Of a DNA stretch of 39,476 bases, positions 1 to 39,476 are shown piece by piece (positions within the stretch are counted from its first letter, which is position 1; the number at the start of each line of letters is the position of its first letter). Location of the stretch: the NCBI GenBank assembly GCA_029866055.1, contig JARXAG010000199.1, forward strand, positions 1-39,476, given 5' to 3'. A model generated the notes under the pieces. The model did no database searches and had not been told where the DNA came from. It worked only from the letters and a program-made list of their open reading frames with translations. The position numbers and the translations under genes are program-made. The DNA is from Burkholderiaceae bacterium (lineage in GTDB: Bacteria; Pseudomonadota; Gammaproteobacteria; Burkholderiales; Burkholderiaceae_B).

Positions 1-233
1 CAGGGGATATTGCCCAACCCTAAACGCTCGCCCACGATACCGGCCAAGACTTCTTTGCCATTCAGTGGGCCGCTGATGAAGTTACCTAAATACAAGGCAC
101 CGATACGCTCGCGGTCAATGCCTGATTCAACGATGGCACGCGCCGCCGCCTCAACGGCTAGCGATTCAATCGGCGTGGCAATATGTTTGCCAAAGGTGGT
201 CGAGCCGATACCCGCTACAAAGACGTCACGCAT
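1..233 (-). CDS. Thiolase / acetyl-CoA acetyltransferase, N-terminal part (truncated by window edge)
   Basis: Reverse-strand ATG at 233 opens MRDVFVAGIGSTTFGKHIATPIESLAVEAAARAIVESGIDRERIGALYLGNFISG..., a thiolase/SCP2-type N-terminus; runs off the left edge. Confidence 0.8.
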   Translation of the reverse strand, partial: MRDVFVAGIGSTTFGKHIATPIESLAVEAAARAIVESGIDRERIGALYLGNFISGPLNGKEVLAGIVGERLGLGNIP

Positions 234-235
234 GA

Positions 236-1759
236 TTATTTTCCTTTGGCGAGTTGCTTGCGCAGCTCTGTTTTAAGAATTTTTCCGTAATTATTTTTGG
301 GCAAATCGTCGCTGAAGAAATATTCGCGTGGGCGCTTGAAGCGCGCCATGTTGTCCAAACACAAGGTATCCATTTCGTCAGTCGTGATCGTCATGCCAGG
401 CTTAACCACCACAAAGGCAACGGGCTCTTCGCCTAGATCTGGCTCTTCGCGACCCACCACCGACACCTCTGCTAAAGCGGGGTGACGTAACAGCACTTCT
501 TCGATTTCGCGCGGATAAATATTTGAACCACCGCGAATGATCATATCTTTTGAGCGATCGCGCAGTGTGAGGTAACCTTTGGCATCCATGGTGCCGATGT
601 CGCCTGTCCAGAGCCAGCCGTTTTTGATGGCCGACGCAGTGGCTTTGGGGTTGTTCCAGTAGCCCAGCATGCGGGTGTCACTGCGTGAGACCACTTCACC
701 CAGTTCACCCGGCGGTAACTCTTTGCCGTCTTCGCCGACCACTCGCACTTCAACACCAGTACGCGCCGTGCCGCAAGACGCTAAGCGAGCCATGTGCGCC
801 TCGTCACGCGGCCCTTCATGATCCATCTTAGACAGCGCAGTCATGGTCATGGGGCTTTCGCCTTGTCCATAAATCTGTACCAGGCGTGGTCCAAGTAAAT
901 CAAGCGTCTGCACCAGATCGCTGACGTACATCGGGCCGCCGCCGTAAAACACAGTCAGCAAGTTGCCTGCGGGGTTTTTAATACCTTCAGCCGAGCGAAT
1001 CATGCGCGACAGCATGGTGGGTGCGGCAAACAAGGTGACATCTGGATACTGTTGCAAGGCTTCAAAGACCAGATCGGTGCTGAAGCTCTCTTCAATCACT
1101 TGATGACCACCGCCAAATAAATGCGGCAGAGCGTAGAGCCCCGCGCCATGTGAGAGCGGTGCAACATGCAGCATGGTTTGACCAGGACGCACGCAATCGA
1201 CATCAGCCCCATATTGCAAGCTCATGCTGATCAGGTTGCGGTGCGACAGCATCGCGCCTTTGGGGACGCCGGTCGTGCCGCTGGTATAAAAAATCCAGGC
1301 CAAGTCATCAGGCAGCAGCGAGGCACAGGGCACGGGTTTCGAGCGTACGTAGCCTTCGTAGGCGTCATCGTCGACCAAAATGATCTGTCGTTGACCAGGC
1401 AGGTCAGCGAGTGCTTCGGCCAAGCCTGCATACAAGGAGGCGCTGGTGAAAATCACAGCTGCACCAGAATCTAAGGCAATTGGTTTGACTTCGCGCGGAT
1501 GCAGTTTTGCGTTCACTGGCACCGCGCAAAGCCCCGCAGTCCAGGTGGCAAACAGCACCTCGATAAACGCGTTGCGGTTTTCCATGCACAGGATCACGCG
1601 CGAGCCGGGCGCAAGATGCAAAGTGTTTAACAAGCCACCGGCCAAACCATGCACACGTTGTGCCAGTTGGCCATAGGTGAGCGTTTGTTTACCGCAAGTC
1701 AGCGCCTTTAGCTCAGGATGACTGAGTGCGCGTGAAAGAAAGGATTTTGCAATGTTCAT
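236..1759 (-). CDS. Class I adenylate-forming acyl-CoA ligase (AMP-binding)
   Basis: 507 aa; P-loop YTSGTTGVPKGAM, GYWNNP, WLWTGDIG, DRSKDMIIRGGSNIYPREIEEVL and a C-terminal K in NNYGKILK. Confidence 0.93.
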   Translation of the reverse strand: MNIAKSFLSRALSHPELKALTCGKQTLTYGQLAQRVHGLAGGLLNTLHLAPGSRVILCMENRNAFIEVLFATWTAGLCAVPVNAKLHPREVKPIALDSGAAVIFTSASLYAGLAEALADLPGQRQIILVDDDAYEGYVRSKPVPCASLLPDDLAWIFYTSGTTGVPKGAMLSHRNLISMSLQYGADVDCVRPGQTMLHVAPLSHGAGLYALPHLFGGGHQVIEESFSTDLVFEALQQYPDVTLFAAPTMLSRMIRSAEGIKNPAGNLLTVFYGGGPMYVSDLVQTLDLLGPRLVQIYGQGESPMTMTALSKMDHEGPRDEAHMARLASCGTARTGVEVRVVGEDGKELPPGELGEVVSRSDTRMLGYWNNPKATASAIKNGWLWTGDIGTMDAKGYLTLRDRSKDMIIRGGSNIYPREIEEVLLRHPALAEVSVVGREEPDLGEEPVAFVVVKPGMTITTDEMDTLCLDNMARFKRPREYFFSDDLPKNNYGKILKTELRKQLAKGK

Positions 1760-1837
1760 CAGACTTTTTAATTATTTTGAAAAGTTCAGATTAGAGGGTT
1801 GTCACCTCGAATGATCATATCGCAAAAAAACGCGTGA

Positions 1838-2956
1838 CTATTGTGCCGGCATGCGCGTCCAACGACTAAACAACCCGCCGACTGCCCGATAACTTGCTTC
1901 TTGAGCCTTGTACCTGAACATAATCAGAATGCGTTCATGAGTCGGATCAATGATCACTGACTGCCCGTACGCACCTTGCCAGGCATACACGGGTACCCCC
2001 CATTTATGACTGACCCAGGTTTGATAGCCGTAATCCCAAAAACGCGGCTTGACGGTATCTGAGGTTTGGCGCGCCGTGGCTTGTTGCATAAACTCGGTCA
2101 TGCAGGGGCCGTCAGCGCCTTTAATCAGCGCAATCGAGCGCATCGCGAGGCGTGCCCAGTCACGCAAGACTGCGCCAAAGCCTGCAGCAGCATATAGTTG
2201 CCCTTGCTTATCGGTGAGCCAAGTTGCGGATTGTTCTGGCTGGCTAGGTTGCCAAACTTTTTGTTCAAATATTTTTGCAAAATTGCCAGCACCGTTGACT
2301 GCCAGCATCAAGGCATTGGTGTCGCTGTTGTTGTACGAGAAAATATTGGCATTGGCTTTTTCATTGCCGTATTTTTTTAAGACGTCGTCAATCGAAATGC
2401 GACTTGTGGTGATGTCATTCCATTCACCAAAGAGTGACCCGCCGGCTTCGTCTGGCGCGCGCGCGCCGCTACTCATGGTGAGCAGTTGTCGCAACGTTGC
2501 TTGGCCAAATACAGTTTTGTCGATGGTTTTGGCATAGCTACCTGCTCGGTCATCCAGCGATTTGAGTTGCCCTGCGCAAAGCGCTTGGCCCGCGGTCATG
2601 GCAGTTAAACTTTTTGCCATCGAGTACGAAAAAAACTTTGTCTTGTGGTTGGTGCCTTTTTTGAATTGCTCAAATACGATATGGCCACGGTCGACCAGCA
2701 TCATCCCCAACGCAAATGAATCGTCATCAAAGGCTTTTTTAGCCAGGTCAACAATGATTTGTTGGTTTGCTGTCAGCACGTTTGCCTGACTTAAGGCGAG
2801 GGGTTGAGCAACCTCCGCAAACGTATGCCGTTTATATGGAAAAGAACTCAATGCCCCTGTGATGTAGTCTTGCCGTATGGCGGGTTCTTCGGCTTGAGCG
2901 GGTGTCAATACAAAAGACAGCAACAGCAAGCTAAGATAGATTTTCAGTGCTTTCAT
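1838..2956 (-). CDS. Serine hydrolase, beta-lactamase class C / PBP-like, secreted
   Basis: Signal peptide MKALKIYLSLLLLSFVLTPAQA; SxxK in YSMAKSLTA; YNN motif. Confidence 0.85.
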   Translation of the reverse strand: MKALKIYLSLLLLSFVLTPAQAEEPAIRQDYITGALSSFPYKRHTFAEVAQPLALSQANVLTANQQIIVDLAKKAFDDDSFALGMMLVDRGHIVFEQFKKGTNHKTKFFSYSMAKSLTAMTAGQALCAGQLKSLDDRAGSYAKTIDKTVFGQATLRQLLTMSSGARAPDEAGGSLFGEWNDITTSRISIDDVLKKYGNEKANANIFSYNNSDTNALMLAVNGAGNFAKIFEQKVWQPSQPEQSATWLTDKQGQLYAAAGFGAVLRDWARLAMRSIALIKGADGPCMTEFMQQATARQTSDTVKPRFWDYGYQTWVSHKWGVPVYAWQGAYGQSVIIDPTHERILIMFRYKAQEASYRAVGGLFSRWTRMPAQ

Positions 2957-3062
2957 CGTAATCTCAAGGGTTCTTCGACTGAGATCGTGTTTTATTGATT
3001 GTTGACGAAGCTGTGATCAGTCGCTTTGGGTGAATTTGCGAGGTGGTTTTAATTTGACGCGT

Positions 3063-3094
3063 CGCCGTGATCTAAGTACGCCGTGATCTAAGTA
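3063..3094. repeat. Perfect 16-bp tandem duplication
   Basis: cgccgtgatctaagta at 3063-3078 is repeated at 3079-3094. Confidence 0.9.
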
Positions 3095-3237
3095 TTCAAC
3101 TTAGCGTTGCACTCTACGTTTTGGATCAAACGTTGACATGAATGAGTCTTGTAATATAAAACTCCAAAACTTTGAATGAGTGCTCAACGTTTTGGGGTGC
3201 TATCAAGCAGTTGCGCTTTTTTGCGTTGAGCCTGCCT

Positions 3238-3495
3238 TTAGCGCTGCGGCATCTCGATTTTGACTTCAAGCACTTCAAGGCTGTCTTGTCGTTCGAGACT
3301 GACCTTGATGTCTTCGGGGTTGATTTTGACGTACTTAGAAATGACGGCGATCAATTCGCGTTGCAACGCTGGCAGGTAGTCAGGCGTGGCACTTTGCCCA
3401 CCGCGTTCGTGGGCCAAAATAATCTGCAGACGCTCTTTGGCAACGGTGGCGGTCTTTTTTTTCTCGCCAAGCAAGAAAGACAGAAAGGACATCAT
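3238..3495 (-). CDS. minE: Cell division topological specificity factor MinE
   Basis: 85 aa [32 protein letters not shown]...; directly downstream of minD with a 4-bp overlap. Confidence 0.95.
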
Positions 3496-4307
3496 TTGCC
3501 TCCAAACAGGCGCTTAAACAGGCCTGGTTTTGCGTAGTCGACAAAACGTAGTGGTTTTTCTTCGCCTAAATAGCGCGCGACCACATCTTGATACGCTTCA
3601 GCGACGTCGGTATCTTTGAGGTGAATCGCCGGCAAGCCCTGATTAGACGCTTGCAGAACAGACTCAGACTCGGGGATGACACCGATCAGTTTGATGCGCA
3701 AGATATCTTCGATGTCTTTGAGCGACAGCATCTCGCCGTCTTCAACACGCTTGGGGTTATAGCGGGTGAGCAGCAGGTATTCTTTGATCGGTTCATCGGC
3801 CTCGATGGCGCGACGCGATTTTGACGCCAAGATACCAAGGATACGATCCGAGTCGCGTACCGAAGACACTTCGGGGTTTGTGACTACCAACGCGTCATCA
3901 GCAAAATAGGCCGCTAACAGGGCACCCGTTTCGATACCTGCGGGCGAATCGCACACAATGTAATCAAACCCCATCTCTTTAAGGTCGTTGATGACTTTCT
4001 CGACGCCTTCTTGTGACAGCGCATCTTTGTCGCGTGTTTGCGAGGCGGGTAAAACAAACAGATTGTCGCAGTTTTTATCTTTGATCAAGGCCTGATTGAG
4101 AGTGGCTTCGCCTTGAATCACATTGACAAAGTCATAGACTACTCGTCGCTCGCAGCCCATGATCAAGTCAAGATTACGCAGGCCCACATCAAAATCGATC
4201 ACGGCGGTTTTAAAACCACGCAGGGCCAAGCCCGACGAAAAACTGGCGCTAGTGGTAGTTTTACCCACACCACCTTTACCTGAGGTCACCACTACGATAC
4301 GTGTCAT
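3492..4307 (-). CDS. minD: Septum site-determining ATPase MinD
   Basis: Deviant Walker [10 protein letters not shown]-terminal amphipathic helix [12 protein letters not shown]. Confidence 0.97.
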
Positions 4308-4346
4308 GACTGACTAACCCTTATGTAAGACTGCAATATTGAACGA

Positions 4347-5135
4347 CTATTTTTCAAGAGGCGTCAGATGCAACGCGTCTTTTTGCAGCTGAATCACAGC
4401 CGGACGCTGGTGCAGCTCGGCCGGTAATTTTGAATCGATTACACGATAAATACCAGCAACAGCGACAAGCTCGGCGTCAAGCGTCGTCGTAAAGATACGA
4501 GCCGCCGTGTCGCCGCGCGCACCTGCCATGGCTTTGCCACGCAGCGGGCCATAAACATGAATATTGCCGTCTGCAATAACTTCGGCGCCGCGGCTGACCA
4601 CACCCATCACGATCAAATCACTTTGGCGGGCATACACCCGCTGACCCGAACGCAAGGGGCCACGCACCACCATGGTGGGGGCGGCGTTTGGGCTGTCGGT
4701 GTTTGAGGTTTTGCTGTGCGTAACTGTTGCGCCAGCCTCATCCGCCGCCGCTGGTGCCGGTACGTTTGCCGTCACAGGCTCAACGACCGAGGCCGCTGTT
4801 TGCGTCTCTGCGGCATTGCGCACGGGGCTTGTCGATAAGTCAACCGCCGCAAGCCCGCAGGCCTTGGCCGCTGCTAAGTTATCGCCTTGCGCCACCACGC
4901 CAATGACAGGCAGGCGGTGGTCAGCAAAAGCCTTAAGCAAGGGTGCCCAGTCAACGACTTCGTCGACCGAACCCGCGTCAATGACCACGGGTTCGTTTTC
5001 ATAAAAAGCACCAGCGTCAGCCATGCGTTTTTTAAGCGCCTTGATTAGCGCTTTGGTATCAGCATGCTGAAGCACCACTCTAATCGCATAGAGTGTGGCG
5101 CTTTTAAAATCTAGGGCTGAAATGTCGGTCGTCAT
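4347..5135 (-). CDS. minC: Septum site-determining protein MinC
   Basis: C-terminal beta-helix [48 protein letters not shown]; upstream of minD. Confidence 0.95.
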
Positions 5136-5151
5136 GGCTCAGAATGATAAC

Positions 5152-6918
5152 TCAGACACCGGCAGCCCATGTGTCTTTTAAGGTGGTGACGCGATTAAAA
5201 ACAGGCCGTTCGAGGGTTGAGTCAACCGAGTCGACGGCAAAGTAGCCCAGGCGTTCAAACTGAGACACCACGCCAGCAGTGGCGACCGTACCCGGTTCAA
5301 GCCACGCCTTGACGCTTTGCGCCGAATTTGGATTCAGGCAGGCTAAAAAGTCGTTGTCGCCCGCATCCGGAAAAGGCTCTGAAAACAGTCGGTCGTATAG
5401 GCGAATCTCAGCGGGGATGGCTTGTGCCGCACTAATCCAAGTCACGGTGCCTTTGACTTTGACGGCATTTGAACCGGCCGTGCCACTTTTGGTATCGGGG
5501 TGGTATTCGGCATGCACTTCAGTCACTTTACCTGAGGAATCCTTAGTAAAACCTGTGCAGGTGACCACATAGCCGTACTTCAAGCGCACCGAATTGCCCG
5601 GAAACAACCTGAAGTACTTGGGCGGCGGCACCTCGGCGAAGTCTTCTTGTTCAATCCATAGCTCACGGGTAAACCCAAACTGACGCTGACCCACTTCAGG
5701 GTCGTGCGGGTTACGAGGTGCCTGACAGGGCTCTACCTGACCCGCCGGAAAATTGGTAATGACAAGCTTTAAGGGATCAAGAATCGCCACGCAACGAGGG
5801 GCAACCGGGTCTTGCACTTCGCGTAACGCTTGATCTAATAAGCTGTAGTCAATGCGAGCGTTATTTTTAGACACACCGGTGCGTTCACAGAACAGACGCA
5901 AGGCCTCGGGGGTGTAGCCGCGGCGGCGTAAGCCCACAATCGTTGGCATGCGTGGGTCATCCCAACCCGTGACGTGGCCCTCTTTGACCAGTTGCAGGAG
6001 TTTGCGTTTGCTCGTCACGATGTAGCTCATGTTGAGCCGGGCAAATTCGTACTGATGGGGCAGGGGGGCTGCCAACTTGCCAAGCTCGTTCAGTCGGTTC
6101 AGCGTCCAGTCGTAAAACGGGCGTTGGTCTTCAAACTCGAGCGTGCAGATGCTGTGGGTGATGCCTTCGAGTGCATCTTCGATTGGATGGGCAAAGGCGT
6201 ACATCGGATACACGCACCACTGGTTGCCGGTGCGGTGGTGGGTAGCATGCCGGATCCGGTACAAGACGGGGTCACGCAGATTGATATTGGGAGAAGCCAT
6301 ATCAATTTTTGCGCGTAACGCCATACTGCCGTCAGCGTGCTTGCCTTCGCGCATTTCGTTCAGTAACCGGGTTGAGTCTGAGGCAGGGCGCTCGCGCCAA
6401 GGTGAATTTTGACCCGCTTCAGTGAGTGTGCCGCGCATGGTGCGCATTTGTTCGGGGCTTTGCTCGTCAACATAGGCGTGGCCGGCTTGGATCAACGCCA
6501 ACGCGCAGTCATACATCACACCAAAATAATCGCTGGCAAAAAACAGATGCTCGCTGCCATTTGACTGCCAGTTAAAGCCTAGCCACTTGACCGCGTCAAT
6601 GATGCCGTCAACGTATTCTTGCTCTTCTTTTTCAGGGTTGGTGTCGTCAAAACGCAGATGGCACACGCCACCATAGTCGCGCGCCAAGCCAAAGTTCAGG
6701 CAGATGCTCTTGGCGTGGCCAATATGCAGATAGCCGTTGGGCTCGGGTGGAAACCGTGTGCGGATCTTGGCGGGATCGGGCGAGCCCGCGGCCTGCACAG
6801 ACGCTGGCCCCGGCTGGCCGGCCCACAGTTTGCCCGCAAAGCGCTGGGCGCTTAGGTCGGCTTCAATAATATTGCGTAAAAAATTGGTCGTTACCGGCGA
6901 AACAGAGTCTGTGGTCAT
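5152..6918 (-). CDS. glnS: Glutaminyl-tRNA synthetase
   Basis: 588 aa; RFPPEPNGYLHIGHAKSICLNFGLA and VTSKRKL signatures. Confidence 0.97.
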   Translation of the reverse strand: MTTDSVSPVTTNFLRNIIEADLSAQRFAGKLWAGQPGPASVQAAGSPDPAKIRTRFPPEPNGYLHIGHAKSICLNFGLARDYGGVCHLRFDDTNPEKEEQEYVDGIIDAVKWLGFNWQSNGSEHLFFASDYFGVMYDCALALIQAGHAYVDEQSPEQMRTMRGTLTEAGQNSPWRERPASDSTRLLNEMREGKHADGSMALRAKIDMASPNINLRDPVLYRIRHATHHRTGNQWCVYPMYAFAHPIEDALEGITHSICTLEFEDQRPFYDWTLNRLNELGKLAAPLPHQYEFARLNMSYIVTSKRKLLQLVKEGHVTGWDDPRMPTIVGLRRRGYTPEALRLFCERTGVSKNNARIDYSLLDQALREVQDPVAPRCVAILDPLKLVITNFPAGQVEPCQAPRNPHDPEVGQRQFGFTRELWIEQEDFAEVPPPKYFRLFPGNSVRLKYGYVVTCTGFTKDSSGKVTEVHAEYHPDTKSGTAGSNAVKVKGTVTWISAAQAIPAEIRLYDRLFSEPFPDAGDNDFLACLNPNSAQSVKAWLEPGTVATAGVVSQFERLGYFAVDSVDSTLERPVFNRVTTLKDTWAAGV

Positions 6919-6989
6919 ACAGGATTTTGAGTATTAAAGCCGTTTTAAAAGAATCATTTTGCCACGACCGGTCTACACTAGCCCAAATC

Positions 6990-8330
6990 ATGGAAATTTC
7001 AGCACTTTTTCTCGCCCGCGCGCAGTTCGCCCTGAGTCTGAACATGCACGTTCTGTTTGCTGCGCTCGCCATGGCGCTGGGCTGGATTCTGTGCGTGTTT
7101 CGGTTTCGCGCTTGGAAGGCTCCAGACTCTGGCTGGACGACCGCGTATCGGTTTTGGGTTCGGATTTTTGCCTTGTCCTTTTTTTTGGCGTTGGCGACAG
7201 CCTTACCGGTGCTCGTTGAGCTAGGCACGCTGTGGCCTGAATTGATTGAACGCACCGGTAACGTGGCGGGCCCCTTGCTGGCCTTTGGTATCACCACTTT
7301 TTTTGTCACAAAGTCGCTGTTTATGGGGGTGGTGCTGTTTGGGCAGCGTCGCGTGTCGGCCAAAGCGCATTTTTTTGCCGTGCTGATGGTGGCTCTTGGG
7401 TTGACGTTGACGCTGTTTTGGGCAGTCGTGTTGCACACTTGGGCGCAGGCGCCTGTCGGCGCAGGTTTAATCGACGGGCGTTATCAGGTGTATGGCTGGA
7501 ACGAAATCATCCTGACCCCATTTGTGCTGTGGCGTTCGGTGAGTTTCGTGGCGGGTGCATTTTTGTTTGCGGGACTGCTTTTGATTGGTGTGACGGCCTG
7601 GCAGGCGTTACGCCGCCCACCTGACGAAGGTGAACGCTTGTCGTTTCGCACTGGAGTACTGGTGTCTGTGTGTGCGATCGTGCTTTATTGGGCTGCCCTC
7701 GATGGTAATGCCAGAATGGTGGCGCGCTATCAACCCGCTATCGCCGCTGCTCAGGTGGGCGTCTGGCAGAGTTCAGCTGCTCCGAGCTGGGTGTGGTTGG
7801 GTGTGCCCAAGTTACAACAGCGTTCAACCGAGGTGTTTTGGGCCTCTGAGGTCAATCCCCAGCGGTGGTTGGGCAAGCAGACTGATACCAGCTTAGTTGG
7901 GCTGGATGTGACGGGTGAGTTGCTGCCACCTGTCGTCCTCTTGTTTTGGCTCTTGCGCGCCGCGTTATTGCTTGGCGCCATCGCCAGCGTGTTGATTGTC
8001 GTGACACTTTTGGTGGCGCTCAGGCGGGGGTTTGAGCCGTCGCGTCAGCCAAAGTGGTTGTTACGCATGCAAGTGTGGTCTGGTAGCTTAGGTGCATTAG
8101 CCTGGTTGGTGAGCTGGAACCTTTCAGATTTGGGGCGTTCTCCTTATTTGGTGTGGGGCACGTTGTTGCAACAAGATGCGCTGGCTGCTGTGGCACCGCT
8201 CACGCTGGCCTGGGTGTTGGCAGGGGCTGTCGCCACCTACGCAGTGATGTTGGCGGGGTTTATTCAAATGCTGTGGCATGCGGCGCGCTTTGGCGTTGTC
8301 CCGGTGCGCAAACCTGGGATGCGTCCATGA
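6990..8330 (+). CDS. Cytochrome bd-like oxidase subunit I (CydA/CioA family), highly divergent
   Basis: Start taken at ATG 6990 (MEISALFLARAQFALSLNMHVLFAAL) inside ORF 6927-8330; colinear with CydA/CioA by eye; followed by a CydB-like gene with ATGA overlap; many canonical ligands substituted. Confidence 0.85.
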   Translation: MEISALFLARAQFALSLNMHVLFAALAMALGWILCVFRFRAWKAPDSGWTTAYRFWVRIFALSFFLALATALPVLVELGTLWPELIERTGNVAGPLLAFGITTFFVTKSLFMGVVLFGQRRVSAKAHFFAVLMVALGLTLTLFWAVVLHTWAQAPVGAGLIDGRYQVYGWNEIILTPFVLWRSVSFVAGAFLFAGLLLIGVTAWQALRRPPDEGERLSFRTGVLVSVCAIVLYWAALDGNARMVARYQPAIAAAQVGVWQSSAAPSWVWLGVPKLQQRSTEVFWASEVNPQRWLGKQTDTSLVGLDVTGELLPPVVLLFWLLRAALLLGAIASVLIVVTLLVALRRGFEPSRQPKWLLRMQVWSGSLGALAWLVSWNLSDLGRSPYLVWGTLLQQDALAAVAPLTLAWVLAGAVATYAVMLAGFIQMLWHAARFGVVPVRKPGMRP

Positions 8331-9352
8331 TTGATGCATTGGCGGCTTCGCTGGGGTTAAACGTGGGGAATCCGGCGTTCTGGATGCCTTTGCTCATGAT
8401 GGGGCTGCTCTTTGTTTTAATTGTTGGCGCGGCCTTATTTGACGGATTCGATATTGGCGTGGGGGTGTTGGTGCTTCTGGCGCCCAAACAATCACGTTCG
8501 CAGTTGATGGTTGCCTTAAGCCCCTTGCGCGATGCCAATGGCTTTTGGATGCTGTTGGCGCTTGGGTTGTTTTTGACAGCGTTTCCGCTAGCCTGGGGTG
8601 AAGTGCTGGGGGCGCTGTATGTGCCGATGTCGTTGACGATGATTGGTGTCATGCTGCGTAGCGTGGCGTTTGAGTTTCGCATTCGGGCAGCGAGCGACAA
8701 GCGTGATCGCTGGATCGCCTTGTTTTGGCTTGGCTCGGTGTTAACGGCGCTGGGCCATGGCGCGTTAATCTCTCAGCTTGTCTTGGGTGCTAAAGAAGAC
8801 GCTCCAGCCGTCTGGTTTACGGGTTTCATTGCGCTGTGTGCGGTTGCTGGCTATGGCTTGCTAGGTGCCTGTTGGTTGGCGATGCGTTTGCAAGATGACT
8901 TGCAGGTGTTTGCTGCGCATTGGGCCCGTCATGCGATTCGTTGGACCGCCGCGGGCATGGTTGCGGTCTCGATCGCCTTGGGTTTGGCAAACCCAGCGAT
9001 ATTTTATAAATGGAGCAGTGCCACCAATCTTGTCATGGCGGCCCCAGTTTGGTTGCTGATGTTGGCGTGCTTTGTAGGCATCGATATGAGTCTGACCCGA
9101 GTGGTGCAAGCGCGCTACCAAAACTTAGTATGGCTGCCCTTTGCCTTGTGTTTGATTTTATTTTGCGCCATGCTCAGTGGCCTGACCTACAGCATGTTTC
9201 CGTTTGTGATCCTTGATCACCTCACGCTTTGGGACGCTGCTGCAGCGCCAGGTTCGTTGCAACTTGTGCTGGCCGCCACGATCGTGGCGTTGCCAATCAT
9301 GGTGATTTTTAATTTGGTGACATATCGAGGGCTGTTTGGTCGCGCGCCATGA
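8327..9352 (+). CDS. Cytochrome bd-like oxidase subunit II (CydB family)
   Basis: Start ATG 8327 overlaps the cydA-like stop; FDGFDIGVGVLVLL near the N-terminus, MFPFVILDHLTLWDA near the C-terminus. Confidence 0.88.
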   Translation: MIDALAASLGLNVGNPAFWMPLLMMGLLFVLIVGAALFDGFDIGVGVLVLLAPKQSRSQLMVALSPLRDANGFWMLLALGLFLTAFPLAWGEVLGALYVPMSLTMIGVMLRSVAFEFRIRAASDKRDRWIALFWLGSVLTALGHGALISQLVLGAKEDAPAVWFTGFIALCAVAGYGLLGACWLAMRLQDDLQVFAAHWARHAIRWTAAGMVAVSIALGLANPAIFYKWSSATNLVMAAPVWLLMLACFVGIDMSLTRVVQARYQNLVWLPFALCLILFCAMLSGLTYSMFPFVILDHLTLWDAAAAPGSLQLVLAATIVALPIMVIFNLVTYRGLFGRAP

Positions 9353-9369
9353 CGGGTGTGATGCATGAG

Positions 9370-9403
9370 CGGCTAGTGGGAAGCTAAACGGCCAGTGGTA
9401 AGC
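9370..9403. repeat. Imperfect 15-bp direct repeat spanning the sensor kinase stop codon
   Basis: cggctagtgggaagc (9370-9384) and cggccagtggtaagc (9389-9403), 2 mismatches. Confidence 0.6.
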
Positions 9404-10937
9404 GAAGTTCGACCTTGAGCCCGCCATGATCAGCAGCCTGATCGAGCGTGAGCGTACCGCCATGCGCTGCCGCGATAGCCTCGGCAAGTGCCAAGCCTAA
9501 ACCCACATTCCCCGTTCGCGTGCGCGCCTCGTCGAGTCGTACAAACGGCTTGAACGCCTCGGCGCGCCGCTCAGGCGGGATCCCCGGGCCGTGATCTGTG
9601 ACGGTGAGCACCGCCCAAGTGTCAACAGAGCTCAATGAGACCTCTACGGGTGGCGCGCCATGATGCAGCGCATTGCTGATTAAATTATCAAGCAGGCGCG
9701 AAAGCGCCGCGCCATCAGCACTCACCATGAGAGACGTGGGTGCGCCCACCAAGATGACCTCATTGCGTGTACCGCTCCAGTTAGCGACGCGTTCACTCGC
9801 CCAGTCATTCAGCGCAAATCTTGCAAAATGATAAGTCGCCGGATCAGAGCCTCGCAGGTACTGAATAAACTGATCCACCATTTGCTGCATGTCTTGCAGA
9901 TCTTTGCGCATCCCGTCTTTGAGCGACGTATCGTCGCTCATTTCAATGCGTAACCACATGCGCGCGAGCGGGGCTTTCAGATCATGAGGCAATCCTGCCA
10001 GCAAGGTGCGACGAGTCGCGTCTGATTGGCTCAAGGCCTCGAGCATGGCGTTAAACCGTTCGCCCAGGCGTTTGATTTCGGCTGGGCCCGCTGGTTCAAC
10101 GCGCGCCGGCTTTCCGGCAGCCAGACGATCGGTCGCATCGACCAAGCGCGTGATCGACCGTGTGATATGCCATGAAAACCACGCTGCGAGCAGTAGCAAC
10201 AAGGCAAGCCCGCTAAGCCACCAGATGATGAGCGAGGTGGCTAAAGGGGGATCAATCCGATCGAGTGGAATGACCAGCCACTCACGATGGCGAGGTGACT
10301 CGGTTTCGTTCGGTCGCGTGAGCGAAATATAAATTTCTGGAATAGGCCCGCGTGACAGAGCCACACGGCTATCCCCGCTTAAACGATTGTTCAAGCGTCC
10401 GATCAACCGCGCAAGTCCACGCCTGACATCGTCTGAGGCAAACTGTTCGCGTGGTCCGGGCTTTACTGGAGCGAGTGCCGCGGGATGCTCAGGTGCTGCA
10501 AGCGCGGTAGAAGACCCTGTTGCGGCAGGTGGAGCAGGAGGTGAAGACCGCTCTGCGGGTCGAGGATGAGTTGGCTGCGCGCGCGGGGCTTGCCCATCCC
10601 TTGGTTGAGGCATGCGCGTCGCCGCTTGTTCGTTTCTGGCGGCTCTGCGTTGAAGTCGTGCATCGTTGGGCAAGGGTTTAGACCACATCCGCCAATGCCC
10701 TTGAGAGGCCTGATGCACGAACTCTGCCCGCTCGGGGGGGGGCACGTGCTCCATTGAGTACTGCAAGGTACGGATCGTGGTGGCAAGTAAATCTAACGCC
10801 ACGGTTTGAGCGTGATCGCGTTGGTAAATCGACACTAAATACAGGGTGGCGGCCTGACCGGCCAGCACCGTCGCCAGCACTAACAGCACCAGCCTAGAGC
10901 GAAACGACTGCGGCAGTAAAAAGCTGAGCGGGTTCAC
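9384..10937 (-). CDS. EnvZ-like sensor histidine kinase
   Basis: 517 aa; two TM segments, HAMP-like region, H-box LPHDLKAPLARM, N-box LLDNLISNALHHG, G-box DHGPGIP and GLGLALAEAIAAAHGG. Confidence 0.93.
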   Translation of the reverse strand: MNPLSFLLPQSFRSRLVLLVLATVLAGQAATLYLVSIYQRDHAQTVALDLLATTIRTLQYSMEHVPPPERAEFVHQASQGHWRMWSKPLPNDARLQRRAARNEQAATRMPQPRDGQAPRAQPTHPRPAERSSPPAPPAATGSSTALAAPEHPAALAPVKPGPREQFASDDVRRGLARLIGRLNNRLSGDSRVALSRGPIPEIYISLTRPNETESPRHREWLVIPLDRIDPPLATSLIIWWLSGLALLLLLAAWFSWHITRSITRLVDATDRLAAGKPARVEPAGPAEIKRLGERFNAMLEALSQSDATRRTLLAGLPHDLKAPLARMWLRIEMSDDTSLKDGMRKDLQDMQQMVDQFIQYLRGSDPATYHFARFALNDWASERVANWSGTRNEVILVGAPTSLMVSADGAALSRLLDNLISNALHHGAPPVEVSLSSVDTWAVLTVTDHGPGIPPERRAEAFKPFVRLDEARTRTGNVGLGLALAEAIAAAHGGTLTLDQAADHGGLKVELRLPLAV

Positions 10938-11650
10938 GGCGAAAAGCGATAGCCGGTACCCCAGACCGTTTGTATCCAGCGAGGCTGTTTGGGGTCGTCT
11001 TCAAGGGCGCGCCGCAGGCGCAAAATGGCAATGTCGATGGCGCGATCATTGCGCTCACCAGATTCATCATCGCGAGCCAGTGTCAGTAGTCGTTCACGTG
11101 AAAGAGGTTTGCCCGGATTGCGAATTAAGGCTTCAAGCAGGTTGATTTCACCTCCGGTCAGCTTGACGACTTCAAGGCCGCGCAGCAGTTGGCGCATGAC
11201 TGGATCAAAGGTAAAGGCACCAAACTGCACCGGCGCATTTTTGGTCAGTGCCGAGGCGCCGCGCTTGCGACGCAGCACGGCTTGAATGCGGGCAAGTAAT
11301 TCGCGTGGATCAAACGGCTTGCCAACATAGTCATCGGCGCCTGCCTCAAGGCCGATAATGCGGTCAACCGATTCGTCGCGCGCGGTTAACAGAATGACGG
11401 GGATGTCCTCGCCCTGCGCTCGCAGAGCTCGGCACGCCTCGGCGCCGTCGCCCCCTGGCATCATGCGGTCAAGCACGATCAATTCGGGGGCAAACCTTAA
11501 GATACGCGCCGCGAGATCGGTCGCGTCTGGCGCGAGCAGGGTATCAAAGCCATGCTTGTTGAGATAGTCTGCGAGTAGTTGACGCAGAGCAGGGTCGTCA
11601 TCGACCACTAAAATCTTGATGCGCGGTTCAGTGCCAGTTCGAGAATCCAT
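10934..11650 (-). CDS. OmpR-family response regulator
   Basis: KILVVDDDPALRQLL, VLDRMMPGGDG, VILLTARDE, C-terminal winged helix ending WGTGYRFSP; 4-bp overlap with kinase; ORF opens at 11665, likely start at 11650. Confidence 0.93.
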   Translation of the reverse strand: MDSRTGTEPRIKILVVDDDPALRQLLADYLNKHGFDTLLAPDATDLAARILRFAPELIVLDRMMPGGDGAEACRALRAQGEDIPVILLTARDESVDRIIGLEAGADDYVGKPFDPRELLARIQAVLRRKRGASALTKNAPVQFGAFTFDPVMRQLLRGLEVVKLTGGEINLLEALIRNPGKPLSRERLLTLARDDESGERNDRAIDIAILRLRRALEDDPKQPRWIQTVWGTGYRFSP

Positions 11651-11756
11651 ACCGAGAGTGTGCAACGCGGCGTGGGTTTGAGCAAGCGGCTTGAAATCAA
11701 TTGAAATGATCTTTTATGGGTGCGTGCACGTTGAGCGAATCCCCTACAATACCGGC

Positions 11757-13619
11757 ATGACAATGACGATTGATGCAAAAACCCAATCTGGCGCCTCACG
11801 GGTGCTGGCAACGGTCTTTGGCTATGAATCGTTTCGCGGTGACCAGCAGGCGATTGTTGAGCATGTGATTGGTGGCGGTGATGCCTTGGTGTTGATGCCC
11901 ACTGGTGCCGGAAAATCCCTTTGTTATCAGGTGCCTGCGCTTGTGCGTTCGGGTGTCGGGATTGTGATTTCGCCCTTGATTGCCCTGATGCAAGATCAAG
12001 TCGATGCGCTCACAGAACTTGGCGTTCGAGCGGCTTTTTTAAACTCCACCCAAGATTGGCAAGATTCGCGCGAGGTTGAGCAGGCTTTTTTAGCCGGCGA
12101 ACTTGATCTGTTGTACGTGGCACCCGAGCGTTTGCTGACTGAGCGCTGCCTGCAGTTGCTCGCGCGCGGTAAATTGGCCCTGTTTGCGATTGACGAGGCG
12201 CATTGCGTCTCGCAGTGGGGGCATGATTTCAGGCCAGAATATCTTGGCTTGTCGATGTTGCACGAGCGCTGGCCAAACGTGCCGCGAATTGCGCTCACTG
12301 CCACAGCGACGGATGTCACCCGTACCGAAATCGCAGAACGCCTGGCCTTGGGCGAGGCGCGCCATTTTGTGGCGAGCTTTGATCGGCCCAATATTCGCTA
12401 TCACATTGTCGAAAAGCAAGAGGTGCGCAAGCAGTTGCTGCAATTATTGCGACAAGAGCATGCTGGCGATGCGGGCATTGTGTATTGCTTGTCTCGCAAT
12501 AAGGTTGATGAGACTGCCGAGTTTTTGTGCGCTCAGGGCATTGAGGCCTTGCCTTACCACGCTGGGTTGGGTCCTGCGGTGCGTGCCAAAAATCAATCGA
12601 GGTTTCTGCGCGAGGACGGCATCGTGATGGTCGCGACGATTGCGTTTGGGATGGGGATTGATAAGCCCGATGTGCGTTTTGTGGCGCACATTGATATGCC
12701 TAAGTCGGTCGAAGGTTATTACCAAGAAACCGGTCGGGCCGGGCGTGACGGCACGCCGGCGACCGCTTGGCTGGCCTATGGCTTACAAGATGTGGTGCAG
12801 CAGCGCCGTATGATCGATGAGTCAAGCGGCGATGATTCGTTTAGGCGTCGGCTGGGCTCGCAGTTGGATGCCATGCTGGGCTTATGCGAAACCATTTCGT
12901 GCCGTCGCCAGCGGTTGCTGCAATATTTTGGTCAAACGATGTCGGCCTGCGGCAATTGCGACAATTGTTTGGTGCCCCCCGAGGCGTGGGACGGCACGGT
13001 GGCGGCTCAAAAAATGTTGTCCACCATTTATCGGCTCTGGAAAGAGCGCGGCCAGCGCTATGGAGCCGGTCATTTGATTGATATTTTGCGCGGCAAACAA
13101 ACGCCGCGCGTCCTTGAGCACGGTCACGGTTCGCTGACGGTGTTTGGGATTGGTCAAGACTTGTCTGAACAAGCCTGGCGCAGTGTCTTGCGGCAGTTGT
13201 TGGCGCATAGTTTGCTGATGGTCGATCAAGAGGGCTATGGCACGCTCGCGCTCACCGATCAAAGTCGTGCAGTGCTAAAGGGCGAACGCACCTTGTTGCT
13301 GCGTCGCGAAGCTGAGCGCGTGACCGAGCGCTCGGGGCGCGCAGGTACCACCCCCCGTAGCAAAGCCTCACAATCAGACCTGCCGCTCGCCGCCCAGCCG
13401 ATTTTTGAAGCCCTACGCAGTTGGCGAGCTGGCATTGCCCGCAGCCACGGTGTGCCTGCTTACGTAATTTTTCACGATGCGAGTTTGCGTGAGATTGCCC
13501 TAGCGCGGCCCGATAGCCTCGAGGCGCTTTCGCATGTGAACGGCGTTGGCGCAAAAAAACTCGAGTCTTACGGCGAATCGATTTTGGCGTGTATTGCTGA
13601 GTTTGAAAACGCGAATTGA
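11757..13619 (+). CDS. recQ: ATP-dependent DNA helicase RecQ
   Basis: [33 protein letters not shown], zinc-binding [29 protein letters not shown]-terminal HRDC; likely start ATG 11757 or 11763. Confidence 0.96.
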
Positions 13620-13635
13620 GGCACGAGTCATTGTG

Positions 13636-13704
13636 CGCTGACGGTGCGGTGCATCGAAATACTTCGGTTTTGCCTAAATGCTACGCATCGCCCACCCGTC
13701 AGCG
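13636..13704. terminator. Compound inverted repeat in recQ/ruvB convergent gap; possible bidirectional terminator or structured RNA
   Basis: Perfect 9-bp arms CGCTGACGG (13636-13644) and CCGTCAGCG (13696-13704), partly extendable inward, plus an internal CGAAatacTTCG hairpin; no clear T-tract. Confidence 0.4.
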
Positions 13705-13712
13705 TGTAGGCA

Positions 13713-14777
13713 TCAGTCAAAAAGCTTTCCGTCTGCTGTCGTACTAGGTGGCTTCAACCCCAAATGGCGCCAGGTGGTTTGCGTTGCCATGCGGCCGCGC
13801 GAGGTGCGTTGTAAATAACCATGCTGAATCAGATACGGCTCAATCACGTCTTCTATGGTGTCGCGCTCTTCGCCGATCGCTGCCGCTAAGCTATCCACCC
13901 CAACGGGGCCGCCGTCAAATTTATGAATGATGGCTTCAAGCAGCTTGCGATCCATTAAGTCTAAGCCTTGCGGGTCGACTTCAAGCATCGACAGCGCGGC
14001 CTTGGCAACGGCATCATCAATGGTGCCATTGGCTTTGACTTGCGCGTAGTCGCGCACGCGGCGTAGCAACCGATTCGCGATACGCGGCGTGCCACGCGCG
14101 CGGCGGGCAACTTCTGAGGCGCCCTCTGGGGTGATGGGCACTTGCAGCAAACCAGCGCTGCGTGTGGCGATGCGGGTGAGTTCGTCGGGTGTATAAAACT
14201 CTAAACGCGACACAATCCCAAAGCGATCGCGTAGCGGGTTGGTCAGCATCCCGGCACGGGTGGTGGCGCCGACCAGCGTAAAGGGCTGTAAATCGAGTTT
14301 GACACTACGCGCCGCCGGGCCTTCCCCAATCAAAATATCAATTTGAAAATCTTCAAGCGCGGGGTAGAGAATTTCTTCGACGACGGGGGATAAACGATGG
14401 ATTTCATCGATAAACAACACGTCGTTGCGTTCAAGGTTGGTCAGTAAAGCGGCCAGATCACCTGGTCGCTCAAGTACAGGCCCAGAAGTTTGTCGCAAAT
14501 TGACACCCATTTCGTGGGCAATGATGTGGGCGAGTGTCGTTTTGCCCAAGCCTGGAGGGCCAAAGAGCAGGACATGATCGAGTGATTCTTGGCGGTTGCG
14601 GGCGGCTGAGATAAAGATTTGTAGCTGCTCGCGCACCCGTTGTTGGCCGACGTACTCTTCAAGCGCGCGGGGGCGCAAGGCGCGTTCGATGGATTCTTCG
14701 TTGGGCGAAGTCGCCTGAGGGGCGACCAAACGGGTTGGCTCGGGGCGAGAATTTAAAGAATCGGACTGTATAGCCAT
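13713..14777 (-). CDS. ruvB: Holliday junction branch-migration helicase RuvB
   Basis: [47 protein letters not shown]; start placed at [10 protein letters not shown] (14777); ORF extends to 14849. Confidence 0.96.
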
Positions 14778-14876
14778 GAAAGTAGGATCTTTGGTATCAG
14801 AATTGCAGCTGGCGCAAAATCGCCTAGACAATCGTACACTATCCCCCACGTTGATCCCCTATTTCAGAGAAAACTC

Positions 14877-15848
14877 ATGTCGCTTGTTTTGCCTACGTAT
14901 GATGATGTTGCTCGTGCTGCGGTCACCCTTAAGGGCGTGGCTCACCGTACTCCCGTGATGACCTCCGACACAGCAGATCGTCTGACTGGCGCAAAGCTGT
15001 TCTTTAAGTGCGAAAACCTGCAGCGTATGGGGGCATTTAAATTCAGAGGCGGCTACAACGCCATTGCGAACTTGTCGCCTGAGCAGCGCCGCGCCGGGGT
15101 GTTGACCTATTCGTCTGGTAATCATGCGCAGGCGATTGCCTTAGCTGGCAGGTTATTAGGTGTCGCGACCACTATCATCATGCCGCATGATGCCCCGGTG
15201 GCTAAAAAGGCTGCGACTGAGGGCTACGGTGCCACAGTGGTTAGCTATGATCGTTATCAAGAAGACCGTGAAGACGTTGCACGCGCGCTTCAGCAAAAAA
15301 CGGGCATGGTGATTATCCCGCCATACGATCATCTGCATGTCATTGCGGGCCAGGGCACCGCGGCAAAAGAGTTGCTTGAAGACGTAGGTGAGCTGGATTA
15401 TTTGCTGGTCTGTCTGGGTGGCGGCGGTTTGCTGGCAGGAAGTGCCTTGTCTGCCGCTGTCTTGAGCCCGAAGTGCAAGGTCTATGGTGTTGAGCCCGAA
15501 GCAGGTAATGATGGTCAGCAATCGTTCCGTAAAGGCGAGGTCGTGCGCATCGAGCCGCCGCGCTCGATTGCCGATGGCGCCTTAACGCTGTACTTAGGCA
15601 AGCTGACCTTTGGCGTCATCCAACAAAAAGTCACTGATATTTTGACCGTCACCGACACACAACTGGTTGACACGATGAAGTTCTTTGGCGAACGGATGAA
15701 AATCATCGTTGAACCGACCGGCTGCCTAGCTGCTGCAGCGGTCATGCACGGGGCCCTGGCCGTACCGCCAGGCGCGCGAGTGGGCGTGATCTTGAGTGGT
15801 GGTAATGTAGACTTAAAATCCTACGCGAGTTTTATCACGCAGGCTTGA
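14877..15848 (+). CDS. Threonine/serine dehydratase-like PLP enzyme
   Basis: 323 aa; PLP lysine region LQRMGAFKFRGGYNAI; LLVCLGGGGLLAG loop; ILSGGNVDL. Confidence 0.92.
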   Translation: MSLVLPTYDDVARAAVTLKGVAHRTPVMTSDTADRLTGAKLFFKCENLQRMGAFKFRGGYNAIANLSPEQRRAGVLTYSSGNHAQAIALAGRLLGVATTIIMPHDAPVAKKAATEGYGATVVSYDRYQEDREDVARALQQKTGMVIIPPYDHLHVIAGQGTAAKELLEDVGELDYLLVCLGGGGLLAGSALSAAVLSPKCKVYGVEPEAGNDGQQSFRKGEVVRIEPPRSIADGALTLYLGKLTFGVIQQKVTDILTVTDTQLVDTMKFFGERMKIIVEPTGCLAAAAVMHGALAVPPGARVGVILSGGNVDLKSYASFITQA

Positions 15849-15865
15849 GTCTCTTTGGGGGTTGT

Positions 15866-16786
15866 ATGCGCATTCTGGCAATTGGTGGGGCAGGGTTTAT
15901 TGGGCGGCAAGTGGTTGGCCGTTTGGTGGCGCAGGGGCATGTTGTCCATGTACCAACCCGTCAGTTTCAGCATGGTCGCGAATTGTTGGTGCAACCAACG
16001 GTCACGGTGATGCAAGCCGACATTCACGACGATGCCACGCTAGAGCGCCTGGTGGCGGGGTGCGACATCGTGATGAATTTCGTCGGCATTTTGCACAGCC
16101 GCGAGGGGCAGCCTTTTGGGGCCGACTTTGATCGCGCGCATGTGCAATTGCCCCGTCGCATCGCACAGGCGTGCCGCACGCATCAGGTGAAGCGGTTTAT
16201 TCATCTCAGTGCCTTGGGTGCTGATTTACAAGGCCCAAGTGGTTATTTACGTTCGAAAGCAGCGGGCGAACAAGCGATTCGCAATATCTACGCCGCCCAA
16301 GGAGTTGGCGATTTCACGATCTTTAGGCCCTCGGTGGTGTTTGGACCTGAAGATAAATTTATGAATATGTTTGCGCAGTTGGCGCGTTTCTTGTTTGTGC
16401 TGCCCATCGCGGGCGCCAGCGCAAAAATGCAGCCTGTGTATGTGGGCGATGTGGCGAGCGCAGTCATGAACGTGTTGAACTTGCCCGCAGCCGCTCATCA
16501 AACGTACGACTTGGCCGGGCCGCGCACGTACACGCTTGGCGAGTTAGTCAAACTCGCAGCACTCTGGAGCGGTCATCCACGCGTGGTCGTTGATTTACCG
16601 ATGGCGCTTGGGCGCTTACAAGCCCGAGTCTTTGAATGCATGCCGGGCGACCCGCTTCTATCACGCGATAATTTACTGTCGTTATCGGTGGACAACGTCA
16701 GCACCGAACCGATGTCTGCTGATTTAAATTTGGTGGTAACGCCGCTTGAGTCTGTTGCGCCAATTTATTTGAAGCCTTCGACGTGA
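15866..16786 (+). CDS. Complex I NDUFA9-family NAD(P)-binding SDR protein
   Basis: MRILAIGGAGFIGRQVVGRLVAQGH; IHLSALGAD; YLRSKAAGEQAIR; FRPSVVFGPEDKFMNMFAQLARFLFVLPIAG. Confidence 0.85.
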   Translation: MRILAIGGAGFIGRQVVGRLVAQGHVVHVPTRQFQHGRELLVQPTVTVMQADIHDDATLERLVAGCDIVMNFVGILHSREGQPFGADFDRAHVQLPRRIAQACRTHQVKRFIHLSALGADLQGPSGYLRSKAAGEQAIRNIYAAQGVGDFTIFRPSVVFGPEDKFMNMFAQLARFLFVLPIAGASAKMQPVYVGDVASAVMNVLNLPAAAHQTYDLAGPRTYTLGELVKLAALWSGHPRVVVDLPMALGRLQARVFECMPGDPLLSRDNLLSLSVDNVSTEPMSADLNLVVTPLESVAPIYLKPST

Positions 16787-16832
16787 CGCAAAGTACTGAG
16801 CTGAAGCCTGCGACGTGACGCAAAATACTGAG
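16771..16832. repeat. Near-perfect 30-bp tandem duplication (period 32) containing the stop codon of the preceding gene
   Basis: gaagccttcgacgtgacgcaaagtactgag and gaagcctgcgacgtgacgcaaaatactgag, 2 mismatches. Confidence 0.9.
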
Positions 16833-16980
16833 AGGGCGTTCACTGTGCAACAAAAAGGAAAGCGCTCAATTGGTTTGAACGGCTGCGATTGGCCCAAAAG
16901 AGTGACAGAGTTTGCGGTGGTGGGATCCCTTTGAGTACGATTAGAAAAATCACTTCATAACAAAACGAGATAATACGAAC

Positions 16981-18000
16981 ATGGCAACGGTTAAACAAGG
17001 CAAGGCTTTAAATATTAAAGAGTCACGGATTCTGATCGCTGGCGCTGCCAGCCTGGTGGGTTCGCACACTGCAGATTTGTTACTCAAAGAAGGTGCTCGC
17101 GAAGTTCTTCTTCTGGATAACTTCTCGTTTGGCTCGATGGATGCCATCGCCCACTTGCAAAATGATCCGCGTATCAAAATCGTGCGTGCAGATTTAATGC
17201 GCTTGCCTGATTTATTAGATGCGACTAAAGGCGTAGACGGTGTGGTGCATCTGGCCGCTTACATGACCTTAGGGTTTTCGCAAACGCCCTGGCAAGCAGT
17301 CGATGTCAACATCCGCGGTGCACAAAACATGCTTGAAGCTTGCCGTGTCAATCAAGTGAAAAAAGTTGTGTTCGCGTCGTCGAATGCGGTGTACGGCTAT
17401 GGGACGGGTATCAAAGGTGCCTTGCATGAAGAGACCCCCTTTTATTCTGTCGGTGCGCCGCCCGCCGCGATTTTGTACGGGGCGTCAAAAATTATGGGCG
17501 AGCAGTTGTGTCGTCACTATTACCAAAGCGCAGGTCAAGATTACGTGGTGTTGCGTTATTCAACCGTGTACGGCGAGCGCCAACACTATCGCGCTGCCAA
17601 CTCGTTGTACATCATGGAAACCTACGACCTTGTAAAAAACGGTCAGGCGCCTGTCTTGCCTGGTGATGGTACTGACACCAAGCACTTTGTCCATGTCTCA
17701 GACGTTGCCCGTGCCAACATGGCCGCTTTGCAAAGTACTGCGACCGATGTGGCGGTCAACGTGTCTGGCCCAGCCCCCATCACGACAGGCGAGCTCGTTC
17801 AATTGGTACTTGAGTATTGCAAAAGCTCGCTTAAACCAGAGATTCGTCCCGATCCTCCGGGCAAAGTTCGCTTAACCTCAGGTGGCGCATTTCATATCCC
17901 ACATGACAAAGCCGGCGAAGTCATTGGCTGGAAACCTGTCGTCACCATGAAAGAGGGTGTGACTCGTTTGTTGGCGTGGCTTGAACAACAAAACAAATAA
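16981..18000 (+). CDS. NAD-dependent epimerase/dehydratase (extended SDR)
   Basis: ILIAGAASLVGSHTADLLL; YGASKIMGEQLCRHY; RYSTVYGERQHYRAANSLYIMETYDLVKNGQAPVLPGDG. Confidence 0.9.
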   Translation: MATVKQGKALNIKESRILIAGAASLVGSHTADLLLKEGAREVLLLDNFSFGSMDAIAHLQNDPRIKIVRADLMRLPDLLDATKGVDGVVHLAAYMTLGFSQTPWQAVDVNIRGAQNMLEACRVNQVKKVVFASSNAVYGYGTGIKGALHEETPFYSVGAPPAAILYGASKIMGEQLCRHYYQSAGQDYVVLRYSTVYGERQHYRAANSLYIMETYDLVKNGQAPVLPGDGTDTKHFVHVSDVARANMAALQSTATDVAVNVSGPAPITTGELVQLVLEYCKSSLKPEIRPDPPGKVRLTSGGAFHIPHDKAGEVIGWKPVVTMKEGVTRLLAWLEQQNK

Positions 18001-18081
18001 GGCAAAAGGCCAAATCCCATACGGCGACCAGAGAAGATTGATTCAGTCGCAGAGATAATCCCTTAGGCAACAGAGAAGAAG

Positions 18082-19077
18082 ATGAAACATATATTTGCAA
18101 AAACAATGATTCAAACCACCTTTGGCTTGTTGGTGGCCTCGGTGTTGGGTTTGGGCAGCTTGACCAAGACCTACGCGGCTGAGTTTCCTGAAAAAGCCGT
18201 GACGATTATTGTGCCTTACCCTGCTGGCGGTGCGACCGACGTGATTGCTCGGCTAATTGCTGAAAAATTGCCAGCAGTGTGGGGGCAGCAGGTGGTGGTT
18301 GCCAATCGCCCTGGGGCTGGTACGACTGTAGCCGCTGAAGCCGTAGCGCGCGCGCCTGGCGATGGCTATATGTTGTACATGACGACCGCGGCTCACACGA
18401 TTAGCGCCAGTCTGTATAAAAAACTTAACTACGACCCGATTAAAGACTTTGCACCGATCACCCTTGTGTCAACCATCCCATTGGTGTTGGTGACGACGGC
18501 GGCGCTGCCGGTCAATACAGTACCCGAATTGGTGGCTTACGCTAAGGCACAAAAAAATGGCTTGTCGATGGCCTCGACAGGCAATGGTACCCCCCAGCAT
18601 CTGACCGGTGAGCTCTTTAAAGCGAAGACCGGGGTCCCTTTCGTGCACGTGCCTTACAAGGGCGATGCGCCGATGTTGACCGATTTGATCGGAGGGCAGG
18701 TGCAGGTGGCGTTTGTGACCTTGTCTGCAGCGTTGCCGTATATTAAGTCGGGTAAGTTGCGCGCGATTGCCTTGGCGCATCCAACTCGGGTCGACGCGCT
18801 GGCTAATGTGCCAACAATGACCGAGGCTGGTATGCCTGGCTTTAATGCGGCGACTTGGTTTGGTTTGTATGGTCCTGGGACGATGTCAAAAGAGTTACGG
18901 CAAAAAATCTATCAAACCGTACAGCGCATCGTGGCCGAACCAGGTATGCAGAAACGCTTGCTTGAAATGGGCGGAGAAATCAACAACAGTTCACCCGACG
19001 CTTTTCAGAAGGTGATCGATGCTGAAGTTAAAAACTGGGCTGAGGCAGTCAAGTTGTCTGGCGCCAGTGTGGATTAG
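18082..19077 (+). CDS. Bug-family (TctC-type) tripartite tricarboxylate transporter substrate-binding protein
   Basis: Signal peptide; FPEKAVTIIVPYPAGGATDVIARLIAEKL; NRPGAGTTVAAEAVARAPGDGYML; MASTGNGTPQHLTGELFKA. Confidence 0.93.
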   Translation: MKHIFAKTMIQTTFGLLVASVLGLGSLTKTYAAEFPEKAVTIIVPYPAGGATDVIARLIAEKLPAVWGQQVVVANRPGAGTTVAAEAVARAPGDGYMLYMTTAAHTISASLYKKLNYDPIKDFAPITLVSTIPLVLVTTAALPVNTVPELVAYAKAQKNGLSMASTGNGTPQHLTGELFKAKTGVPFVHVPYKGDAPMLTDLIGGQVQVAFVTLSAALPYIKSGKLRAIALAHPTRVDALANVPTMTEAGMPGFNAATWFGLYGPGTMSKELRQKIYQTVQRIVAEPGMQKRLLEMGGEINNSSPDAFQKVIDAEVKNWAEAVKLSGASVD

Positions 19078-19136
19078 AGACCCAGAGATCACGCACGTTG
19101 CGCGCACAAAGGTCGCCTAAGTGCGATTGTTTGTGC

Positions 19137-19709
19137 TTAGCGTGACAAGCTCTTTAGCGCGAGTCTGATGCCATCAGATACGCTCACGCCCTCTGGAAGC
19201 GTTTTTAGTGCCGTGAGTGACTCACGCTCTGAATAGCCTAACGCGGTCAAGGCGTGTAGCACGTCTGTTTGGTTGCCCGCCGAGACGCTAGGGGTCGCGC
19301 CTAAGTCGGCGCCGAGTTTGCCTTTCATTTCGAGCAGCAGGCGCTGAGCAGTTTTTGTACCAATGCCAGGGATGCGAGTGAGGCGAGCCGGCTCTTGTAG
19401 CGTGATGGCCTGAGCTAGATCCGCCACCGACATACCCGATAACACTGCGAGCGCCGTGCGCGCGCCAATGCCGCTCACTTTCACGAGCTCGCGAAACGCT
19501 GCGCGTTCTTGCGCACTTGAAAAGCCAAACAGAATATGTGCATCTTCGCGAACGGTCAGGTGTGTCAGGATTGTGACCTGCGCGCCAAGTTCAGGCAGCG
19601 CATAAAACGTCGTCATTGAGACATCGATTTCGTAGCCAACCCCTTGCACATCTAAACCGATGCGTGGCGGCATTTTTTCGTACAAGGTACCCGTGAGTCG
19701 ACCGATCAT
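19137..19709 (-). CDS. ruvA: Holliday junction DNA helicase RuvA
   Basis: [66 protein letters not shown]; start at 19709 inside ORF 19137-19766. Confidence 0.95.
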
Positions 19710-19725
19710 GATTGTGTTCCTTGAG

Positions 19726-20277
19726 TTAGCCCAGTAGTCGTCCGCCGCGTACGCGCGTACGGCCACGTGCGGTGCGCTGCTGATAGCTAGTCACACCGAG
19801 TTTTTCAGCTAGAGGGCTGACATGCGCGTGGCAGATTGCGCAAGCGAGCGCGTCAGCGGAATCGGGTGCGGGCACACCATCGAGCGATAACAGACGCTGC
19901 ACCATCATTTGTACTTGTTCTTTCGCGGCCCGTCCGGCACCCACAACTGATTTTTTAATTTGTAGAGCGCTGTACTCAAACACGGCTAAATCTCGGTCTG
20001 CTAGCGCGCAAAGTGCTGCCCCACGGGCCTGACCCAGCAACAAGGTAGTTGCTGGATTGGTATTCATGAACACAATCTCTAGGGCAGCCACATCCGGTTG
20101 TGTGTCTTCAACGACCTGGCGTAGGTTGTCGAGAATCACTTTAAGTCTCAGAGGTAGCGTGATGTCGGTGGGTACGACGATCGTGCCACTCGCGACATAG
20201 GTCAGACGCGAGCCAACCAAATCAATCACGCCAAATCCCGTGCGGCGCAAGCCCGGGTCAACGCCTAAGATGCGCAT
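19726..20277 (-). CDS. ruvC: Crossover junction endodeoxyribonuclease RuvC
   Basis: [46 protein letters not shown]; upstream of ruvA; ORF opens at 20289. Confidence 0.95.
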
Positions 20278-20320
20278 ACGCTTTTGCACCCAGGGCGTTG
20301 AACTGTCATGATTGTGCGAT

Positions 20321-21910
20321 TTAATGCCTAAAGTGACGCATGCCAGTGAGCATCATCACGATGCCGCGCTCGTTGGCGGCAGCGATGACCTCATCATCTC
20401 GCATGCTGCCACCCGGTTGAATCACGCAGGTCGCGCCGGCATCAATCACAACATCTAAGCCGTCGCGAAACGGAAAGAACGCATCAGACGCCACCGCCGA
20501 ACCTTTGAGGGTCAGGCCCGCGTTTTCGGCCTTGATTGAGGCGATGCGCGCTGAATCAATGCGGCTCATTTGCCCAGCGCCTACGCCTAAGGTCATGCCT
20601 TCGCCACAAAAGACGATGGCATTTGATTTCACAAACTTGGCGACCTTCCAGGCAAACAGCAAATCGCTCAGCTGTGCTGAGGTGGGTTGTTTGCGAGTGG
20701 CTACCTTCAGATCACTTGCTTGCACGGTGTGCGAGTCAGGCGTTTGCACCAGCCAGCCACCACCCACACGCTTCACATCGATATCGTTTTGTCCATCACC
20801 CATCGGCACTTGCAAGACCCGAACGTTTTTCTTGGCAGTTAAAAACTCGAGCGCCGCTTTGTCGTAGGCGGGTGCGAGTAAGACCTCGACAAATTGATTG
20901 CTGATTGCCTTGGCGCAGGCCAAATTGACGGTGCGATTAAAGGCAATGATGCCGCCAAAAGCTGAGGTGGGGTCTGTTTTAAAGGCTTTGAGATAGGCGT
21001 CAACGGCTTTGTCAGCCACAGCCACGCCACACGGATTGGCATGTTTGACGATGACGCAGGCGGGCTCGGCAAAGCTGCGTACACAATCCCAGGCGGCATC
21101 AGAGTCGGCGATGTTGTTATACGACAGCTCTTTGCCCTGCAGTTGTACGAAGTTGCCTAGCAGGCCCGCGGGGCAAGTTGGGTCGACATAAAACGCCGAG
21201 CGTTGCTGGGCGTTTTCACCATAGCGCAACACTTGTTGTTGGTGCACTTGCAGAGTGAGCGTATTGGGCCAGGTGGTGCGCTCAGGGACTGCGTCTTGTG
21301 CAGGCTCAGGCGCGACCAGGCTACTCAGGTAGGCCGCAATCGCACCATCGTAAGCGCTGGTGTGTGCATAGACCTTGGTGGCCAGTGCTAAGCGCAGCCC
21401 GTACGACGTGTCGCCCGTGGCATCCATTTCTGTTAAGACGCGTGGGTAATCAGCAGGGTCGATGACCACGGTGACGCCACCCGCTTCGGTGCCATGATTT
21501 TTTGCAGCTGCACGCAACATCGCGGGCCCACCAATATCGATGTTTTCGACGGCATCAGCGAAGCTGCAATCAGGCTTGGCAACAGCCGCACGAAAGGGAT
21601 ACAGATTGACCACGAGCAGGTCGATACGCTCAATGCCATGCTCTAAGAGGGTTTGCAAATGCTCTGGGCTATCGCGTCGAGCGAGCAGCCCACCATGAAT
21701 CTTCGGGTGAAGAGTTTTGACCCGACCATCAAGAATTTCAGGCGAGCCCGTGTGCTGTGCCACTTCGGTCACCGTCAAGCCGGCTTGGGCCAATAATTTT
21801 GCCGTGCCGCCAGTCGAGAGTAGTCGTACACCTCGCTTAGCAAGTGCTTTGGCAAAATCGACGATGCCCGCTTTATCTGAAACGGAGAGAAGTGCAGTTT
21901 GAATAGTCAT
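20321..21910 (-). CDS. purH: Bifunctional AICAR formyltransferase/IMP cyclohydrolase
   Basis: 529 aa; [42 protein letters not shown]-terminal RHFRH. Confidence 0.97.
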
Positions 21911-22143
21911 ATAAGCTTGTGCGCCAACAGTTTTTTTCGAAGAGTATTACGCGTCACGCCCAACATCAGGGCGGCACGAGATTGATTGTTGTTCGCCCGT
22001 TGCATGGCAACTTCTAACAGGGGGCGCTCGACGCAGCCGATCACCATGTCGTAGAGGTCGTTGGGCTCGGTATCGCCCAGATCGGCAAAGTAACTGTCAA
22101 GACTCGAGCGTACCGCTTCATCAAGGATATTGTTTTTTTTCAT
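21907..22143 (-). CDS. fis: Fis-family DNA-binding protein
   Basis: 78 aa; C-terminal [24 protein letters not shown]; between dusB and purH. Confidence 0.94.
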
Positions 22144-22154
22144 GAGATAGCCCT

Positions 22155-23201
22155 TCAGGCTGCGTGCAGGTATGGCGAACTAAGACCATGATTGTCGCAG
22201 GTTGCGGCCCGACTGTCAGCGTCAGCGGCCGCCTGCGCTAAAAACCAGAGGTCGACAGCTGCAAATTGCTCGGCGGTGGTGTCAAGCCGGTTGATATGGT
22301 CGGCCAGTGCGACGCCGTTGGGCAGACCGCTGACATACCAGCCGATGTGTTTACGCGCGGTTTTGACCCCGACGCTTTCGCCGTAAAACTGATAATGATC
22401 TGCCAGGTGATGGAGTAACAACTCTCGCATTTCTGTCCAGGTGGGGGGCGCTAGAGTTTGGCCCGTACGCAGAAAATGATCAATTTCTCTGAAAATCCAT
22501 GGACGGCCTTGCGCCGCTCGCCCAATCATGACGGCATCGGCTCCCGTGTAAGCGAGCACGCTGCGGGCTTTTTGAGGGCTATCGATATCGCCGTTTGCCA
22601 CGACCGGAATTGAAATACTGGCTTTGACTTCGCGAATGGTGTCGTATTCGGCCTCGCCGAGATACAGATCTGCGCGGGTACGCCCATGCAGGGTGAGCGC
22701 GGCAATGCCCGTCTCTTGCGCCAAATAGGCAATGCGCAGCGCATTACGATGCTCGCGATCCCAGCCCGTGCGCGTTTTGAGTGTGACGGGTATCCCCAGA
22801 GGCGTGCAAGCGTTCACCACCGTTTCAAGAATTTTTGCCACAAGATCTTCGTGGCGCAACAGCGCCGAGCCTGAGGCGACATTGCACACTTTTTTGACCG
22901 GGCAGCCCATGTTGATGTCAATGACTCGGGCGCCCTTGCCGATATTAAAAACAGCGGCCTGCGCCATCATTTGTGGATCGGCGCCGGCAATTTGAACCGA
23001 AACGGGATCGCTTTCGCCATCGTGATTCAGGCGGCGCGAAGACTTAACCGTTTGCCACAATTGTGGATTGCTTGCCGCCATTTCAGAGACGGCATAGCCC
23101 GCCCCCAGGCGCTTGCATAATTGGCGAAACGGACGGTCTGTTACCCCAGCCATCGGGGCGACAAAAACGTTGTTCGTGAGAGACCAAGGGCCGATATTCA
23201 T
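22155..23201 (-). CDS. dusB: tRNA-dihydrouridine synthase B
   Basis: VAPMAGVTDRPFRQLC; INMGCPVKKVCNVASGSALL; LTLHGRTRADLYLG; MIGRAAQGRPWIF; adjacent to fis. Confidence 0.95.
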   Translation of the reverse strand: MNIGPWSLTNNVFVAPMAGVTDRPFRQLCKRLGAGYAVSEMAASNPQLWQTVKSSRRLNHDGESDPVSVQIAGADPQMMAQAAVFNIGKGARVIDINMGCPVKKVCNVASGSALLRHEDLVAKILETVVNACTPLGIPVTLKTRTGWDREHRNALRIAYLAQETGIAALTLHGRTRADLYLGEAEYDTIREVKASISIPVVANGDIDSPQKARSVLAYTGADAVMIGRAAQGRPWIFREIDHFLRTGQTLAPPTWTEMRELLLHHLADHYQFYGESVGVKTARKHIGWYVSGLPNGVALADHINRLDTTAEQFAAVDLWFLAQAAADADSRAATCDNHGLSSPYLHAA

Positions 23202-23229
23202 GGCTAAATTGTAACGCCTTGGCTTAGCG

Positions 23230-24390
23230 CTAAAGCCTGAGCCCTTGCAATAAATGGCGTGCCAGCGGTGCGCGTAGGGCCGGCAAAAGATCCATGCCCA
23301 AGAGTGCGAGACCAGCAGCGTGCTCGATCAACGGCAATTTTGTGGTGAAGACGCGCGAAAGCAGGTCGGTGAGGCGAACCGTGAGTTGACGATCAGGGCC
23401 GCGCAGCTTTTCATAGCGTTGCAAGGCGGCGCCGGGCATTTGCTCGGGGGCCACAAGCCAATCGCGCAAAGCCATCGCGAGCGTCGCGGCATCGCGCAAC
23501 CCTAAGTTCAATCCTTGCCCTGCGACAGGGTGAAGCGTTTGGGCCGCATTGCCGATCGCCACGCAGCGACCGTCAATCGTTTGAGGGCGCAAGGTCATTG
23601 CCAGGGGCACGCACGCAACAGAGCCCTCAACCGTGAGCGTACCTAGCCTCGAACCAAACATTTCGGTGAGCGCGTGCGAAAAGTGTTCGGGCGCTAACGC
23701 TTGCAGACCCTGGGCTCGTTCAGGTGAACAGCACCAAACGATTGATTGTTCGCCTAGCGCTTCGGGGTGAGGCAACACCGCCAACGGGCCTTCGTTGGTA
23801 AAGCGTTCAAAGGCCCAGCCTGCCCGTGGTCTGCTCGCACGCGCACGAGTGAGTAGGGCATATTGAGTGTATTGGCGGGTGGGTTCAAGGCCCGCCAGCC
23901 CATCCGCGTGAACCACTAACTGTGCGCGCATGCGCCGTGATCCTTGTTCAATACTGACGCCTGCAGTATCTTGGCCAATCACGTGTGCGCTTTCGCCGTT
24001 TAAAACCTGTACACCGCTTGTTTCTAAAGCTTTGGTGAGCTTGTCGTAAAGTTGACCATAACGCACCACGCAGCCCAGTTCGGGCACGTCAAAGTCGTGA
24101 TGCCGGATCACAGTGCGGCCAAGGCGACCGCGTTGCGACACGTGAATGGTTTGTATCAGAGCCGCCTGCTGCGGCCAGGCCTTCAGGCTTTCAAGCAAGA
24201 CACGACTACCGTGATTGATTGCCAGCACGCGTGGATCAAGCTCAGGGCGATGGCCGTATTGCGAGGCGGTGTCGGTTTGCAATAAGACTATGCGCTCCGG
24301 TTGCGGCGCAAGTCGAGCGAGCAGTAAGGCTAATACGCTGCCCACGGGGCCGCCGCCTAAAATTGCCAAGTCAAAGTCTTGTGATTGCAT
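23230..24390 (-). CDS. UbiH/UbiF/VisC-family FAD-dependent monooxygenase
   Basis: FDLAILGGGPVGSVLALLLAR; GNAAQTLHPVAGQGLNLGLRDAATLA. Confidence 0.93.
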   Translation of the reverse strand: MQSQDFDLAILGGGPVGSVLALLLARLAPQPERIVLLQTDTASQYGHRPELDPRVLAINHGSRVLLESLKAWPQQAALIQTIHVSQRGRLGRTVIRHHDFDVPELGCVVRYGQLYDKLTKALETSGVQVLNGESAHVIGQDTAGVSIEQGSRRMRAQLVVHADGLAGLEPTRQYTQYALLTRARASRPRAGWAFERFTNEGPLAVLPHPEALGEQSIVWCCSPERAQGLQALAPEHFSHALTEMFGSRLGTLTVEGSVACVPLAMTLRPQTIDGRCVAIGNAAQTLHPVAGQGLNLGLRDAATLAMALRDWLVAPEQMPGAALQRYEKLRGPDRQLTVRLTDLLSRVFTTKLPLIEHAAGLALLGMDLLPALRAPLARHLLQGLRL

Positions 24391-24657
24391 TGTGGCATTT
24401 TATGCCAGTGTTAACGTTTGGCACGGAATAACCACTCATCAGGCATCAGGTGAACAGAGAGTCACCATGGATCAGGCATCACTTAGAAGTGGGCACCAAC
24501 TTGAGACGGATGTCACTCTGAACTAGTGCGTGTTCTACACTAACGCTGCTTTTGATGCGATTTTTGTTCAAAGCAGCAAGTTTGTCCCGAGCGAGCAAAC
24601 TCGACACCTCAGTGCGATCCGCTTTTAGTTCTTATCCTTAAAACGTTACAAAGCCTC

Positions 24658-25119
24658 ATGACTGCATCTTCTGCCCCACATTCAACGCCCACTGCGCGGT
24701 TTCGCCATAAAACGACGGTTGGTTTACTGGCTGCGTTGTTTGGCTGTGTCGGCGCGCACTGGTGGTACTTGGGGCGGCGCCACGCCTGGATGGTTAGTGT
24801 GCTGGGTGTTGCGCTGATGATTGCCAGTGCTTTTGCCGATATTTGGTACGAGAACCCGGCATTTTTTCTGTTGTTTATCCCGATTCTTGATGGCTTTATC
24901 GAGGCAGTTGTTTTATGCCTGATGAGCGATGCGAAGTTTGACGGTTTTTACAACGTTGGCTTGGTGCGCGAGCGCCCAAGCGGTTGGGGTGCAGTGTTGA
25001 TCGCGGGATTTACGTTGTTGATCGGTACCGTTGCGTTGATGTTTGGTATCGCGATGATCGTGATCTATGTGTGGACCGCGCTTGGGTGGCTGGATGGCTT
25101 TAATTTAAATTCGGATTAA
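24658..25119 (+). CDS. Small membrane protein, TM2-domain-like
   Basis: 153 aa; HKTTVGLLAALFGCVGAHWWYLGRRHAW resembles TM2; further TM segments. Confidence 0.75.
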   Translation: MTASSAPHSTPTARFRHKTTVGLLAALFGCVGAHWWYLGRRHAWMVSVLGVALMIASAFADIWYENPAFFLLFIPILDGFIEAVVLCLMSDAKFDGFYNVGLVRERPSGWGAVLIAGFTLLIGTVALMFGIAMIVIYVWTALGWLDGFNLNSD

Positions 25120-26465
25120 CGCGCGCGCATGATGGCTTCGATCTCTTCCGCTGCAACAGGTACGCCACGCGTGATCAATTCGCAACCTGTTTCGGTCACG
25201 ACAGCGTCGTCCTCGATTCTGATGCCGGTGTTCCAGAACTTTTCGGCAACGTCTTCTGCAGGGCGCACGTAAAGCCCAGGTTCGATCGTTAACACCATGC
25301 CTGGTTGTAGCTGTCGCCAAGGGCGTTCTTCGGCTGACGCAGGGGGGCTGCGATAACTACCCACATCGTGCACATCCATGCCCAACCAGTGGCCGGTACG
25401 ATGCATATAAAATTTTCGGTAGGCAGCGGTTTCGATGGCTTGAGCGAGTGTGCCTTGTAGCAAGCCTTCGTCGAGCAGACCTTGCGTCAGCACTTGCACC
25501 GCAGCCTCATGGCCCGCATTGAAATGATGTTGCGGTGAGGTTTTTTCGCGAGCGGCTTGTTGTGCCGTCAAAACGATGTCGTACAAGGCGCGCTGTGGTC
25601 CTGAAAATTTGCCGTTAGCCGGAAACGTACGTGTGATGTCTGACGCATAGCCGTCAAGCTCGCAGCCGGCATCGATTAAGACTAGATCACCGTCATGCAT
25701 CACGGCGTTGCCCGCACGATGATGCAAGACGCAGGCATTAGCGCCCGCTGCCACAATGCTGTCATACGCCACTGACTGCGCACCGTGTTTGCGAAAGTAA
25801 TACAGCAGTTCGGCCTCAAGCTCATACTCGTGGCAGCCGGGGCGAGCCGCCTGCATGGCGCGCACGTGGCCTTGCGCAGAAATCGCCGCCGCCGCACGCA
25901 TGGTGGCAAGTTCAGAGGCATCTTTGACCAAGCGCATCTCGGCCAATACGTCGCTGAGGTCTAGCCATTGATGCGGTAACGCACGGGTGTCGCGCACAGT
26001 ACGTTGGGCTGTTGTCAGCCAGCCCTGTAGCTGCCTAAGCAATTCGGGCTGGGCCGAGCGTGAGAGGGTGCTAAACAGATTGCGCTGGCCCACTAGTAAC
26101 TGGGGAATGACCGTATCGAGGTCGTTGACGTCGTGTGTCAGGTCAAAGGCAAAGTGTTCGGCCGCCGCTTCGGGCCCCCACCGTACGCCGGTCCAAATCT
26201 CTATTTCAGGATTTTTGCCCTCGCAAAACAAAATACTTTGGTCAACTTCGCCTGCGACCAACACCAGCCAGGCGTGCGCCTCAGAGAAACCCGTTAAGTA
26301 GTAAAAATCGCTGTCGTGGCGGTAGCTATGGTGGTTGTCTCGATTGCGCGTGCGTTCAGGTGCTGTCGGCACGATTGCGACCCCGCCGCCGAGGCTGCGC
26401 ATCCAGGTCAGTAATTGGTGACGACGAGCGGTCAGGCTTTTGAGATTGGATGTTGCAAGAGGCAT
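25116..26465 (-). CDS. pepP: Xaa-Pro aminopeptidase P (M24B)
   Basis: NHHSYRHDSDFYYLTGF; LVLIDAGCELDGYASDITRTFP; YMHRTGHWLGMDVHDVG; VLTIEPGLYV; likely start 26465; ORF opens at 26495. Confidence 0.94.
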   Translation of the reverse strand: MPLATSNLKSLTARRHQLLTWMRSLGGGVAIVPTAPERTRNRDNHHSYRHDSDFYYLTGFSEAHAWLVLVAGEVDQSILFCEGKNPEIEIWTGVRWGPEAAAEHFAFDLTHDVNDLDTVIPQLLVGQRNLFSTLSRSAQPELLRQLQGWLTTAQRTVRDTRALPHQWLDLSDVLAEMRLVKDASELATMRAAAAISAQGHVRAMQAARPGCHEYELEAELLYYFRKHGAQSVAYDSIVAAGANACVLHHRAGNAVMHDGDLVLIDAGCELDGYASDITRTFPANGKFSGPQRALYDIVLTAQQAAREKTSPQHHFNAGHEAAVQVLTQGLLDEGLLQGTLAQAIETAAYRKFYMHRTGHWLGMDVHDVGSYRSPPASAEERPWRQLQPGMVLTIEPGLYVRPAEDVAEKFWNTGIRIEDDAVVTETGCELITRGVPVAAEEIEAIMRAR

Positions 26466-26556
26466 ATGGGTATCGCACGTGGTTGTTGAACACACGACAT
26501 ACTACAATCTCTGCGCGGCTTCTGTATCAGAGTGCCTCACTCAATAAGGGTTTGTG

Positions 26557-27387
26557 ATGGATTGGATTGGCTGGCTTGAACCCTGGGAGTTCTCTCCTAC
26601 CCTGCTACTCTGTTTTTTGGTCTGTGGCGTGTTGTTCGCGCGCGGCCAGCGCGTGCATCGGGTGACCCGCGTGAGGCAATGGCTGTTCTGGAGCGGGATG
26701 GTGATGCTGTATCTGTCGCTTCATACCATGCTTGATTATTACGCCGAGCGGATGTTTTTTATGCACCGGATTCAGCACTTGGTCTTGCATCATCTTGGGC
26801 CTTTGGTGGTGATGGCGGCCTACCCAGGTCAGGTCATGCGAGCTGGATTGCCGCTGACATGGCGGCGTGGCTTGAACCGCTTTAACCAAACTTGGCCGGG
26901 GCGTAGTCTGATCGCGATCCTGACCAACCCTATCATCGTGCCGGCACTGTTCATCTTTTTGGTGGTCGTCTGGCTGATCCCGTCAGTGCAGTTTTATTCA
27001 ATGCTGGATTGGCGCTTGTATCGACTGATGAACTGGTCTGTCGTGATCACCGGGTTTATGTACTGGAATCTGATTCTTGACCGGCGTGTCTGCCCGCCTT
27101 CGGCCATGAGCCCCGGTGGGCGGGTGATTTCGCCAATCGTGACGATGGCTCCACAGATGGTGGCCGGCGCCATTATTGCCTTCACCGAACGCGATTTGTA
27201 TCCCTTGTTTGACCTTTGCGGTCGCGCCATCCCGATGGAGGCGCTCACCGATCAGATGATCGGTGGTTTGACCATGTGGATCCCGGCCGCGATGACCGAA
27301 GTGATTGGTTTAATCGTCGCGTTGCGCACGTTGATGCGCTTGTCAGCCAAGGGGCGCTGGGGCGAGGCAAAGCCTCGTTCTGGTTAG
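26557..27387 (+). CDS. CtaG/caa3-type cytochrome c oxidase assembly factor-like membrane protein
   Basis: Polytopic membrane protein with MFFMHRIQHLVLHHLGPLVVMAAYPGQVM; GTG at 26554 is an alternative start. Confidence 0.75.
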   Translation: MDWIGWLEPWEFSPTLLLCFLVCGVLFARGQRVHRVTRVRQWLFWSGMVMLYLSLHTMLDYYAERMFFMHRIQHLVLHHLGPLVVMAAYPGQVMRAGLPLTWRRGLNRFNQTWPGRSLIAILTNPIIVPALFIFLVVVWLIPSVQFYSMLDWRLYRLMNWSVVITGFMYWNLILDRRVCPPSAMSPGGRVISPIVTMAPQMVAGAIIAFTERDLYPLFDLCGRAIPMEALTDQMIGGLTMWIPAAMTEVIGLIVALRTLMRLSAKGRWGEAKPRSG

Positions 27388-27408
27388 CGCATGCCAAGGC
27401 TTTGAGGG

Positions 27409-28245
27409 TTAAGGGATCAGGTTGTGATACTTGCGCCCAAGCGCCACGTTCGCCCTGAACCAGCCTTCTTTGTTACCGCAGTCGTAGCGCACGCCTTCAT
27501 AGCGGTGAGCAAACACGGCTTTTTCTTTCATGAGTGACGCAATACCGTCGGTGAGTTGAATCTCGCCGCCGGCGCCCGCCTGAGTTTGGCGCAAATGCGC
27601 AAACACACGGGCATCCAGCACGTAACGCCCAACGACAGCGAGAGTCGATGGCGCGACGTCTGGTTTAGGTTTTTCAACAATATGGCGCACGCGCTCAGTG
27701 CGCGCGCTGACCGGGTCGGTCGCCACGATACCGTACTTGTCGGTCTCGTTGAGCGGCACCTCTTGCACACCCAAGATGCTGCCTTGGTAGGTTAAGGCGG
27801 CGTCGATGAGCTGACCAATGACCGGACGATCGGCGTCGAGCAGGTCGTCTGCGAGCAAAACGGCAAAGGGTTCGTCTCCGACGATGGGTGCCGCAGTCAA
27901 AACGGCATGGCCCAAACCCAGCGGCGCAGATTGACGAATATAAATGCAGCTGACATGCGAAGGCAAAATACCCTGAACGATCGCAAGCAGCTCGGCTTTA
28001 CCTTTGCGTGCTAATTCAGCCTCCATTTCGGGGGTCGAATCAAAATGATCTTCGATGGCGCGTTTATTTCGACCTGTCACAAAAATTAAATCTGTAATAC
28101 CGGCTGCGACGGCCTCTTCAACCGCGTACTGGATCAAGGGTTTGTCAATAACGGGTAACATTTCTTTTGGCATCGCCTTGGTGGCGGGCAAAAAACGAGT
28201 GCCTAGACCGGCAACGGGGAACACTGCTTTGCGAACGGGACGCAT
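27409..28245 (-). CDS. galU: UTP-glucose-1-phosphate uridylyltransferase
   Basis: [46 protein letters not shown]. Confidence 0.97.
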
Positions 28246-28311
28246 AATTTAATCCTGAAGGTAGGGCCGTACACGTGCGGAACCAAATGTAACTACCGCT
28301 ATCATAAACGT

Positions 28312-29850
28312 ATGACACATGACATTTTAATGACATCGCTGCAATCGCTGCCTAAAAAGTGCATGGCGGGGTTGCTAGTACTCACAATCGGCTGGCAAAG
28401 TGCTTGGGCACAGCCGTCTTCTGCGCCATCGCTTGGGCCGGCGTCAAGCTCAGACCTGTCGCCGGCGCTCGAGCGGCGTCTGGGCGAGGCGATCATGGTA
28501 GAAGGCCGCCGCGACCCAGAGTACATCAAGGATCCTGATTTAAATCAGTATTTGAACGCGATGGGTAAAAAACTTGCCGTCTATGCGCCGGGCGGAGCAC
28601 CAGACATTGAGGTGTTTGGTGTGCGCAACCCTGCCATCAACGCGTTTGCGATGCCAGGCGGGTATATCGGCGTACATACCGGTTTGATCGTGACCTCAGG
28701 CGCCGAGGCTGAGCTCGCCGGGGTGCTCGCGCACGAAATCGCCCACGTGACCCAGCGGCACATCGCCCGCGGGCTGACCCAGCAGCAACAGAGTGGGCAC
28801 CTTGCAATCGCGGCGCTTGCGGCAGCGATTCTTGCCGGGTTGACGCCTGGTGGCGGGCAGGCTGCGATGGGGATCGCGGCCTTTGGTCAAGCGGCTGCCA
28901 TCGCGCAACAACTTGGGTTCTCGCGCGATGCCGAGCAAGAGGCTGACCGTACAGGCTTTGAAATGTTGCGTAAGGCGGGTTACGACCCGAACGGCATGGC
29001 AGTGATGTTTGGACGCTTGATGCAAGCTTCAAGCTTGAATGAGGGGCGTGGTGGAGGGGTGTATGTTTCAACCCATCCGCTTAGCATTTCGCGCATGACC
29101 GACATGCAAAATCGCATAAGACAGTTGCCGGTTACCAATTATCAAGCCTTGGATGAGTTTTGGTTTGTGCGAGCCAAAGCTCGGGTGTTGCAGGCCATCG
29201 ACCCGCGGGTTTTGGTGCAAGTGGTTGAGCAACTGCAAGAAGAGGTGCGTGCGAGTGCGAAGGCCGGCGCGACCACAAGTGGCAGTCAGGCAAAACAGGC
29301 TGCTGCTTGGTACGGACTCTCGCTTGCCGCGACGGTGCGTAAAGATCTTAAAACCGCAGCGAGTACGCTAGAGCAGGCGCAAGCACTCATTGCAAACTCG
29401 CCCTATCTCGATTTACAACGTGTTGAACTTGAGTTGGCGCGCAAGCAAGTTGGGCAGGCCTTCGCTGCCGCACAGGCTGCGCAAAAGCGTTGGCCTGAGC
29501 GGCGCGCGTTTGCGTTAAAAGTGGCAGAGTGTTTGCAGCTGCAAGCGAAAGACAAAGAGGCCATCGCGTATCTGCAAGAGCAAATCAAACGCTGGCCAAA
29601 AGGCGAGCCTGACTTTTATAAAATGCTCGGCACGAGTCACGATCGCTTAAACGAGCCAGTGCTCGCGCGTCAGGCGATGGCGTCTTACTATGAGCAACTT
29701 GGGGCCTTGTCTGCGTCAGTTGCGCAGTTGCAGCAGGCGCGCACCTTGTCGCAAGATTTTTATGTGCAGTCACAGATCGATGTCAGGATCCGTACCTTGA
29801 CGGCAAAAATCGCTGAAGACCGCAGATTACTCGAGCGCTTTAAGTCGTAG
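28312..29850 (+). CDS. M48-family metalloprotease with TPR-like C-terminus (BepA-like)
   Basis: HEIAHVTQRH zinc motif; FSRDAEQEADRTGFEML; TPR-like C-terminal half; signal peptide-like N-terminus. Confidence 0.9.
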   Translation: MTHDILMTSLQSLPKKCMAGLLVLTIGWQSAWAQPSSAPSLGPASSSDLSPALERRLGEAIMVEGRRDPEYIKDPDLNQYLNAMGKKLAVYAPGGAPDIEVFGVRNPAINAFAMPGGYIGVHTGLIVTSGAEAELAGVLAHEIAHVTQRHIARGLTQQQQSGHLAIAALAAAILAGLTPGGGQAAMGIAAFGQAAAIAQQLGFSRDAEQEADRTGFEMLRKAGYDPNGMAVMFGRLMQASSLNEGRGGGVYVSTHPLSISRMTDMQNRIRQLPVTNYQALDEFWFVRAKARVLQAIDPRVLVQVVEQLQEEVRASAKAGATTSGSQAKQAAAWYGLSLAATVRKDLKTAASTLEQAQALIANSPYLDLQRVELELARKQVGQAFAAAQAAQKRWPERRAFALKVAECLQLQAKDKEAIAYLQEQIKRWPKGEPDFYKMLGTSHDRLNEPVLARQAMASYYEQLGALSASVAQLQQARTLSQDFYVQSQIDVRIRTLTAKIAEDRRLLERFKS

Positions 29851-30928
29851 AGGGTGCAAGCGACTGAAAAAAAACGTTCAGTCGTTCGGGTAGCCAGTTT
29901 AAGTGGCCAGGCCAAGTACCCGTCACAAACCCGACGTGGCCGCCCAGCGCCGGTTGATGCAAAGTGATGGCCTCGCTGCAATCGTTGGGGCCCACCAGGG
30001 TGTGCTCGGGTAAAAACGGATCGTTTCTGGCATTGAGCACCAGCGTGGGGATCACAATTTTTTTGAGCCAGGGTTTGCTGGCCGATTGAGTCCAGTAATC
30101 AATGGCATCTTTAAAACCGTGCATGGGCGCGGTATACGCGTGATCGAACTCGCGTAAGTCGCGCGCCTGATTCACCTTGAAGGTATCGATGACGCCCGGA
30201 TATCTGCGCGCTTTCTCAAACACCTTAGGTTTGAGCGAACGTAAAAAATAACGCGAATACACTTCGCGGTTAAAGGTGTTGTCTGACAGGTGATTACCCG
30301 CAGCGACCAAATCGAGGGGCGCAGAAATCGCGGCAGCGCCCACAAGCCAAGTCAGCTGCGCAGCCTGTTCGCCCAAATACTTTAACAACGCGTTACCACC
30401 AAGCGAGACGCCCGCTGCGTGCCACTGCGCCTGCGGAACTTGCTGTCGCACTGCTTGAAGAATAAAACCGATGTCGGCAGAGTCGCCCGAGTGATACGCG
30501 CGTGCCAGACGGTTGGCAAAGCCAGAGCAACCGCGAAAATGTGCGACAACCACGATCCACTGTCTGGCTTTGAAGTAGGCGGCGATTGACTGTGCGTAGC
30601 GGCTACCGCTGCTGCCCTCTAGGCCATGAAAAAGCAGTAAGGCTGGTGTTGGCGATGTGTCGCGCAGTTGCTGTTGCTCTGTGGGCGTGAGCCAGCGCGC
30701 TGCTGCGGTGTGACTTAGCGAACTGTCTTGGGTGCGCGGGTAGTGATTGGCGGCGCTTGAGTAAGCCCAATCCAAATCAATAAAATCGCCATCGGGCGTG
30801 TCGACACGTGTTCGGGCAAAACGCAGACGGTTGGTGGGGGCAACTAAGGCGCCAAAGAGCGTCTGGGTGTGACGTTCGGGCAACCAGTTCGGAGCATGGC
30901 AAGGAGAAAGGTCGAGGGAGGCTGGCAC
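29840..30928 (-). CDS. YheT-like alpha/beta hydrolase
   Basis: LLLFHGLEGSSGSRYAQSIAAYFKARQWIVVVAHFRGCSG; AAGVSLGGNALLKYLGE. Confidence 0.9.
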   Translation of the reverse strand: MPASLDLSPCHAPNWLPERHTQTLFGALVAPTNRLRFARTRVDTPDGDFIDLDWAYSSAANHYPRTQDSSLSHTAAARWLTPTEQQQLRDTSPTPALLLFHGLEGSSGSRYAQSIAAYFKARQWIVVVAHFRGCSGFANRLARAYHSGDSADIGFILQAVRQQVPQAQWHAAGVSLGGNALLKYLGEQAAQLTWLVGAAAISAPLDLVAAGNHLSDNTFNREVYSRYFLRSLKPKVFEKARRYPGVIDTFKVNQARDLREFDHAYTAPMHGFKDAIDYWTQSASKPWLKKIVIPTLVLNARNDPFLPEHTLVGPNDCSEAITLHQPALGGHVGFVTGTWPGHLNWLPERLNVFFQSLAPSTT

Positions 30929-30940
30929 TATGCTTGGAGG

Positions 30941-31375
30941 TTAGTGCAAAAGCCCTGGGGCGTCGTGTGAGTCGAGTAAGCCGGTTTGTTCGGGTGCGGC
31001 CGAGGCGTGATGCATGACCATGCGCCACCCCGTTGGACCTTTGTGATAAACGTTGGTCGCGTAGCAGTGGGCAACTTCGTTGCCCGCTTGGCTGCGCACT
31101 GTGATTTGTTCGATCAGCGAATGTACAGTGCTCATCATGCTTTGAGTGGTCACGAGTTTAGCTGGGCGTATGTGCAAAGCGCCTTGTGTCAGGATCTCTT
31201 GCCAGGACTCTTTCACCGCATGTAAACCTACCATGCGCAAACCGCCTGGGTGCACACAGATGATCTCTTCGTCGTCAGACCAGACTTGCATTAAGCGAGT
31301 CAAGTCTGCCCGCTCGAGCGCATCATAAAAAGCCAGTTCAGCTTCTTCGGGTGTTGCGAACATCACCGGCATATG
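30941..31375 (-). CDS. NTF2-like (SnoaL/DUF4440-type) protein
   Basis: TPEEAELAFYDALERADLTRLMQVWSDDEEIICVHPGG; start chosen at MPVMFATPEE (31375); ORF opens at 31444. Confidence 0.8.
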   Translation of the reverse strand, partial: HMPVMFATPEEAELAFYDALERADLTRLMQVWSDDEEIICVHPGGLRMVGLHAVKESWQEILTQGALHIRPAKLVTTQSMMSTVHSLIEQITVRSQAGNEVAHCYATNVYHKGPTGWRMVMHHASAAPEQTGLLDSHDAPGLLH

Positions 31376-31383
31376 CGAGGCCC

Positions 31384-31593
31384 TTAATGACCGTGCACAA
31401 CAGTGCCCGCAGCCAACTGATACTGCGTGCCACAGTAAGGGCAATTGACAGCGCCGGTGCGTGTTACGTCAAGAAATACGCGCGGGTGCATGCTCCAGAG
31501 GGGCGCGCGTGGACCGGGGCAATGCAGGGGCAGATCGGCAGCGCCGACTTGCACCGGAGCTTGATCTTTGCCAGAGGCAGGGGCTTGCGTCAT
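31384..31593 (-). CDS. Small zinc-finger (zf-CHCC) protein
   Basis: LHCP...HPRVFLD...CPYCGTQYQL C-H-C-C pattern; start at 31593 (MTQAPASGK). Confidence 0.85.
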   Translation of the reverse strand: MTQAPASGKDQAPVQVGAADLPLHCPGPRAPLWSMHPRVFLDVTRTGAVNCPYCGTQYQLAAGTVVHGH

Positions 31594-31658
31594 CGCGAAT
31601 CTCAAAGAAAAAATGGATGCGAACAGTGTACCAAGGGCGCGGTCTACAATAGCGGCAA

Positions 31659-32429
31659 TTGTTTCAAAGACGCAAAAAATTGTTGGATCTGTTGACGACT
31701 CCCACTTCCTTGATCTCTCTGCGCGAGCAAAAACGTGCAGGGTTTTTACTGGGCCTGCGAGCGATTGCGCCCGGTTTAGTGGCGTTGACTATCTGGGGGA
31801 TCGTCACTGGCGTTGCGATGTCGCGCTCGGGCTTGACCGACCAGACTGCGGCGGCGATGTCGCTACTGGTGTATGCGGGCTCGGCGCAATTGACCGCGTT
31901 GCCTTTGATGGCTGCTGGGGCGCCTTTATGGCTGATTTTTGCTGCGGGCATTATTGTGAATTTGCGGTTTGTGATTTTCGGTGCGGCATTGCATCCTTAT
32001 TTCAAAGATTTGTCATGGCGCAAGCGGTTGGTCATGGGGTATCTAGCTGTTGATATTGCTTTTGTCGCGTTTATGCCCCGTTTTCACGATGCGCCTCGCA
32101 AGGGCACGCTCGAGCAACACTGGTTCTTTCTTGGGGCAGTGATTCCGTCTTGGTTTCTGTGGCAAATCACGTCTTTGATCGGTATCAGCTTAGGCGCTGT
32201 CGTGCCAGATTCTTGGTCGCTCGACTTTGCTGCCACGCTAGCTTTGCTCGCCCTGATGTTGCCCTTGGCCAATACCCGACCAATCATCCTGTCTGTGTTG
32301 GCCGCAGCCGTGGTGGCCTGGGTGGCGCAGACCTTACCTTTGCGTTTAGGTCTGCTGGCGGCCGTCGTGGTGGGGATCTTGGTCGGCATGTGGGCTGAAG
32401 CCAAGCAACATCCGCGCGGGCGGGCCTGA
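31659..32429 (+). CDS. azlC: AzlC-family branched-chain amino acid exporter large subunit
   Basis: GFLLGLRAIAPGLVALTIWGIVTGVAMSRSGL; LVYAGSAQLTALPLM; followed by AzlD; start uncertain (TTG). Confidence 0.9.
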   Translation: MFQRRKKLLDLLTTPTSLISLREQKRAGFLLGLRAIAPGLVALTIWGIVTGVAMSRSGLTDQTAAAMSLLVYAGSAQLTALPLMAAGAPLWLIFAAGIIVNLRFVIFGAALHPYFKDLSWRKRLVMGYLAVDIAFVAFMPRFHDAPRKGTLEQHWFFLGAVIPSWFLWQITSLIGISLGAVVPDSWSLDFAATLALLALMLPLANTRPIILSVLAAAVVAWVAQTLPLRLGLLAAVVVGILVGMWAEAKQHPRGRA

Positions 32430-32761
32430 TGGGTGACACGCTCTATCTGTACTCAGCGATCTTGCTGCTCGCCTTGTGCGTGGTGATCTGTCGAACCGGT
32501 TATCTGGTGTTTGGTCATTATTTTCCGCTACCACCCAAATTGCGCAGCGCGCTACGCTATGCGCCGCTCGCGGCACTGGTGGCAATCATTGTTCCTGATG
32601 TACTACCTTGGACTGTGCAGACCGGGCCTCAGTTTGACCTCAAGTTTTTGGCCGCGGGCGTGTCGATCTTGGTGTTTTTATTCACTCGTAATGGCTTACT
32701 CGTGATTTTGTCTGGGATGCTGACTTTATGGTCGCTGCGCGGATTATTACTGTTGTTTTAG
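32429..32761 (+). CDS. azlD: AzlD-family branched-chain amino acid exporter small subunit
   Basis: 110 aa membrane protein immediately after azlC; RSALRYAPLAALVAIIVPDVL. Confidence 0.88.
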   Translation: MGDTLYLYSAILLLALCVVICRTGYLVFGHYFPLPPKLRSALRYAPLAALVAIIVPDVLPWTVQTGPQFDLKFLAAGVSILVFLFTRNGLLVILSGMLTLWSLRGLLLLF

Positions 32762-32859
32762 GGTCGCAAAGAGTCGTAGATTAGAGGGTTAGCTAAGGGG
32801 AATCCCGAACTGAAGTGCTCGACTGGAGTACACTAACAGGCGTTTCCTTAAATAATTCA

Positions 32860-32886
32860 ATGACTTCAATCATACAAACTACTTGA
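32860..32886 (+). other. Short upstream ORF (MTSIIQTT*) whose stop overlaps the rhlE-like start codon
   Basis: ATG at 32860, in-frame TGA at 32884-32886; TTG start of the helicase ORF at 32883. Confidence 0.45.
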
Positions 32887-34394
32887 CCTCTACTACACAA
32901 CCAACCGATACACCTGTCGCAGCAATCCCCACTTTTTCTGAAATTGGATTGCATCCAGCGCTGTTACAAGCCGTGCTTGATACCGGCTACACGATACCCA
33001 CTCCGATTCAGGCGCAAGCAGTTCCGCTTGCGATGGCCGGGCAAGATGTCATGGGCGCCGCCCAAACAGGCACAGGCAAAACTGCTGCGTTTACGTTGCC
33101 GATTTTGCATCGTCTGATGGCCTTTGCCAACAGCAGCGCTTCGCCTGCCCGCCATCCTGTGCGAGCTTTGATTTTGACGCCCACTCGCGAGCTTGCAGAT
33201 CAGGTTGCTGACAGTGTGAAGCGCTACGGCAAGCTCACGCCGCTGCGTTCGACGGTGGTATTTGGCGGGGTGGATATTAATCCGCAAAAAGAGGCCTTGC
33301 GTAATGGTTGCGAAGTGTTGATCGCGACGCCTGGGCGTCTGCTTGATCACGTTGAGCAGCGCAATGTCAATCTCAGTCAGGTCGGCATTTTGGTCTTGGA
33401 CGAGGCCGATCGAATGCTTGACATGGGTTTTTTGCCTGATCTCGAGCGAATCATTCGTCTGTTGCCCACTCCTCGGCAAACTTTGCTGTTCTCGGCCACG
33501 TTTAGCAACGATATTCGCAAACTTGGTCGCACCTATTTAAATAGCCCAATTGAAATTGAAGTGGCAGGTCGCAATGCCACCGCCGACACTGTCACGCAAA
33601 TTGCGTACGCCATGTCGGGCGATGCTAAACGGGCAGCCGTGGTGCATTTGGTGAAATCGCGCGGCCTGAAGCAAGTGATCGTGTTTTCAAACACCAAAAT
33701 TGGTACTGGTCGCTTAGCGCGTCAACTCGAGCTCGACGGCGTACGTGCCGAATCGATTCATGGCGACAAAACACAAGCCGATCGAATGAAGGCGCTTGAG
33801 GCCTTTAAGGCGGGTGAACTCGAAGTGTTGGTCGCTACCGACGTGGCTGCGCGTGGCCTCGATGTGGCGGGTGTACCTTGTGTCATTAATTACGATTTGC
33901 CGCATAGTGCCGAAGATTACGTTCATCGCATTGGCCGCACAGGTCGCGCGGGGGCGTTGGGCGAAGCGATCTCATTGTTTGCTCCGTCCGAAGAAAAATA
34001 TCTACTCGATATTGAAAAGCTCATTAAAAGTTCGATTGTGCGTGGCACGCTCGAGATCCCGGGCGAGTTACTAGCTCGGGGTTCTTCACGCGACGAGCCG
34101 CGTACCGGTCGTTCGAGTTTTGGTTCAGAGCGTAGCTCTGGCGCCTCAAGCTCAGAGCGTAGCTCAAGCGGGCGCAGCTCTCAAAGTGATCGCGCAGAGC
34201 GCGGTGCGCGCCCCAGTCGCTACAGTGCGCCAGCCAAGCCTCTTGATGATTTCTTTACAAAACCGTATCAGCCTTCGGCCGCCTCGTTGGCTGCCGCTGC
34301 ACAGGCACCCGCGACGTCTTTGAAAAAGCATTCGTTGTTAACGAAGCGCCCGGTGGGTTTGCTGCTCGGTGCTGCGCAAAAAAAGCCTGATTAA
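32883..34394 (+). CDS. rhlE: DEAD-box RNA helicase, RhlE type
   Basis: AQTGTGKTAAF, PTRELA, VLDEADRMLDMGF, SATF, HRIGRTGRAG; Ser/Arg-rich C-terminal tail; TTG start. Confidence 0.93.
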   Translation: MTSTTQPTDTPVAAIPTFSEIGLHPALLQAVLDTGYTIPTPIQAQAVPLAMAGQDVMGAAQTGTGKTAAFTLPILHRLMAFANSSASPARHPVRALILTPTRELADQVADSVKRYGKLTPLRSTVVFGGVDINPQKEALRNGCEVLIATPGRLLDHVEQRNVNLSQVGILVLDEADRMLDMGFLPDLERIIRLLPTPRQTLLFSATFSNDIRKLGRTYLNSPIEIEVAGRNATADTVTQIAYAMSGDAKRAAVVHLVKSRGLKQVIVFSNTKIGTGRLARQLELDGVRAESIHGDKTQADRMKALEAFKAGELEVLVATDVAARGLDVAGVPCVINYDLPHSAEDYVHRIGRTGRAGALGEAISLFAPSEEKYLLDIEKLIKSSIVRGTLEIPGELLARGSSRDEPRTGRSSFGSERSSGASSSERSSSGRSSQSDRAERGARPSRYSAPAKPLDDFFTKPYQPSAASLAAAAQAPATSLKKHSLLTKRPVGLLLGAAQKKPD

Positions 34395-34447
34395 GCGCTA
34401 GCTTGAAGATTGGTTGAACGAAGCGATAGTTAAGCGCCAGTTTGAAG
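34391..34447. repeat. Imperfect 18-bp direct repeat at the rhlE 3' end
   Basis: ttaagcgctagcttgaag (34391-34408, contains stop TAA) and ttaagcgccagtttgaag (34430-34447), 2 mismatches. Confidence 0.75.
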
Positions 34448-34467
34448 GCTAAGCGTCAACGCTGAAA

Positions 34468-34854
34468 TTAGGTTTTTTGACTAAGTGTTTTTAACTGCTC
34501 AATCAAGTCTTCGGGCAAGCTTGTGCTTTGCGGCCGACCTGGCGCGTGCATGGTCTCAATCAAGCGGTTTAGGTGCTCGATATGAGGCAGCAAGGTCCCC
34601 ATAAAACGAATCTGAGCCTCTTGCACAATTGCGATCGTCGGAAAATTCTCAACATCTTCATCACCCAGCAGTTCGGGATAATCCTCAATGTCTGCCCAGA
34701 TGAAACAAACGTCGGGATGTTGTTGGCCGAGCGCTTCGAATTTTGGTTGGTAGGCTTTGCAGGCATCGCACCAGGCCGCACAAAAACACAAGACGATAGT
34801 GAGCTCTGGCCGCTCAAGGGCTTGGGCAAGTGTTGGCGAGTTTGGAAGAAACAC
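34468..34854 (-). CDS. Thioredoxin-family protein
   Basis: VLCFCAAWCDACKAYQPKFEALGQ; NFPTIAIV. Confidence 0.9.
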   Translation of the reverse strand: MFLPNSPTLAQALERPELTIVLCFCAAWCDACKAYQPKFEALGQQHPDVCFIWADIEDYPELLGDEDVENFPTIAIVQEAQIRFMGTLLPHIEHLNRLIETMHAPGRPQSTSLPEDLIEQLKTLSQKT

Positions 34855-34972
34855 GTTTTCGGCAGCGCAAAGGATCAGGTTTGTCTATGATAGCCTCGTT
34901 TGTGTGCCTGATTAGGGTCGCCGGCCCAGTGCGGCTGCCCATTGCACCATCTGTCTCTCGGAGAATTTCACG

Positions 34973-35770
34973 TTGAATCCAACCCAAACAACCCAACAAC
35001 CCCCAGCCACGCAGCAATCGTTCGGCTTACAAGGGGTAGGTCAGGCATTTGGTCGCGCACTGGCTTCGCAATGCCACCCTCGCATGTTGTTCGCCATGTT
35101 GATGCCGTTTTTGATTGTGCTGGGGGCTGTGATTGTGCTGGTCTCAGTGGCACTTGGTCCACTCACTGCTTGGTTGAACCAGCAAGTGACGGATTCTAGT
35201 CTGCTGATTGACGCAAATGAATGGCTCGTGTCGCTCGGTTTGTTTTCGTTATTGTCGGTCAAGGCTTGGTTGCTTAGCCTCACTGCCCTCTTGCTGCTGT
35301 TGCCCGCTTCGGGGATTCTGGGCCTGGCCGTTGCTGCTGTGTTTGTGATGCCCTTAGTGGTGTCCCATTTGTCGCGCCACCGCTATGCCGATGTGGCCAA
35401 GCAGGGTGAATATGGCTTTGTCGTCAGCTTCTGGAACGCACTATGGGTGAGTGTGGTCTTTATGTTGGGCTGGGTATTAACGCTGCCCTTTTGGTTGTTT
35501 CCACCTCTGGGCTTATTGGTGTCGCTTTTGTGGTGGACTTTTGCCTTTTCTCGCATGATGCGGCTTGACTCGATTGTCGAGCACGCCAGCGCGGCCGAGC
35601 GAAAAATTCTGTTGGCACGTCACGGCACTGGGTTTTGGGTGATTGGCTTGTTCTGTGCGTGTTTGAATTTATTCCCGCCGGCTTGGGTGTTTCTGCCAGT
35701 CTTCTCGGGCCTGGTCTACACACACTACGGACTAGCAAGCTTGCGCCAGCTGCGTAGCGAAATGCACTAA
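34973..35770 (+). CDS. EI24-domain (CysZ-like) membrane protein
   Basis: GVGQAFGRALASQCHPRMLFAMLMPFLIVLGAVIVL; multiple TMs; TTG start after cggaga. Confidence 0.8.
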   Translation: MNPTQTTQQPPATQQSFGLQGVGQAFGRALASQCHPRMLFAMLMPFLIVLGAVIVLVSVALGPLTAWLNQQVTDSSLLIDANEWLVSLGLFSLLSVKAWLLSLTALLLLLPASGILGLAVAAVFVMPLVVSHLSRHRYADVAKQGEYGFVVSFWNALWVSVVFMLGWVLTLPFWLFPPLGLLVSLLWWTFAFSRMMRLDSIVEHASAAERKILLARHGTGFWVIGLFCACLNLFPPAWVFLPVFSGLVYTHYGLASLRQLRSEMH

Positions 35771-35874
35771 ATGTTTGAGGCTGACCCGCCATAAGTCGAC
35801 CAAGGCCTTCGCATTTGTGCTGAAATGTCGACTATTCTCAAATTTGATTGACTTCAATTTTTACTGGAAACATC

Positions 35875-36690
35875 ATGTCTGCTTCTCAAGACACCGCGCG
35901 GTTTGGGTTGATTATCGTTGGTGACGAAATTCTGTCAGGTCGCCGGCAAGACAAGCATATGTCTAAGGTGATCGAATTATTGAGCGCGCGTGGTTTGCAG
36001 TTGTCGTGGGTCGAAGTCTTGTCTGATGATCGTGCCTTGCTGACCGCGGCCCTTGAGCGCAGCTTTGCGTCGGGCGATATCGTGTTTAGCTGTGGTGGGA
36101 TCGGCGCCACGCCCGATGACCATACTCGTCAGGCGGCTGCCGCCGCGCTGAAATTGCCTTTGGCTTTACACCCCTTTGCCGCTGAGCAGATTGGCCTGCG
36201 AGTGGCCGAAACTGCCGCCAAGGGCGGGGGCAATCCGGATATCAATGCTCCTGAAAATCAGCAGCGCTTGCAGATGGGCTATTTTCCGCAAGGTTGCGAG
36301 GCGGTGGTCAATCCGTTTAATCGGATCCCTGGGTTTTTCATTCAAAACCATACCTTTGTGCCAGGGTTTCCGGTGATGGCCTGGCCGATGCTTGAGGCGA
36401 CGCTTGATAGCCGCTATGCGCACTTACATCACAAAAACCAGCAGGTCGAACATTCATTCTTGGTCTATGGCATGCCCGAATCGCGGATCACGCCTGCACT
36501 CGAAGCACTCGAGCAAAAGTGGCCAGGTGTGCGCGCGTTTAGTTTGCCTTCTGTGGGTGAGGGTGGCGGGGTACCCCACATTGAGTTGGGTGTAAAGGGT
36601 GACCCTGAGCCGGCTGCCTTAGCGCTTGAATTTTTAAGGGCTGAAGCGCTACGGTTGGGGGCGCGTTACGAGCCGGGTGTGGCTAAGTAA
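35875..36690 (+). CDS. Competence/damage-inducible CinA-like, molybdopterin-binding domain protein
   Basis: FGLIIVGDEILSGRRQDKH; FSCGGIGATPDDHTRQAAA; start ATG 35875 or 35848. Confidence 0.92.
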   Translation: MSASQDTARFGLIIVGDEILSGRRQDKHMSKVIELLSARGLQLSWVEVLSDDRALLTAALERSFASGDIVFSCGGIGATPDDHTRQAAAAALKLPLALHPFAAEQIGLRVAETAAKGGGNPDINAPENQQRLQMGYFPQGCEAVVNPFNRIPGFFIQNHTFVPGFPVMAWPMLEATLDSRYAHLHHKNQQVEHSFLVYGMPESRITPALEALEQKWPGVRAFSLPSVGEGGGVPHIELGVKGDPEPAALALEFLRAEALRLGARYEPGVAK

Positions 36691-36699
36691 GTCAGGGCC

Positions 36700-38424
36700 T
36701 TAGCCTTGCCGTAACTTTTTTAGCGCAAGCTCTCTGAGTTTGACGCGCTGAAATTTTTGTCCGTTGGCACTGGCTGTTGTTGGAAACTCGTCAACAAACC
36801 AAAGGTGTGCGGGGATCTTAAAAGCAGCGAGTGTTTTTGCGACACCCTTGAGGGTTGCACTCGTATCGGGTGGGCATTGCTTATTTTTTGCGATCGCGAA
36901 GGCCACGGCACGCGGCTGACCGTTGATCTCGACACCCACCACTTGAGCGCTTTCAATGTCGGGTTGTGCGGCTAAAACATCTTCGATTTCAGTCGGGTCT
37001 ACTAAAAAGCCCCCTAGTCGCATCGTGTCACCCATCCGCGATTGGTATACAAAACTACCATCACCGCGCAGGTAGCCTAGATCACCCGTTTTGAAGTAGC
37101 CATCTTCGGTAAACGCTTGAGCAGTGGCCTCGGGGTTATTGAAATAGCCTTTGAATAAAGTGGGTGCCTTGATCTCGAGTTCGCCCGACAGCCCCGCGGC
37201 GCAGAGTTCTAGCGTATCAGGGTCGCGTACTCGCACTGACGTGCGCGCGCCGGCCGCTGGTGTGCCTCCGCCTAGCACGCGCTCTTCGAGCGGTAGCTCA
37301 GGGTGCTGTGCTGAAAACAATGAATGCACTTCGCTCGAGCCATAAAGGCCTCGCATCGGAAACCCTCGCGGGATTAACTCTTGGGCGAGTTCAATGAAGC
37401 GTGCACTAAAGGCCGCAAAACCAAACAGCTTGAGCGAGGTAAAGGCGATGGGCTCTGGGTTTTGTTCTGCAAAGCGACGCAGCATTTCGTCGCTACCAAA
37501 AATATGTGTGATCTGGTGCTGCTTGATTAACTGACTAGCCGAAGCAACGTCAAAAAAATCCATCAACACGACGGGCATTCTTGCTGCAATAGCAGCCAAC
37601 GCGCTATCTAGCCCGTACACGCCACAGAGCGGCAGAGCGGTCAGTAACGCATCACCGGGTGCGCCGAACTGATAGCCTGTCGCGATGTGTCGTACGTGCT
37701 CGCTGAGAGTCTTTTGCGTGTGTACGACAAGCTTTGGGCCTTTCGTGGTGCCCGAGGTTGTGAAAAAAATAACGGGCAGGTCTTCAAGCGTTGAGGATTG
37801 AGTATGGTCTGAATTTGGTTCTGGTTGTGCAAACGCGTGGGTATCGGGCTGCGTCTGTTCGAAAGAATCAACCGTTGTGCGTTGCTGTGATGCGTCGCTG
37901 AACGCTTTGGGCGGATCACTCGAAGATCTAGCCGACGGTTTTGCGAGCGTGGGCAAAAAGCGTACAACCGGTCGGCCCAACAGAGTCGGGGGCGTGTTGT
38001 CATCTGCATCGACCATCATGATCGTCTTGAGATGCGTCAAATTACTTGCATCAACACCTTTAATCACCTCGGCAAAATCAATTTTTCGAAAATTGAGTTG
38101 CAAGATTAAAAATTGAGCATGCGAATTTGCCAAGATGTAGTGCACTTCGTGGCTGCGGTATTTTGTATTGACGGCAACCAGTGTGGCACCCAAACGCGCA
38201 AGCGCAAAAAAGATAGCAAGCCATTCAACGCGGTTGATGAGCCAAACGGCAACGTGATCGCCTCGCTTAACGCCTTGTTGACCGAGCCATGTTTCAGTGT
38301 CTTGTACGAGTTGTTCAAACTGCCAATACGAAATGTGCTGACCCTCTTGGATCAGCATGGTCGCATTGGGTGCTTCAAGGAGGTGATGCTCATAGACCGA
38401 GCGCAAGGTATAAGAATGCGTCAT
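36700..38424 (-). CDS. Benzoate-CoA-ligase-like AMP-binding protein with low-complexity insertion
   Basis: FFTTSGTTKGPKLVVHT; LFKGYFNNPEATAQAFTEDGYFKTGDLGYL; SRMGDTMRLGGFLVDPTEIEDVL. Confidence 0.88.
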   Translation of the reverse strand: MTHSYTLRSVYEHHLLEAPNATMLIQEGQHISYWQFEQLVQDTETWLGQQGVKRGDHVAVWLINRVEWLAIFFALARLGATLVAVNTKYRSHEVHYILANSHAQFLILQLNFRKIDFAEVIKGVDASNLTHLKTIMMVDADDNTPPTLLGRPVVRFLPTLAKPSARSSSDPPKAFSDASQQRTTVDSFEQTQPDTHAFAQPEPNSDHTQSSTLEDLPVIFFTTSGTTKGPKLVVHTQKTLSEHVRHIATGYQFGAPGDALLTALPLCGVYGLDSALAAIAARMPVVLMDFFDVASASQLIKQHQITHIFGSDEMLRRFAEQNPEPIAFTSLKLFGFAAFSARFIELAQELIPRGFPMRGLYGSSEVHSLFSAQHPELPLEERVLGGGTPAAGARTSVRVRDPDTLELCAAGLSGELEIKAPTLFKGYFNNPEATAQAFTEDGYFKTGDLGYLRGDGSFVYQSRMGDTMRLGGFLVDPTEIEDVLAAQPDIESAQVVGVEINGQPRAVAFAIAKNKQCPPDTSATLKGVAKTLAAFKIPAHLWFVDEFPTTASANGQKFQRVKLRELALKKLRQG

Positions 38425-38505
38425 GTCAATAAAGGCTCTGCTGCAAGGCGCTCAGTTGCGACAGATGAATAGCGATCTTTGTGCAACATGGCCAGCCAAA
38501 AAGTA

Positions 38506-39222
38506 TTAATAAAGTTCCATCAGATCAGCATTATTGCTAAAGGCCTCGGGTGTGCCTTCACGAATCAATTGTCCCGATTTCATGACGATGACACGATCTG
38601 AAATTTTGAGTGCTTCGCGGATATTTTGTTCGACGATCAAGATCGACATCTTGCGTTCTTGTTGGAGGGCGCGTAAGGGACCCGCCAAATCTTGAAAAAG
38701 TTTTGGCGCTAAGCCAATCGAAGGCTCGTCGAGCAAGAGGCAGCGAGGCTGGCCAAGCAAGGCACGGCCTAAAGACACCATTTGTTGCTGGCCGCCCGAC
38801 AGAGTGCCTGCGCGCTGCATATAAAACTTTTTGATCATCGGGAGCACGCTCATCACCCACTCAAGCCGTGCAGCCTGCTCGCCTGCGGGGATGCCGTTCG
38901 CCCAAAAGCCCAGCCGCATGATTTCGGCAACGGTTAAGCCTGGAAAGACGCCTCGACCTTCGGGCACCATCGCGATACTTGCTGCGTTCATGCCACGCGG
39001 ATCGGGCTTAGCAATCGTGTTGCCTTCAAGGGTAATCGTGCCTTCGGCAAGCGGAACAAGGCCAAACAAGGCCTTCAATAACGTCGACTTACCGGCGCCA
39101 TTGTGCCCGATCAGGCAGAGCACTTCGTTGTAGCCAAGGCTCACATTAAAGTTTTCAAGCACAGGCCTGCCGCCATAACCAACGCGCAGGTTCTTGGCTT
39201 CAAGAAAATTAGCCGCGGTCAT
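38506..39222 (-). CDS. livF: Branched-chain amino acid-type ABC transporter ATP-binding protein LivF
   Basis: GHNGAGKSTLLKALFG; TLSGGQQQMVSLGRALLGQPRCLLLDEPSIGLAPKLFQDL. Confidence 0.93.
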   Translation of the reverse strand: MTAANFLEAKNLRVGYGGRPVLENFNVSLGYNEVLCLIGHNGAGKSTLLKALFGLVPLAEGTITLEGNTIAKPDPRGMNAASIAMVPEGRGVFPGLTVAEIMRLGFWANGIPAGEQAARLEWVMSVLPMIKKFYMQRAGTLSGGQQQMVSLGRALLGQPRCLLLDEPSIGLAPKLFQDLAGPLRALQQERKMSILIVEQNIREALKISDRVIVMKSGQLIREGTPEAFSNNADLMELY

Positions 39223-39476
39223 GCGCGCTCTCCAAAGTAGATGGCTGCCAGGTGCGGATCTTTTAAGATGTCTTCTGAACTGCCTTGAGCAAGGAGTTTG
39301 CCTTGATCTAAAAACGCGACGCGATCCGAAAGTTTGATCACGATGTCAAGGTTGTGTTCAATAATGCAGATTGTGATTCCACGCTTGGCATAATCGCGTA
39401 ACAAGGTCACGAAGCGATCAAAAGAGCGAGGATCTAAGCCTGAGGCGGGCTCGTCAAGAAGCCAGAGCTTCGCTTC
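39219..39476 (-). CDS. livG: ABC transporter ATP-binding protein LivG, C-terminal part (truncated by window edge)
   Basis: Reading upstream of the listed ORF to the window end gives EAKLWLLDEPASGLDPRSFDRFVTLLRDYAKRG...; 4-bp overlap with livF. Confidence 0.88.
   Translation of the reverse strand, partial: EAKLWLLDEPASGLDPRSFDRFVTLLRDYAKRGITICIIEHNLDIVIKLSDRVAFLDQGKLLAQGSSEDILKDPHLAAIYFGERA

Follow-up and report, generated by a model that had tools for sequence, protein, structure and literature searches.

A CydAB-like gene pair of the Alcaligenaceae, stripped of most haem and quinol residues of cytochrome bd, as a probable pseudo-oxidase

We found that a CydA-like gene and its CydB-like partner, shared by many Alcaligenaceae, lack the b558 and quinol site of cytochrome bd together with two of its acidic residues, and that both genes are under strong purifying selection. 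The pair is probably (at roughly 0.78, judged from sequence comparison) a conserved non-oxidase, or "pseudo-bd", complex, whatever its exact task; the alternative that it acts as a regulatory partner of another complex partly overlaps with this reading. A sequence-only reading of the same DNA had proposed that the pair has a different cofactor set, electron donor or function rather than being an ordinary quinol oxidase. The fixed substitutions, the selection on the pair and the conservation of CydB strongly support that proposal; relatives also lack H19 and E445, which makes it more likely that the family overall has no redox role than that it has a different cofactor set.

Folds and residues of the gene pair

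The window, by which we mean the whole stretch of 39,476 nucleotides analysed (contig JARXAG010000199.1 of assembly GCA_029866055.1), comes from a 2.6 Mb genome of freshwater type within the Alcaligenaceae. Residues 8-434 of its CydA-like protein align with positions 1-416 of the 418 in profile PF01654 (275 bits, E = 1e-81), and AlphaFold2 predicts a confident CydA fold (mean pLDDT 89.8). Solved bd oxidase subunits rank first in Foldseek, with bd-II CydA as the best match (7ose_A, TM 0.89), at an identity to solved CydA structures of only about 20%. The start codon is taken as the ATG at 6990, since the equivalent ATG begins the frames of close relatives; the TTG at 6927 chosen by the ORF finder is unneeded. 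The gene had been described as intact and coupled to a CydB-like partner, and its open frame does end in an ATGA overlap (8327-8330) that joins its stop to the CydB-like start. CydA and CydB folds are thus encoded in one operon, as in cytochrome bd, and a CydB-like open frame lies directly downstream of the CydA-like gene in all clade relatives examined. A consensus scan found no sigma-70 promoter upstream of the pair.

Table 1. Features of the window, with residues numbered after the E. coli proteins where a counterpart is given
Feature	Position	Strand	Evidence
glnS, divergent neighbour, conserved across the family	5152..6918	-	74% identical to the B. pertussis neighbour
CydA-like subunit, 446 aa, with substituted haem/quinol residues	6990..8330	+	PF01654 275 bits, AlphaFold2, Foldseek
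His20 = H19, kept in window lineage; lost in Bordetella, Achromobacter, others	7047..7049	+	alignment
Gly100 = E99 lost	7287..7289	+	Glu in 0/97 distinct divergent vs 40/40 canonical
Lys108 = E107K, invariant clade signature	7311..7313	+	Lys in 97/97 divergent, 0/40 canonical
His149 = N148 replaced	7434..7436	+	alignment
Ser185 = b558 ligand H186 lost; position varies freely among relatives	7542..7544	+	alignment
Q-loop K252 (Ile251) and E257 (Val256) lost	7740..7757	+	alignment
Ala325 = b558 ligand M393 lost; R391 two residues earlier kept	7962..7964	+	alignment
Asp380 = b595 ligand E445; E/D/Q in window lineage, mostly hydrophobic elsewhere in clade	8127..8129	+	alignment
CydB-like partner, 341 aa	8327..9352	+	PF02322 178 bits, E = 3e-52
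CydB-like Arg68-Asp69 = CydB W57-D58	8528..8533	+	W57R 98/98, D58 kept 98/98
CydB-like Glu116 = CydB D105, proton-channel acid	8672..8674	+	alignment; Glu in 98/98
Convergent sensor kinase, orthologue of RisK	9384..10937	-	53% identical to the B. pertussis kinase exactly flanked by published risK primers
OmpR-type response regulator, BP3222 orthologue	10934..11665	-	81% identical

Residues are numbered after E. coli MG1655 cydA, whose residues at the cited numbers we confirmed. MG1655 CydA, the window protein, the canonical second CydA of the window genome and relatives were aligned, and repeated MAFFT alignments with differing sequence sets gave the same residues each time. The assignments that had been made from the letters alone agree with this alignment in both coordinates and residues: H19 is kept, E99, E107, H186, M393 and N148 are replaced, the Q-loop positions K252 and E257 are hydrophobic, and E445 has become Asp, a conservative change, with Glu still present in close relatives of the same lineage. 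The window protein thus carries Ser and Ala in place of the two b558 ligands (H186 and M393), and His, Asp and Gly at the high-spin positions H19, E445 and E99; Ile and Val occupy the Q-loop sites, and the proton donor E107 is Lys, as it is in all 97 divergent sequences. Among 40 canonical CydA sequences all of these sites are invariant, except that N148 may be N or D, and the substitutions in the window are therefore not due to chance. The broader claim, that nearly all haem and quinol residues are gone, was right for every site listed as changed but did not take in W441, R448, R9 and D239 around the high-spin haems, which the window lineage keeps. This indicates that what has been lost is the whole b558/quinol site together with E99 and E107, with the high-spin axial positions (H19, E/D445) partly kept in the window lineage.

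His occurs only four times in the window protein (20, 127, 149 and 430). As candidates for a substitute haem ligand, no other His is conserved across the clade except H126, which is common to canonical enzymes, and the C-terminal His430; nor is there a conserved His or Met beside the lost sites. At the position of N148 the window genus has His, whereas most other clade members have Gln or a hydrophobic residue; this lineage-specific His149 might conceivably act as an alternative haem ligand.

Distribution, phylogeny and constraint

Judged by score, the divergent form occurs in roughly half of the 270 genomes searched from the same family (a count from the hit list). The divergent relatives are Alcaligenaceae, comprising Bordetella, Achromobacter, Pusillimonas and freshwater genera; outside this family, in searches of 199 genomes from the order, 274 from the class and 299 from the phylum, every top-scoring locus that was fetched and aligned proved canonical. 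Isolates from several genera carry the pair, and we rejected the idea that it is an artefact of metagenome assembly. For residue comparison, 97 distinct divergent sequences, with loci fetched by several routes, were compared with 40 canonical ones, which came from within the Alcaligenaceae as well as from elsewhere. The split between them is absolute: position 107 is Lys in 97/97 divergent and Glu in 40/40 canonical sequences, and E99, H186 and E257 are each found in none of the divergent and all of the canonical ones. M393 is kept in nine of the 97 relatives and K252 in about three quarters.

The tree groups the divergent sequences in a single long-stemmed clade (SH-aLRT 100), whose sister is a canonical CIO-type CydA of a Bordetella. 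Mapping the sites on this tree placed a single change at each of E99, E107, H186, E257 and N148, all on the clade stem. H19 is kept in the window lineage and was lost later in the Bordetella/Achromobacter/Pusillimonas lineage, where E445 is also mostly hydrophobic. This order indicates a stepwise dismantling, in which the quinol/b558 end and the catalytic acids went before the last haem ligands. In most of the clade H19, E99 and E445 are all gone, which leaves no haem ligand. One locus (L050, G179:C4:1380500-1387000) has a CydA-like gene with an in-frame stop near the start and a different N-terminus, and is perhaps a decaying copy.

The order minD, minC, glnS, divergent pair, convergent kinase and regulator is common to much of the Alcaligenaceae. 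From freshwater Alcaligenaceae to Bordetella, orthologues of RisK (BP3223) and of the co-operonic OmpR-like BP3222 (9384-11665 on the minus strand of the window) keep their convergent orientation to the pair. In Achromobacter the downstream region is rearranged, and the two-component genes now lie a few kb distant.

The frames of the pair are intact, and median pairwise dN/dS is 0.09 for the CydA-like and 0.06 for the CydB-like gene within the window genus, and 0.12 in Achromobacter. The earlier view that the pair has not simply decayed is borne out by its forming a monophyletic, syntenic family under purifying selection, with the CydB partner and channel residues conserved. About 11 of the 31 window-genus genomes lack the pair, which suggests that it is useful but dispensable. 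By hand counts, about 21 of 30 positions invariant in canonical CydB are kept in the clade, against 26 of 55 in CydA.

Constraint extends to the cytoplasmic proton channel, assigned by cryo-EM to CydA Lys53, Lys57, Glu74 and Glu107 and to CydB Asp58 and Asp105 (PMC13189123). At the four CydA positions the clade has Arg, Arg, Leu and Lys in 97, 97, 96 and 97 of 97 sequences, respectively, and at the two CydB positions Asp and Glu, in 98/98 each; CydB R100 is invariant as well. Thus the cytoplasmic half-channel and the interface are kept, with the terminal proton donor now a lysine beside a new arginine. Two clade-invariant charge changes, W57R (CydB codon 8528-8530) and E107K (CydA codon 7311-7313), may lie near one another at the subunit interface.

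The pair in Bordetella

The cydAB3 genes of B. bronchiseptica (BB4012-4011) are listed as encoding a high-affinity bd oxidase (PMC11257404). In B. pertussis the counterpart of BB4011 is BP3224 (PMC1891110), and RisK, a kinase, is BP3223 (PMC5020355). A search of the Bordetella genomes with one of the published primers for risK deletion gave a single exact match, and all four risK primers fall exactly around the kinase that adjoins the divergent pair, one of them inside the CydB-like gene. The divergent pair there is therefore BP3225-3224, that is, cydAB3. Bordetella cydAB3 shares both the clade of the window pair and its synteny with glnS and risK; although published as a bd oxidase, its CydA, as seen in the B. 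pertussis pair, is without H19, E99, E107, H186, M393 and E445.

The CydB-like gene of the primer-matched genome is interrupted; in the B. pertussis-type genome with locus L175 (near 3622-4809) two overlapping open frames share the CydB-like sequence between them. This agrees with a published survey, in which cydB3 was interrupted in about half of the B. pertussis strains (PMC11257404). No B. bronchiseptica strain in which cyd3 alone was intact could be obtained, deleting cyd3 left growth in air unaffected, and cyd3 was transcribed at a low level; low expression was those authors' suggested explanation for the failed cyd3-only strains (PMC11257404). The B. pertussis orthologue has been called a second bd ubiquinol oxidase and reported not to be expressed in the laboratory (PMC12914433). 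This literature fits a non-oxidase but does not prove one, as low expression explains it equally well.

Proposed function and its alternatives

The account that we favour begins in the ancestor of the Alcaligenaceae, where the duplication of a CIO-type cytochrome bd would have given rise to a CydA/CydB-fold membrane heterodimer that ceased to act as a quinol:O2 oxidoreductase. On the stem, the b558/quinol site (H186, E257 and, in most members, M393) was lost together with the acids E99 and E107, the latter giving way to the invariant Lys, and the remaining high-spin ligands H19 and E445 followed in the Bordetella/Achromobacter/Pusillimonas lineage, steps that can be read directly from the sequences. 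Strong purifying selection still acts on the fold, on the CydB partner and on the cytoplasmic channel where the subunits meet, as the substitution rates and conserved residues demonstrate. Most of the family would then bind no haem, oxidize no quinol and reduce no O2. In the window protein, His20/Asp380 may bind one or two high-spin haems; the presence of H19, E/D445, W441, R448 and R9 makes at least one such haem possible in its lineage. The kept half-channel, which would now end in a buried Lys-Arg/Asp cluster, may serve a non-redox membrane task. Its ordered conservation, set against the free variation at H186, is our main reason for proposing a task related to ions or protons. Candidate tasks are proton or anion handling, pmf- or quinone-related sensing, and a structural role, among which we tentatively favour ion or proton handling; that a haem-free CydAB-fold complex was retooled for ion or proton handling, or for pmf-sensing, through the old half-channel with its buried invariant Lys is likewise possible rather than probable.

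The nearest known systems differ from the pair in several respects. CIO-type (short Q-loop) CioAB/CydAB enzymes share its fold, its two-gene operon and its domains (PF01654/PF02322), and are the sister group of the clade in the tree; unlike them, the clade is without the b558 ligands (M393 persists in 9/97), E99, E107 and E257, has E107K and CydB W57R fixed, and in most members lacks H19 and E445. The OR-N and OR-C families of Murali et al. 2021 are reportedly oxygen reductases without a quinol site. The clade resembles them, to the extent of the description available, in lacking that site; active-site haems are expected in those families by the same description, whereas here the catalytic acids are lost, the active-site ligands survive in part in the window lineage but not in most relatives, and most members have no haem ligand. 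Murali et al. are also said to describe an archaeal CydA', a CydA paralogue with altered haem sites that replaces CydB beside an active CydA in CydAA'; the altered CydA here differs in that it is paired with a CydB of its own and is not linked to an active CydA. CydB itself is without the canonical haem ligands, so that haem-site loss in the CydA/CydB fold is known in principle; what appears to be new here is a stripped CydA within a CydA/CydB pair.

Two functional alternatives need to be weighed against a non-oxidase complex. The pair could be an active oxidase with fewer cofactors, which would bind high-spin haems (one or two) at H19 and E/D445 but lack b558 and take electrons from a donor other than quinol, like OR-N/OR-C; the residues kept around the high-spin haems in the window lineage would suit such an enzyme, and OR-N enzymes have been proposed to take electrons from cytochrome c rather than quinol (PMC10839748). 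We consider this improbable, because the haem d acids E99 and E107 are gone in every member, E107 being inverted to Lys, and because most of the clade keeps these signatures and yet has lost H19 and E445, a pattern that favours a single non-redox function common to its members; nor is an electron-donor gene linked to the pair, whose neighbours are glnS, the min genes, the two-component system and recQ. That the pair regulates or structurally assists a different respiratory complex, docking with or competing for canonical bd subunits and tuning their assembly with no channel function of its own, is unlikely: such a role would agree with the conserved heterodimer fold and CydB surface, and the window genome does encode one canonical CydA and two haem-copper oxidases, but the pair is unlinked to the canonical operon and has its own dedicated CydB in every case.

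Explanations that deny the pair a function or the alignment its validity are far less probable still. Decay into a pseudogene pair, which the loss of catalytic residues and the interrupted cydB copy of B. pertussis (PMC11257404) might suggest, is hard to reconcile with full-length frames in dozens of genera, dN/dS of 0.06-0.12, conserved synteny and new clade-specific invariant residues in both subunits; it is refuted family-wide by the dN/dS values and synteny, decay being confined to some lineages. An error of alignment, with the true ligands at neighbouring positions, is a concern at about 20% identity, and we rejected it as scarcely credible on the strength of 26 kept invariant residues that anchor the alignment (R391 near M393, G447 and P450 beside E445, and F104 near E107) and of the count and placement of His and Met described above.

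A haem-free CydAB-fold complex would, if true, be to our knowledge the first known non-redox member of the bd superfamily, and the pair is present in Bordetella. Within the literature searched, outside of which Murali et al. 2021 falls, no pair of stripped CydA and CydB has been described that is family-wide and labelled as an oxidase in a well-studied pathogen. Annotation pipelines label the pair an oxidase, and the bd superfamily is treated as one of haem oxygen reductases. Should the pair prove to be a conserved pseudo-oxidase, Bordetella and Achromobacter would have one terminal oxidase fewer than is now counted, and the failure to make a cydAB3-only Bordetella would have a simpler reason. 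The family would then offer a natural experiment in what CydAB is capable of without haem.
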